IMG/VR virus record: IMGVR_UViG_3300009093_000020
Coordinates: 1-46,971 of that record
Direction: 5' to 3' (one strand)
From: a virus
Length of the DNA: 46,971 bases
Position numbers and translations under genes: made by a program. Positions 1 through 46,971 of this stretch are shown in pieces; position 1 is the first letter of the stretch, and each line of letters begins with the position of its first letter. The notes below the pieces were generated by a model. It saw only the letters and a list, made by a program, of their open reading frames with translations, did no database searches and had not been told where the DNA came from.

Positions 1-123
1 GATAACCCCACGGCCTACTACAAGTTCGGCAAACGCGGGGCGATCCTGGCGATCGCTAAGACCGATCCTGAGCGGGAGAAACTGCTCAACCATGAATCGC
101 CCCGCGTTCGTGCGCTGATGGAA
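1..123. repeat. Left copy of 123-bp terminal direct repeat
   Basis: These bases are identical to 46849-46971. The repeat lies inside the DNA polymerase gene and joins its two halves in frame, which is what a circular assembly closed on itself gives. It may be an assembly overlap rather than a physical terminal repeat of the virion DNA. Confidence 0.95.
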
Positions 124-1167
124 GCCCGCATCGCCCTGGACTCATGGCCCCTGCACATTGGACGCGTGCGGCGGATGATGAATCAGGCCAAGTCTGCCGG
201 TGGGCTGCTGCCCGTCCCACTCAAATACCATGGCGCCCACACAGGCCGGTGGTCGGGCGATGAAAAGATCAACCTGCAAAACCTGCCGAAGACTGGCGTG
301 CTGGCTCAGCTTCGTCACCTGATGATTGCCCCCGATGGGCATACGCTGGTGATTGTGGACTTGGCGGCGATCGAGGCCCGTATCCTGGCATGGATCGCTG
401 GACAGGCCGATCTGGTTGCCAAGTTCGCGGCCAATGCGGAAATCTATTGTGACTTTGCCAGCAAGGTTCTGGGGTATCACGTCCGCAAGCCCAAGAAGTC
501 TGGCGGCATACCCGCCGTCGAAGCCCGCATGACCTGGGCACGAAACAACATCGGCAAGGTCGGTGTGCTGGGCTGCGGTTACGGAATGGGAACGGACAAG
601 ATTCATGCTTACGCCAAAGGCGCGATTACACTGGAAACCGCCGAAAAGATCAAAACGACGTACCGTGCGGAGAACGATCAGATCGTCCAATTCTGGCACG
701 ACATTGAAAAAGCCTTCACCTACACCCTCAAATACCAGAAGCCCTGCCAGCTACCACGGGGTCTTCGCTTCGACAGCTATCCCGATTGCGACATTGTTAT
801 CACGCTGCCGAACGGGCGCGAACTTCATTATCCCCAGTGTCGGCTGAAGCCTGATAAGTACGGGGAGAAGCTGGAAGTTTTCAATGACATGGAAAAGCAC
901 TGGGGCCATGTCTGGGGTGGGCATCTAACCGAAAACGTGGTGCAAGCAATCAGCCGTGATGTACTGGCTGAGGCCATGCTCCGCCTGGAAGATCAGGGGG
1001 ATCATACCGCCCTGCATGTCCATGACGAGGTAGTGCTCGTCGTCCCAAAGGACAAAGCCAATGAGGCCAAGGCGGCTGCAATCCGCGAACTATCAGTATC
1101 GCCCACCTGGGCGCCCGGTGCCCCCCTCGGCGCCGAAGGTTCAATCAGCGATCGCTACACAAAGTAA
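1..1167 (+). CDS. polA: DNA polymerase I (family A), C-terminal part
   Basis: This is the polymerase domain of a family A replicative DNA polymerase. It is open at the left edge because the circular genome was cut inside the gene; joined through the 123-bp repeat to the part starting at 45751, the protein is 754 aa. Motif A is at 340-400 with D-L-A-A-I-E-A-R, where the usual S-Q before I-E is A-A. Motif B lies around 541-600 (R-N-N-I-G-K, then G-C-G-Y-G). Motif C is H-D-E at 1021-1029. The catalytic aspartates of motifs A and C are both present, so the enzyme should be active. It heads the replication operon and is followed after 70 bases by an exonuclease gene. The call is firm; only the physical ends of the genome are uncertain. 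Confidence 0.95.
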   Translation, partial: DNPTAYYKFGKRGAILAIAKTDPEREKLLNHESPRVRALMEARIALDSWPLHIGRVRRMMNQAKSAGGLLPVPLKYHGAHTGRWSGDEKINLQNLPKTGVLAQLRHLMIAPDGHTLVIVDLAAIEARILAWIAGQADLVAKFAANAEIYCDFASKVLGYHVRKPKKSGGIPAVEARMTWARNNIGKVGVLGCGYGMGTDKIHAYAKGAITLETAEKIKTTYRAENDQIVQFWHDIEKAFTYTLKYQKPCQLPRGLRFDSYPDCDIVITLPNGRELHYPQCRLKPDKYGEKLEVFNDMEKHWGHVWGGHLTENVVQAISRDVLAEAMLRLEDQGDHTALHVHDEVVLVVPKDKANEAKAAAIRELSVSPTWAPGAPLGAEGSISDRYTK

Positions 1168-1237
1168 GTGGCCTGATCTGGCCAAGTGCTGCATCATCGC
1201 GGCTTATACCGCGTGGGTACTTTTTTGGATTCTGAAA

Positions 1238-1792
1238 ATGGTTTACGCAAGCATCGACATTGAAACGACAGGATTAGACCCGGACCACGATCAGGTTCTA
1301 CAGATCGCGGCGGTTATCGACGGACCCGCGTATTACACGCGACGTGTCGATGAACTACCAGCCTTCAACATGCTGGTTAGACGGGATCGTGTCTCTGGCG
1401 ATCCGTTCGCCCTGGCGATGAACGCTGATCTATTGAGGCGGATCAGCGAACACAATAAGTGTCTCTCGCTCCCGCAGGAAGTCGGCGAGAAGCTCGCGAC
1501 ATTCCTTTCAGGGTACCTGGATAACGGGCGAATCACGGCAGCGGGCAAGAACTTCGCCAGCTTTGACCGGCAGTTTCTTCGTCGCATGGCCCCCGAAGCC
1601 ATTGCACTGATTCATCATCGGTCGATTGACCCTGGCACGATGTACGCCACGCCTGAAGATCGCTGCCCGCCCAGCACAGAAGAATGCCTGAAGCGGGCTG
1701 GATTGAGTCTTCCCGTGACACACGATGCGCTGGCGGATGCACGCTTGATCGTTCGCCTTATTCGCACCAAATGGGGTGGCAATCAAGCATGA
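1238..1792 (+). CDS. DEDDh 3'-5' exonuclease (DnaQ/RNase T-like)
   Basis: A 184-aa stand-alone proofreading-type exonuclease. Exo I is near the N-terminus (D7-I-E9-T-T-G), Exo II is G-K-N-F-A-S-F-D about residue 108, and Exo III is H-D-A-L-A-D-A near the C-terminus, so the DEDDh residues are all visible. The ATG at 1238 was chosen because Exo I normally lies within the first ten residues; a longer upstream reading frame exists but overlaps polA and looks non-coding. The stop overlaps the next start by ATGA, suggesting translational coupling with the resolvase gene. The neighbouring polymerase has its own exonuclease motifs, so this enzyme probably serves recombination or end processing rather than basic proofreading. 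Confidence 0.9.
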   Translation: MVYASIDIETTGLDPDHDQVLQIAAVIDGPAYYTRRVDELPAFNMLVRRDRVSGDPFALAMNADLLRRISEHNKCLSLPQEVGEKLATFLSGYLDNGRITAAGKNFASFDRQFLRRMAPEAIALIHHRSIDPGTMYATPEDRCPPSTEECLKRAGLSLPVTHDALADARLIVRLIRTKWGGNQA

Positions 1793-2427
1793 ATCTGCCC
1801 CTTAAAGACTTCGCCTACTACGCGGGTATCGACCCTGGCTTCAGCGGTGGCTTCGCCCTGATGAGCAGCACCGGCATGACGTGCCATGCGTGGCCCATGC
1901 CCGTGGTGGAAAAGGATTATGACAGCCAGCGAGAGATCGACCTTAACGGGCTTCGAGCGGTATTGGAGCAGATCAGACGGTTTCCAAATGTCTGCATCGG
2001 CCTCGAATGGCCCACGACCCGGCCGGGTGAAGGCGCCGAAAGGTGCGAGCGGTTCGGGCGGCAGAAAGGCTACCTCGAAGCGTTCTGCTTTCTCAAAGGG
2101 ATGAGCTACTACAAGATTGCCCCCAACCTGTGGAAAGGTCGTCTGGGCCTGGATGGCAAGACAGTGGTAGGCGCGAACGAGCGGGCGGCAAAGCTGTTTG
2201 AAATGTACTATCCCGGCCACACTGCCCTGATTCGCGGGCCGAAGGGTGGGATTAAGGATGGTATCATGGATGCCCTGCTTATTGCACATTTCCTACGTAC
2301 GAGAAGTGGGCAAGGTATGAAGTCTGTAGTACAGAGGTTCGGCAAGGACTCTGTTGAAGCCTTCGCACTGATGATGGGCGGAGGACGTAGGAAGCGGAAA
2401 TTTGGTACCCGCTCGACCGACCTGTGA
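1789..2427 (+). CDS. RuvC-like Holliday junction resolvase
   Basis: A 212-aa protein with an RNase H-fold resolvase pattern. It starts with a beta strand ending in the first acidic residue (Y-A-G-I-D15-P-G-F-S-G-G), has a second acidic residue in G-L-E72-W-P, and a C-terminal helix K-D156-G-I-M-D160-A that carries the last metal ligands. RuvC-like phage enzymes of this size cut branched DNA before packaging. The start at 1789 overlaps the exonuclease stop (ATGA). A promoter-like sequence follows immediately downstream. The resolvase assignment rests on motif placement and neighbourhood; a related RNase H-fold nuclease is the alternative. Confidence 0.8.
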   Translation: MNLPLKDFAYYAGIDPGFSGGFALMSSTGMTCHAWPMPVVEKDYDSQREIDLNGLRAVLEQIRRFPNVCIGLEWPTTRPGEGAERCERFGRQKGYLEAFCFLKGMSYYKIAPNLWKGRLGLDGKTVVGANERAAKLFEMYYPGHTALIRGPKGGIKDGIMDALLIAHFLRTRSGQGMKSVVQRFGKDSVEAFALMMGGGRRKRKFGTRSTDL

Positions 2428-2442
2428 AAATTGTGGTATACT
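2413..2442 (+). promoter_or_regulatory. Promoter with extended -10 (TGGTATACT)
   Basis: The -10 box TATACT at 2437-2442 is preceded by TGG, giving an extended -10. A weak -35 TCGACC lies at 2413-2418 with an 18-base spacer. The 14 bases TGGTATACTGAGGG at 2434-2447 recur exactly at 42105-42118. It would drive the short gene at 2454 and the recombination genes after it; the GAGGG also serves as the ribosome-binding site of that gene. Confidence 0.6.
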
Positions 2443-2453
2443 GAGGGACGCGA

Positions 2454-2654
2454 ATGAAGCCGGTATCTCACGAAACCATACGGATGCTACTACTGATTGC
2501 AGGTCCATACACGGAGCGGGACCACATAACTGACTTTAGGTATCGCGTGACGAACTGTGAAGACTGCTGGAATACAGGCTTGTGCCGTCAGCACCACGAA
2601 GAGGTACATAAGGACAAGATACTGTATCGTTATGCGATGTGCCAGAGCAGGTAA
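2454..2654 (+). CDS. Small cysteine/histidine-rich hypothetical protein
   Basis: A 66-aa protein, family not recognised. Its middle has C-E-D-C followed by C-R-Q-H-H-E-E-V-H, a set of ligands that could bind one zinc ion. The start has a good ribosome-binding site (GAGGG, 6 bases before the ATG) and lies just after the extended -10 promoter. The stop codon is 5 bases before the next ATG and its last codons carry that gene's ribosome-binding site. A DNA- or protein-binding accessory role is only a guess. Confidence 0.65.
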   Translation: MKPVSHETIRMLLLIAGPYTERDHITDFRYRVTNCEDCWNTGLCRQHHEEVHKDKILYRYAMCQSR

Positions 2655-2659
2655 TATTT

Positions 2660-3910
2660 ATGCCTTCAGTCAATCCTTCAACGTACCACATGTCTGCATC
2701 GAGCATCGCCAGTTTCAAGGCGTGCCCGACCCGCTTCCGCCTTGCCTACCGTGAGGGGTTGCGGCTGGCTGAGGACACGGAGTCCCAGCGCATGGGTACC
2801 AACTGGCACGCCATGCACGAGACATTCGCTGCCGCCGTCGTGGCGTATCAGCAGGATGAGCACCGCACGGCTGATCGCGATGAGTTGGAAACGGCTGGCC
2901 TGCAAGCTGTGGTGAACCTGCTCAATGAGCGGTACGAGCGGATGCCCGCCAGCAAGACGACGTTTGAATGGGCCTTGGAACGTCAAGTGCTATTGACCAG
3001 CTTTATGGGGTATCTGTGGTACTGGCAGAATGATCCGGTGGAAGTGCTGGCCAGCGAAGTGCCTTTCGAGCTTCCGATCCACATGCCCCGCACGGGCTTG
3101 CCGCTGCCAACCAGCGAAGTGCTCCGCGTGGGCAAGATCGACCACGTAATCAGGTGGCAGGGGGCCATCTGTGCCCTGGAACGCAAGAGCACGAGCCGGG
3201 CGATCGGACCTGATTCGGATTACTGGGATAAGGCCAAAAAGGATACGCAGGTGTCCATGTATGCCCTGGCGTTCAGGGATATGCAATCATGGCAACCTGA
3301 TACCACGGATGGCTGGTTCAAGGTATTGGAGACACTCGATAGCCGCTATGGGAACACACTTTATGACGTGTGGCACAAGCCCACGATAAAGCCGTCAATG
3401 CTCACGCAGGCTGAGACGAAAGCCCTGATTGAGACTGGCAAGTATTGCGGTCAGGAATTCAAAGTCGAAGTCTGCTGGCCAGATAACAGCAAGCCCAACG
3501 AAGGCATTGTTCTAATCGCGGTGAACAGCAAGACGCCTACCGAAGTCAAGCAAGGCAAGCAGGGCTTCGCGATCAAAGAGACCATCGACATGTTCGGTGC
3601 CCGTCTCTTGCAGGACATAACCGAGCGACCGGACTTCTACTTTCAGCGGCGTGAGATCGCCCGCACTGATCTGGAACTGGCTCAGTTCCGCCAGCAGTTG
3701 TTCGCGGTTTACACCGCCCAGAAGGCGTATGCCAAATCAGGTTGCTGGTTCGAGAACGAGAGTCAGTGCCGGGCCACGTTCCCCTGTCCATACATACCGA
3801 TCTGCTACGGCCCTGGGGCCGATGCCGTGTGCGATGGCAAGACCACCCCGCCCGGCTTCAAGCGAATCTTTGTGGACCTGACTGTAAATGGAGAGGCGGT
3901 GGACGAATGA
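2660..3910 (+). CDS. PD-(D/E)XK exonuclease, Cas4/RecB-like
   Basis: A 416-aa nuclease of the RecB/AddB/Cas4 type. The N-terminus has the hallmark S-A-S-S-I-A-S-F-K-A-C-P with the first cysteine of an iron-sulphur cluster; the remaining cysteines sit near the C-terminus (Q-C-R, F-P-C-P, I-C-Y). Between them is the catalytic core: V-G-K-I-D about residue 161, A-L-E-R-K about 171-175, and T-Q-V-S-M-Y-A about 195-201 (the QxxxY motif). The family degrades DNA ends to expose single strands for recombination. The ATG at 2660 was chosen for its AGG ribosome-binding site; a GTG at 2639 has none. With the Sak4-like ATPase downstream it forms an exonuclease/annealase-type recombination set. Confidence 0.9.
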   Translation: MPSVNPSTYHMSASSIASFKACPTRFRLAYREGLRLAEDTESQRMGTNWHAMHETFAAAVVAYQQDEHRTADRDELETAGLQAVVNLLNERYERMPASKTTFEWALERQVLLTSFMGYLWYWQNDPVEVLASEVPFELPIHMPRTGLPLPTSEVLRVGKIDHVIRWQGAICALERKSTSRAIGPDSDYWDKAKKDTQVSMYALAFRDMQSWQPDTTDGWFKVLETLDSRYGNTLYDVWHKPTIKPSMLTQAETKALIETGKYCGQEFKVEVCWPDNSKPNEGIVLIAVNSKTPTEVKQGKQGFAIKETIDMFGARLLQDITERPDFYFQRREIARTDLELAQFRQQLFAVYTAQKAYAKSGCWFENESQCRATFPCPYIPICYGPGADAVCDGKTTPPGFKRIFVDLTVNGEAVDE

Positions 3911-4143
3911 AATGGCTAATCCTGATTCTCACAGTGGTTCTATTGGCCGGTTGTGAACGATCCGCCCCGCATTCACGTCCATACTTTGGGGCAGTATCAA
4001 GTAAGATGCTCGAAGTCCGCGACAATAAGTACCATTATGTACTGTTCATCCAGCCACCTGATACCGGCGATTTAGACATGGTGGAAGTGGACTGGGACAC
4101 TTGGCGGCGCGTCCAAGAGGGAGAACCGTTTAATGTCCACTAA
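3907..4143 (+). CDS. Small lipoprotein
   Basis: A 78-aa secreted lipoprotein candidate. The N-terminus is a short lipoprotein signal: M-K-W, a hydrophobic stretch, then the lipobox L-A-G-C with cysteine at residue 19. The mature part is about 60 aa with no recognised domain. The start overlaps the nuclease stop by ATGA. Phage lipoproteins of this size act in superinfection exclusion or as outer-membrane spanin subunits; the position among recombination genes argues somewhat against lysis. Function unknown. Confidence 0.75.
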   Translation: MKWLILILTVVLLAGCERSAPHSRPYFGAVSSKMLEVRDNKYHYVLFIQPPDTGDLDMVEVDWDTWRRVQEGEPFNVH

Positions 4144-4537
4144 CGAGGCCGGCAAGGGCGATTCCTACCGCCCCGTCGATCGCAAAAAGTGGGACGAGAA
4201 CTACCAAAGGATATTTAACCATGACCGAGACCCTGAGCAAACCACCCCTGATCCGCAAGCCGCCGACGATGCCAGCCGGCGTCAGCAAACCGGCGCCGCC
4301 AGGCCGTGCCCAGCATGTCGTGAAAACCTTCAGCGTGGCCCCCTGGGCGGGGACCAACGAGGGCAAGAAGGTTCTGCTGTACGGTCCATCGGGACTGGGC
4401 AAGACCACCCTCGCGAGCATGGCCCCACATGCAATCTTCATTGGCCTAGACGACGGTGGAAGACAAACCCGACACCCCAAAACCAATCAGCCACTCAATG
4501 CGATTCAGGGGGTCGAGACCTTCCAGCAGCTTCGTGA
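4133..4537 (+). CDS. Small conserved-looking phage protein with long out-of-frame tail
   Basis: The first 25-30 residues (G-K-G-D-S-Y-R-P-V-D-R-K-K-W-D-E-N-Y then R-I-F) resemble a very short protein found in many phages, usually around 30-40 aa. Here the frame runs on to 134 aa because no stop occurs before 4537, so about 317 bases overlap the ATPase gene in another frame. The distal part (Gln/Arg/Pro-rich) looks like an accidental translation. Either the tail is real but unconstrained, or a stop has been lost near 4215. The start overlaps the lipoprotein gene by 11 bases. Confidence 0.45.
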   Translation: MSTNEAGKGDSYRPVDRKKWDENYQRIFNHDRDPEQTTPDPQAADDASRRQQTGAARPCPACRENLQRGPLGGDQRGQEGSAVRSIGTGQDHPREHGPTCNLHWPRRRWKTNPTPQNQSATQCDSGGRDLPAAS

Positions 4538-5126
4538 TGCTTTGCATCAGGTCGATCTGTTTCCCGCTGGCTCATCGGTCGTGCTCGATACCATCACGAA
4601 AGCTGAAGCTCTGGCCGAACCATACCTGTTCGAGACCGTGCGATCGGACAGCGGCCAGACCGTGGATAGCATCGAAGGCTACGGCTGGGGCAAGGGGTAC
4701 AAGCATCTGCTCGATGTGATGCGGCTGCTGCTGACCGACTTCGATGCGCTGGTCCGGCGTGGCGTCAACGTGATTCTGCTGGCCCAGCAAGGACAGGCCA
4801 CGGTGCCGAATCTTGAAGGCACTGACTACCTGAAGGATGGTCCACTTTTGTGCGGCCAGCCGAAGAACGGCGGCAACGTCCGTAGCGAAGTGTGTGCCTG
4901 GGCCGACAACATTTTCCGCATCGGATACCCTGAAGTCTCCGTGGTGAAAGCCAGCAAGACCGCCAGCAGGGGTAAGGCGTCCGGCACCACGGAACGGAAC
5001 ATCTTCACCGAGCCTGAAATCTGGTTCGAGGCCAAGAACCGGATGAATGGTACTCTGCCGCCGGTCGTGGCCTTCAGCAAGCGGGATGATGATTCGATCT
5101 GGCAATTCGTATTTGGTGCAACATGA
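4221..5126 (+). CDS. Sak4-like RecA-fold ATPase (AAA_24 type)
   Basis: A 301-aa phage ATPase of the RecA superfamily. Walker A is G-P-S-G-L-G-K-T at residues 55-62 and Walker B is S-V-V-L-D ending at D123. A Q-Q-G-Q-A motif follows near residue 194, typical of phage Sak4/AAA_24 proteins that work with an SSB in strand annealing. The N-terminal 40 residues are proline-rich and probably disordered. It lies next to a Cas4-like exonuclease and two genes before a candidate ssDNA-binding protein, the usual company of Sak4. The first bases overlap the small gene at 4133. Family assignment is good; the annealing role is inferred. Confidence 0.85.
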   Translation: MTETLSKPPLIRKPPTMPAGVSKPAPPGRAQHVVKTFSVAPWAGTNEGKKVLLYGPSGLGKTTLASMAPHAIFIGLDDGGRQTRHPKTNQPLNAIQGVETFQQLRDALHQVDLFPAGSSVVLDTITKAEALAEPYLFETVRSDSGQTVDSIEGYGWGKGYKHLLDVMRLLLTDFDALVRRGVNVILLAQQGQATVPNLEGTDYLKDGPLLCGQPKNGGNVRSEVCAWADNIFRIGYPEVSVVKASKTASRGKASGTTERNIFTEPEIWFEAKNRMNGTLPPVVAFSKRDDDSIWQFVFGAT

Positions 5127-5272
5127 AAGAGCACCAACTAACGAGGTTGAATTCCCTACGGGAGCAACTTCTTCGCTGCTTCACAATCCCGCTTGAAAGC
5201 CCAACGCAGATTGAACTGATTCGAGAAGTTCTGCTTGGGATTTTGACCACACTTCTCGATGTGGACGATTAA
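5123..5272 (+). CDS. Small helical hypothetical protein (49 aa)
   Basis: A 49-aa protein starting inside the ATPase stop (ATGA), which strongly suggests coupled translation. It is rich in Leu, Glu and Arg and predicts as two helices (L-T-R-L-N-S-L-R-E-Q-L-L and I-E-L-I-R-E-V-L-L-G-I). No family recognised. It may be a small partner of the ATPase. It ends 6 bases before the GroES-like gene. Confidence 0.6.
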   Translation: MKEHQLTRLNSLREQLLRCFTIPLESPTQIELIREVLLGILTTLLDVDD

Positions 5273-5278
5273 CGACAA

Positions 5279-5668
5279 ATGATTCAACCACGTAACACGC
5301 TCGTTCTGGTTCGGCTTCACGAACAGCCCGCACGTCAGGTCGGTAAGATTACCGTCCCGACCAACGCGGATCAGTTCACCGAAGCCGAAGTGATTGCCGT
5401 GGGGCCGGGCAACGTATCGGCTCAGGGTGGCGTCAGTGAGACGTTTGACCTGAAGGTGGGTCAGCGCGTGCTGGTGCTCTACAAGGACCGCGATGCCAAC
5501 CGGGTTCTGAAGAACTGCGGTGTCCCTGTCCGTCAGGCTGAAGAGACGCTGTACCTGTACGAACAGGCCCGCATCATGGGCGTGATCGCCCAGCCGGGTG
5601 AATATGAGGCGTACGCCAAGCTGGTTGGTGTCTGTGCCGAGCGTACGCCCAGCCCGATCATTCAATAA
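5279..5668 (+). CDS. GroES-like co-chaperonin
   Basis: A 129-aa protein with a Cpn10 pattern: an N-terminal strand (T-L-V-L-V-R-L), a mobile-loop-like segment (V-G-K-I-T-V-P-T-N-A-D), then A-E-V-I-A-V-G-P-G and D-L-K-V-G-Q-R-V-L-V, which match the conserved GroES core. It is about 30 residues longer than GroES at the C-terminus. Phage co-chaperonins such as T4 gp31 replace GroES on host GroEL to fold capsid protein. Here the gene sits in the replication operon rather than beside the capsid gene. The fold call is good; partnership with host GroEL is inferred. Confidence 0.8.
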   Translation: MIQPRNTLVLVRLHEQPARQVGKITVPTNADQFTEAEVIAVGPGNVSAQGGVSETFDLKVGQRVLVLYKDRDANRVLKNCGVPVRQAEETLYLYEQARIMGVIAQPGEYEAYAKLVGVCAERTPSPIIQ

Positions 5669-5669
5669 T

Positions 5670-5685
5670 TTCAGCACCCGCTGAA
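5670..5685 (+). other. Short hairpin between genes
   Basis: TTCAGC and GCTGAA form a perfect 6-bp stem with the loop ACCC, placed 2 bases after the co-chaperonin stop. No T-run follows, so it is not a classical terminator; it could stabilise or process the transcript. Confidence 0.45.
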
Positions 5686-5721
5686 TCGGTTCCTCTTACT
5701 GAAACACGGAGACAATGCACT

Positions 5722-6663
5722 ATGGCAAAAGTTGAAACGACTGGTACGTATCTGTGGGAAGTCTTGGAGTCGGGTGTGAACCTGACCCAGACCGGCAAGC
5801 CCCAGTGGGTGGCTCGCTTGAAGGCCACGAAGAAGTACATCGAAGACTCAGCCGAGATCAAGCACTTCCAGGGTCAGGGTCTTCTGGCTGATGGCCAGCC
5901 GGCCTACGTGGACTGGTCCTCGTTCGATGAAGAGATCGTCGCCTTCATGTTGCTGTTTAACTCCGCTGATGAATTCAGCGAAGAGACGGCCATGAAGAAC
6001 TACGAGCAACTTCAGACCGCGACCGGCTGGGATGGACAAGACTTTGACTCGCTGCCGGCTCTGGCGGGCAAGATCATCCTGGGGCGTGTGCAGGAAAAGA
6101 AGCCCTACACCAACAGCAACGGCAAGGTCGTTGAAGGTGGATTGGAAGTCGCATGGATCGACGCACCCGATGCATCCCCCGAACGGCAACTGAAGACCGT
6201 CAGCGTGGACGAGATCAAGAATCTCAACGCCAAGCTGAAGATCAAGAAGGCCAAGCCAGCGGCAGCGGCGGCACCGGCGCCAATCACGAAGCCTACATCT
6301 GCCCCCACTGTGGCTGTGGCACCTGCTACTGCTGCCCCGAATGCGGCGAGCAGTGCCCCAACCACCACCACACCTGCTGCTACCGCCACGAAGACTAAGG
6401 CGCCCAAGGCGCCCAAGAAGCAAGCCGAAGCCCCTGCGGCTCCCCCCGCTCCGGCTGCTTCCCCGGTGCCGGCCAAGGAAGTGACGATGGAAGACGCCTG
6501 GGCTGCGGTGTGCGCTGCCAAGGGCGACAACGAAGATCAGGTCGTTGAAGAAGCCTGGATCGCCGCCACGGGTGAGATCGCGGGCGACAAGGATCAGGAA
6601 CAGGTCACGCCCGCCGAATGGGCCAAGATTCGTGACATTGTTCTGAAGGACTTGGCGGCTTAA
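5722..6663 (+). CDS. Candidate ssDNA-binding protein with Ala/Pro-rich linker
   Basis: A 313-aa protein in three parts. Residues 1-170 are a compact beta-rich domain with G-K-I-I-L-G-R-V-Q then N-S-N-G-K-V, the pattern of phage proteins thought to bind single strands. Residues 175-255 are an Ala/Pro/Thr/Lys-rich flexible linker. The last 60 residues are a small acidic helical domain. The layout (fold, linker, acidic tail) and position between the Sak4-like ATPase and the primase-helicase fit an SSB, but no OB-fold signature can be proven by eye. The start at 5722 is preceded by CGGAGA at a suitable distance. Confidence 0.55.
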   Translation: MAKVETTGTYLWEVLESGVNLTQTGKPQWVARLKATKKYIEDSAEIKHFQGQGLLADGQPAYVDWSSFDEEIVAFMLLFNSADEFSEETAMKNYEQLQTATGWDGQDFDSLPALAGKIILGRVQEKKPYTNSNGKVVEGGLEVAWIDAPDASPERQLKTVSVDEIKNLNAKLKIKKAKPAAAAAPAPITKPTSAPTVAVAPATAAPNAASSAPTTTTPAATATKTKAPKAPKKQAEAPAAPPAPAASPVPAKEVTMEDAWAAVCAAKGDNEDQVVEEAWIAATGEIAGDKDQEQVTPAEWAKIRDIVLKDLAA

Positions 6664-6681
6664 TAGACCATGACCGCCTGA

Positions 6682-6751
6682 GCGTCGGTAGCCCAAAGTA
6701 GAGGCGCCGTTGACAAAACGGATGTTGCTGGTTCAAGCCCAGCCCGACGCT
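6682..6751 (+). tRNA. Aberrant tRNA or tRNA-like element
   Basis: Seventy bases with a perfect 7-bp acceptor stem (GCGTCGG with CCGACGC), a perfect T-arm (GCTGG, TTCAAGC, CCAGC) and a 5-base variable loop. The D-arm has only a 3-bp stem (GCC/GGC) and lacks the usual GG in its loop. The anticodon arm is two bases short: CCGTT/AACGG encloses only GACAA, or CCGT/ACGG encloses TGACAAA with G where U33 should be. No CCA is encoded. A valine GAC anticodon is one reading but is not secure. It may be a degenerate tRNA or a structural element before the primase gene. Confidence 0.55.
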
Positions 6752-6758
6752 TTTCCCA

Positions 6759-9044
6759 ATGTCAAATAAATTTGAATCGCTACTTGAGCGATTTCAGGGG
6801 AACGCCTACCCGGCGATGCTGGATGATCTGGCATTGCACCTGGGCGTCTCATCTGATTCGCTTCGGCGGCTCGCCCTCGGATGGGTGCCCATTGTTACCT
6901 TCAAGAAGAAGGTAAGCTATTGCGGCTGGTGGGCATTTCCTGAACGCGATGCCGATGGCCTGTGTACTGGGTTGGCCCTGCGTAATCAGCAGGACGACAA
7001 GACATGCTTTCCTGGGAGTCACCATGGGTTAATTTACGAGGTCAACCCGAAGCACAGCCGGGGAGAGCACGGATACAATTCCGGCGCCCATAACTGGGTA
7101 CGTACCATGGACGCGGGCGTTCTGTGCCCGGTCTGCGGCAAGCCCGATGGGTGCTTGCTTTCGGCGGAGAAGCCAACTGATCCGAAGGCGGTCGTCTGCA
7201 TTCGCGGTAAAGCGGGTGCGGTTAAGCCGATGAAGTTCGGCTACCTGCACATTCGCAAAGCCGATGGACACTTGGCGGATGCGTCCCCGTTGGGCAACAA
7301 CGGCGGGCCGGTCGTGATCGTCGAGGGAGGTACCGACGTTGCCGCCGCCTTCGATATGGAATTTGACGCCGTGGGGCGTCCGTCCAATCTGGCCTGTCTG
7401 GACATTCTGAAGGATTTGGTCCGGGGCCGGCAAGCGATCATCGTCGGGGAGAACGACCGCAAGGCTGATGGGAAAGAGCCTGGGCGTGAGGGCATGATCG
7501 CCACCTTCCAGGTGCTTCAGCGTGTCTGCCGCAATGTGCGGATGGTCATGCCGCCTGAGCACATAAAAGACCTTCGGGCCTGGAAAGTCAAGTATGGCCT
7601 GACTCGCGAGAAGTTCCTTGAATTCGTCGAGAAGCATGGGCAAGAGCATCAGGTCTCGACGCTGCTGCCGGATGATCGGCCAACCACGATCGCACGCGCT
7701 TTTCTCGATGCGAACTATCGGCTGGCCGGCCGGTACAGTCTCCGTCGCTGGGAGTCCACATGGTATCGCTACGGCGGCAGTAAGTATGTGCCGCTGAAGG
7801 ACGAGCCGTTCACCAAGCCTATATACGATTGGGCCTACGATAAGAGTGTCCAGAAGGAAACGCCCAAGGGGATTAACATCCTTCCCTTGGTAGCCAATCC
7901 TACCTTAGTAAATGCCGTGAGTCAAGCGGCCATGGCGGAAACGCTGGTCCCTGCGACCAACGTACCCTGCTGGATCAACGGGCACACCGGCCCCGATCCA
8001 TCCGACCTGATTGTATTCTCAAATGGGATTCTCCATGTATCAGCGTTCCTTGATGGTACCGGGGACTACCTTATCGACTCCACGCCCGATCTCTTCACTA
8101 CTGCATCGCTGCCTTTTGCTTTCGACCCGACAGCGACTTGCCCGACATGGCTTTCATTTCTCGAAAGCAGCCTCGGTGACGAGCCTGAGAAAATTGCGCT
8201 GCTACAGGAATGGACTGGCTATGTGCTCACTCCCGATACCCGCCTTGACAAGATTATGTTCTTCCGTGGCCCAACGGCTGCGGGAAAATCAAAGTGTCTC
8301 AATGTTCTGTGTGCCTTAGTAGGTGAAGAACAATCCGCCGCCACGAGCTTCGCCGATCTTGCGGGACAGTTCGGTATCGCCCCACTGATGGGCAAGCTGC
8401 TGTGTGTGATTCCCGACGCCCGTACCCCCAAAGGTGCTGCGGTGCGTGGCCTGGAACTGCTGCTGAACCTGGGCGGCTCAGACGGGGTGCAGATCAACCG
8501 CAAGTTCAAGGATCAGTTGGAGCGGCACAAGCTCACCGCCCGCATCACGATCGCATCGAATGAATTCCTGAAAGTGCCTGACCATGCCGGCGCGTTGATC
8601 CGCCGCATGAACCTGATCGAGTTCCAGCAGTCCTTCGTCGGTCGGGAAGACTTCGGGCTTGAAGCCAAGCTGATGAAGGAAATACCCGGCATCGCGATCT
8701 GGGCACTGGAAGGACTGCGGCGCCTGCGGACCAATGGCACCTTTACCGTACCCCCATCGAGCCGTTCCGCCTTGATGGATATGCGTACCGCCAACAGCCC
8801 CGTTGCCGGCTTCATCGCCGAATGCTGCAACATGAGGGCCGGGGCTGAAATCACCAAAGCGGAAATCTACGACGCCTGGGTTGCATGGTGCGAAGCCGCC
8901 AAGATTTGGTCCTGCGGCAAGAGTCCCTTCTTCGAGCGCCTGAAGATGAACGCCACGCAACTGGTGTTCACCGGCGATCGGGTGAAGGGCATCCACCTGC
9001 AACAGTGGGCTGAGAAAAAGTTTTTAGGGAGACCCACGCGATGA
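6759..9044 (+). CDS. Bifunctional DNA primase-helicase (TOPRIM + SF3/D5 type)
   Basis: A 761-aa fusion. A zinc-binding cluster (C123-P-V-C126, C132, C147) precedes a TOPRIM domain with V-V-I-V-E189-G-G-T-D and I-I-V-G-E-N-D around 228-233. From about residue 450 follows a D5/P4-type superfamily 3 helicase: Walker A G-P-T-A-A-G-K-S near 505, Walker B L-C-V-I-P-D-A near 547, and a sensor-like A-S-N-E-F with arginines (R-R-M-N) near 590-620. The C-terminus resembles the winged-helix end of D5 helicases. It would prime and unwind DNA at the fork for the polymerase. No good ribosome-binding site is seen before 6759 because the tRNA-like element ends 7 bases upstream. Confidence 0.9.
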   Translation: MSNKFESLLERFQGNAYPAMLDDLALHLGVSSDSLRRLALGWVPIVTFKKKVSYCGWWAFPERDADGLCTGLALRNQQDDKTCFPGSHHGLIYEVNPKHSRGEHGYNSGAHNWVRTMDAGVLCPVCGKPDGCLLSAEKPTDPKAVVCIRGKAGAVKPMKFGYLHIRKADGHLADASPLGNNGGPVVIVEGGTDVAAAFDMEFDAVGRPSNLACLDILKDLVRGRQAIIVGENDRKADGKEPGREGMIATFQVLQRVCRNVRMVMPPEHIKDLRAWKVKYGLTREKFLEFVEKHGQEHQVSTLLPDDRPTTIARAFLDANYRLAGRYSLRRWESTWYRYGGSKYVPLKDEPFTKPIYDWAYDKSVQKETPKGINILPLVANPTLVNAVSQAAMAETLVPATNVPCWINGHTGPDPSDLIVFSNGILHVSAFLDGTGDYLIDSTPDLFTTASLPFAFDPTATCPTWLSFLESSLGDEPEKIALLQEWTGYVLTPDTRLDKIMFFRGPTAAGKSKCLNVLCALVGEEQSAATSFADLAGQFGIAPLMGKLLCVIPDARTPKGAAVRGLELLLNLGGSDGVQINRKFKDQLERHKLTARITIASNEFLKVPDHAGALIRRMNLIEFQQSFVGREDFGLEAKLMKEIPGIAIWALEGLRRLRTNGTFTVPPSSRSALMDMRTANSPVAGFIAECCNMRAGAEITKAEIYDAWVAWCEAAKIWSCGKSPFFERLKMNATQLVFTGDRVKGIHLQQWAEKKFLGRPTR

Positions 9045-9265
9045 TCCGTCACTTTGCATCAGACGTGTACTTGGAACTGAAGCGAGCACGGGCCAAGCAC
9101 CCCCGGCCTATGAATTCGGCTCACGAGGGGTACGCGGTCCTGCTTGAAGAAGTAGATGAAGTCAAGCAGGAAGTGTTTCACGGCAGCGATCGTACGAAAC
9201 TGCGTGACGAACTGATTCAGGTCGCAGCGATGGCCCAGCGGATGGCCGAGGATTTGAACCTATGA
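9041..9265 (+). CDS. MazG-like nucleotide pyrophosphohydrolase
   Basis: A 74-aa all-helical protein with the MazG metal-binding pattern: L-L-E-E-V-D-E-V-K in the first helix and L-R-D-E-L-I-Q-V-A in the second. The final aspartate of the usual E-x-x-D is not clear, so activity is less certain than fold. Such enzymes hydrolyse dNTPs or alarmones to monophosphates. It overlaps the primase stop (ATGA) and lies in a run of three coupled genes ending in a second nucleotide enzyme. Confidence 0.7.
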   Translation: MIRHFASDVYLELKRARAKHPRPMNSAHEGYAVLLEEVDEVKQEVFHGSDRTKLRDELIQVAAMAQRMAEDLNL

Positions 9266-9456
9266 AACAGCGTGACCTGAACGACATTGTAAATACCAAA
9301 CCAGAAATCAAGGTCACGATTCCAGAGCATCAGCGGTTCCTAGCCTTCCGCCATGACCGTGATGCCGTGGCCTTCGATGACTGGTGGTTTGAAACTGGTG
9401 GGCCATCATTCCGCAATTTCATCAACGAACGGGAGAACAATGCAACTAACGACTGA
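9262..9456 (+). CDS. Hypothetical protein (64 aa)
   Basis: A 64-aa protein whose start overlaps the MazG-like stop (ATGA), good evidence that it is translated. It has an aromatic segment F-D-D-W-W-F-E-T-G-G and a polar C-terminus. No family recognised. Its last 17 bases overlap the start of the next gene. Confidence 0.65.
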   Translation: MKQRDLNDIVNTKPEIKVTIPEHQRFLAFRHDRDAVAFDDWWFETGGPSFRNFINERENNATND

Positions 9457-10567
9457 CAAGAAAGCACGCAAGGAACAACCCATGGCACGGGGTCTTATTG
9501 ACTACTTCCCCAATGCCCTGGCCGAAGTCGCCCACGTCAGCTTCGTGGGCAATCAGCAGCATAACCCCGGACAGGAACTTCACTGGTCGCGGGGCAAGTC
9601 AGACGATCATGCCGATTGCGTGATCCGCCACATCATCGAGCGTGGCTCGATCGACGACGACGGCATTCGGCATTCTGCAAAGGCCGCGTGGCGTGCGCTG
9701 GCGATGCTTCAAATCGAGCTTGAGCAGGCCGAGCCTGCGAAGCAGGGGCCTGTTGCCGTGAATTGTGGGCCAACGTTCTGCGATAGCCGCGTGCATGCGA
9801 TCTACAACGGGCTGAAGGCCAATAACTGCCCGGCCGACGTGGCTGAACTGATTACCAAAGGTACATCAGTCTGTGAAGGCCCAGCCGATGCCGCCCGGCC
9901 GATCGTATACGTGGCTGGCCCGATGCGGGGGTATGAACACTTCAACTTCCCGGCCTTCGACAAAGCCCGCGATGCAATGCTCGACAAGTCCTTCCATGTG
10001 ATCTCCCCGGCCGACATTGACCGCGCCTGCTCTGGTAACGATGCGGATGATCCCACGAAGATCGACGTAACCGATCAGACGCGATTCGTCTTCCGCGACT
10101 TCTATGCGATCTACTTCCTGGCAAAGTTCAATCACACGGGCAGCAACGGTATCGTTCTGCTCGACAACTGGTTCAAGAGCGTCGGTGCCACGGCTGAATT
10201 CAATCTGGCCAAGTGGCTGGGTCTGAAGTTCTATGCATCAGATGGTAACTATTACTTCGACGGCGATGGTACCTGTCCGAAGGCGTATGTACCGCCGCCG
10301 ACTTCCTTCGGTGCGATTGAGAACGGGACCACGCCGAAGAAGCCAGCCGGAGAATCTTACGAGGGAAACTGGGACTATCTGGGTGCCATTCGCGGGGTCA
10401 ACTACTACATCCGCGTTCGTGATGGACAGGTTGATAAGGTCGGTTACGGTGGGGACTACCTCGAACCGAACACCATGCCCCTGCCTGATTTTGCCCTGCG
10501 AGTTCAGAACGGCAAACTGACTCGCGTGAGTTCGGATGAAATGCAGGAATACTCGTCGAGGGCTTAA
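9440..10567 (+). CDS. dATP/dGTP diphosphohydrolase-like / DUF4406 fusion
   Basis: A 375-aa two-domain protein. Residues about 16-100 (A-R-G-L-I-D-Y-F-P-N-A-L then H-W-S-R-G and H-I-I-E-R-G) match the phage dGTP diphosphohydrolase N-terminal family. Residues about 153-265 (I-V-Y-V-A-G-P-M-R-G, later P-A-D-I-D) match DUF4406, a nucleoside deoxyribosyltransferase-like fold. The last 100 residues are not recognised. The ATG at 9440 has GGGAG before it; the frame is open further upstream but that part is antisense-like. The pair suggests editing of the dNTP pool. The domain calls rest on motif memory. Confidence 0.75.
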   Translation: MQLTTDKKARKEQPMARGLIDYFPNALAEVAHVSFVGNQQHNPGQELHWSRGKSDDHADCVIRHIIERGSIDDDGIRHSAKAAWRALAMLQIELEQAEPAKQGPVAVNCGPTFCDSRVHAIYNGLKANNCPADVAELITKGTSVCEGPADAARPIVYVAGPMRGYEHFNFPAFDKARDAMLDKSFHVISPADIDRACSGNDADDPTKIDVTDQTRFVFRDFYAIYFLAKFNHTGSNGIVLLDNWFKSVGATAEFNLAKWLGLKFYASDGNYYFDGDGTCPKAYVPPPTSFGAIENGTTPKKPAGESYEGNWDYLGAIRGVNYYIRVRDGQVDKVGYGGDYLEPNTMPLPDFALRVQNGKLTRVSSDEMQEYSSRA

Positions 10568-11286
10568 TGCGAATTCTGACCATCGGAGACATTCACGAGC
10601 CGGTCGCCCACCCTGGGTACCTGAGCTTCTGCCGCGATCTGCGGGACCGACACAAGTGCGATCAGGTGGTTTTCATTGGTGACGTGGTGGACTGGCACGC
10701 GATCAGCTTCCACACGAAGCACCCTGATGCCCCTGGCCCCAAGCATGAGTACGAACTGGCCAAGTCCAAGATCAGCCAGTGGGCACGTGTGTTCCCCAAG
10801 GCCAAGGTCTGCATCGGCAACCATGACGCCCGCGTGATCCGCACCGCAGAGGAAGCGGGCATCCCTTCCCAGTTCATCCGTGACTATGCGGAGACATGGG
10901 GAACCAAAAACTGGGACTGGGACGACGACTTCATTCTGGATGATGTGTTCTTCTTCCATGGCACCGGCTCGGGCGGGATGCACCCGGCTTTCAACGCCAT
11001 GGGCAAGATGCTCATGTCCTGCGTGCAGGGTCACATTCACTCGGCCGGGGGAATCAAGTGGAGAGCAAACCCGCAGCGCCGCATCTTCGGCATGGATACG
11101 GGCTGTGGCATCGACGATCGAGCTTACGCCTTCGCGTATGGCAAGGAACAGAAGGTGCGGTCTATTCTGTCGGCTTGCGTTATTCTCGACGGGATACCTC
11201 ATCACGAGATCATGCCGATTGGCCCCGGTGAAAAGTACCACCGCTCCAATTTCGAGTCTTGTACTTTACGGAGAAAAAGCAGATGA
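10567..11286 (+). CDS. Calcineurin-like metallophosphoesterase
   Basis: A 239-aa enzyme with all the expected metal ligands: G-D8-I-H10-E, F-I-G-D39-V-V-D, G-N-H86-D, F-F-H-G near 132, and Q-G-H-I-H near 154. Phage members hydrolyse phosphodiesters or phosphomonoesters; the substrate cannot be read from sequence. Start and preceding stop share one base (TAATG), so translation is coupled to the nucleotide enzyme, hinting at a nucleotide or nucleic-acid end substrate. Confidence 0.9.
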   Translation: MRILTIGDIHEPVAHPGYLSFCRDLRDRHKCDQVVFIGDVVDWHAISFHTKHPDAPGPKHEYELAKSKISQWARVFPKAKVCIGNHDARVIRTAEEAGIPSQFIRDYAETWGTKNWDWDDDFILDDVFFFHGTGSGGMHPAFNAMGKMLMSCVQGHIHSAGGIKWRANPQRRIFGMDTGCGIDDRAYAFAYGKEQKVRSILSACVILDGIPHHEIMPIGPGEKYHRSNFESCTLRRKSR

Positions 11287-11753
11287 AAGGTGTTCTTCTT
11301 GCAGTGCTGTTCGCGGTGCTGATCGGTTTGGGCTTCGCGGCATGGGGCTGTGCCCCGGTGAATCAATCCAAGGCGACGACCCCGGCGGTGAATCCTGTCT
11401 TCCCCAAGCCCGGCCAGACGCCGCCCGAATTGAAAACCACAGCCAAGGCAACGGACGTGATTATCGTTGTGGCTCTCGTGGCCGCTGGTATCGCGGTGGG
11501 CCTGTTCTTCGCTGTGCCAGCCACACATAACCTGTCTCTACCGATCGGTGGCGCCGCAGCCGGCGTGGAAGGGGTGGCGCTCATCACGCGGGTCTCACTC
11601 TGGTTCATTCCTTGGGTTGCATTTGGACTGGCCATCCTGGGTATAGGCTTCTTCGCCTATGAGGTCTACCGGAACCGCAACGCGATCCAGTCCAAGATCG
11701 ACGGCGCCTTTGGCACGACCAGCACGGGTGTAACGAAATTGGTGCATGGATGA
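11283..11753 (+). CDS. Membrane lipoprotein with two transmembrane helices
   Basis: A 156-aa membrane protein. The N-terminus is a signal segment ending in A-A-W-G-C (lipobox-like, cysteine about residue 23). Two further hydrophobic helices follow: D-V-I-I-V-V-A-L-V-A-A-G-I-A-V-G-L and W-F-I-P-W-V-A-F-G-L-A-I-L-G-I-G. The ATG at 11283 has GGAG 9 bases upstream. With no recognisable lysis cassette in the genome, this is one of two candidates for a holin or spanin role, but this is inference only. It overlaps the next gene by ATGA. Confidence 0.7.
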   Translation: MKGVLLAVLFAVLIGLGFAAWGCAPVNQSKATTPAVNPVFPKPGQTPPELKTTAKATDVIIVVALVAAGIAVGLFFAVPATHNLSLPIGGAAAGVEGVALITRVSLWFIPWVAFGLAILGIGFFAYEVYRNRNAIQSKIDGAFGTTSTGVTKLVHG

Positions 11754-12103
11754 AGCCCCTTCACACGCGAAATGATCTGATTGAACTGGCCCAGCGCCAC
11801 GCCCCCACCAAAGCGTGTGAACGGACCATGAGAATGTATGGCGCAACTGTCCTCGGCGGATTCACCTTCGCCGGGGGCAATCAGGGGTGGATTGTAACAG
11901 TAAGTGATAAATGGAACATCGCCATAATCTGTCACGAAACAGCCCGCAAATATTCGATAGATTATCTTGACGATGTGCCCTGGGTGGGATGGTTGGGGCG
12001 GATCAATGGCAAGCGTCCCCTTGTGGACGGCGATTGCCCCGCTCTCTGTTCGTTGCAGCGATTGCGGGCACGGAGTAAAGAAAGATGCCGCCAGTCAAAA
12101 TGA
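11750..12103 (+). CDS. Hypothetical protein (117 aa)
   Basis: A 117-aa soluble protein starting in the stop of the membrane protein gene (ATGA). It contains beta-rich segments (G-A-T-V-L-G-G-F-T-F and G-W-I-V-T-V-S-D) and a basic C-terminus (R-L-R-A-R-S-K-E-R). No family recognised. Its last 19 bases overlap the start of the HTH gene. Confidence 0.65.
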   Translation: MKPLHTRNDLIELAQRHAPTKACERTMRMYGATVLGGFTFAGGNQGWIVTVSDKWNIAIICHETARKYSIDYLDDVPWVGWLGRINGKRPLVDGDCPALCSLQRLRARSKERCRQSK

Positions 12104-12342
12104 CCGTTGCGGAAGTGGTCGGGTATATGCGAGATAAGCAGGGGATCGAGGTCACGCGCCACACGGTTTACAACTGGATGCGTAAGGGCGTGAACAATGA
12201 AACCCTACAGCACACGACCGTTCCCAACAAGAAATGGATTACCCAGAACGTGTGCGTCACTACAAAGGAATGGCTCCATGACTTCTTCCGTCGTATTGGC
12301 AAACCCCTCGCCTCGGATCAGCCTGCGGGAGATCGGGCTTGA
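12085..12342 (+). CDS. Small winged-helix DNA-binding protein
   Basis: An 85-aa protein with a MerR/excisionase-like helix-turn-helix: M-T-V-A-E-V-V-G-Y-M then I-E-V-T-R-H-T-V-Y-N-W-M-R-K-G, followed by a hairpin that could form a wing (W-I-T-Q-N-V-C-V-T). AAGA precedes the ATG at a proper distance. An excisionase would be expected in a phage with a tyrosine recombinase, but this gene is at the far end of the arm from it; a transcriptional regulator is equally possible. Confidence 0.7.
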   Translation: MPPVKMTVAEVVGYMRDKQGIEVTRHTVYNWMRKGVNNETLQHTTVPNKKWITQNVCVTTKEWLHDFFRRIGKPLASDQPAGDRA

Positions 12343-12622
12343 TAAGATACAGGGGTACATCCGAGACGGCGTACACGTCTTCTGGAACCGGGAAGGGGAA
12401 ACGCGAAGAATCCCCCTCCCGGTCTTAATCAATGCTGTCAGGCTCTATCGGGATGCCGTGACCCTCGTTCATGCCGAGCGCCTCGCAGCGGTGGCTGAAG
12501 CGGCTCACGTGATACGCTGGGAGCAGGCCGAGCCGCTACCCGATGTGAATGTGGCCCTTAATCCACGAGTAACAGTAAGTGAAGAGACCCGCCGCAGCGG
12601 TGGCGTAGACGGACCAGCCTAA
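12278..12622 (+). CDS. Hypothetical protein at end of early arm (114 aa)
   Basis: A 114-aa protein, family not recognised. It has an N-terminal segment resembling the short DNA-reading proteins of phages (I-G-L-D-K-I-Q-G-Y-I-R-D-G-V-H-V-F-W) and a long helix (V-L-I-N-A-V-R-L-Y-R-D-A-V). AGGA lies 8 bases before the ATG. It overlaps the HTH gene by 65 bases and its 3' end overlaps the convergent minus-strand gene by 87 bases. Confidence 0.6.
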   Translation: MTSSVVLANPSPRISLREIGLDKIQGYIRDGVHVFWNREGETRRIPLPVLINAVRLYRDAVTLVHAERLAAVAEAAHVIRWEQAEPLPDVNVALNPRVTVSEETRRSGGVDGPA

Positions 12623-12832
12623 CAGGGCTTTCTTCTGGTCCCGTTCCAGCTTTTCAAGACGCTGATCCTGCACCCCCTGCCCTTGAATCACTGGCTGAAT
12701 GTGACTTTTCACTTCTTCCATGAAAGTCTTCATCTGCCCAGACAGGGCGTCGATCATCGGCTTGACAAACAACCGCTGATACAACTCCGCATCTGCGAGG
12801 TTCTGAGGTAGTTCAATCCCTGTACTGCTCAT
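12536..12832 (-). CDS. Coiled-coil membrane protein, holin/spanin candidate
   Basis: A 98-aa protein at the end of the late arm. Residues 25-70 are a polar helix with heptad character (M-E-E-V-K-S-H-I and R-L-E-K-L-E-R-D), followed by one hydrophobic segment (L-L-G-W-S-V-Y-A-T-A-A-A-G-L-F-T-Y) and a short basic/histidine tail. This topology (cytoplasmic or periplasmic coil plus one C-terminal helix) occurs in holin-like and inner-membrane spanin-like proteins. Its start overlaps the stop of the big virion gene (ATGA). Function inferred from position and topology. Confidence 0.65.
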   Translation of the reverse strand: MSSTGIELPQNLADAELYQRLFVKPMIDALSGQMKTFMEEVKSHIQPVIQGQGVQDQRLEKLERDQKKALLGWSVYATAAAGLFTYCYSWIKGHIHIG

Positions 12833-15800
12833 TTCGCTACCGCTGCCTTTACATCTGATCCAATCTGGGTGAAGTACGCCCGTCGCTGTTCCACAGTCAA
12901 TGACTTGGCCTGAGCGATCCGGCGCCGAACCGTCCATTGGTTCGCTTTCATTTCATCAGGCGACATTTTCGGCCACACCTTCTCCATCACATCCTTGGCA
13001 TCCAGGCTGCTTTCATTCAGCAGCCCTTGCAGTCCTGGCTTTTCCGATGCACGTTTGCGGATCGAGGTCACGTCGCCTTCACTGATCTTGCCTTCCTTCA
13101 ATGCCGCTCGTGTATCCGACCATGCCGTGGATGCCCTGCCACGAAATTCTGAAGCCAGCTTGGCCTTGACATTCGATTTGGCCTTGTCTGCCGCGCTCAT
13201 GGGCGTCTGGGCATACTTGTCATAAATGACCTGATATGCGGCCTTCTCGGCGTCGGTCTTGGGCGTGTAGGCATAGTGCAGGCCCACCATTTCCCCAACC
13301 TTCTTATCGAGACTTTCCGGCCGGCCGGGGCGTTGTTCCTCGGCGGCGCCCTGAAGTGAGTAGGGCATTAAGGTACGTCCCACGAACTTGGCCCGGTCGG
13401 CTAAACCCTCTAACTTAACATGGTGCTCATCCTGGCCCGAAGCCAGACCTTCCGCCGCTCGCCACACCGGAGCCAGACGGTTCTTCAGGGCCGCGCCGGG
13501 GTTACTCAAAGCCCCTACGATCGCCCCGAACGGCGTTGGCACATAGACACGCTCATCGCGTCCCTGATCGTCCTTGCGGCCCGTGCGGGGCCGTAGCAGG
13601 TCTTGCAGGCTGGATGGAGCCTGGGTGTGTCCTGTGTAGGCAGTCATACCAAGCTGCACGAGGGACGCCATGGCAGTCTGGGCAACTGCGTGGCCGATCA
13701 GGGAATACATGGCGGGCGTAATGTCCACCTTCTTCCCCTGGGCCAGACTACGCAGGGCAAGTGCCCCGTCGCGTACACCAGCGCCAAGCTCACGCAAGTC
13801 ACCTTCAAAGAACTTTGGTGCTGTCAGGATCAAGTCCTGGGCATCGGTAACGATCTTGTTCTGGAACTGGCGATCGCGAACGACCTGACCGAGCAGATTA
13901 TCCGTCAGGTCAGTAGCAAGGGACTGCTGGCGTTGGAAGTCCTCACCGGACAATCCACGAGCTTCATGCTGGGCTGCGTGCATCATCTGAGCCGCGAATT
14001 TGATCTTCGGGCTGAAGTGTTCATGCAGTGGTACAGCGATCAGGTGATTGATCCCCTTGACCACTCGGCCGAGCGACCCGATCGGATTGCCGGCGTCCCA
14101 TTCCTTGCGGGCCTGCTCGAAGTATTGCGGAGCCAGCACGGACTTCATCTGCGGTCGGGCGCCGCCTTCCACGGCTCCCTTGACCTGTGAAGCCAGTTCA
14201 GGGTGCGAGCCGGGATTGCGGTACTCTTCCAAACCCTTGGCGCCGTATCGCATCGCAGCGATCGGATTCGACAGCCACAGGTTCTTGCCAAGAAGATCCC
14301 ATTCCTTGTTGGCTACGTTCGATACCGAGCGGCCAATCGCACCACTGAAGGAACGATAGCCGTTGTAAATGTAGTGGGCGCCCGACAGGTTCAAGGCCAG
14401 ATTGACCGAGCTTTTGACCATGGATGCCAACTGATGCAGAACCGGAATGTTCCGCTTCAGGCCGGGACTAATCAGGCTGTTGAACTGATCGGCCACGTTC
14501 GCATTAGCGCGGTACTGGCCGGGCTGGTTCTGGCCGGTGTAGGTCATGCCTTCGGGCAGATCATCGCCGGGGCGTAGGGTCTGAGTCTTCCTGGCCCATT
14601 CAGACGACTTCATGTATTCCTGAGCGTCGAAGTGCTCCATCTTCGAGAGCTTGCCAACCATCCATTTAGGGGCGATGATCGGACGATCCTGCTGCGCCAG
14701 CTTGTCGGTCAGCTTCTCTTGCTGGCCATCTGGTGCTTTCTGGCCATCGGGCACCCACGTCAATACACCCTTGTTCTCTTCGCCGTACATGGTCTTGCGA
14801 GCCATGATCGAACGGCGAATTTCCGTCTGCTTGGCCAGCAGGGTATCCATCGGATTGTCATAGGTCAGCTTGCCACCGTGCTGGCGAACAAAGTTGGCAA
14901 AGTCGCTGTAGGTGTCGAACTTGCGGCCTTTGAGAAAGTTCTCGCCGCCGGCCAGTGACGTACGATTGCCGGCGCCCGTCTTCTCAGAAGGGAACGTCGC
15001 TAGACGACCGAGATAATCGCCTTCCCACTTGCTCGTGTTCAGGCCGTACTTCTTGCCCTCTTCGATGTTCTCTTCGTTCATCTTGCGGCTGAGGTCCGCC
15101 GCTGCCTGGGTCTTGGGATCAGTGGCCGTTCCGCTGGCCTCGACCTGATCGGCCCAATGGTCTTTCTGGGCATCAGTCCAGTTCTGCATGTACTCGCGGG
15201 TGGGCTTCAGGTGTTCTTCAACCTGAGCCATGTTCTGGGTATGCTCCGCGAGAGCCTGACTGATACGATTTGCGGTGTCTCGGTCCTTCAACGTCCAGGA
15301 CAAACCCGATCCGATCCACCGGCTGACGTTCCCCAGACTGGTCTTGGCATTCTCCCAAAGCTCATGGACCTTCGGGGCCACGTCGCGTTCGGCAAACGCC
15401 TTGCTCGCGGCCATGGTCGCCCCACCGCTCTCACTACCCACAAGCTCGCCAGCTTTTTCCCGCATGGTCTTCAGGAATGGCTTGACCTGATTCTGTGCCT
15501 GTGGTACTTCCTGTGGCGCCGCCTCTGGGGTGTTCCCGATGGTCGGGACGCTCGTTTTACCCCCTACCTCAGAGGCGGCTTTAATTCCATGCTGGCCAAT
15601 CAGGGATTCGGGCACGTACGCCGTGACAGGTTCGCCAAGGTTTTGTGCGGCTGTAACGCGATGGCCACCATCCGGCGACACCATGTCTTTGTTGACGTAC
15701 ACGGGTGGCAGATTGGCTCGCTGATCTGCGGGAAGATTCTGATAAGCAGCGATCTTGTTCGGATCGCGGCTGTCTTCCGTCAGATTCATTGGGTCGATTT

Positions 15801-17280
15801 TGTCCGAAGGGACAATCGCCTTAACGAACTTCTCACCGGGAGCCATCTTCATGCCCATCATGGCGCCGATCAGCGAACCGCCCTGAGTGTCGCCCCCATT
15901 GTTCGCGGCGTAGTGCTGAGCGATCGCATTGGTGTCGGCTAGCTCCGCAGGGTGACTTCCCTCGTCAGCAGCGCGTACTTGTGGTACTCTATTTTCCGCA
16001 GCCGCCGCAACTGGCTCTTGAACTTCCGCAGCCTCATTCGGTCGTGGCTGTACATGAGCCGCCGCATTTTCATCAGGCGCAGTTCGTCCCGTAACCTGTT
16101 TAGGAAACGCATCGCCTTCCTCACTGTTAGGCAGCGTGAAGCCCGCCTTGTCCTTTGCGTAGGTCTTGAAAAACTCATCCTGGGCCTGCGGCTCTCGTGG
16201 CGGCATCTTATATTCGGACGCAGGAATCCGGGTTTCAGTCGGTGCAGATTCTTGCCGAATATCAGGGGTATGACCGCCGACGACCTGACTTGGCTGCTGC
16301 TGATTTTGCTCTTGTCCGTCCTGGCCAACATTGGGATGGGCATGTACATTGGCGTTGGTTTCATTCGCCGTGCCCTCGCCCGACGCTCGCCGACGCATCT
16401 CAGATAAGAAAGTTGGACGCCCTTCAGCGGCCTGGCCCACTTCATGCAAGCCAAGTTGACCTGCACTTTGAACCAGTGCCGATGCGATTGAATTGGCACC
16501 CATTCCTTCGGTCAGCGGACGACCCGCGATCAGATTGTTCGCGCCAAGCATCGCATGGCTAATCACTTCGTTCGTGACCGCATCCTTGCCGAACTTCGCT
16601 GCGTAAGCTCCAAGCAGGGATTTGACGGTCGGAGCCGCGACAGGATTAAGCTGACCGAACAGCTTCCCGCCGAATTCATTCATGGCCTTGTTGGCTCCCC
16701 AATCCAGGGCACCCATTCCGGCAGAACGAGCCAGTTCTTCTGTTCCGCTGATCTGCTGTCCCTGATCGCGGCGATTCGCCACGTCAATGCGTTCGTTGCC
16801 CGCAGCAGCCGCCGCCGATAGTGCCCGGCCCGCGCCACTCAGCATGTAAGGCAAGTTAATCACGTTGCCGATCTGTTGACCGACAAAGCCACCCGCACCA
16901 TGGGAGTCCCCATAGGCTGAATTGATCTGCTGCTGGGCGACTTGCCCGGCTTGCGGATTTGCCAGACCCATGAGACCCTGAATGGGCTGGGCGACGGTCT
17001 TCAAGGCTTGCCCAGAAACCTGATTGCCCGCGACCGCCTCAGCGGCATGGCCGAGCGTCTGATTGCCGACAAATTCAGCCGGCAGGCGCTCGTACCACGG
17101 AAGCGATCCAAGATACTGGTCTCGTGTCATATGAGGCTGAGCCAGTTGCTGCGGCTGCGGAGCCTGGGCGTTATCCATCACGAAACCCTGGGGCGGCGGT
17201 GGAATCTGCGAAGCGGCCGGTGCAGCGGCAGCGGGAGCTTGCATCATTTCAAAACCGGCTGGGGGTGGGGGAATATTCAT
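12829..17280 (-). CDS. Giant internal virion / polyvalent protein with ParB-like domain
   Basis: A 1,483-aa protein, the largest in the genome. The N-terminus is Pro/Ala-rich, residues 60-290 are Gly/Ala-rich and helical, and about 470-560 hold a ParB/sulfiredoxin-like domain (P-P-V-Y-V-N, then S-P-D-G-G-H-R-V-T-A-A-Q-N-L-G). The C-terminal 850 residues are long helical and mixed segments like the large polyvalent-protein-associated domains of other phages. Such proteins are packaged and ejected with the DNA. The ATG at 17280 overlaps the previous stop (ATGA), so I prefer it to the ATG at 17295. Lytic motifs were not recognised but cannot be excluded. Confidence 0.85.
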   Translation of the reverse strand: MNIPPPPAGFEMMQAPAAAAPAASQIPPPPQGFVMDNAQAPQPQQLAQPHMTRDQYLGSLPWYERLPAEFVGNQTLGHAAEAVAGNQVSGQALKTVAQPIQGLMGLANPQAGQVAQQQINSAYGDSHGAGGFVGQQIGNVINLPYMLSGAGRALSAAAAAGNERIDVANRRDQGQQISGTEELARSAGMGALDWGANKAMNEFGGKLFGQLNPVAAPTVKSLLGAYAAKFGKDAVTNEVISHAMLGANNLIAGRPLTEGMGANSIASALVQSAGQLGLHEVGQAAEGRPTFLSEMRRRASGEGTANETNANVHAHPNVGQDGQEQNQQQPSQVVGGHTPDIRQESAPTETRIPASEYKMPPREPQAQDEFFKTYAKDKAGFTLPNSEEGDAFPKQVTGRTAPDENAAAHVQPRPNEAAEVQEPVAAAAENRVPQVRAADEGSHPAELADTNAIAQHYAANNGGDTQGGSLIGAMMGMKMAPGEKFVKAIVPSDKIDPMNLTEDSRDPNKIAAYQNLPADQRANLPPVYVNKDMVSPDGGHRVTAAQNLGEPVTAYVPESLIGQHGIKAASEVGGKTSVPTIGNTPEAAPQEVPQAQNQVKPFLKTMREKAGELVGSESGGATMAASKAFAERDVAPKVHELWENAKTSLGNVSRWIGSGLSWTLKDRDTANRISQALAEHTQNMAQVEEHLKPTREYMQNWTDAQKDHWADQVEASGTATDPKTQAAADLSRKMNEENIEEGKKYGLNTSKWEGDYLGRLATFPSEKTGAGNRTSLAGGENFLKGRKFDTYSDFANFVRQHGGKLTYDNPMDTLLAKQTEIRRSIMARKTMYGEENKGVLTWVPDGQKAPDGQQEKLTDKLAQQDRPIIAPKWMVGKLSKMEHFDAQEYMKSSEWARKTQTLRPGDDLPEGMTYTGQNQPGQYRANANVADQFNSLISPGLKRNIPVLHQLASMVKSSVNLALNLSGAHYIYNGYRSFSGAIGRSVSNVANKEWDLLGKNLWLSNPIAAMRYGAKGLEEYRNPGSHPELASQVKGAVEGGARPQMKSVLAPQYFEQARKEWDAGNPIGSLGRVVKGINHLIAVPLHEHFSPKIKFAAQMMHAAQHEARGLSGEDFQRQQSLATDLTDNLLGQVVRDRQFQNKIVTDAQDLILTAPKFFEGDLRELGAGVRDGALALRSLAQGKKVDITPAMYSLIGHAVAQTAMASLVQLGMTAYTGHTQAPSSLQDLLRPRTGRKDDQGRDERVYVPTPFGAIVGALSNPGAALKNRLAPVWRAAEGLASGQDEHHVKLEGLADRAKFVGRTLMPYSLQGAAEEQRPGRPESLDKKVGEMVGLHYAYTPKTDAEKAAYQVIYDKYAQTPMSAADKAKSNVKAKLASEFRGRASTAWSDTRAALKEGKISEGDVTSIRKRASEKPGLQGLLNESSLDAKDVMEKVWPKMSPDEMKANQWTVRRRIAQAKSLTVEQRRAYFTQIGSDVKAAVAK

Positions 17281-18350
17281 TGTGCGGGCACCCATTGACC
17301 ATTGATAAAGTGAAGCACTTCGCCCGTCTGCGGATTGCGAGCAACCGCCATGTGCTTATTCGCCGGCTGCTGAGCCGTTTGCTGTTGCTGTTCCTGACCC
17401 CCACCTTCAAGCTGGCCTTCCAATGTACCAATTTGATTCTGGTACTGCTGGTGCTGGTGGTACGCGTTCAAGAGGGCCGGATCATTCTGTACGTCCTGAT
17501 CTGAATTGATGCCAGAGAAGCCGAAGTTCTGCTTGGCTAATTCCTGATCCTTACGCCTAAGATCAGTGAGTTGCTGGTGGGTCTGCTGCATATGCTGGCG
17601 GCTCTGAACCTGCTGCTGGCGGTTCTGGCCAGCCTGGGCTTGCTGCATCGCCGAGTACAAATGTTGAAAGCCCTGCTGGGGTGATAACATCCCCGATTGC
17701 ACGCCTTGATCCACCAGTGACAGGTGCTCGTCGGGAACGTGGCCTTTGAATTGCTGAAGGACGTTGGCCCACGGATTGGGCTGCTGTTGCTGTGGCTGTC
17801 CGGCGCCGGTAACTTGATAGCCGATACGCTGGGCGTGCTCGACCTGATTCGCTACCTGCTGGGCCGAACCGGGCTGCAAGTGGAACGTCTGTGGATCGAG
17901 GGGATTCCAGATCGCGTTCGCGTTCTCACCCTGCTTGCCCATGATCTGGTTCTCGCGGTTGAACTGATCGCCCGCCGCAAGCAACCGCTGGGCACTCATC
18001 ACAGGTCGTCCATCACGCCCGGCACCCTGCTGGATCGACATGGTGCCCGCACCCTCTGGCGGCGGGTCTTGCTGTGATTGCTGTTGCTGATCGGATGCTT
18101 CCTTCGCCGCCATCATCGCCCGTTGAACGGGTGTGATACCCCTATTGGCGCTGGGGGGCATCCCGGCGTTATTCCGCCGGTTACGCATATGGCTATGCGC
18201 GTTCTGTAATTGCATGGCCGGATTTTGTCCCGGTGCCACGCCACCAGCCATTGGTTGCAGGTTTCCTGCCAGCCTCGCCATCAGCGCCGGGGGAATCAGC
18301 GATTGATGAAGGGGCTGGGCGAAGCCTAATGCAGAATCCATCATGCTCAT
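17277..18350 (-). CDS. Gln-rich internal virion protein
   Basis: A 357-aa protein very rich in glutamine, with runs such as Q-Q-Q-Q-P and Q-Q-Q-Q-T and a helical region of repeated Gln/His (about 225-270). A short C-terminal segment (V-L-H-F-I-N-G-Q-W-V-P) looks folded. AGGA lies just upstream of the ATG. Between two other virion genes, this is probably an ejected core protein. No named family recognised. Confidence 0.7.
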   Translation of the reverse strand: MSMMDSALGFAQPLHQSLIPPALMARLAGNLQPMAGGVAPGQNPAMQLQNAHSHMRNRRNNAGMPPSANRGITPVQRAMMAAKEASDQQQQSQQDPPPEGAGTMSIQQGAGRDGRPVMSAQRLLAAGDQFNRENQIMGKQGENANAIWNPLDPQTFHLQPGSAQQVANQVEHAQRIGYQVTGAGQPQQQQPNPWANVLQQFKGHVPDEHLSLVDQGVQSGMLSPQQGFQHLYSAMQQAQAGQNRQQQVQSRQHMQQTHQQLTDLRRKDQELAKQNFGFSGINSDQDVQNDPALLNAYHQHQQYQNQIGTLEGQLEGGGQEQQQQTAQQPANKHMAVARNPQTGEVLHFINGQWVPAQ

Positions 18351-18359
18351 GGGAAATTC

Positions 18360-18953
18360 CTAGTAAGCCGAGCCGGGGGCACCCAACATGTACGGAGCCG
18401 CCATCGCTCGCTGAGCGGCGGTCAGACCACCACTGCTGAAGGGCTGGGGACTCATGCCCGCCATCGCCTGCGGGGACGCCTGCGCTTTAGAGTCGATGGA
18501 CGGCTGCATGTTCTGAAGATTTTGCAGCATGTTCATCTGGTACTGTGACTGAGCGTAGGGCTGGGCCATTCCGCTGATCGCCTGTCCACCCTGGGCAGAC
18601 ATTTGAGCGAGGTTGTTATATGCACCCATCTGCCGCAGCGCGTCCTGATTGGCAACCTGGGCCATACCCATGTTGTATGTCTGCAATGGAGCCTGTTGCA
18701 TCGTGTTGGCGACGGTGGTATTACCCAGACCCCTATTGGTGAGGCTCTGAGCTACCTGGCTCTGATTGTTCTGAAGCTGCTGGCCAAGTTGCATCTGCTG
18801 GCTGCTGGTCGTGTTCTTCGACGCGTTCAGCGAATTCTGCAATTGCTGCATGGCGTTGTTGTAACCACCCACCTGGGCGCCAGCGCCCGGTACGTTGCTG
18901 TTGAACTGAAAAGGCTTGGGGGCCGGCATGGGCGCCCCTGGAACTGCGGGCAT
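18360..18953 (-). CDS. Asn/Gln-rich small internal virion protein
   Basis: A 197-aa low-complexity helical protein rich in Gln, Asn, Met and Ala, with a proline-rich first 20 residues. The C-terminal segment G-L-T-A-A-Q-R-A-M-A-A-P resembles G-I-T-P-V-Q-R-A-M-M-A-A in the neighbouring Gln-rich protein, suggesting a shared short docking or processing motif. It is probably another ejected or core protein. The stop is 9 bases before the next gene. Confidence 0.7.
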   Translation of the reverse strand: MPAVPGAPMPAPKPFQFNSNVPGAGAQVGGYNNAMQQLQNSLNASKNTTSSQQMQLGQQLQNNQSQVAQSLTNRGLGNTTVANTMQQAPLQTYNMGMAQVANQDALRQMGAYNNLAQMSAQGGQAISGMAQPYAQSQYQMNMLQNLQNMQPSIDSKAQASPQAMAGMSPQPFSSGGLTAAQRAMAAPYMLGAPGSAY

Positions 18954-18963
18954 AGGAAACTCC

Positions 18964-19272
18964 TTAAATCAGGTTGAGGGACGATGCTTTAGCCACGACT
19001 GCCTGAATCAGTGCCCCGATCGCCGTCTGCACGGTGGGGTCCGGGTCTTGCATGATCTGGGCGATGCTGAATATCACCTGCCTCGCGTCAGGCCCGGTGA
19101 CTGCATTGTTCTGATCGTCGAAGTACACTTGCACGAGCTTCACATCAGCGTAGACGTTCGACGGATCGTTGGCATTCACCATCACCGACTGAATCCACCA
19201 ATGGTCATAGACCACGGCGGGAACCGGAGCGGTGCTGGTAGGACTTGACGCTGGAATCAGTGGATTAGGCAT
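18964..19272 (-). CDS. Small virion-associated protein (102 aa)
   Basis: A 102-aa protein starting with a Pro/Ser/Thr stretch, then a beta/alpha region (V-K-L-V-Q-V-Y-F-D-D-Q then V-I-F-S-I-A-Q-I-M-Q). It lies 4 bases after the fibre gene in the same operon, so it could be a fibre-associated chaperone or minor structural protein. No family recognised. Confidence 0.65.
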   Translation of the reverse strand: MPNPLIPASSPTSTAPVPAVVYDHWWIQSVMVNANDPSNVYADVKLVQVYFDDQNNAVTGPDARQVIFSIAQIMQDPDPTVQTAIGALIQAVVAKASSLNLI

Positions 19273-19276
19273 GGTA

Positions 19277-21154
19277 CTACTCGATTAACTCTGCGGTCCA
19301 GTAGGAAACCTGGGCTTGATTGGTACTGCTGGCCACGCTCCACTTCCCAAAGAACTGCAATGCGTTGGCCGTGGTCAGGTTGATGGTCGTGGCGAAGTTG
19401 GCAAACGCCTGGGCCTGACTGGCGCCGCCGGTACGGCCCACCGCTAGGAAACTACCACTTGATCCAGTCGCCGTGGTCGTCACGAGAATTTCAATCCACG
19501 TGTTGCTGGCGGCGGTGGCAAAGTTTGTACTCCAAATTGGAGTCGTGCCCCAGTCCAGGCCAAAGGTGAAGTTTCCGCTTGTATAGTTCTGTCCCAGCAC
19601 GGCAGTCAGGCGAACCGCCCGGCCCGCCACGTTGAAGAAGCCAGCCGGGATTGTCACGCTTGGCGTGAAGTCAATCTTCGTGGTGGTGTTCTGAATAACT
19701 GAACTGTTCGCACCGCCCCAGAACAGAGTTACAAGATTAGCCGGCAGCGTCGTCGTGCTGGTAATCAGGTTCGTTTTGACCAGTCCGCTGGTTGAGTTGA
19801 ACCAGCTTTGCCCGGTGAACTGATTGGATGGATCATTCGCGAGGGGCTGGAAGCCAGTCACGGTGAGTCCATCAATACCAGTAGACAGACTGGTATCGAG
19901 CGGACGGACTGACAAACCAGTTGTACCAATCTGCAAGCCACTCGACGCCGCAATCGCCACGCCCCATTCATAATGTGTGGTTCGTGAGGGCTTCCAGACA
20001 TAAGCCTGACCGCTGTTCGTGTTGATCGCCAGCCCTTCACTGCCAGCCGTGGATGAAGGGGGTTGCGTTCGTTCAGTGTTCGTACTGCTGTTGAAGATAT
20101 TGGCTGGATTGCCGAACCCGCCTGTCAACGAGAACGATTCATAATTGGCGTTCTGTACCGCGAGCGTTTGCGAGGTATTGTATGTACCCGGATCAAAGCG
20201 ATCGTTGACGAAGGTTACAGTTCCAGTCGAAGCTCCCCATGCTCGAATGCGGGCAACTGAAGCGCTGGAATCACCATAAAAGCCAACGGCGGCGAAGTCA
20301 TTCGTGCCAATCAGGGCACTGACCATCGTGGAGCCGTTCAACATCAGGCTCGCGACGGCCCCGTGAATCACCAGATTGCAGACACTCAACGCCGTGGAAG
20401 ACGTGTGATTTACAACCGTCGTGCTGGACAGAACCGTGCTGCCCTGATACAGAGCAATTACGTGCGAACCCGATCCATCGCCGAGCGTGAAATCTCCGAA
20501 GACAGCATTGTTCGCTTGCGTCAGACCCGTACTTGTGCTGCTAACGAAAGCTGCCACGCCCACACGTGTTGTATGGGCGCTGGTCGAGTTAAGCGTAACC
20601 GAAACTGTTACCTGCGGGCCAAGGGCTGAAGCCGCATCCGAGTATAACGCCAACCCGCCTGATTCGGTCGATAGTCCATGATAAGGCAGTACCGAGATCG
20701 TAGTGCTGGTTGGGAACTGAATGCTGGCATCTGCCGCCGTCAGGGTAGTGCCGCCACTTCCCTTGCTATTGAATGTGGTCCAATCCGTTGAAGACAAATA
20801 CCCATTGGTTGTACTGGATGCCTGCGTGATCGACAGGGTACGATCTGCGGATAGATCGCCACCACCTTGCAGCGGCGCCGTTGTGTTAATCAGTCGAGTC
20901 GAAGGAACTTTGCTGGCCAGATCAGTGACGAGGTTCGTCACCTGTGATTCGGCAATCACGTTGACCTTCAGCCCTGATGCGGACTGGGCCAGCGTCGTGC
21001 CATCCAGTAGGATTTTCAGTGCCCCTGCGACCACAGCAAGGCCGGATGTGCTGCTGTAGTTCAGCCCAATGCCACCGCTGTTGGTGATTGGAGCGACCAC
21101 GCTGACGGTGGAAGTCAACGCACCCTGGCTGAGCCGCTGGAAGTTACGCCGCAT
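19277..21154 (-). CDS. Tail fibre / receptor-binding protein
   Basis: A 625-aa Ser/Thr/Gly-rich protein with the texture of a trimeric fibre: N-terminal repeats (T-T-A-P-L-Q-G-G-G-D-L-S, then N-G-Y-L-S-S-T-D-W-T-T-F-N) common in phage fibres, then several jelly-roll-like beta segments. The C-terminal third probably binds the receptor. The ATG at 21154 has no clear ribosome-binding site, and the same frame stays open and sensible further upstream (N-P-I-D-R-N-A-N-S-A-N-R), so the true start may be at 21215 reached by a frame change over five C's. See findings. Confidence 0.8.
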   Translation of the reverse strand: MRRNFQRLSQGALTSTVSVVAPITNSGGIGLNYSSTSGLAVVAGALKILLDGTTLAQSASGLKVNVIAESQVTNLVTDLASKVPSTRLINTTAPLQGGGDLSADRTLSITQASSTTNGYLSSTDWTTFNSKGSGGTTLTAADASIQFPTSTTISVLPYHGLSTESGGLALYSDAASALGPQVTVSVTLNSTSAHTTRVGVAAFVSSTSTGLTQANNAVFGDFTLGDGSGSHVIALYQGSTVLSSTTVVNHTSSTALSVCNLVIHGAVASLMLNGSTMVSALIGTNDFAAVGFYGDSSASVARIRAWGASTGTVTFVNDRFDPGTYNTSQTLAVQNANYESFSLTGGFGNPANIFNSSTNTERTQPPSSTAGSEGLAINTNSGQAYVWKPSRTTHYEWGVAIAASSGLQIGTTGLSVRPLDTSLSTGIDGLTVTGFQPLANDPSNQFTGQSWFNSTSGLVKTNLITSTTTLPANLVTLFWGGANSSVIQNTTTKIDFTPSVTIPAGFFNVAGRAVRLTAVLGQNYTSGNFTFGLDWGTTPIWSTNFATAASNTWIEILVTTTATGSSGSFLAVGRTGGASQAQAFANFATTINLTTANALQFFGKWSVASSTNQAQVSYWTAELIE

Positions 21155-21219
21155 CCGGTTCGCGGAATTGGCATTGCGGTCAATGGGATTCGGATTATGG
21201 GGGCTCGGTTGGCATATTC

Positions 21220-21261
21220 AATTCTTACTGAAAAGGCTGTTTTTACTGTCGAGTAAGAATT
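21220..21261 (-). repeat. 10-bp inverted repeat before the fibre gene
   Basis: AATTCTTACT at 21220-21229 and AGTAAGAATT at 21252-21261 are perfect complements around a 22-base loop, giving a hairpin between the stop of the 778-aa gene and the likely fibre start at 21215. No U-run follows on the minus strand. It may limit read-through or control fibre translation. Confidence 0.55.
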
Positions 21262-21267
21262 ATCTGT

Positions 21268-23604
21268 TTAGCGACGTTCCCGATTGCGGCCGGCCGGCTT
21301 GAATTCCAGCGTGGCCGATTCAAAACTGAAGTAAGTGCTGCTCACGCCATTGGCGAGCCGAAGGCTGAACCAGCCACCCCGGAACCGCTGGCGGAAGGTC
21401 TTCTGGCGGCGATCGAGCGAGATCGCTACGGCTGTTGAGCTATGGGCCGAACCTTCTGTAACGCTGAAGGCATCCGGGCCAGCGGCGATGTACGCCGTCG
21501 CGGCAAAGGCGGTCGAGGACGCACCTGCGGCCAGTTCGCCCATGTCGATCGTCGTGGCAGACAAGAGCGAGGCTTCAGGCGAAGGATGCCACGGGCCGAA
21601 CGTCACCGAGCAGGCAATCAGTTGCCCATCATCATCCAGAGCCGTTGTTTTGGTCTGACGAATGTATCCATCCCACCCACCCAGCAGGACCGCTCGATTA
21701 CCCGGCGAGTTATCCGACAGATACAGGCACGATGAGAATGGCCCATTAGTCGCCGCAAATTGAGCCTTCCATAAGCCGCCTTCCGAGCGCGAATCAAAGA
21801 CCAGATGAATGCCAGCCTGCCCGCTGACCGGCGTGAAGAACATGTACAGGTAATGCAAGTCCGCATCCCAAACCATGCTGGTGATGGTCAGATTCCAGGG
21901 AATGGTCTGGAAGAACTGATTGAGCGTGTTCGCCGACAGCAGTTGCGGCGGCTGGTAGAATTCCCAGATCGGTTTGACCGAATACAGTCCACCCGATGCC
22001 ACGAAGTACAATGTGCCATCAGGTGAAATGCACCACGCGTCTTTTCCGACGATCCCCATTTGATTGGATACCATCACAATCGAGCCGCCGTCCGCTGGAT
22101 CGCCTTCCAGCATCCACAGCGAATGGGCACAACCGATCAACATGTAGTCGTCGGTGTAGGGAATCAGTGCGGTGATTGGCTCGCCGATCTTGCCGGCTTG
22201 GCTCAGGTTGCCCGCCACCGCTGCTGCTGAATCGACCTGTGAATAATCCCAGTCCGAAGGATCGCCCGCCCGGCTCATATAGAAGTTCTGCGGCGCCGAA
22301 GGATCGCCCGCGAGCACGAGACGGCCACGCCAGTTGCAGGCCAATGAGCAATAGGTCGGATTGGGATTCGTGCTGCTCTTGGGCACGAGCGTCGTAATAG
22401 CGTGAGTCGAAGTATTAAAAACGACCGGATTCTGGGTGATGCCATCAACGATGTAGACGGCCTGATTGACCGCATTGGCATCAGTGCTGATCCCTGTGAA
22501 GTTCACCGCCGCCATGGAGACTGTCGGATTGCCAGACAGTGGCGCGGTGCTCTGGCCCGTGGCCATTGCCATCGTGTTCGCAGGGGAAGGCCCGCCATAC
22601 CAGACGAAGCCCTCGCAGACAGCAACCAGCAGGGATGCGAACTGCGACTGGACCAATGCACTGGTATTGCTGGGGTAGATGATCTTGATCTGGGTAATTG
22701 CCATCGACACCCCTGTTGGCAGGGCATCGACCCAGAGATAAAGGAACTGCGTACCCGATAGCGTCACGGCCAGTTGACCCGTGTTCGGGGGTCCGTTGGC
22801 GTTGACGTTGGTGCTGGTACCCTGCACGACCGCTTCAGCTTCGCCCGAGAACAAATCAGCCCGTGTACTGTAAGTCTGATTGCCGGGAATCACACCATTC
22901 GTCGAACTGTACACATTATCAGTGGTAGTCGAACTGGCGACGGTCGGCCCCAAAAATTGCCACGTCCCGCTGACAAACCCATTGATACCTAAATCATAAT
23001 TCAGTGCCGGACCCGCTGACTGCAACCCAGTGTCAATCTGCTGCTGCGTTGGTGCAGTTGGATTTAACCCAGTGAAAAGATTGATCGCTCCGACGTTTGT
23101 GCTGTTAGCACCCGTCAGGGTGTATGTAATGAAAATCTGCACGTTCCCCGGCATCAGGACCGCCGGACGAAACAGGAGCGGGGCAAGGGTCGAAGAGGGA
23201 GTCCAACTGGTCGGGATATTCAAAGCATTGCCACTGACGGTCCAGGTCGAGGGCACATTGGCCCAGCTATCCTGAAACTCTGCCAGACTGGTGAAGGTTT
23301 CATTGTATGTCGTGCTGCTGCCACCCGTGCTGCCACTGGATGGATAGCCGACGATATTCACCGACACCATGCCTTGAACCGGACCTTGCGTGGCCACGGT
23401 CGAAGATGTAAGCTGTGTGGTGAATGCTTTGGACGTGCCGAACCGCTGGGCCACTCGGCGGCGACCGTACGTATCGAACGGAAGCACGTTGAGCGCATCC
23501 CAGCAGGTATCAGGTGGCTGGCCTTCGCGGTTCACCACCTGATTGATTCCCTTGACCGGGCTGCTGATTGTGATTGGCTGGTTCGGCATGGAAAGAAGCA
23601 CCAT
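21268..23604 (-). CDS. Large tail nozzle/stopper-like structural protein
   Basis: A 778-aa beta-rich structural protein. The N-terminus (S-S-P-V-K-G-I-N-Q-V-V, then W-D-A-L-N-V-L-P-F and G-R-R-R-V-A-Q-R-F-G) matches the start of large podophage tail proteins that form the nozzle, where a strand is followed by propeller-like repeats. Later segments such as T-D-D-Y-M-L-I-G-C and G-T-L-Y-F-V-A-S-G-G repeat as propeller blades would. It lies between the adaptor and the fibre. An ATG at 23589 (M-P-N-Q) is an equally good start; neither has a strong ribosome-binding site. Confidence 0.75.
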   Translation of the reverse strand: MVLLSMPNQPITISSPVKGINQVVNREGQPPDTCWDALNVLPFDTYGRRRVAQRFGTSKAFTTQLTSSTVATQGPVQGMVSVNIVGYPSSGSTGGSSTTYNETFTSLAEFQDSWANVPSTWTVSGNALNIPTSWTPSSTLAPLLFRPAVLMPGNVQIFITYTLTGANSTNVGAINLFTGLNPTAPTQQQIDTGLQSAGPALNYDLGINGFVSGTWQFLGPTVASSTTTDNVYSSTNGVIPGNQTYSTRADLFSGEAEAVVQGTSTNVNANGPPNTGQLAVTLSGTQFLYLWVDALPTGVSMAITQIKIIYPSNTSALVQSQFASLLVAVCEGFVWYGGPSPANTMAMATGQSTAPLSGNPTVSMAAVNFTGISTDANAVNQAVYIVDGITQNPVVFNTSTHAITTLVPKSSTNPNPTYCSLACNWRGRLVLAGDPSAPQNFYMSRAGDPSDWDYSQVDSAAAVAGNLSQAGKIGEPITALIPYTDDYMLIGCAHSLWMLEGDPADGGSIVMVSNQMGIVGKDAWCISPDGTLYFVASGGLYSVKPIWEFYQPPQLLSANTLNQFFQTIPWNLTITSMVWDADLHYLYMFFTPVSGQAGIHLVFDSRSEGGLWKAQFAATNGPFSSCLYLSDNSPGNRAVLLGGWDGYIRQTKTTALDDDGQLIACSVTFGPWHPSPEASLLSATTIDMGELAAGASSTAFAATAYIAAGPDAFSVTEGSAHSSTAVAISLDRRQKTFRQRFRGGWFSLRLANGVSSTYFSFESATLEFKPAGRNRERR

Positions 23605-23651
23605 CCCCGTTAAGGGATGGCGCCTTGTGATAGATGCTATCTATCAGGGTG

Positions 23652-24269
23652 TTATCGAAGCGGATTACCAAGGGCGTCGAGACCCGCCAAGTCGGCAGGA
23701 TCATTGCCCAGGGTCGCATCGGTGTACGCCACGAGGCACGAGGCGTAGACCACTTGAACACCATAGGTCTGCACCGCGTCGGTTGTATGAGCGCCGGTCG
23801 TGAGCGTGAAGGCGATAAACTGGTCGCGGACCAGCCCATTCCCGCTGAAGTCGAACTCGTATACGGCGGGCTTGTTGGTGACTGCCGCACTGACTTTGCC
23901 AGTAACCGCAACCGACGTTCCACCGGGTAACAGGGTGTGTGGAGTCAGGGTGAGTGTCGGCGTGTCGGTAGTGCCCGCTGAGTCAGCGGTAATACGAACG
24001 ATCAGCTTGTCGGTTGTCTGGTCGTAGTCACGGGGAATCTGATACTGCCACGTGCCGACCGTAGTGCTGGATGCAGCCGTGGTCAGGGCAACCATGTTGG
24101 AGACAAGGCCAGTGGTCGTGCCCGTGCCCAAGACGGCATCAGTCACGTCCAACTGCTCATCCTTGTTGTATCCGCCATCGGGCGCCTGCAAGGTGCTGTT
24201 GGAGAGCTTGCCGCCGCCCGTCACGATCTGCTTCAGGGCATAGAGGAAATTGTCGCAAGAGAATCGCAT
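23652..24269 (-). CDS. Virion structural protein (205 aa)
   Basis: A 205-aa beta-rich protein. Residues 60-175 look like a jelly-roll or immunoglobulin-like sandwich with many Thr and Val (L-T-L-T-P-H-T-L-L-P-G-G, Y-E-F-D-F-S-G-N-G-L). AAAGG precedes the ATG. Between the adaptor and the nozzle-like gene it may be a neck or tail decoration protein. No family recognised. Confidence 0.65.
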   Translation of the reverse strand: MRFSCDNFLYALKQIVTGGGKLSNSTLQAPDGGYNKDEQLDVTDAVLGTGTTTGLVSNMVALTTAASSTTVGTWQYQIPRDYDQTTDKLIVRITADSAGTTDTPTLTLTPHTLLPGGTSVAVTGKVSAAVTNKPAVYEFDFSGNGLVRDQFIAFTLTTGAHTTDAVQTYGVQVVYASCLVAYTDATLGNDPADLAGLDALGNPLR

Positions 24270-24317
24270 GTGAACCTTTCTGCTGTTCGCACGGAACGAG
24301 GTATCAATCAGCGTGAA

Positions 24318-25535
24318 TTACGACGTACCAAACACTGGCACGGTCGGACGCTGATAGTAGTAGTCGCGGAATGCCCGAATCGGCGGGAAGGCCGAATTCG
24401 CAGCGCTGGGATTGGAGAAGTAACCCAGCTTCTTCGGAGCGGACAGGTCATCCCGTTGCCACGCTTTGGGCAGCGCGTCCGTTTTGTAATACTGCCAATC
24501 CACGCCGTATGCGTCTTCAACTTCCTTCTCAGCCACCGCAAGACACGCGGCCTTCAGGGCTTCATCGAAAGCAAAGGGGCACGGCGGAACATCAGTGTCA
24601 TTGACCAGTTCATTGAATCCCAGCTTGTACGGAAAGATCACGTGCAGGAATTCACTGGGAATTCGCCACGCCATCAGTTCCCAGCGGAACCGGGGCGGCG
24701 TGAAAGACAGGTCATTCATCGACGGGCGGGGAATCCGTCGAACGGCACATTCATACGGTGTGCCCGTTTCAAAGTTGTAATTCTGCCGGCGACTTCGGAT
24801 TGATCCTTCATCCACCCACGTCAGGATCATTCCCCTGTTGGTGTTCTGAACGTAGGTGATCTGCCCGGTGTACTCGCCCGCGAAATCAGCCGGAAGCGTG
24901 TAATCCCCGCTGGGCACCATGCTGAAGATCGTGCTCGATCCGAGGGTGGATGAGACTTGACCAAAAACCTGCACCTGAGTCGGCGACAGGTAATTGACGA
25001 TCGAATACTGCTGGCCGACCGTGGAGACGATTGGTTCATCCACCGGCGGCACCCAGCTTTGCGTGCTGGAAGGCGGATTACCTCCGAGGTAGATATTTCG
25101 TAGCTCCATCGACGGATAGAACGAAATATTGGTGCTGCTGGTCGAAGAGACCACAACAGGCGCGGTCGAGGGAACATGCAGCGTCAGCGTCGTGGTCGAA
25201 CTGGCACTGTTGTATGAACCAATGCTGACGTAGGTGGTGCTCGATGAATCAGCCGCGATCATCGGCCAGAAGTCCACCTGAGCGATCTGATTGACCCATC
25301 GCCAGCCGTTGGCCCGGCGTGTGTTGCCATCGCCAAAGCCATCATTGATAAACATGCGAATCGCCTTGTTGACGATTCGCTGGCACAGGGCCAGATCATG
25401 GGGATCAATGGGTTTCTGCGGGGCACCGGCGCCGTCTGCACCGTAATAGGCACAGCCAATCTTGTAGGCGACTTCCGTAACCAGCGTGCTGAAGTTCAGC
25501 GCGGAAGTCGGTTCTGTGATCGGATAAGTGTCCAT
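24318..25535 (-). CDS. Head-tail adaptor / neck protein
   Basis: A 405-aa protein with helical ends and a beta-rich middle. The N-terminal helices (T-L-V-T-E-V-A-Y-K-I-G and C-Q-R-I-V-N-K-A-I-R-M-F) and C-terminal helix (F-D-E-A-L-K-A-A-C-L-A-V-A-E-K-E) recall podophage adaptor proteins, which bind under the portal. A beta domain with Ser/Thr-rich loops is inserted at about 95-210. GGAG precedes the ATG. It is the first gene after the terminator-like hairpins that follow the decoration gene. Confidence 0.7.
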   Translation of the reverse strand: MDTYPITEPTSALNFSTLVTEVAYKIGCAYYGADGAGAPQKPIDPHDLALCQRIVNKAIRMFINDGFGDGNTRRANGWRWVNQIAQVDFWPMIAADSSSTTYVSIGSYNSASSTTTLTLHVPSTAPVVVSSTSSTNISFYPSMELRNIYLGGNPPSSTQSWVPPVDEPIVSTVGQQYSIVNYLSPTQVQVFGQVSSTLGSSTIFSMVPSGDYTLPADFAGEYTGQITYVQNTNRGMILTWVDEGSIRSRRQNYNFETGTPYECAVRRIPRPSMNDLSFTPPRFRWELMAWRIPSEFLHVIFPYKLGFNELVNDTDVPPCPFAFDEALKAACLAVAEKEVEDAYGVDWQYYKTDALPKAWQRDDLSAPKKLGYFSNPSAANSAFPPIRAFRDYYYQRPTVPVFGTS

Positions 25536-25549
25536 GTTACTCCAAGCCG

Positions 25550-25616
25550 AAGGCTCCGGTGCTTCGCAGCTTTACCTGTTCCACACCGGAGCCTTGTTCA
25601 TTCCGACTGAACGGAA
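25550..25616 (-). terminator. Two hairpins after the capsid/decoration genes
   Basis: Read on the minus strand, TTCCG-TTCAGT-CGGAA (25601-25616) is followed by a 12-bp perfect inverted repeat, AAGGCTCCGGTG with CACCGGAGCCTT (25550-25561 and 25584-25595). No long T-run follows, so read-through into the adaptor gene is likely; it may set a lower level for tail genes than for capsid. Confidence 0.6.
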
Positions 25617-25622
25617 TCAGGT

Positions 25623-26489
25623 TTAGAACAGCTTGGACGCATTGCGGAAGCGATGCACGTCCAGGTGATGGGCCGCAGCGGCACCCGTGGTCAAAGCCAC
25701 GACGGCGCCGTACGTGCTGGTAATGTCGATGTTCTGGGCCGACACGAGCAGCTTGGCCACCTGCACCCCGTTGACGTAGAAGTAGAGGTACTGCTGACCG
25801 TCATAGCGAAGGCCGAGTTTGACCTTCGTGTTGTTGGTCAACACGCCGGGGGCGCCGGCGGGCGTGTAGAGCGGATTACCCGGATCAGGGTTATTGGCGT
25901 TGGCCGTCATCACGCTGGCCAGAACCACACTCACCGCCGAAGGGGTCACGCCACTGGTGTTCGCCACGTTGTTGACGTATACCGCATCGAAGTTGCCCAG
26001 GGCATCGCCGTGCATCCAGAAGCCGACGCAGGACGTGCTGGTAACAGCAGTCAACAGGTTGCTGTTCTTCGTGGCGCTTGCGGCCTGGACCAGAGCGTTG
26101 GTCATGCCGATCTTGTTGACGAAGCCGACGAAGATGCCACTCACTTCGGTCACGTCCTGCATGGACACGATCGCTTCCATCCACGCCTTCTGGCCGCTGC
26201 CGGGCGTAATGGCCACCGTGGGGCGAGTGTTGATGATCGAGCCGTTGCCGGATGTGGCGCCGGTGGTAATCAACAATGCATGGTCGAAGTTGCTGTCCTG
26301 CGTGAAGGTGCCGCTGTTTGCCGCCGAGTTGGGCAGATCAGGCAGCGTCACCGCATCTTCAAAGGTCTTGTCGCTGAAATAACCCGACCCTTCGTCGAGC
26401 AATTCCGCGTTGGGGCAGTCACCCCAGATAGAAGGACTGGGCTGGGTAATATCCCCGAAACCCGGAACTCCAATGATTCCATAAGGCAT
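25623..26489 (-). CDS. Head decoration-like protein (jelly-roll)
   Basis: A 288-aa protein lying directly after the major capsid gene. Residues 60-280 show alternating strands and a concanavalin/laminin-like pattern (A-W-M-E-A-I-V-S-M, V-G-F-W-M-H, K-V-K-L-G-L-R-Y-D, Y-L-Y-F-Y-V-N-G-V-Q-V-A), suited to a surface decoration protein. Its translation leader repeats that of the capsid gene (TCTTTTTGGAGA and then ATGACACATG), suggesting matched high expression. Alternatively it could be a head fibre. No named family claimed. Confidence 0.65.
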   Translation of the reverse strand: MPYGIIGVPGFGDITQPSPSIWGDCPNAELLDEGSGYFSDKTFEDAVTLPDLPNSAANSGTFTQDSNFDHALLITTGATSGNGSIINTRPTVAITPGSGQKAWMEAIVSMQDVTEVSGIFVGFVNKIGMTNALVQAASATKNSNLLTAVTSTSCVGFWMHGDALGNFDAVYVNNVANTSGVTPSAVSVVLASVMTANANNPDPGNPLYTPAGAPGVLTNNTKVKLGLRYDGQQYLYFYVNGVQVAKLLVSAQNIDITSTYGAVVALTTGAAAAHHLDVHRFRNASKLF

Positions 26490-26555
26490 GTGTCATTTCT
26501 CCAAAAAGAGAACTCGAAATCCATTCCCACAGACAGACCCGATTCCGGGTTACAA

Positions 26556-27674
26556 TCAGGTGGTAGGAATGCTGTTATGCAGCACGAATCCAGCCGTTCG
26601 GCGGTTGATGCACAAGTTGTTGTGGGAGCCGTCGAGGAAGACCGAGAACGTGGTGTGCTGGCCACGGTCGGTAATCGGCTTGGACTCTTCCATCCAGTAG
26701 CCTTCCTGCACGACGGGCTGAAGTTTCGACCAGTCCACGCAGTAGATCGGATTGGGGCTGAATGCCTCGCCGCCGCCTGCGGTGACGGTATAACCGTCAA
26801 GCTGGGGGATGTACTTCAACGGCATCCGGTTGAAGTAAACGCTGCCATCGAACGTATGCAGCATCTTGCCGGCCAAGTCCTTGGGCTGGCTATTGTCGTC
26901 CCGCTTATCCGCCAGATCTTCCATTTCCGTGCAAACGTCATCCGCCGCGTACAGCTTGATCGGCGTGCCGACCTTATCCTGGCCGGGCGACTTGACGATG
27001 GGAGCGGGTTTGAAGCGGGTGCGCCGAACGGCCGAGCGAAGTTTGCGGAGCAGGCTATTGTCGATGCGTTGGTACACATCAGCGTAGTTGTTCCACTTCG
27101 GCTCTGCGGCTCCATCAATGCCCGCGACGATTGTGCCCGTGGTGCCGTTCTGGTATCGAACGGTCTTAGCGGCAAAGCCACCGGCGGTCACGCCGTTGTC
27201 GAGGAAGTTGATGTAGTAGGGAATGCCGTACGGATAGAGCGTATCCGTGGCGCTGGTGGGAGTCATCCAGCCGCGCTGCTCGATCAGTTCCGCCAAGTCC
27301 CACATGCGCTCAACGCGCCGGGATTCCATCAGGTTGATGAAGCCCTTGGCCGAATTCTTGTTGCGGAGGATTTCCAGAACGTCCCACGAATAGTCCGTGC
27401 CGATCTGCGTCCAGGGGACGTTGATAACGAACTGGCTCTGATCGACAGTCGGCTGGTCGGTATCGTAGAGACGGCGATAACGGGCGCGGCCGTGGCGGTC
27501 CAGAATGACGTTCTTCTGGATCGACGTACCACCGTCAATCGCTCGCTTGTGTTCCTGGTAAATCTGGCAGAACTCATAGTCCTGCGAATCCCACATCACT
27601 TCAAACTGATCCTTGGGGAGATCACGAAGGGTTGTGGCAATCAGGTCAGCTAATGCACTTGCATCGACGCCCAT
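26556..27674 (-). CDS. Major capsid protein (HK97-fold type)
   Basis: A 372-aa protein in the usual place after scaffold. Its end (N-N-L-C-I-N-R-R-T-A-G-F-V-L-H-N) is the characteristic C-terminus of a phage capsid family; the middle has P-Y-G-I-P-Y-Y-I-N and an adjacent Gly-rich loop. The N-terminal helix-rich region includes the segment L-P-K-D-Q-F-E-V-M-W. The leader has GGAGA at 18-22 bases and AAAG at about 8 bases before the ATG. The co-chaperonin at 5279 may help fold it. Confidence 0.85.
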   Translation of the reverse strand: MGVDASALADLIATTLRDLPKDQFEVMWDSQDYEFCQIYQEHKRAIDGGTSIQKNVILDRHGRARYRRLYDTDQPTVDQSQFVINVPWTQIGTDYSWDVLEILRNKNSAKGFINLMESRRVERMWDLAELIEQRGWMTPTSATDTLYPYGIPYYINFLDNGVTAGGFAAKTVRYQNGTTGTIVAGIDGAAEPKWNNYADVYQRIDNSLLRKLRSAVRRTRFKPAPIVKSPGQDKVGTPIKLYAADDVCTEMEDLADKRDDNSQPKDLAGKMLHTFDGSVYFNRMPLKYIPQLDGYTVTAGGGEAFSPNPIYCVDWSKLQPVVQEGYWMEESKPITDRGQHTTFSVFLDGSHNNLCINRRTAGFVLHNSIPTT

Positions 27675-27723
27675 GTGTCATCTTTCTGGTCTCCAAAAAG
27701 ATGCACGCTTACGTGGATTTCAA

Positions 27724-28791
27724 TCAGCGGTTAAACGCGGTAGCCAAGGCACTGGCGACCCGCGATTCAAGCTCGCCGCGATTCTTCGCGGGCGTGCCCG
27801 AAACGGATCGAACCTTCGAGGAAGGTTTCAGTGTAATTCCTTTGTTCCGCGTCGTGAGTTGCTTTGTGATTTCCTTGCGTGCGGCCTGTACTTTCGTTTC
27901 ACCGGAAAGCGAATCGAATGCCATCTGCATGGCATCGTTGACCGGCAGGCTGCGGCCTTGCAGCCGTGCCCCGCCAATCAACGCATCCGCCAGTTCCAGT
28001 ACCTTTGTCCGAGCTTCCGCCTGCTCGTTGGTGAGCGAGGCCGAAGTCGTTCCGTACGTGTCCTTGTACGGCTCCATTTCCTTGTCGCTGAAAAAGCCGT
28101 CGATCTGCTTGGCCAGCGTTTCCATCTGCTGCTGTTGCAGCGAAGTCTGGAACTGCTGGGCAACTGGCATCATCCGATTGATCTGCTCAATCGCCCGGTT
28201 GACCGGGCCAACGATTGAGTCAATCAGGGCTTCTTCACCGTACTGCTTCTTCAGCGCGTCCGCGTCGATCGGCTTCATCACCGTATCGCTCGCGGTTGCT
28301 TTGGTCGCAGTTTCCTTGTCTTGCGTTGCCGCCGGCTCGCGGGCCTTGCGGCCAGCTTCCGCCCACGCCGAAACTTCCTTGTTCCGGTTGGCGTGCATCT
28401 TGGCGGCGGTCTCGATGAACTTGGGACCGAGCGCTTTTAGGTTCGCGTCGATCTCATCATCAGACCACTCGTACGCTTTCAAGGTTCGACGGTACGCGGC
28501 AGGAAGGGTTGGGGCCGTGGCCGCAGCTTCCTCAGTCGTCGTCTCTTCCTTGGCATCCGCTTCGTCAGCGGGAGTTTCCGTTGCCCCTGGCTCATCCTTG
28601 GCCTGTGCATCCGGTGCCTGCTCTGATTCCTCGGCGGCAGGCGTTTCGGTCGTTTCCGGCTCGTCCTCGATCAGATCGGATTCGTTCACGTCTGCAAATG
28701 CAGCCGCGAATTGATCGGCGATCTTCGCTTCCAAATCAGGACGTTCCGGCGTTGCCACGGTTTTTCCACCGGGCTGGGTCTCTGCTGGCAT
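27724..28791 (-). CDS. Scaffolding protein
   Basis: A 355-aa acidic, helical protein immediately before the capsid gene. The first 100 residues are Glu/Asp/Ala/Thr-rich and disordered; residues 105-260 are long helices (I-D-A-N-L-K-A-L-G, I-E-Q-I-N-R-M-M, Q-Q-Q-Q-M-E-T-L-A-K-Q-I-D) and the C-terminus is basic (V-A-S-A-L-A-T-A-F-N-R), as needed to bind capsid subunits. GGAGAAA precedes the ATG. It is the first gene after the promoter at 28850-28878. Confidence 0.85.
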   Translation of the reverse strand: MPAETQPGGKTVATPERPDLEAKIADQFAAAFADVNESDLIEDEPETTETPAAEESEQAPDAQAKDEPGATETPADEADAKEETTTEEAAATAPTLPAAYRRTLKAYEWSDDEIDANLKALGPKFIETAAKMHANRNKEVSAWAEAGRKAREPAATQDKETATKATASDTVMKPIDADALKKQYGEEALIDSIVGPVNRAIEQINRMMPVAQQFQTSLQQQQMETLAKQIDGFFSDKEMEPYKDTYGTTSASLTNEQAEARTKVLELADALIGGARLQGRSLPVNDAMQMAFDSLSGETKVQAARKEITKQLTTRNKGITLKPSSKVRSVSGTPAKNRGELESRVASALATAFNR

Positions 28792-28849
28792 AATTGGCTT
28801 TCTCCGCTGCCCGCACGAATGGCGGGGGTAGGGGGATTTTCAGACTGTA

Positions 28850-28878
28850 ATTATACTACATTTTTGCCACCAAAGCAA
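28850..28878 (-). promoter_or_regulatory. Late promoter before the scaffold-capsid operon
   Basis: On the minus strand: -35 TTGCTT (28873-28878), a 17-base spacer, and a consensus -10 TATAAT (28850-28855). The spacer contains AAAAATGTAG. The same layout and most of the bases occur at 37032-37060. Transcription would start about 28843; a small hairpin CCCGC/GCGGG (28810-28826) then precedes the scaffold ribosome-binding site. Confidence 0.75.
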
Positions 28879-28899
28879 ATTGTAGCACTAAAATATTAC

Positions 28900-29244
28900 C
28901 TACGATCTTTCCTCGAATCCGGCGTCATTCAACGCCTTACGCTTCTCGCTGCGGTTCCGCGCGATCGGCACGCCATATAACGGGTCCGAAGGATCGAGGG
29001 AAACCGCCACGCCCGTCTTCGTGATGAACCGCTTGATCTCTTCAGGGTCTTCCATCGCGATCGAGAACATTTCGATGGGCTTGTGGAACTCGATCAGGTC
29101 ACTGTGCGGGAGCGAGACTTGCCGCTCGTACGATCCATCGGCGCCGCATTTCGGACATGCACGCGGCTCGGCCGATGAAGCGATCTTAAAGAACTCTTCA
29201 TCAGCGTGCTTGCAGACTTTGCACTGGTAGTCGTAGAGAGGCAT
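28900..29244 (-). CDS. FmdB-type zinc ribbon protein
   Basis: A 114-aa protein starting M-P-L-Y-D-Y-Q-C-K-V-C-K with a second C-P-K-C about residue 30: the FmdB-family regulatory zinc ribbon. The C-terminal 60 residues (P-E-E-I-K-R-F then Y-G-V-P-I-A-R-N-R) are phage-type and not recognised. AGG lies 7 bases before the ATG. It sits between two glycosyl/DNA packaging modules; the function in phages is not known. Confidence 0.8.
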   Translation of the reverse strand: MPLYDYQCKVCKHADEEFFKIASSAEPRACPKCGADGSYERQVSLPHSDLIEFHKPIEMFSIAMEDPEEIKRFITKTGVAVSLDPSDPLYGVPIARNRSEKRKALNDAGFEERS

Positions 29245-29303
29245 CGAGCACCTTCATCTAAATGGGACGGATCAGGCCAATTCTCACAGTCCAAGCACAT
29301 GGC

Positions 29304-29483
29304 TCATCCTTGTTTGGGAAAAGCTCGCTTCAGTCCCTTCTTGACTTTCTCATGGAGCGAGGGCTTCTTGTGCTTGCGTTCGGGCAGCTTCGCTCCCTTG
29401 GGTGTCGCCGCCTCGAATTCCTTGGCAATCTCCGGGTGTTTGGCGTACATGTACCGACGCTGGGCTTGACTCTCGAAGGGCAT
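29304..29483 (-). CDS. Small basic conserved-type phage protein (59 aa)
   Basis: A 59-aa basic protein beginning M-P-F-E-S-Q-A-Q-R-R-Y-M-Y-A-K-H-P-E-I-A, a sequence type I have often seen in phage genomes, ending in lysine-rich helices (K-K-P-S-L-H-E-K-V-K-K-G-L-K-R-A-F). GGAG lies 7 bases before the ATG. Its first 134 bases overlap the 3' end of the glycosyltransferase gene in another frame. Function unknown; nucleic-acid binding is plausible from charge. Confidence 0.75.
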   Translation of the reverse strand: MPFESQAQRRYMYAKHPEIAKEFEAATPKGAKLPERKHKKPSLHEKVKKGLKRAFPKQG

Positions 29484-30171
29484 GGGAGAACTCCGTGTAT
29501 TCGCCCTCTCGCTTGAAGATGCAGTTAGGGCAATAAGAACAGACTTCGATCAGGACTTTCTTTCCCAGCCCGTGGGCAATGGCCAGGGGGCAGGACTGGT
29601 TGCCGATGAACAAATCCGCCGCATTGATAATGCTTGCGGCAACCAGAAGGTCCGGGGTATGAGCATAAGGCACGCTGCCAAATTGCTGGACAAACGCGGC
29701 GTGTTCAGCGGGCGTACCAACAAAGACGGCGTTGCGTCCATAGGCATCCATCACCTTATGCCAGGGGAAATCATCATTGTGGTACCTTGCCGATCGAGCG
29801 ATTACCACCGACTCGTGCCGAGTCTTGGGCGCCGCGAGCCACGGGCCATCCCGCAAACTCGTGGGCAACCCTTCGGTCTTCAGATAGAGATCAGCAAGAT
29901 TCTCGTGGCACAAGTCGAACCGCAGGGTACGAAAACGATTCAAGTTGACGTACGGGCGCGAGACAGCAGGCGGACTCCACTGAACATCTGACACATATGG
30001 CTGAGCATCGAGAAGCGGCTGAATGGCATCGTACCGTTCCCGCGTCATACCGTGCATGGTCTTGACCGCAGGATCATCATCGAGGCACATTGCACCGCCG
30101 CCCATCGCCTTAACTGTGGGCAAGCCGTAAATCACATCCCCAAGTTCGCCACTATGAAAGAAATATTGCAT
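29350..30171 (-). CDS. Glycosyltransferase, heptosyltransferase-like (GT9-like)
   Basis: A 273-aa protein starting F-H-S-G-E-L-G-D-V-I-Y-G-L-P-T-V, the nucleotide-sugar loop of GT9-like glycosyltransferases, with the matching C-terminal part A-D-L-F-I-G-N-Q-S-C-P-L-A-I-A-H-G-L-G. A cysteine pair (C-S-Y-C-P-N-C) follows. The last 45 residues (about 229-273) overlap another gene and look like out-of-frame translation, so the natural end may have been earlier. It could modify virion or host surface sugar. The gene begins right after a terminator. Confidence 0.75.
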   Translation of the reverse strand: MQYFFHSGELGDVIYGLPTVKAMGGGAMCLDDDPAVKTMHGMTRERYDAIQPLLDAQPYVSDVQWSPPAVSRPYVNLNRFRTLRFDLCHENLADLYLKTEGLPTSLRDGPWLAAPKTRHESVVIARSARYHNDDFPWHKVMDAYGRNAVFVGTPAEHAAFVQQFGSVPYAHTPDLLVAASIINAADLFIGNQSCPLAIAHGLGKKVLIEVCSYCPNCIFKREGEYTEFSHALRESSPASVHVRQTPGDCQGIRGGDTQGSEAARTQAQEALAP

Positions 30172-30174
30172 ATC

Positions 30175-30254
30175 AAAAAATCCCGCCGAGGCGGGCCGTC
30201 CGGCATGTTGTGCAACGGCTTGTCAATGTATGCCCACTGATCCTCGGCGGGATT
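30175..30254 (-). terminator. Terminator with mutually exclusive stems
   Basis: On the minus strand CCCGC-CTCG-GCGGG is followed by A and six T's (30175-30195). A second perfect hairpin GGCGGG-AAT-CCCGCC lies upstream (30246-30260). A 13-bp long-range repeat (30179-30191 with 30242-30254) can pair instead of either. This ends the packaging operon; the alternative pairing may act as an attenuator for the glycosyltransferase gene downstream. Confidence 0.75.
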
Positions 30255-30260
30255 CCCGCC

Positions 30261-30578
30261 CTAGTCGTCCTGATCGACGACCTTGTTTGCTTCCGCCGTT
30301 TCCGCGTCCTTCGTGGACTGGAAGTTGCCCTTGTCGTTCTGGCCGAAAGTCTTCTGCATCCGCTTCTTCGTCTTCTTCATCAGTTGACGGCGGGCGGTCT
30401 TGTGGGCGTCCTGGGCCGCGTCCGCATTCTTTTCCAGATGCTTGGCCGCGCGTTGATGCCGCTTCGGATCGTTCTGGATCGCCGCAGCATCAGTGAGCGT
30501 GCTGGCGTCACGCTTGCCTTCGTAATCGTTATCCATATCCTGATCCGGGTCGGACTGAATGCTTGACTTCTTTGCCAT
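30261..30578 (-). CDS. Charged helical hypothetical protein (105 aa)
   Basis: A 105-aa highly charged protein: acidic ends and a basic middle (R-R-Q-L-M-K-K-T-K-K-R-M-Q-K). It predicts as disordered/helical. GGAG precedes the ATG by 7 bases. As the last gene before the operon terminator and just after the portal, it may be a head-assembly or nucleic-acid-binding accessory. No family recognised. Confidence 0.7.
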   Translation of the reverse strand: MAKKSSIQSDPDQDMDNDYEGKRDASTLTDAAAIQNDPKRHQRAAKHLEKNADAAQDAHKTARRQLMKKTKKRMQKTFGQNDKGNFQSTKDAETAEANKVVDQDD

Positions 30579-30650
30579 GACAAAACTCCAATGGGTTAAA
30601 TGGTTTGTTCGACGAACCTGGGAAGACGTTAAGAGCTTCCTGCTGGGGTA

Positions 30651-32573
30651 CTAGAACGCGTTCGCATTGGCCATTGGCGGCTTGGGTGTTGGGCCAAGCT
30701 CGAAGGCGTGCGACATACCCTTGCGAATCATCATCTGTGAATCGTTGGCGCCGGCCTGTGCCCCCTGCCGGAACTGCTGTTCCTGTGTGGGCTGGCCCCC
30801 CATCACGCTGGCCGGCTGGCCGTTCTGCTGAATTTGCGGATTCAACGCAGGCTGGCCCTTGCTGTTGGCCATCTGCGGACCCATCATCATCATCTGCTGC
30901 AACTGCATCTGGAAGTTGGGATCGTAGAAGACCTCATCCATCCATTCGATTCCCGCGTCCTTGGCCATGCGGAGAATGAACGCCTGGGCACTGAATGGAA
31001 CGCCAAGCTGCATGGCCACCTGTGCCGCCGCCATCGCAGCCGGCAGAATCTTCTGGGCCAAGTCCATCGCCTGCTGAAGACGTACCTTGCTGTCCACGCG
31101 ACCCATCGACTCTGGCTCGATGCGGAAGGTGAAGTCGATGAAATCACCACTGCGGGCTTCAGGTGTCAGGATCACCTGAACTTCCTGCATTGTGGCCGGC
31201 TGCATGAAAGACATGCCCGTGTTCGGGTCGATCGCCGGCTGAGCGGGCATCGGCTGACGTTTAATCAGCGGAATACGCATCAGCGGATCGGTGTGGAAGA
31301 ACCATGCCCGGCGCCGAGCTTCCCCGGCCGCAGCCTGATAGACCAAATCCTTCATGTCTTCCAGACCGATGCTGGCATTCTGCTGAAGGATATTTGCGGC
31401 GGTCGCAGAGTTGGCCTGGACATTCTGGCCCCCGATCTGCTCAGGGTTAGCGGCCATCATGTTGAACCAGCCCTGCAAGGCTTCCAGGTGCCGCTCATTG
31501 GAATTCTGTTGACCCCCGAACGACAGGACTTTCACCGCATCCGGGTCTTCGACCGCGATGCCTTCACCGTCGCCGGCGTTCTTGACTTCCTCTGCATCGT
31601 CTGCGGCAGAGCGTTTGTAAACGGGAATATCCTTCTGGCGTTCGGCCTGCTCGATGATCTTCTTGGCCATGCGATTGGCCAGAATGTGCAGATCGTACAA
31701 CACGCCCACGAACTGCACGGGCAACGGATTGCCGGGCGTCGGAGGCATCAGGCCGAGCAGCGTGTACGGGCCTTCTTTGACACCGTAGTAATCATCCACC
31801 CGAAGGTAATCATCGAACATCACGCCTTCGGAACCGGGCACCGTCACGATCTCATTGGCGCCGGGCACCCACAGTTCAATGATCTCCACGTCGTCTTCCA
31901 GCGCGGCATTGTCGTCGATCTGGATGTTCTGCATCGACATGGCATAGGCACGCCGATCGTTCTTCTCATCACCCGCGCGGGGGAGCCGTTCGATAAGGTC
32001 ATTGCGGTACAAACCAGAGTCGAGCAGGACTTGCCTGGGGACCGTGATGCGGTCGCCCATGAAGGTGGCATCCTTGAACAAATGTTCCTTGGAATTGGGA
32101 TCGACCACGAAGTTGTCAAAATCAACGCATTCGGTGTAGACCGTGCCGGCGTCGATGTGCCCCTCTTCATCATTGAGGGCGTAGACGCTATCGCTCTGGC
32201 AAAGTCCCGTCTTCATAATGCCGAGCGTGAAGATGGCATCGACGATGCACTTGCGGTAAATGTCACAAATCTTGATCTTCTGGTCGTGCTGATCCAGGGC
32301 CATGCCCAGCAGGTTGGCGTAATCCCGCACCTGAAGGTATGGCGTCATAATGGTGTGCTTCGGGAAGTTCATCACCATCGTTGGCACGAGCACGCGGATC
32401 GCGTTGAAGATCAGGTTGAGTGCCTTCGAGCCGATCTCGCCCGTCGCCTTGTCGTAGTAGGCTCCGGCGTATTCCTGAACGAAGTGAACGCGGGCATGGC
32501 GAAAATTCGCCAGCCGCTTGATGCCGCGCTGAACCGCCTGCTGAAACTTTTGGGGAGAGACTTCGCTGGGCAT
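30651..32573 (-). CDS. Portal protein
   Basis: A 640-aa podophage-type portal. The N-terminal region has V-H-F-V-Q-E-Y-A-G-A-Y-Y and N-A-I-R-V-L-V-P-T, the crown region has long helices (L-V-Y-Q-A-A-A-G-E-A-R-R-R-A, then V-R-L-Q-Q-A-M-D-L-A-Q), and the C-terminus is a Gln/Met/Pro-rich barrel-like tail. The ATG at 32573 has AGGA 8 bases upstream and lies 2 bases after the terminase stop; the frame is open further upstream only as a shadow of the terminase gene. Position and size settle the call. Confidence 0.85.
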   Translation of the reverse strand: MPSEVSPQKFQQAVQRGIKRLANFRHARVHFVQEYAGAYYDKATGEIGSKALNLIFNAIRVLVPTMVMNFPKHTIMTPYLQVRDYANLLGMALDQHDQKIKICDIYRKCIVDAIFTLGIMKTGLCQSDSVYALNDEEGHIDAGTVYTECVDFDNFVVDPNSKEHLFKDATFMGDRITVPRQVLLDSGLYRNDLIERLPRAGDEKNDRRAYAMSMQNIQIDDNAALEDDVEIIELWVPGANEIVTVPGSEGVMFDDYLRVDDYYGVKEGPYTLLGLMPPTPGNPLPVQFVGVLYDLHILANRMAKKIIEQAERQKDIPVYKRSAADDAEEVKNAGDGEGIAVEDPDAVKVLSFGGQQNSNERHLEALQGWFNMMAANPEQIGGQNVQANSATAANILQQNASIGLEDMKDLVYQAAAGEARRRAWFFHTDPLMRIPLIKRQPMPAQPAIDPNTGMSFMQPATMQEVQVILTPEARSGDFIDFTFRIEPESMGRVDSKVRLQQAMDLAQKILPAAMAAAQVAMQLGVPFSAQAFILRMAKDAGIEWMDEVFYDPNFQMQLQQMMMMGPQMANSKGQPALNPQIQQNGQPASVMGGQPTQEQQFRQGAQAGANDSQMMIRKGMSHAFELGPTPKPPMANANAF

Positions 32574-32574
32574 A

Positions 32575-34500
32575 TTAAATTCCTGAACCCACGAAATTGA
32601 ATCGCGTGGGGGTCTTGCCGGTCTCCCGTTTTCGTTTCTTGAATTCGTTGAGCCGATGAGCGAAAGTCCGCGGTCCCGCTGCTCGATCGGTATAGTGCGT
32701 CTTGGGGGCTTCGGAGATCGCCACGACGCAGAGCATGTCTGCAATCACACGATCGCCGTGAGCTTTGCGGGTGGCGTCTGATTCCTCGACCAGTTCCGCT
32801 GGCCCGATGCCGCCACCCTCATATTGGATGTACGTCAGAGCTTCGTTTAGAGCGGCTTCTGAGTGGTTAATGAAGCGGCCATGTGCATAGGCCCGACGCA
32901 GAAGACCCAGCGCCGCTGCTTTCTGCTCAGGGCTGGATCGCCAACCATATCTCTTACCGACTTTCTCTCGAACCGTACCCACGGCACGCGTGAAGTAGAT
33001 CGACGGATAGTGGTAACTATGGACCAGTTGCCGCCCGAAATCGAAGCCAGGATCACCGTTATTCTCCCAGATAATGAGCGGGCGTTTGTTACGACCGCCA
33101 ACCCAAATGGCCAGGGCACAGGCCAGCCGCGCCAGTTCATAAGGCGGCGTGTTGGCATCGGCCCATTCGGCGACCTTCTCGCGAGTCTCATTGCACATCA
33201 CCGACATGACGCTGTTGGAAGCGCCCTGTCCCTTGGAAATGTCAATGCCCACGGTGTACGTGCGGGTCTGATCCAGCCGGCCATGCTTGTCCAGCTTCGA
33301 CCAAATCTTCAATGGCCCACCGGGCTGGCCATGCTTGATCTTCGCTTGATCCGATTTGCGGATCGCGTCAATCAGGGCTTCATCAGTGAGCTTCTTCTTG
33401 AACGCAATCGACGTGACGCGGCTGGGCTTGCGGGCAAACAGCTTCTTATGCTGCTCAATCACCGTCGCTTCAAAGAAGGTATCGCCGGACCCGATGTGGT
33501 CCATGTCCAGTTCAATCGCGACTTCCTTTGGCGAACGGGACTCACATTCCTGATCGTACCATGGCGAACGAATCCGCCACCGGCCCAGTTCATCCTGCTT
33601 GGCGTACCGGCCTTGCCCCTTTTCGGGATGCTCCCACCATGGCAGCACGAATACATCAATTGTGCCACTCTGCCGCCACTTGCTGAAGGTCGTTCCGGCG
33701 CCGTTGGGCGTGGAGACTACTAGCCGACAGGCAGTAACGTCTTTGGTGCTTCGCTTGATCGCCTCGGCTTCCTTGACCTTGGCAAACTCGTCCAGCGTGA
33801 TAGATGTGCGACGATCTGAGCTACCTGCTGTAGCGTTTGCGGACTCGCCATCAATTCGTGTTCGGGAATCGAGATTGACAACGTGTAGCTTCTTTCGCAG
33901 CAGTCGTGGAAGCATCCACTCTGGAAGCCGGCTGAGGATATAGTCAATTTTCCCGAACAGTGTGCCCGGATCAGCCAGCGAACCATGCGGATAGTTTTTC
34001 GGCATTCCGTCAAGAACATCGACCGCATCTTCTTTCCTCGAAATGACCAGATGGGACTCATCGGCGCGGAACAGCAGACGATGGACAAGGATCGCGATAT
34101 GATCCCACGTGGCGCCCATGTCACGGCTCTTATCGGTCAGGAGTGATTCACCCTCGTCGATGCCGTGCTCGATCCGCAGAATATGCCGGTCTTGAATAGG
34201 CCATGTGACAAAGGGAAGATGGGTATGCTGAGCCTGCTGGACCTTGCCCTCAGCATTCGGCTCAAAGATACGAAGCGTGAATACAAAGGCGTTGATGAAG
34301 AAAAGAGCAGACTGAGAGCAAGCCGTATACAGATCGACTTGAAGTTCTTCATCGTTCTCCGCAGCAGTCAGAAGATCAGCCCGCCACTTCAGATTCTTCG
34401 CGGGGTCTTTGGGAACAACCAGACCCGTAATCGGGCAAGTCCAGGTGGGCTTGAACTCGATCGGCGGCAGTTCAGGTTGAGTCGCGAAGAGGTTGCTCAT
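32575..34500 (-). CDS. terL: Terminase large subunit
   Basis: A 641-aa packaging motor. The ATPase has a Walker A-type S-R-D-M-G-A-T-W about residue 124 and a Walker B-like T-S-I-T-L-D-E-F near 235. The nuclease domain has V-G-I-D-I-S-K-G about residue 420, W-E-N-N-G-D-P-G near 478 and a C-terminal H-G-D-R-V-I-A-D near 590, the three acidic sites of the RNase H-fold nuclease. Start overlaps the upstream zinc-ribbon gene stop (ATGA). Its sequence type would predict headful packaging, in line with a circular map, but this is not proven here. Confidence 0.93.
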   Translation of the reverse strand: MSNLFATQPELPPIEFKPTWTCPITGLVVPKDPAKNLKWRADLLTAAENDEELQVDLYTACSQSALFFINAFVFTLRIFEPNAEGKVQQAQHTHLPFVTWPIQDRHILRIEHGIDEGESLLTDKSRDMGATWDHIAILVHRLLFRADESHLVISRKEDAVDVLDGMPKNYPHGSLADPGTLFGKIDYILSRLPEWMLPRLLRKKLHVVNLDSRTRIDGESANATAGSSDRRTSITLDEFAKVKEAEAIKRSTKDVTACRLVVSTPNGAGTTFSKWRQSGTIDVFVLPWWEHPEKGQGRYAKQDELGRWRIRSPWYDQECESRSPKEVAIELDMDHIGSGDTFFEATVIEQHKKLFARKPSRVTSIAFKKKLTDEALIDAIRKSDQAKIKHGQPGGPLKIWSKLDKHGRLDQTRTYTVGIDISKGQGASNSVMSVMCNETREKVAEWADANTPPYELARLACALAIWVGGRNKRPLIIWENNGDPGFDFGRQLVHSYHYPSIYFTRAVGTVREKVGKRYGWRSSPEQKAAALGLLRRAYAHGRFINHSEAALNEALTYIQYEGGGIGPAELVEESDATRKAHGDRVIADMLCVVAISEAPKTHYTDRAAGPRTFAHRLNEFKKRKRETGKTPTRFNFVGSGI

Positions 34501-34739
34501 TTATCATCAACCAGATGTTCCATCACCGACAGGTACTTCTTCACGATGCTGCCATGCGGATGGCGACAGTGCCCACAGCCGATGGTTTCTTGAAAGTTGT
34601 GGTACACCCAGAATTCATGGCCACATTTGCAGCACGTTCGGTACTCCAAAACGCACGGGCCATATCGCTTGGCCTTCTCGACCATCGCTGTGACCATCGG
34701 CGGTTCTTCAACGGAGTCCGAATCTTCAAACTCAGCCAT
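34497..34739 (-). CDS. Small zinc-ribbon protein (80 aa)
   Basis: An 80-aa protein with C-C-K-C-G-H and C-G-H-C-R-H spaced as a zinc ribbon (residues about 36-60). The first 25 residues are acidic. It overlaps the upstream gene by 8 bases and the terminase by 4. Coupling to the terminases suggests a packaging role, but the function is not known. Confidence 0.75.
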   Translation of the reverse strand: MAEFEDSDSVEEPPMVTAMVEKAKRYGPCVLEYRTCCKCGHEFWVYHNFQETIGCGHCRHPHGSIVKKYLSVMEHLVDDK

Positions 34740-35124
34740 TGGTCTCTTTCTTCTTGATAGAAGGTGGACCCGCTGCCACGCGGGCCAGACTATTGATCCG
34801 GTCTTTAGCCAGTTCGCGAACCCTGTCGGCGGCTTTGATGCCCCCGGCATCCTCGACAATTGCCTGCGGTGCCTTGCCCTCGATCCGCTCAAATAGGTAT
34901 TGCATGGCCCACGCGACGGGCGGATGTGTGACCTTCTTGCGGTTGCCCTCTTCATCAAGGACGGTTTCGGTCCATCCGAGGGCCAGCTTCCAGATCATGT
35001 CTGCAAGCGCTTGCTCCCGCGTGACGGGTGTGCCGTCATTCGTGATGGTGTGGACTTCCGCCGCGAGTTTCCGCAACTCGTTGGTCAATGCCCGCGTACC
35101 TAAGCGTCCAAGGGGAGAGGCCAT
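34732..35124 (-). CDS. Candidate terminase small subunit
   Basis: A 130-aa mostly helical protein directly upstream of terL. It has T-R-E-Q-A-L-A-D-M-I-W-K-L-A-L-G and W-A-M-Q-Y-L-F-E-R-I-E-G-K-A-P-Q-A, a pattern seen in proteins found beside large terminases. No clear helix-turn-helix is seen by eye. A small terminase role is assigned by position, size and helical content; it could instead be a conserved packaging accessory. Confidence 0.6.
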   Translation of the reverse strand: MASPLGRLGTRALTNELRKLAAEVHTITNDGTPVTREQALADMIWKLALGWTETVLDEEGNRKKVTHPPVAWAMQYLFERIEGKAPQAIVEDAGGIKAADRVRELAKDRINSLARVAAGPPSIKKKETNG

Positions 35125-35126
35125 GA

Positions 35127-35537
35127 TTAGAAGTTCCCGCCCGGTGTCAGCAGTTCACGCCATGGCTCGCGGCCTTTGGTGTCTGAACCATTGATGATGC
35201 GACCGCTGCCGGCGATCTTCACGCTGGCAGAAGCGCCAGTACCGACGACCACGGGCGTCACACCCAGCGGAAGGGCCAAGCCTTCCTTGTGGTTCATGTC
35301 CAGGCCCACGGCGGTATTGAACGAGGCGATCAGTGTACTGCTGCTGATCGTGCTGCTGGTGCCAATGTCGGCGCTGTTCGCGGAGACGTTGCCTTCGAGC
35401 GTGTCGATAATCAGTCGTTCAGTCGCCGCGAGCGGGCGATTGTTAAAGTTCGCATCCAGAATGTTGATTGCGGCTGCACTGGTGCTCGACACGGACGCCA
35501 CCAGAGCGAGGCCGACTGTTTCGCCTTGCGTGTGCAT
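35127..35537 (-). CDS. Small structural-type protein (136 aa)
   Basis: A 136-aa Ser/Ala/Asn-rich protein with beta-strand periodicity (G-L-A-L-V-A-S-V-S-S, V-T-P-V-V-V-G-T-G-A-S-A-S-V-K-I). AAGGA precedes the ATG. The texture is that of a virion surface protein rather than an enzyme, despite its place before the terminases. Family not recognised. Confidence 0.6.
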   Translation of the reverse strand: MHTQGETVGLALVASVSSTSAAAINILDANFNNRPLAATERLIIDTLEGNVSANSADIGTSSTISSSTLIASFNTAVGLDMNHKEGLALPLGVTPVVVGTGASASVKIAGSGRIINGSDTKGREPWRELLTPGGNF

Positions 35538-35548
35538 AAACTTGTTCC

Positions 35549-35791
35549 TTAGCAGTAGGTCCGCACGTCGAGCGGATAACCAATCAGATCAGGTCTCACC
35601 AGATGGAGCTTTCGCAGGACCGGCCTGCGGCATTGTTCGGTGGGATACCATCCCGTGAATGGGTCAGGGGAAGAGTTGGATCGGGGAATGTACTCCACTT
35701 TTTGGAGGGATTGCCTCGAAACACACCCGTACATTTCCGTCACGAGAAAGATCAGTGCGAAGATGATTCCCATTCGCGTCTTGTGTTTCAT
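35549..35791 (-). CDS. Small lipoprotein-like protein (80 aa)
   Basis: An 80-aa protein with a basic N-terminus (M-K-H-K-T-R), a hydrophobic stretch (I-I-F-A-L-I-F-L-V) and a cysteine in M-Y-G-C at residue 21, which resembles a lipobox. The remainder is Pro/Arg-rich. The start overlaps the glycosyltransferase stop by ATGA. An outer-membrane spanin-like or exclusion role is possible but not shown. Confidence 0.6.
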   Translation of the reverse strand: MKHKTRMGIIFALIFLVTEMYGCVSRQSLQKVEYIPRSNSSPDPFTGWYPTEQCRRPVLRKLHLVRPDLIGYPLDVRTYC

Positions 35792-36546
35792 CGCGATCGC
35801 TCCACAAGTTCGTCCATCACGCCCACCGCCTGATTCATTTCGTTGAAGTTGATGGTGGCGAAGGTGAAGTTGCGAGGTACGGCGGGAAGAAGATGATCCT
35901 TCCACTTGTTCAGAAACGTCGGTACTTCAGCCTTCCATTGATCGTTGTACCCCGACGAGGATGCGTGACAGAGCGACAGATCGGTAGCGACCCCAATCGC
36001 GAATCCACGTTTGTAAGCTGTGAGTGAGAAATCCAGATCGTAGAAGTGGAATCCCGTGAAAGTCTTGGCGTCGAACCACGCCTTGCCTTTTTCGAGGACA
36101 GATCGACGAGCGGCCATCCAGAATCCGTCAAGCGCCTGAATGCCCGTGACAAGGGGAGAGGGGACTCCGAAGATGGAGAGGGATAACGCCCCTGTCTTGG
36201 GAACGACGTTGAGAACCTGCCCGAAGGTGTGCGGTGGACCCTGGGTGAACCACGCCGGCCCGATGAGCCGATCGGTGCCCGCGCCACCAACAATGTCCAC
36301 AGTACGAAGGTGACGGCGTAGCTTCGCCGCGAAGGGACGAACCGCGGCTGCATCGTCGTGTGAGAGAATGACGACGGCGCCCTGACTGGCTTCGATGCCA
36401 CGATTGTACCCTTCACAAAGTCCCTTCGCGTCGCTGATGCGGATGATCTCAAACGATTCACCCGCGAGTACAGTTTGGTACGTATGCTCGACGTGCTTGA
36501 ACTTCTCATCGTCCACGGAGCAAATGACTACACTGAACTCGACCAT
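35788..36546 (-). CDS. Family 2-like glycosyltransferase
   Basis: A 252-aa protein with a GT-A pattern: F-S-V-V-I-C-S at the start, C-E-G-Y-N-R-G-I-E-A-S about residue 50, V-I-L-S-H-D-D (a DxD-like metal site) about residue 66, then G-F-H-F-Y-D-L-D-F near 170. The sugar and acceptor cannot be read from sequence. GGGAG precedes the ATG; a TTG 15 bases upstream is less likely. It is the second gene of the late transcript, ahead of the packaging genes. Confidence 0.85.
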   Translation of the reverse strand: MVEFSVVICSVDDEKFKHVEHTYQTVLAGESFEIIRISDAKGLCEGYNRGIEASQGAVVILSHDDAAAVRPFAAKLRRHLRTVDIVGGAGTDRLIGPAWFTQGPPHTFGQVLNVVPKTGALSLSIFGVPSPLVTGIQALDGFWMAARRSVLEKGKAWFDAKTFTGFHFYDLDFSLTAYKRGFAIGVATDLSLCHASSSGYNDQWKAEVPTFLNKWKDHLLPAVPRNFTFATINFNEMNQAVGVMDELVERSR

Positions 36547-36591
36547 TGCGCCGGCTCCCAATTACTTGACGATCAAAACGACCTGACCCTC

Positions 36592-36777
36592 TCACGATTC
36601 ACCAACCGCAGTCCGGCATAGCTCGACGAACGCGGCGTATAAAACGGATTTCTTTCGGTCGTTCGATTCGATCGAGAGCAACTGCTCCAAATCCAATCGG
36701 GCGTCACACAAAGGTACTTCGCCATGCATGAGTACCAATGCGAGTTTGACACGCGGGGCAGTAGTACCTTCAGGCAT
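36592..36777 (-). CDS. First gene of the late transcript, hypothetical (61 aa)
   Basis: A 61-aa protein, no family recognised. It has a beta-like start (V-K-L-A-L-V-L-M-H-G-E-V-P) and a helical second half (L-E-Q-L-L-S-I-E-S-N-D-R-K-K). GGAG lies 7 bases before the ATG. It follows the tRNA-like element and two hairpins at the 5' end of the late transcript, so its translation may depend on them. Confidence 0.65.
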   Translation of the reverse strand: MPEGTTAPRVKLALVLMHGEVPLCDARLDLEQLLSIESNDRKKSVLYAAFVELCRTAVGES

Positions 36778-36798
36778 TGCAGGCTCCGAAAATTAAAC

Positions 36799-36905
36799 TA
36801 CCAGCAGGGGCAATCAACGGCGGGGAGACCGGCCGACGTGAATTGCAAATCCTGCTGGTAAGTGCAAGTTCCCGCACGAGCCGTTCTCCACGGTGCTGAT
36901 GCGGG
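36799..36905 (-). ncRNA. Structured leader RNA: two hairpins
   Basis: The first hairpin (minus strand order) has CCCGCA/TGCGGG arms (36900-36905 and 36871-36876) around an inner stem CCGT-GGAGA-ACGG. The second has a perfect 10-bp stem TACCAGCAGG/CCTGCTGGTA (36851-36860 and 36799-36808), an inner GCAAT/ATTGC stem and a terminal CGGC/GCCG stem. They lie between the tRNA-like element and the ribosome-binding site of the 61-aa gene. No coding frame here looks real. Confidence 0.6.
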
Positions 36906-36943
36906 CGGTTAAGTTGTTTCCAGGGTCTCGCTGGGAAGGAAAT

Positions 36944-37013
36944 AGAAGCCGGTGGGGGTCGAACCCACACCCCGTCGATACTGGATCGGATCGGGGGTCC
37001 ACTCTTCGACTTC
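36944..37013 (-). tRNA. tRNA-like element at the start of the late transcript
   Basis: A 7-bp acceptor stem GAAGTCG/CGGCTTC (one G-T pair) and a perfect T-arm GTGGG-TTCGACC-CCCAC are clear. The 36 bases between cannot form a normal D-arm and anticodon arm: they fold instead as one long hairpin (ACCCC..CGAT with ATCG..GGGGT). No CCA is encoded. It starts about 12 bases after the predicted transcription start. It may be a tRNA mimic, a decayed tRNA, or a tRNA-derived attachment site. Confidence 0.5.
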
Positions 37014-37031
37014 CAGTTGCAACCGAACAGA

Positions 37032-37060
37032 ATTATACAACATTTTGGGGGCAGAAGCAA
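37032..37060 (-). promoter_or_regulatory. Main late promoter
   Basis: On the minus strand: -35 TTGCTT (37055-37060), 17-base spacer, consensus -10 TATAAT (37032-37037). The spacer contains CAAAATGTTG, close to AAAAATGTAG in the promoter at 28850. It would start the transcript of tRNA-like element, leader hairpins and all late genes. Confidence 0.75.
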
Positions 37061-37652
37061 ACGTAAGTGTAGGATTACACAAGGTTTACATGTAGAGGTT
37101 GTAGAAGTGCCATTTTTGTATGCGTGGCGGGCGATTGGACCAAGTACCGGAGTCCCAGGATCAAAGACCTAAAGGTGGTACCCTAGCCGTCCGATAATAG
37201 CTGCGGTGGCGCGTGCTGCTGCTAACTCTTTATCAGACGTTAGGTTAAAGCGCACGCATGTCAAGGATGTGAAAGGGAAACGGCGATCGAGCGGACGGGG
37301 GTAATGGTCCCGCCCTCAAAACAATCCCCCTGTTGTCCCCTGGACAGACAGACGCACCCTTAACATGTTGAGGTAGCGTACCTCTTATGTACTATGCACT
37401 TAGGTACTTTCCCTTAATTGTCCTACTGTCTTTACCCGTTCTATGTACCTTTCACTAATAATGTTAATGCATGTACATAATACACTCTAACATTAATTTC
37501 CCTTTCTCCCTTACGTTGCAATATACAGTAAGACATTTAGCGATCTTCCGTAACCTCAGCGCTCGCAAGTAGTACACAACCTCAACATGGGTACATTTGC
37601 CCCCATGCGGTTTGTGTAGTACACTAACGTAACTCACACAAGAAAGGATCGA
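37061..37652. other. Divergent control region without genes
   Basis: About 590 bases between the two arms with no convincing gene. It contains CATGTTGAGGT (37364-37374) and its reverse complement (37579-37589), a hairpin GAGGTA-GCG-TACCTC (37370-37384), an A+T-rich stretch (37385-37560) with TAATGTTA/TAACATTA (37459-37466, 37488-37495), and GTAGTACAC twice (37569 and 37616). These are candidate operators; an origin or attachment site is possible but not shown. Confidence 0.6.
37597..37625 (+). promoter_or_regulatory. Early promoter with overlapping operator
   Basis: -35 TTGCCC (37597-37602), 17-base spacer, -10 TACACT (37620-37625). The palindrome GTGTA-G-TACAC (37614-37624) covers the -10, and a half copy lies 47 bases upstream. 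The HTH gene begins 28 bases downstream, so self-repression is a natural reading. Confidence 0.6.
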
Positions 37653-37868
37653 ATGTCCCGACCTCGATACAAACTCGGCACTGGTGCGATCGGCCAAATA
37701 CGTCAACGCTACCTTAAAGGTGAATCAGTAATGTCCCTCGCGGTGGAATTTGGTGTAACGCCCACTTCCATCTATCGCGTGATCGGTGATCTAACGGCGC
37801 AACGTCGTGATGCTGTCGCGGCATTCCTTTCGCGTCAACCCATTTCATCGACTGCGCCGCAAGCCTAA
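37653..37868 (+). CDS. Small HTH regulator
   Basis: A 71-aa protein with a resolvase/Hin-like helix-turn-helix: I-R-Q-R-Y-L-K-G-E-S-V then L-A-V-E-F-G-V-T-P-T-S-I-Y-R-V-I. No other domain. AAAGGA precedes the ATG. It is the first early gene, behind a promoter covered by a palindrome, and so is the best candidate for the regulator that switches between the arms. No CI-like repressor was found elsewhere. Confidence 0.75.
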   Translation: MSRPRYKLGTGAIGQIRQRYLKGESVMSLAVEFGVTPTSIYRVIGDLTAQRRDAVAAFLSRQPISSTAPQA

Positions 37869-37951
37869 TGCCCGCGTTTCCGTGCCTCACAAGAGCATTT
37901 GGGGCATGGATACCCGTGCAATAGTGCAATGGGAGATTTGGAGCGGATTGT

Positions 37952-38164
37952 ATGTGTCTCAAATGTGCGCCCGTTGCCCACGCATTTCGCATACTGGACG
38001 TTGTACAGGTCCGCGACGTTGTGGGCATGGCGCAAGTGGCAAAATTGAAGGGGGTAGTTGTCGCTGTAGGTCCGGCAAAGGCGAAAGTCCTATTTCTGGA
38101 CGGTCTTCACGCAATTATCAATTTTGAAAACCTGATTCGCCTAGGGCCGGCAATCGGCGAATGA
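37952..38164 (+). CDS. Small hydrophobic-core protein (70 aa)
   Basis: A 70-aa protein. The second half alternates strands (L-K-G-V-V-V-A-V-G, A-K-V-L-F-L-D-G-L-H) like a small barrel. The start is supported by GGAGCGG, 6 bases upstream, the leader shared by neighbouring genes. A different frame in this region was set aside because it is Cys/Arg-rich and lacks that leader. Function unknown. Confidence 0.55.
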   Translation: MCLKCAPVAHAFRILDVVQVRDVVGMAQVAKLKGVVVAVGPAKAKVLFLDGLHAIINFENLIRLGPAIGE

Positions 38165-38203
38165 TCCGACCTACTAATCAAACGTGTTGTATATTGGAGT
38201 ACC

Positions 38204-38311
38204 ATGTATCCTCAAACAAGAGATAACCTCATGTTTGTAGCAATCCCGATCGTGTCGGTATTGCTGGCAATCGCCCTAATGTGGGCATTGCCCTATCTTG
38301 TGTCTCTTTAA
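38204..38311 (+). CDS. Tiny membrane protein (35 aa)
   Basis: Thirty-five residues with one transmembrane helix (L-M-F-V-A-I-P-I-V-S-V-L-L-A-I-A-L-M-W). TTGGAG lies 5-6 bases before the ATG at 38204. It may modulate a membrane enzyme or act as an early anti-host factor. A TATATT -10-like sequence lies just upstream (38190). Too short to assign. Confidence 0.6.
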   Translation: MYPQTRDNLMFVAIPIVSVLLAIALMWALPYLVSL

Positions 38312-38334
38312 GGGACAGAATTGGAGCGGAGAAA

Positions 38335-38643
38335 ATGCTAGGTCTTTTGAAGCGTATCGTCATGGGCCGGCCCGTTGTGGCTGTCAAGTCAGAACCGGGT
38401 ATGACAAACCGGCAAGCTGAGGCGATTTTGCGAGGATTGCTTTACGATCCTCGTTACAAGTTCCGGTCCCTGGGCCGGCTTGCAAGCGCTATTCATCAGG
38501 ACGTTGCCACAACGCGGAGTTTGCTGACGGGCATCGGGGCGCGTCCTTCATGCCGACAACGGGCTGACGGAAAAGAAATGTGGTGTTTCGACAATCACCG
38601 GGCAACCGTCAGCAGTTGGTACGATGAGGCCAGCGACGATTAA
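38335..38643 (+). CDS. Hypothetical DNA-binding-like protein (102 aa)
   Basis: A 102-aa basic protein. Residues 25-80 (R-Q-A-E-A-I-L-R-G-L-L-Y-D, L-G-R-L-A-S-A-I, V-A-T-T-R-S-L-L-T-G-I-G-A-R) resemble a winged-helix arrangement, followed by a hairpin ending in W-C-F-D-N. The ATG at 38335 follows the TGGAGCGGAGA leader; a GTG at 38281 is in frame but overlaps the membrane peptide. A terminator follows. Confidence 0.65.
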   Translation: MLGLLKRIVMGRPVVAVKSEPGMTNRQAEAILRGLLYDPRYKFRSLGRLASAIHQDVATTRSLLTGIGARPSCRQRADGKEMWCFDNHRATVSSWYDEASDD

Positions 38644-38661
38644 ACCGCCCGTTCCCCTTTC

Positions 38662-38699
38662 ACAGTTGCCCCGGTGAATAGCTGGGGCGACTGTTTTTC
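38662..38699 (+). terminator. Rho-independent terminator
   Basis: ACAGTTGCCCC (38662-38672) pairs with GGGGCGACTGT (38684-38694), an 11-bp stem with one G-T pair, followed by five T's. It ends the HTH-gene transcript, so the amidoligase gene beyond it needs read-through or its own promoter. Confidence 0.8.
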
Positions 38700-38743
38700 T
38701 TAGCGTCTTATTCCAATTCGGCATTTAACCTGGAGCGGAGACA

Positions 38744-40066
38744 ATGCCCGATCAATCTCTCTTTCCCGATTTGCGGCCGGCAGATTTGCCCATATCGCAA
38801 CACGATAACGTTAGTGTTTGCGACAACTGTAGGGGTATCTGCCGGACAGAAGACAGTAACGAAAATCCCGATGGGTTGCGTTACTGTCCCGAATGCGCGT
38901 GGTGTGAAAGGTGCCATAGCTTCTTTACACGTGAAGACGGCATCCACCACAACGGTACAACCTATTGCCCCGATTGCGTGTATACGTGCGATCAGTGTGG
39001 GGATACCTCGTTAGATGAATTTCCGACGGCGTATGATAGCAATCGTCGCCGTAATGAAGTATGCGCGTGCGAGGAATGTACCTGGACTTGCGAGGATTGC
39101 GACTCGCGATATACAAACGAGGTAGACAGTATCAGGACAGAAGACAGCCGTACGATTTGTCAACATTGCTATGAGAATGACTACTTCACTTGCGAGGGCT
39201 GTAGTTGGGTCCTGCCGATGACCGAATACGCTGACGACGGCTATTGCAACGGTTGCCATACGTCCGATGACGGCGAAAATGATGAGATTCGGGTCATTCA
39301 TGAGCACGGTTACAAGCCTACGCCCCGATTCTTGCCGCAAGTGGGCCGCGCTTGTTACTTCGGCCTGGAAATTGAAGTAGATGGGCCTTACCGGCCCCGT
39401 TCGGAACTGGTAAGCGCCGCCGAATTACTCCCAGACGATTCATGGTATGCGAAAGACGATGGAAGCTTGGAATATGGCTTTGAATGTGTTTCGCACCCTG
39501 GAACATGGGACCACTGGCGGGACGATCCTTTCAATTGGTGTGGCCAATTGGTTGAACGCGGATTGCGATCGTACGATACACAAACGTGCGGATTGCACAT
39601 CCACGTAACGCGATCTTTCCTGAGCGAATCACAGATTCTAAAGCTACTCATGTTTTTCCGTGCGAATGTGGATACGGTTACGCGCCTTTCACGCCGCAAG
39701 GGAGAACAATGGAAAGGATACGCTCGCATTGATGAGCGGGACACGCGCCAGCTTGTCAAGAAAGTGAAAGACGGCCCCGATACGCGATATGAGGCGATTA
39801 ACCTGGAAAACGAAAACACGGTTGAGTTTCGCATCTTTCGCGGAACATTGAACGTGCAATCCATCAAGCGTAACTTGGCGCTAGTGGTCTCCCTTTGCAT
39901 GTATGTGAAAGAGTCTAAGCGTACTCAGCTATCTTTCACAGAGTTTTGCACGTGGTTGTACCGTCGCGGTGCGGCAATCCTGGGGAATAACGCAATTGCA
40001 CATGACGTTTACCTATGGGTAGTTAACGCTGCTGGTGGCCACTTGCCAGACGATGACGGCGAATAG
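38744..40066 (+). CDS. Amidoligase (glutamine synthetase-like fold) with zinc-ribbon array
   Basis: A 440-aa protein. Residues 25-175 are an array of about ten C-x-x-C pairs (zinc ribbons). Residues 203-400 match the putative amidoligase family: Y-F-G-L-E209-I-E211-V-D, D-D-G-S-L-E-Y-G, C-G-L-H-I-H-V-T-R at 282-290 and T-V-E-F-R-I-F-R-G at 359-367. The family joins an amine to a carboxylate using ATP. The start follows the TGGAGCGGAGA leader. The next gene is a class II glutamine amidotransferase, which could supply ammonia or hydrolyse an amide. Substrate unknown; peptides, peptidoglycan or a protein side chain are the choices. Confidence 0.85.
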   Translation: MPDQSLFPDLRPADLPISQHDNVSVCDNCRGICRTEDSNENPDGLRYCPECAWCERCHSFFTREDGIHHNGTTYCPDCVYTCDQCGDTSLDEFPTAYDSNRRRNEVCACEECTWTCEDCDSRYTNEVDSIRTEDSRTICQHCYENDYFTCEGCSWVLPMTEYADDGYCNGCHTSDDGENDEIRVIHEHGYKPTPRFLPQVGRACYFGLEIEVDGPYRPRSELVSAAELLPDDSWYAKDDGSLEYGFECVSHPGTWDHWRDDPFNWCGQLVERGLRSYDTQTCGLHIHVTRSFLSESQILKLLMFFRANVDTVTRLSRRKGEQWKGYARIDERDTRQLVKKVKDGPDTRYEAINLENENTVEFRIFRGTLNVQSIKRNLALVVSLCMYVKESKRTQLSFTEFCTWLYRRGAAILGNNAIAHDVYLWVVNAAGGHLPDDDGE

Positions 40067-40076
40067 TATTCCCGCT

Positions 40077-40102
40077 TTGCTCCATGGGAGACCATGGGGC
40101 AA
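40077..40102 (+). other. Strong hairpin between amidoligase and amidotransferase genes
   Basis: TTGCTCCATGG and CCATGGGGCAA form an 11-bp stem (one G-T pair) with the loop GAGA. No T-run follows, so it is more likely an RNA stability or partial termination element than a full terminator. Confidence 0.65.
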
Positions 40103-40140
40103 TGCCGCAATACTAACGCGGAGATAATGGAGCGGAGATT

Positions 40141-41094
40141 ATGTGCTGGATGATATATGCCCCGATCGGTCGGGCGATACCGGAAGATTGGATACGTACC
40201 GCCTGGAACAAAAACCATGACGGGGCCGGTTACATGTTCGCGGTGGATGGGACGTTGCATGTCCGCAAAGCCTATTGGAAACTGTCCGATTTGCTAGCGG
40301 CGTATCAGGCCGATTTACTAGCCTACGGCGATCAGTCGGCGTTCATACTTCACTTGCGATGGAGTACCCATGGGAAAGAGGACGATCGCAATACCCATCC
40401 GCACGTGCTGGACAATGGCCGTGCCGCGCTTTGCCACAATGGTGTACTCAGCAACTTTGAACCGCCCTGGAAGAGTGACATATCCGATACGGTTTTCTTC
40501 TGTAGCACGGTACTTGCCGCACGTTCGGCAGAGCAATTACTTGATGAGACATTCGGCAAGTTGCTGGGCGAAATGATCGGTAAAGAGAACAAGTTTGCCC
40601 TGATGGATTGCGCCGGCAACGTGGCGATCGTCAATCAGGAAATGGGCACATGGGATGGAGACTTCTGGGTATCCAATCTGTCCCACGATACGACCGTGTT
40701 TAAGCCTAAGCCTATCGTGCAAACGACGGCGATTGTGCAAACGACGCCCGTTGCACGTGGCATCGTGTTTGACGGTAAGGATAAGCTACCGGCCAAGTAT
40801 CAGCCCGACTTGTGGGAAAGGGAAGTGGATGAAGCCTGGGAGCGCTTTCACGCGACGGATAATCCGTATGAAGACGCGTACGATGAAGCCATGGTTGAAC
40901 TAGCGTACTACACGGAGACCGGCCCACTGGAACGCTTGACGGCGAAAGACTTGTATGCCATGTCTGATGCGGCGTGGCGTGCGGCCGATGCAATTGACGA
41001 CGATACTGATTATCAGGATGCGTTGGACGATGAAAATGACGACGCTGCCGCGTGGCTTCGCGAACGTGAACGCCAGCTAGGCGAAGTCCCATAA
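40141..41094 (+). CDS. Class II glutamine amidotransferase (Ntn hydrolase)
   Basis: A 317-aa protein whose second residue is the catalytic cysteine (M-C-W-M). Further family marks are N-H-D-G-A-G-Y, H-L-R-W-S-T-H-G about residue 77 and A-L-C-H-N-G-V-L-S-N-F near residue 98, so the glutaminase pocket is complete. Residues 200-317 are an extra acidic helical tail without a synthase partner domain. The TGGAGCGGAGA leader precedes the ATG. The adjacent amidoligase is the likely partner: one enzyme would release ammonia from glutamine and the other use it, or the pair would form and trim an amide tag. Confidence 0.85.
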   Translation: MCWMIYAPIGRAIPEDWIRTAWNKNHDGAGYMFAVDGTLHVRKAYWKLSDLLAAYQADLLAYGDQSAFILHLRWSTHGKEDDRNTHPHVLDNGRAALCHNGVLSNFEPPWKSDISDTVFFCSTVLAARSAEQLLDETFGKLLGEMIGKENKFALMDCAGNVAIVNQEMGTWDGDFWVSNLSHDTTVFKPKPIVQTTAIVQTTPVARGIVFDGKDKLPAKYQPDLWEREVDEAWERFHATDNPYEDAYDEAMVELAYYTETGPLERLTAKDLYAMSDAAWRAADAIDDDTDYQDALDDENDDAAAWLRERERQLGEVP

Positions 41095-41107
41095 CTGTTT
41101 CCGCTCC

Positions 41108-41146
41108 GCCCGGTAGGACTGCCACTACCGGGCATCTTTATTTAAC
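41108..41146 (+). terminator. Rho-independent terminator
   Basis: GCCCGGTAG (41108-41116) pairs with CTACCGGGC (41125-41133), a perfect 9-bp stem followed by ATCTTTATTT. It separates the amidoligase pair from the recombinase gene. Confidence 0.8.
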
Positions 41147-41187
41147 ACCCTGTACAATCTAACCGACTAAGAGCGCACGGAGGGGCC

Positions 41188-42084
41188 ATGCTAGCTGTAC
41201 CGTATGTAACATCTAAGCCAGTCACGCTGTTTTTGAACCATTGTGAGCATGAACGCGGATTAGCGGCGCTGACGATGCGGCGATACCGCCTTACGCTTCA
41301 CGCAATTGAGCAATGGTTGCAATCGCAAGGGACCACATTGCTCGATGCGAACGAGAAGCACATCAGCGACTACTCACAGATGAGGACTAAGACCGGCAAT
41401 GGATCAGGTGCGGTGTCGAATGAAATCCTGTTGATTCGCGATTGCATGCGCTTTTGGACGGAGACCGGACTGGCCGACAAACGTAGCGTTTGCGCCCGTC
41501 TGGATACGCCCAAATTAGACCAGCGATTGCCCCGCATACTGAATAAGGATCAGGTTGCCCGACTCATGGGCGCGGTGCCGGCAAACGCGATGCACCGATT
41601 GCGAGACACGGCGATACTTGAAACGCTATACGCGTGCGGTCTTCGCGCGGCGGAGCTAGGCGGATTGCTCTTGTCTCATGTGGACCTGGGCGGTAGCGTG
41701 CGTGTCACGGGCAAGGGTACACGTGATCGACTGATACCCCTAGGTGGACCGGCAGCTAAAGCTATTGCCGCGTACCTGACGGAACGACCGAAGTACGACC
41801 GCAGGCAAAGCCCCTACGTCTTCTTGACGCGATCAGGTTTACCGCTATCCGACACGGCGATCTGGTCCCTTGTCGTGAAGTATGCGGCCCTGGCCGGTTT
41901 GGAAGATGTTCACCCACATACTTTGCGGCATTGTTTTGCTACCCATCTGTTGGCCGGCGGCGCCGATCTTCGCGTTGTTCAAGAGCTATTAGGCCACGAT
42001 GATCTAGTCACGACGCAACGCTACACCCATCTAGACACGACACACCTGCGACACATCCACGCGACATTTCATCCACGTGGTTGA
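41188..42084 (+). CDS. Xer-like tyrosine recombinase
   Basis: A 298-aa site-specific recombinase. The catalytic set is complete: R153 (C-G-L-R-A-A-E-L), K176 (T-G-K-G-T), H244 and R247 (H-T-L-R-H), H270 (L-L-G-H-D-D) and Y279 (Q-R-Y-T-H). The N-terminus is a SAM-like DNA-binding domain of the XerC/D type. It could integrate the phage at a host dif or tRNA site, or resolve dimers of a circular replicon. GGAGGGG precedes the ATG. No attachment site is proven; the control region and the tRNA-like elements are candidates. Confidence 0.9.
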   Translation: MLAVPYVTSKPVTLFLNHCEHERGLAALTMRRYRLTLHAIEQWLQSQGTTLLDANEKHISDYSQMRTKTGNGSGAVSNEILLIRDCMRFWTETGLADKRSVCARLDTPKLDQRLPRILNKDQVARLMGAVPANAMHRLRDTAILETLYACGLRAAELGGLLLSHVDLGGSVRVTGKGTRDRLIPLGGPAAKAIAAYLTERPKYDRRQSPYVFLTRSGLPLSDTAIWSLVVKYAALAGLEDVHPHTLRHCFATHLLAGGADLRVVQELLGHDDLVTTQRYTHLDTTHLRHIHATFHPRG

Positions 42085-42085
42085 T

Positions 42086-42113
42086 TTGCCGCAGTCCCAT
42101 AATATGGTATACT
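42086..42113 (+). promoter_or_regulatory. Promoter-like sequence ahead of a terminator
   Basis: -35 TTGCCG (42086-42091), 16-base spacer, extended -10 TGGTATACT (TATACT at 42108-42113). The terminator at 42118 begins at about the start point, so only a very short RNA or read-through would result. TGGTATACTGAGGG matches 2434-2447. Confidence 0.55.
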
Positions 42114-42117
42114 GAGG

Positions 42118-42144
42118 GGCCGGTTAAAGCCGGCCTTCTCTTTT
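42118..42144 (+). terminator. Rho-independent terminator after the recombinase
   Basis: GGCCGG-TTAAAG-CCGGCC is a perfect 6-bp stem followed by TTCTCTTTT, 34 bases beyond the recombinase stop. Confidence 0.75.
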
Positions 42145-42194
42145 GGCGATGATCCTGACAGGCCAATGAGGCCAGAAAAATTCTGTCCGATAAT

Positions 42195-42223
42195 TTGCCA
42201 AAACATGAAGCGTGTCGTATACT
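42195..42223 (+). promoter_or_regulatory. Promoter for the 42.3 kb gene cluster
   Basis: -35 TTGCCA (42195-42200), 17-base spacer, -10 TATACT (42218-42223): the best match to a sigma70-type promoter on the plus strand. The next gene starts 87 bases downstream. Confidence 0.7.
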
Positions 42224-42309
42224 GATCGAGTCCAATAAATCACTTCCGCCGATAATCTCTCAATACGTCGGCTGAAGTGGTGAACATAAACCCTTTATTT
42301 GGAGAGGTT

Positions 42310-42546
42310 ATGCCCACTTTGTTCCCGATTGAGCTATCGGCCATTAAGCAGTTGCGGGATAAGTTCCCGACCGTTCCACAAAAGACCCTGGCCAACCGGA
42401 TCGTCGCTCGCGAATTCAACCACGAGTCCGACAACGTGACAGCCCGCACGGCGACGACCGGCGGCATACGTGGCTTCTATTCGGTCTATAGCGTGATTCG
42501 CCGCTACGACAAGGCGAAGGCCATTAAGACGACCAAAGCGGCCTAA
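42310..42546 (+). CDS. Hypothetical basic protein (78 aa)
   Basis: A 78-aa protein rich in Lys and Arg (K-Q-L-R-D-K-F, L-A-N-R-I-V-A-R-E-F, V-I-R-R-Y-D-K-A-K-A). GGAGAGG lies 2-3 bases before the ATG. It is first in the operon behind the TTGCCA/TATACT promoter. A small DNA-binding protein is plausible; no family recognised. Confidence 0.65.
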   Translation: MPTLFPIELSAIKQLRDKFPTVPQKTLANRIVAREFNHESDNVTARTATTGGIRGFYSVYSVIRRYDKAKAIKTTKAA

Positions 42547-42583
42547 GCCACGTTTTCCCCTGTACCTAACCGGAGACTGACAA

Positions 42584-42685
42584 ATGTTCGGTGCCATTGC
42601 TGGCGTTGGCGTGATTGCCCTGGCCTACATCGTGGGCCTTGTGATGGGCTTGGCGATTGGTGCCTTTCTGGCGAAAGCCGGATGA
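42584..42685 (+). CDS. Tiny Gly-rich membrane protein (33 aa)
   Basis: Thirty-three residues, nearly all a single glycine-rich transmembrane helix (I-A-G-V-G-V-I-A-L-A-Y-I-V-G-L-V-M-G-L-A-I-G-like). CGGAGA lies upstream of the ATG at 42584. Glycine zippers of this sort oligomerise in membranes, so a pore, holin-like or toxin role is possible. Confidence 0.6.
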   Translation: MFGAIAGVGVIALAYIVGLVMGLAIGAFLAKAG

Positions 42686-42704
42686 CCTGAGCGGAGACCG
42701 GAGA

Positions 42705-42974
42705 ATGAATGCCGTGAAACCTAACGAAATTGATGATCGCGATGGACTGGTCCACGACCCCGACTTCGATCTGGGCGCGTTGATGGGGGATGAAGAAGAC
42801 CCCGACTACGACCCCGACCTGGACGCGGGCGATGAGGACTTGGAAGACGAAGACGAGGACGAGGCCGACTTCGACGACGAAGATGACTTCGAGTTCGGCG
42901 ACGAGGACTACGACGATGAAGACTTCGACGACGACTTCGAGGACGAAGAAGACGACGAAGACTTCGGAGACTGA
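42705..42974 (+). CDS. Extremely acidic low-complexity protein (89 aa)
   Basis: An 89-aa protein; from about residue 28 on, roughly 70% of residues are Asp or Glu, mixed with Phe and Gly. Two GGAG-type sites (GAGCGGAGA and CGGAG) precede the ATG. Such proteins can mimic DNA to block host nucleases or nucleoid proteins, or their many carboxylates could be substrates for the amidoligase 3 kb upstream; neither is shown. A second gene overlaps its 3' third in the +1 frame. Confidence 0.75.
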   Translation: MNAVKPNEIDDRDGLVHDPDFDLGALMGDEEDPDYDPDLDAGDEDLEDEDEDEADFDDEDDFEFGDEDYDDEDFDDDFEDEEDDEDFGD

Positions 42975-43200
42975 GGCGCAAGAGCGGCGGCAGCAATGGA
43001 TCAATGACGGGCCTACCCGGCACGATCAGATTGTTCGGTGGATCAACGCTTTCAACTTAGAGACCGTAGCGGTAATGTATGGGGCGCAACGTAATAACTA
43101 TTACTTGCCCCCTGGACCGCCACCGATACCGCCATTGCAAGAGTGTTTCGACGGGGTACGACAACAGTACGTCTGGCCTACTCGAATTTCGGTGGCATAG
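42916..43200 (+). CDS. Overlapping +1-frame hypothetical protein
   Basis: From about 42961 to the stop at 43200 this frame is protein-like (Q-Q-W-I-N-D-G-P-T, then I-V-R-W-I-N-A-F-N-L-E-T-V) and ends in a Pro-rich segment. No ATG exists in frame between 42961 and 43077, so translation must begin inside the acidic gene (ATG at 42916, giving a Thr/Lys-rich leader of 94 aa in total) or be reached by a +1 shift near the acidic stop. Start uncertain. Confidence 0.5.
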   Translation: MKTSTTTSRTKKTTKTSETEAQERRQQWINDGPTRHDQIVRWINAFNLETVAVMYGAQRNNYYLPPGPPPIPPLQECFDGVRQQYVWPTRISVA

Positions 43201-43208
43201 TCGTATGT

Positions 43209-43412
43209 ATGCCTAAGACACTCTATATCGTCCGTTCTCGTAGTCCCAAAAACAAAGTCGAAGTACATTGGCGTACGCCCGACAGGGGTAAAGCTGAGAC
43301 CCTGGCACAAGCTGTCGCCGACAAGCTGGGTCCGACGTACGAAGTGTGGATTGACGGTGAAGTGAAGTCAGTCACCACTGATACGACACGGCTGGATTGG
43401 AGACCGAAGTAA
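43209..43412 (+). CDS. Small hypothetical protein (67 aa)
   Basis: A 67-aa protein with a compact alpha/beta pattern (L-Y-I-V-R-S-R-S, K-A-E-T-L-A-Q-A-V-A-D-K, Y-E-V-W-I-D-G). It begins 8 bases after the preceding stop with only a weak ribosome-binding site. No family recognised. Confidence 0.6.
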   Translation: MPKTLYIVRSRSPKNKVEVHWRTPDRGKAETLAQAVADKLGPTYEVWIDGEVKSVTTDTTRLDWRPK

Positions 43413-43425
43413 TGAGGAAAGAGTA

Positions 43426-43701
43426 ATGCCGTACATTGCCAAAACCACACGTAAGGCGCTCGATGACCGGGAGATACTTCCCGTCGTTTCCGGTAGCTTG
43501 AACTACTGTATCACGAAGCTGGCGCACGACTACGTCAACAGACATGGCCTTTGCTACCAGACACTCAACGAAGTGTACGGGGCGATGCTCGCGGCGGCAG
43601 CAGAGTTCTATCGTGCCGTGGTTGTCCCATATGAGGACAAGAAGCGGCGTGAAAATGGGCCGATCTCATTGCTCGATGAGGTCATGGAGCAGCAAGGATA
43701 A
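43426..43701 (+). CDS. Conserved phage protein, DUF6899-like
   Basis: A 91-aa helical protein whose core (G-S-L-N-Y-C-I-T-K-L, L-N-E-V-Y-G-A-M, E-F-Y-R-A-V-V-V-P-Y-E-D-K-K) follows a widely seen phage pattern that I recall as DUF6899. AGGAAAGAG precedes the ATG at 43426. Function unknown. Confidence 0.75.
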   Translation: MPYIAKTTRKALDDREILPVVSGSLNYCITKLAHDYVNRHGLCYQTLNEVYGAMLAAAAEFYRAVVVPYEDKKRRENGPISLLDEVMEQQG

Positions 43702-43703
43702 CC

Positions 43704-43898
43704 ATGCATTCAAAAACCGCAATCATTCTCGCATCACTGCTGGGGCTGGGCATGGGCCTGAATCTGGACGCCTTGCCCCGGTATGAAACGCAACCGTTGT
43801 CACTCAACGGCTTTCGACGCGCCCGCACCGGCAAGCATAGCAAGGGCTGGCATCCGAAGAAGCCACGGAACATCACATACCCCAGCGATTCGCGATGA
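43704..43898 (+). CDS. Small secreted or membrane-anchored basic protein (64 aa)
   Basis: A 64-aa protein with an N-terminal hydrophobic stretch (A-I-I-L-A-S-L-L-G-L-G-M-G-L) after M-H-S-K-T, and a very basic second half (R-R-A-R-T-G-K-H-S-K-G-W-H-P-K-K). It starts 2 bases after the preceding stop and overlaps the next gene by ATGA. No family recognised. Confidence 0.6.
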   Translation: MHSKTAIILASLLGLGMGLNLDALPRYETQPLSLNGFRRARTGKHSKGWHPKKPRNITYPSDSR

Positions 43899-44149
43899 AA
43901 GGTCCACCGCGTTACTACCCTCGGACCCTGGCGAAGCAGTTTGCCAGCGATCCGTTTGACCCGCGTATGCACGCCGCGACAGCGAGCAGGGATCATACCC
44001 CGCTGGGTCTTTTGGTTGAAATCTGGCACTGGTACCAGACGCACAAGGCCGAAGTCGGCCCGGCTTTCGCTCCGATCGCTGGCTCGATTGAGACCCTGAT
44101 ACGCGCTGAAGCACCGGATGCCGTGGAGTTTTTGGAGAAAAATGCATGA
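43895..44149 (+). CDS. Hypothetical protein (84 aa)
   Basis: An 84-aa protein with a helical second half (L-G-L-L-V-E-I-W-H-W-Y-Q-T-H, I-E-T-L-I-R-A-E-A-P). Start and end both overlap neighbours by ATGA, so it is part of a coupled series. No family recognised. Confidence 0.65.
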   Translation: MKGPPRYYPRTLAKQFASDPFDPRMHAATASRDHTPLGLLVEIWHWYQTHKAEVGPAFAPIAGSIETLIRAEAPDAVEFLEKNA

Positions 44150-44328
44150 CTGGCCAAATGAGCAAAGCAGACGGGCGGCGATCAACGCGGCACGCCTCGT
44201 ATTACGACAGCCTGCCGCCCCGTATCGCGAAGCGCAAGGACCGCAACGTACGGCGATCCGTTCACCTGTCGGCCAATCACTGGACTACGTTCGTTCCGTG
44301 TCCGCGTGATTATTCAGGTCTTCTGTAA
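44146..44328 (+). CDS. Small basic protein (60 aa)
   Basis: A 60-aa very basic protein (R-R-S-T-R-H, R-I-A-K-R-K-D-R-N-V-R-R-S). It starts within the preceding stop (ATGA), which favours it over the other overlapping frame. A nucleic-acid-binding role fits the charge; no family recognised. Confidence 0.6.
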   Translation: MTGQMSKADGRRSTRHASYYDSLPPRIAKRKDRNVRRSVHLSANHWTTFVPCPRDYSGLL

Positions 44329-44344
44329 TTCCATGGGAGAAAAT

Positions 44345-44842
44345 GTGACTCTTGTTGACCCTGTTGCTGCGGCGGAAACTGAAGTGAAGCTCGATCTGGC
44401 CTTCCGCCTGCGCCGTGCGTTGTGTGCAATCAGTGAGAAGCGGCCATCCATCGAGCGGGCACGCCTGGACGGCTTCCTGCGGTTTATCTCAACATCGCCG
44501 TCCATCCTGCGGGCGAAGGGCGTTGATTTCCCCGTGACCTGCCGGCGGCATCCAAATTCGCCTGAGCGGACAACGGAAAGCTCGAAGGCCACGATCCTGT
44601 ACTTCCACGTGGGCAACGCAATCCTGGGCTTTTACGACTACATCGCGGCCACGAAAAACCCTGATCTGTCGCCCTCACAGGTGGAAGAGTTCGAGGTTAT
44701 CGCGACGGCGCGGGTGCAGCAATTGGAGTACATCGCCCGTGCCGGCTTGGATCAGTGCGAAATCAATGGTGATGATCTGACCGGCCGCAAACTGGTGTAT
44801 CCAAATGTATCCGATTCAAAGCCGGCTACGGCAAAGTCCTGA
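44345..44842 (+). CDS. Hypothetical protein with helical C-terminus (165 aa)
   Basis: A 165-aa protein, family not recognised. Helical segments include L-A-F-R-L-R-R-A-L-C-A-I, A-T-I-L-Y-F-H-V-G-N-A-I-L-G-F-Y-D-Y-I and V-E-E-F-E-V-I-A-T-A-R-V-Q-Q-L. GTG at 44345 has GGGAG 5 bases before it; an ATG at 44333 and a GTG at 44306 are alternatives. It overlaps the following gene by 38 bases. Confidence 0.65.
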   Translation: MTLVDPVAAAETEVKLDLAFRLRRALCAISEKRPSIERARLDGFLRFISTSPSILRAKGVDFPVTCRRHPNSPERTTESSKATILYFHVGNAILGFYDYIAATKNPDLSPSQVEEFEVIATARVQQLEYIARAGLDQCEINGDDLTGRKLVYPNVSDSKPATAKS

Positions 44843-45227
44843 ATTGCTGCCGGAAGAGTATCAGGTGATGCGGGCGTTGCGGGATTATTCCTTCAACGCC
44901 AGCAGTCGTGACTTCACGCCGACGCATGTGCTCTATGAAGCGTACCTTGAATTGAATCAGCAGTACATCGGCGGCATCGACAGCCCCCAGCGGCTCAACG
45001 CGACTCAATTTGGCATCATCGTGCGGAAGGTGTTTGAGATCGAGCCGGAACGCAAAACGAAACGCTGGTACAAGGGACACCGTGTCTACGGCTACCTCGG
45101 CGTCAAGGGGCCGGACTCGATCATACTTGAACATGAAGGACCGGGTAGACCATGCCAACAGCGGTCAACAGTGGACCCCGATACTACAGCCAGCACGGCG
45201 AAGATCGGTGGATCGTCGAAAACCTGA
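44805..45227 (+). CDS. Winged-helix-like protein resembling the D5 helicase C-terminus
   Basis: A 140-aa protein. Residues 20-105 (T-P-T-H-V-L-Y-E-A-Y-L-E-L, L-N-A-T-Q-F-G-I-I-V-R-K-V-F, K-G-H-R-V-Y-G-Y-L-G-V) follow the pattern of the winged-helix domain that ends D5/P4-type primase-helicases, here as a separate gene. The final 25 residues overlap the methyltransferase gene (75 bases). It may help the primase-helicase or bind the origin. Confidence 0.6.
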   Translation: MYPIQSRLRQSPELLPEEYQVMRALRDYSFNASSRDFTPTHVLYEAYLELNQQYIGGIDSPQRLNATQFGIIVRKVFEIEPERKTKRWYKGHRVYGYLGVKGPDSIILEHEGPGRPCQQRSTVDPDTTASTAKIGGSSKT

Positions 45228-45754
45228 AGCTCCCTGAAAAGGGTGTCTTCGTCGAGGTCGGCGCCTTCGACGGCGTGAACCTGAGCAACACGAAGCACTT
45301 TGAAGAGAAGGGCTGGACAGGGCTTTGCATCGAAGCGGACCCCCGCCAGTGGCATAAGCTGCTGGTCAACCGGACGTGCCAGAAGTTCTTCGGCGCTGCC
45401 GGGTCTAACCCTGCTCTGGTCTTCGACATGCACAGCGAGCCGACATGGAGCGGCTTCGGTCGAGGCGGTCAAGGGGTCAGGGTGCCAGTGTTGGGATTGG
45501 ATGATCTGCTGATTTCATACGGAATTGATCCAATCGACGTGTTGAGCCTTGACACTGAAGGGACCGAGTTGGACGTGTGGGATTCAGCAGGTTTCGGAGA
45601 GCACCATTATCCGATATTCCCCCGCATCGTCATTATCGAATGGGAGACGGCGGGCCTGACCAGCAACGAAGACCGGATCAAAGGGCATTTCAGCAAGCTG
45701 CCCTATCGGCTCGTGCATCGCAACGTCGGCAACCTGATCTTCGAGCGCGTATGA
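45152..45754 (+). CDS. FkbM-family methyltransferase
   Basis: A 200-aa protein with S-Q-H-G-E-D-R-W-I-V near the N-terminus, G-V-F-V-E-V-G-A-F-D-G-V (SAM-binding loop), C-I-E-A-D-P (acidic residue at the end of strand 2) and the C-terminal segment V-L-S-L-D-T-E-G, all typical of FkbM methyltransferases that act on sugars and other small hydroxyls. Alongside the two glycosyltransferases it suggests a phage-controlled glycan. It ends in ATGA overlapping the polymerase start. Confidence 0.9.
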   Translation: MPTAVNSGPRYYSQHGEDRWIVENLKLPEKGVFVEVGAFDGVNLSNTKHFEEKGWTGLCIEADPRQWHKLLVNRTCQKFFGAAGSNPALVFDMHSEPTWSGFGRGGQGVRVPVLGLDDLLISYGIDPIDVLSLDTEGTELDVWDSAGFGEHHYPIFPRIVIIEWETAGLTSNEDRIKGHFSKLPYRLVHRNVGNLIFERV

Positions 45755-46971
45755 ACATCGAACTGACGGCAGAAGATGAAGTGGCATTGCGTGAGGCGTT
45801 TCCGCCAAAGGAAACGGAGACGCTGGGGACGCAGCTTAACCGCAAGCTGATAAAGATGCCGCCCCCGCCCCCGATGCGGCAGAAGCCCTTGGCGCCGAAG
45901 ACAAGCATCGTCACAGGTACATGGGGCGAGCATCGGCCTAATGCGCCAACGCTCCCCATGGCGGGCGATGTACCGGCCTGGGTGCCACTCTTGAAAGAGT
46001 TCGGCTATCCGCCGGACGTGCTCGTTCTCGACTTCGAGTGTTACTTCGATGATGAATACTCAATGGGTCGTAAGGCCAATGCCCTGTCCACCTATGAATA
46101 CGTCACTGATCCCCGCTTTGAAGTCCTGTGCCTGGGCCGGCTGACAATGCACTCGCATTCGCCGTTTGCCAGCTATGGCGTGAATGATCGCACTTGCTGT
46201 CCCATGACTGAAGCACAGGTGGCCGGCGATCTGAAGTGGATGCAGCATGAGTATGGCCAGAACTTGGAACGTGCAACCGTCGTGATGCAAAACGCGAAGT
46301 TCGATGCTACGGTCCTGGCCGTTCGTTATGGCATCTTCCCGCCCTTCATCATTGATACCCTGGGGCTGGCGCGACATTGCCACACCCGGCAAAAGAACGG
46401 GCTGGAACAACTGGCCGAGCAGTATGGTCTGGAAGAGAAGGGCGAGACAGAAGAGTTTCGCGGCGTGACATTTCGCAATCGCGTGAAGCGGGTCAAGAGC
46501 CGCAAGAAGGGGCCGAAGCTACCGCTGCCGGTTCCGAAAATCACGGATGAGCAGCAGCGCAAGCTATCCGCTTACTGCTGCAATGACGTGATGCGGGAAT
46601 GGGAATTGTTCACGATCCTGCTGCCGAAGCTGAGCAACCCGAAGGTCGAGCTTCGCCTGATGCAGCACACAATCGAACTTTATACCAAGCCCTCACTGCG
46701 GCTGGATTTCGACAAGGGTGCCGAACTGATAGGCATTTTCGAGGGGGAAGTGTCCAAAGTCCTGGCCGGCGTGGATTGCACGCATGAGCAGATCAGTGGA
46801 GACCACAGCTTCGGCGGGTTGTTGAGCGAAGCCGTTAAGGACGCGGGGGATAACCCCACGGCCTACTACAAGTTCGGCAAACGCGGGGCGATCCTGGCGA
46901 TCGCTAAGACCGATCCTGAGCGGGAGAAACTGCTCAACCATGAATCGCCCCGCGTTCGTGCGCTGATGGAA
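45751..46971 (+). CDS. polA: DNA polymerase I (family A), N-terminal part
   Basis: The first 407 codons of the polymerase, running off the right edge; 366 of them lie before the terminal repeat. A complete 3'-5' exonuclease domain is seen: Exo I L-D94-F-E96-C-Y, Exo II about N181-A-K-F-D185, and Exo III Y275-C-C-N-D279. The first 85 residues are an extra Pro-rich region. The ATG at 45751 overlaps the methyltransferase stop (ATGA). The polymerase motifs are on the other side of the circle junction, at 340-1030. Confidence 0.95.
   Translation, partial: MNIELTAEDEVALREAFPPKETETLGTQLNRKLIKMPPPPPMRQKPLAPKTSIVTGTWGEHRPNAPTLPMAGDVPAWVPLLKEFGYPPDVLVLDFECYFDDEYSMGRKANALSTYEYVTDPRFEVLCLGRLTMHSHSPFASYGVNDRTCCPMTEAQVAGDLKWMQHEYGQNLERATVVMQNAKFDATVLAVRYGIFPPFIIDTLGLARHCHTRQKNGLEQLAEQYGLEEKGETEEFRGVTFRNRVKRVKSRKKGPKLPLPVPKITDEQQRKLSAYCCNDVMREWELFTILLPKLSNPKVELRLMQHTIELYTKPSLRLDFDKGAELIGIFEGEVSKVLAGVDCTHEQISGDHSFGGLLSEAVKDAGDNPTAYYKFGKRGAILAIAKTDPEREKLLNHESPRVRALME
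46849..46971. repeat. Right copy of 123-bp terminal direct repeat
   Basis: Identical to bases 1-123; removing one copy closes the molecule and restores one uninterrupted polymerase gene. Confidence 0.95.

Follow-up and report, generated by a model that had tools for sequence, protein, structure and literature searches.

Gene pair and genomic context

The window (the whole 46,971-nucleotide stretch of viral DNA that was analysed, IMG/VR record IMGVR_UViG_3300009093_000020) contains two adjacent genes on the plus strand, one encoding a 440-residue amidoligase of family PF12224 (38744..40066, assigned by its open reading frame, Pfam and PHROG matches, conserved residues and predicted fold) and the other a stand-alone class II glutamine amidotransferase (GAT-II) of 317 residues (40141..41094, assigned by its open reading frame, profile and fold), with 74 nt from the stop codon of the first to the start codon of the second. 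Both reading frames had been recognised at these positions in an earlier note on this DNA, made from its letters alone, which also pointed to a leader shared by the two genes. The leader TGGAGCGGAGA is present as an exact match on the plus strand before the amidoligase gene (38731..38741) and the GAT-II gene (40128..40138), and also before the gene starting at 38335 (copy at 38322); the window has exactly these three copies, all on the plus strand (0.04 expected by chance), each 2 nt before an ATG. The number of copies and their fixed spacing thus suggest that TGGAGCGGAGA is probably a strong ribosome-binding site shared by the genes at 38335, 38744 and 40141.

The proposal that the pair forms its own unit between terminators is plausible: terminator-like hairpins, both consensus matches only, flank it on the plus strand, one of 14 pairs with a T tract upstream (38662..38694) and one of 9 pairs downstream (41108..41133), but the region has no excess of such hairpin-plus-T sites (9, versus 9.7 in shuffled sequences) and no sigma-70-like promoter was found directly upstream of the pair. 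A tyrosine recombinase gene (41188-42084) follows the pair.

An exact 123-bp direct repeat at the termini of the record (1-123 and 46849-46971) lies within a gene for a family-A DNA polymerase whose reading frame continues over the record ends; because of this repeat and the continuity of the gene, the record probably represents a complete genome, circular or circularly permuted, with the pair upstream of the replication genes. Elsewhere, the genome encodes an FkbM-type methyltransferase (PF05050, 45152-45754, plus strand) just before the DNA polymerase gene, a tRNA-Cys (anticodon ACA, 6681-6752) that is the sole tRNA found, and a protein (9353-10567, plus strand) in which a dATP/dGTP diphosphohydrolase N-terminal domain is joined to DUF4406 (nucleoside deoxyribosyltransferase-like). 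A glycosyltransferase-like gene (PF13712, 35788-36561, minus strand) has a counterpart near the pair in a related locus, L106. A small open reading frame (42657-42974, plus strand) encodes 105 residues, 51% of them Asp or Glu; the earlier note had offered this acidic protein as a possible substrate of the pair, a candidate that was abandoned when none of 174 related loci proved to have a comparable frame (small, with at least 40% D/E, within 3.5 kb).

The amidoligase

The amidoligase scores above the curated cut-off of PF12224 (30.1 bits, cut-off 22) and matches phrog_16683 (4e-40). Its glutamine-synthetase-like (GS-like) ligase domain (approximately residues 200-430) includes the three motifs on which the first assignment had been based, GLEIEVD (207-213), CGLHIHV (282-288) and FRIFRG (362-367), together with the complete Amidoligase_2 motif set (GxExE, DGS, GxHxH and NxxxxxTxExR). 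All three belong to the set of positions that are invariant in 52 of 52 aligned relatives (G207, E209, E211, K237, D239, S241, G245, E247, G283, H285, H287, R318, N353, T359, E361 and R363).

The N-terminal region (approximately residues 26-171, 38819..39256, plus strand) is rich in CxxC and resembles zinc-ribbon or LIM domains, with weak matches to LIM-type zinc proteins. Where the note had estimated about ten C-x-x-C pairs, 11 overlapping CxxC were counted (starting at residues 26, 48, 51, 54, 75, 82, 109, 116, 139, 150 and 168). At least two CxxC lie upstream of the catalytic domain in 160 of 174 distinct amidoligase reading frames, and C150, C153 and C168 are kept in all 52 aligned relatives; the putative zinc-ribbon N-terminus is therefore a family trait of these amidoligases, not peculiar to the window.

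AlphaFold2 was run for each of the two proteins on window-led alignments of 52 sequences. The amidoligase model (mean pLDDT 84.9) matched YbdK (3e-4), the depupylase Dop (5e-4) and GS (6.5e-4) best in a Foldseek search of the PDB, with plant glutamate-cysteine ligase also among the best (3e-3). The fold class of the model is clear, namely that of a GS-like carboxylate-amine ligase, and the matched structures are remote relatives only, since the TM-scores are modest (about 0.3-0.45).

The class II glutamine amidotransferase

The GAT-II translation begins with Met-Cys, so that the N-terminal cysteine is intact as had been noted, and the glutaminase domain (approximately residues 1-185) carries C2, H71, R73, T76, H86, N100, G101 and D116, of which the signature C2, R73, N100, G101 and D116 is retained in 51-52 of 52 relatives. 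The window protein falls just below the cut-off of Pfam GATase_6 (23.8 bits, cut-off 27), and GATase_4 and GATase_6 match 32 and 22 of the 52 relatives, respectively (E<=0.001). A profile of the family matches the glutaminase domains of GlmS (8e-16) and PurF (9e-10), gives a weaker match to the uncharacterised GAT-II 1te5 (1e-4), and matches no EgtC entry at E values up to 10. The predicted structure is of high confidence over residues 1-180 (pLDDT 93-99 per ten-residue block) and of low confidence in the tail beyond approximately residue 185; its first Foldseek match in the PDB is GlmS (E 4e-6), and EgtC is also among the fold matches. Despite the sub-cut-off Pfam score, the predicted identity as GAT-II is unambiguous by fold and profile. 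No synthase domain or other further domain was found in the 317 residues, in agreement with the first description. Structure prediction, which the earlier note had named as a check on its reading, thus gave a GS-like fold for the amidoligase and a GlmS-type Ntn fold for the GAT-II.

Conservation of the pair

Related loci were collected as the best-scoring 80 of each IMG/VR search, a selection by similarity in which some loci come from closely related phages; the searches used three-sequence alignments, the full alignments being too diverse, and scanning viral contigs for single-protein patterns yielded no matches. A GAT-II gene lies directly downstream on the same strand in 78 of the 80 best amidoligase-anchored loci, and an amidoligase gene directly upstream in 79 of the 80 best GAT-anchored loci (77 within 450 nt). 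Co-conservation, another check that had been proposed, is thus evident. The fractions, drawn from similarity-selected and partly related loci, apply to this clade of pairs and do not extend to PF12224 proteins as a whole. The same arrangement of amidoligase then GAT-II on one strand was found at 10 of 14 loci in bacterial genomes. Among 170 pairs for which the stop-to-start distance was measured, 94 have overlapping genes (most often by 1 or 10 nt) and a further 39 a spacing of 0-30 nt; the 74 nt of the window is unusual. Across 75 loci, the pairwise distances of one protein correlate with those of the other (r = 0.79; best of 1000 permutations 0.14), a correlation that partly reflects shared phage ancestry.

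No adjacent GAT-II was found at amidoligase loci L043, L094 and L101, nor beside the amidoligase of Clostridioides phage AR1086-1, where the next gene is unrelated; some members of the family may use another amine. The closest relatives found, loci L105 and L106, show about 34-46% identity across the pair of proteins; L106 additionally shares polymerase, resolvase and glycosyltransferase genes with the window genome. One phage contig has two tandem amidoligase and GAT-II pairs (L061, 2393-6690), and a gut contig (L006, 4161-6550) has a zinc-ribbon amidoligase and a GAT-II followed by a DUF3846 protein (PF12957, 2e-33).

A gene fusion at locus L071 was considered as proof of a complex and set aside: the fused GAT has lost the 13 N-terminal positions, among them the catalytic cysteine, and the fusion appears to stem from a deletion or from misassembly. 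A search for a conserved third gene beside the pair yielded none common to all lineages. WhiB-like and replication genes beside pairs track particular phage lineages, and a RimK-like ATP-grasp gene follows GAT-II in one group only (38 loci of the GAT-anchored search).

Comparison with known systems

The earlier note implied that the pair was new, but it is already in the literature, having been described in the Methylophilales (OM43) phages MEP401 and MEP402 and more than 30 related viral genomes in a paper that also refers to phiEco32 and mycobacteriophage Marvin (PMC10580990). As in the window, the PF12224 ligase of MEP401/402 is directly upstream of GAT-II on the same strand and ahead of replication genes; the proteins are about 21-31% identical to those of the window, and the MEP401/402 genes overlap, whereas the window genes are 74 nt apart and GAT-II has a separate leader. 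Marvin (gp105/gp106) and about 18 relatives likewise carry an amidoligase with CxxC motifs next to a GAT-II, in the order seen in the window and with neither ATP-grasp nor cyclotransferase annotated alongside, but belong to another phage lineage (about 27-32% identity), and the Marvin GAT tail has extra cysteines.

A larger peptidoglycan-modification cassette is reported for phiEco32, LUZ24 and Pseudoalteromonas phages (Iyer 2009 and Hardies 2013, as cited in PMC5498523; PMC3890496; PMC11945000), and is known from UFV-P2, tf, Pseudoalteromonas and Pseudomonas phages. This cassette resembles the window in having amidoligase and GAT-II in the early region, but adds a second ligase (PF14395), an ATP-grasp and a gamma-glutamyl cyclotransferase. 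The apparently complete window genome has no match to the RimK-like ATP-grasp (phrog_2599), and the window record has none to gamma-glutamyl cyclotransferase (PF06094), which is present in 3 of 42 related records. COOH-NH2_lig (PF14395) was matched neither in the window genome nor in the control genomes. Thus, with neither the ATP-grasp nor the cyclotransferase family found in an apparently complete genome, the window apparently has a minimal two-gene form.

Among cellular enzymes, GlmS-, PurF- and AsnB-type GATs share with the window GAT-II the glutaminase domain fold and catalytic residues, but carry a fused synthase domain, whose role a separate GS-like ligase would play in the window. The peptidoglycan-amidating pair MurT-GatD is encoded by adjacent, co-transcribed genes (PMC3267633). 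It is alike in outline, a ligase with a stand-alone glutaminase from adjacent genes. GatD, however, is a class I GAT and MurT is of Mur-ligase type, and so the two are not homologous to the window pair.

Proposed function

Because of the fixed gene order, frequent overlap and correlated divergence, we lean modestly towards the two genes encoding a single glutamine-dependent amidating enzyme. GS uses ammonia as the nucleophile on an ATP-activated carboxylate, and GATs commonly supply ammonia to a partner synthase, the GAT-II domains related to GlmS and PurF freeing it from glutamine. The GAT-II subunit would hydrolyse glutamine to glutamate and ammonia by means of Cys2, and the amidoligase would activate a target carboxylate as an acyl phosphate at the expense of ATP and convert it with the GAT-derived ammonia to an amide on the target. 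The CxxC-rich, putatively zinc-binding N-terminus would most likely position a macromolecular or carrier-bound substrate, or dock the partner subunit. We infer ammonia transfer, complex formation and zinc binding alike. Counting against an amidating enzyme, the nearest folds of the amidoligase include YbdK, Dop and glutamate-cysteine ligase, which do not use free ammonia.

The earlier note had instead read the genes as an amide-forming and amide-cutting couple, in which the amidoligase would join an amino acid or peptide to the target and GAT-II, as an Ntn amidohydrolase, would remove gamma-glutamyl groups or edit the product. The enzyme identities and functional coupling on which it drew are supported, and the conserved GAT-II residues also suit a gamma-glutamyl amidohydrolase; the fold search also returned EgtC-type Ntn hydrolases, relatives in other phages adjoin RimK-like ATP-grasp ligases, and glutamine amidotransferase has been classed with cyclotransferase among degradation enzymes (PMC5498523). 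A cutting role is nevertheless weaker than ammonia supply, and the couple as a whole is possible but doubtful: genes that so often overlap in a fixed order are more likely to encode subunits of a single enzyme than enzymes of opposing steps, the window genome has no ATP-grasp or cyclotransferase family that could be found, and the closeness of the GAT-II profile to GlmS and PurF rather than EgtC lends modest support to a glutaminase feeding the ligase.

For an amidating enzyme, a macromolecular or carrier-bound target is plausible given the conserved cysteine-rich domain. Published suggestions comprise cell-wall modification and superinfection exclusion, secondary metabolites (PMC10580990) and, for Planctomycetes phage ZRK32, nitrogen metabolism (PMC10945688). 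A cytoplasmic peptidoglycan precursor is the guess that the literature favours, and a host or phage protein would be the main alternative. In a specific form of the latter, which we consider unlikely, the two-subunit glutamine-dependent enzyme would act early in infection, guided by its zinc ribbon to amidate carboxylates of one particular protein of the host or the phage; if true, this would be phage-encoded protein amidation of a kind undescribed in the literature examined.

Production of a free amidated metabolite, or a boost to host nitrogen use as suggested for phage ZRK32, is quite improbable as the role of the pair: the same annotations appear there as auxiliary metabolic genes of a phage that promoted growth on nitrate or ammonium, but the available part of that report does not link the growth effect to these genes by knockout (PMC10945688), and a conserved putative zinc-binding N-terminus (C150, C153 and C168 in 52 of 52) is unusual for a small-molecule ligase. 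A defence or superinfection-exclusion module other than cell-wall amidation, acting for example by host-protein modification, is very improbable, for although superinfection exclusion has been suggested for the phiEco32 amidoligase (as quoted in PMC10580990 and PMC11318856) and binding of protein or nucleic acid would fit a cysteine-rich N-terminus, no PADLOC-DB defence model matched.

Significance

The window pair is a divergent, minimal example of an already known phage module. Pairs of this kind are found in phages of mycobacteria and marine methylotrophs, in gut-associated phages, in clostridial genomes and in numerous environmental viral contigs, and the literature searched yielded no biochemical test of their reaction or substrate. 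With the fixed order and overlap of the genes, the loose label "amidoligase, host metabolism" gives way to a claim that can be tested, that the two proteins would form one glutamine-dependent amidating complex. With neither ATP-grasp nor cyclotransferase found in it, the apparently complete window genome offers a candidate in which the two-gene form could be studied in isolation.
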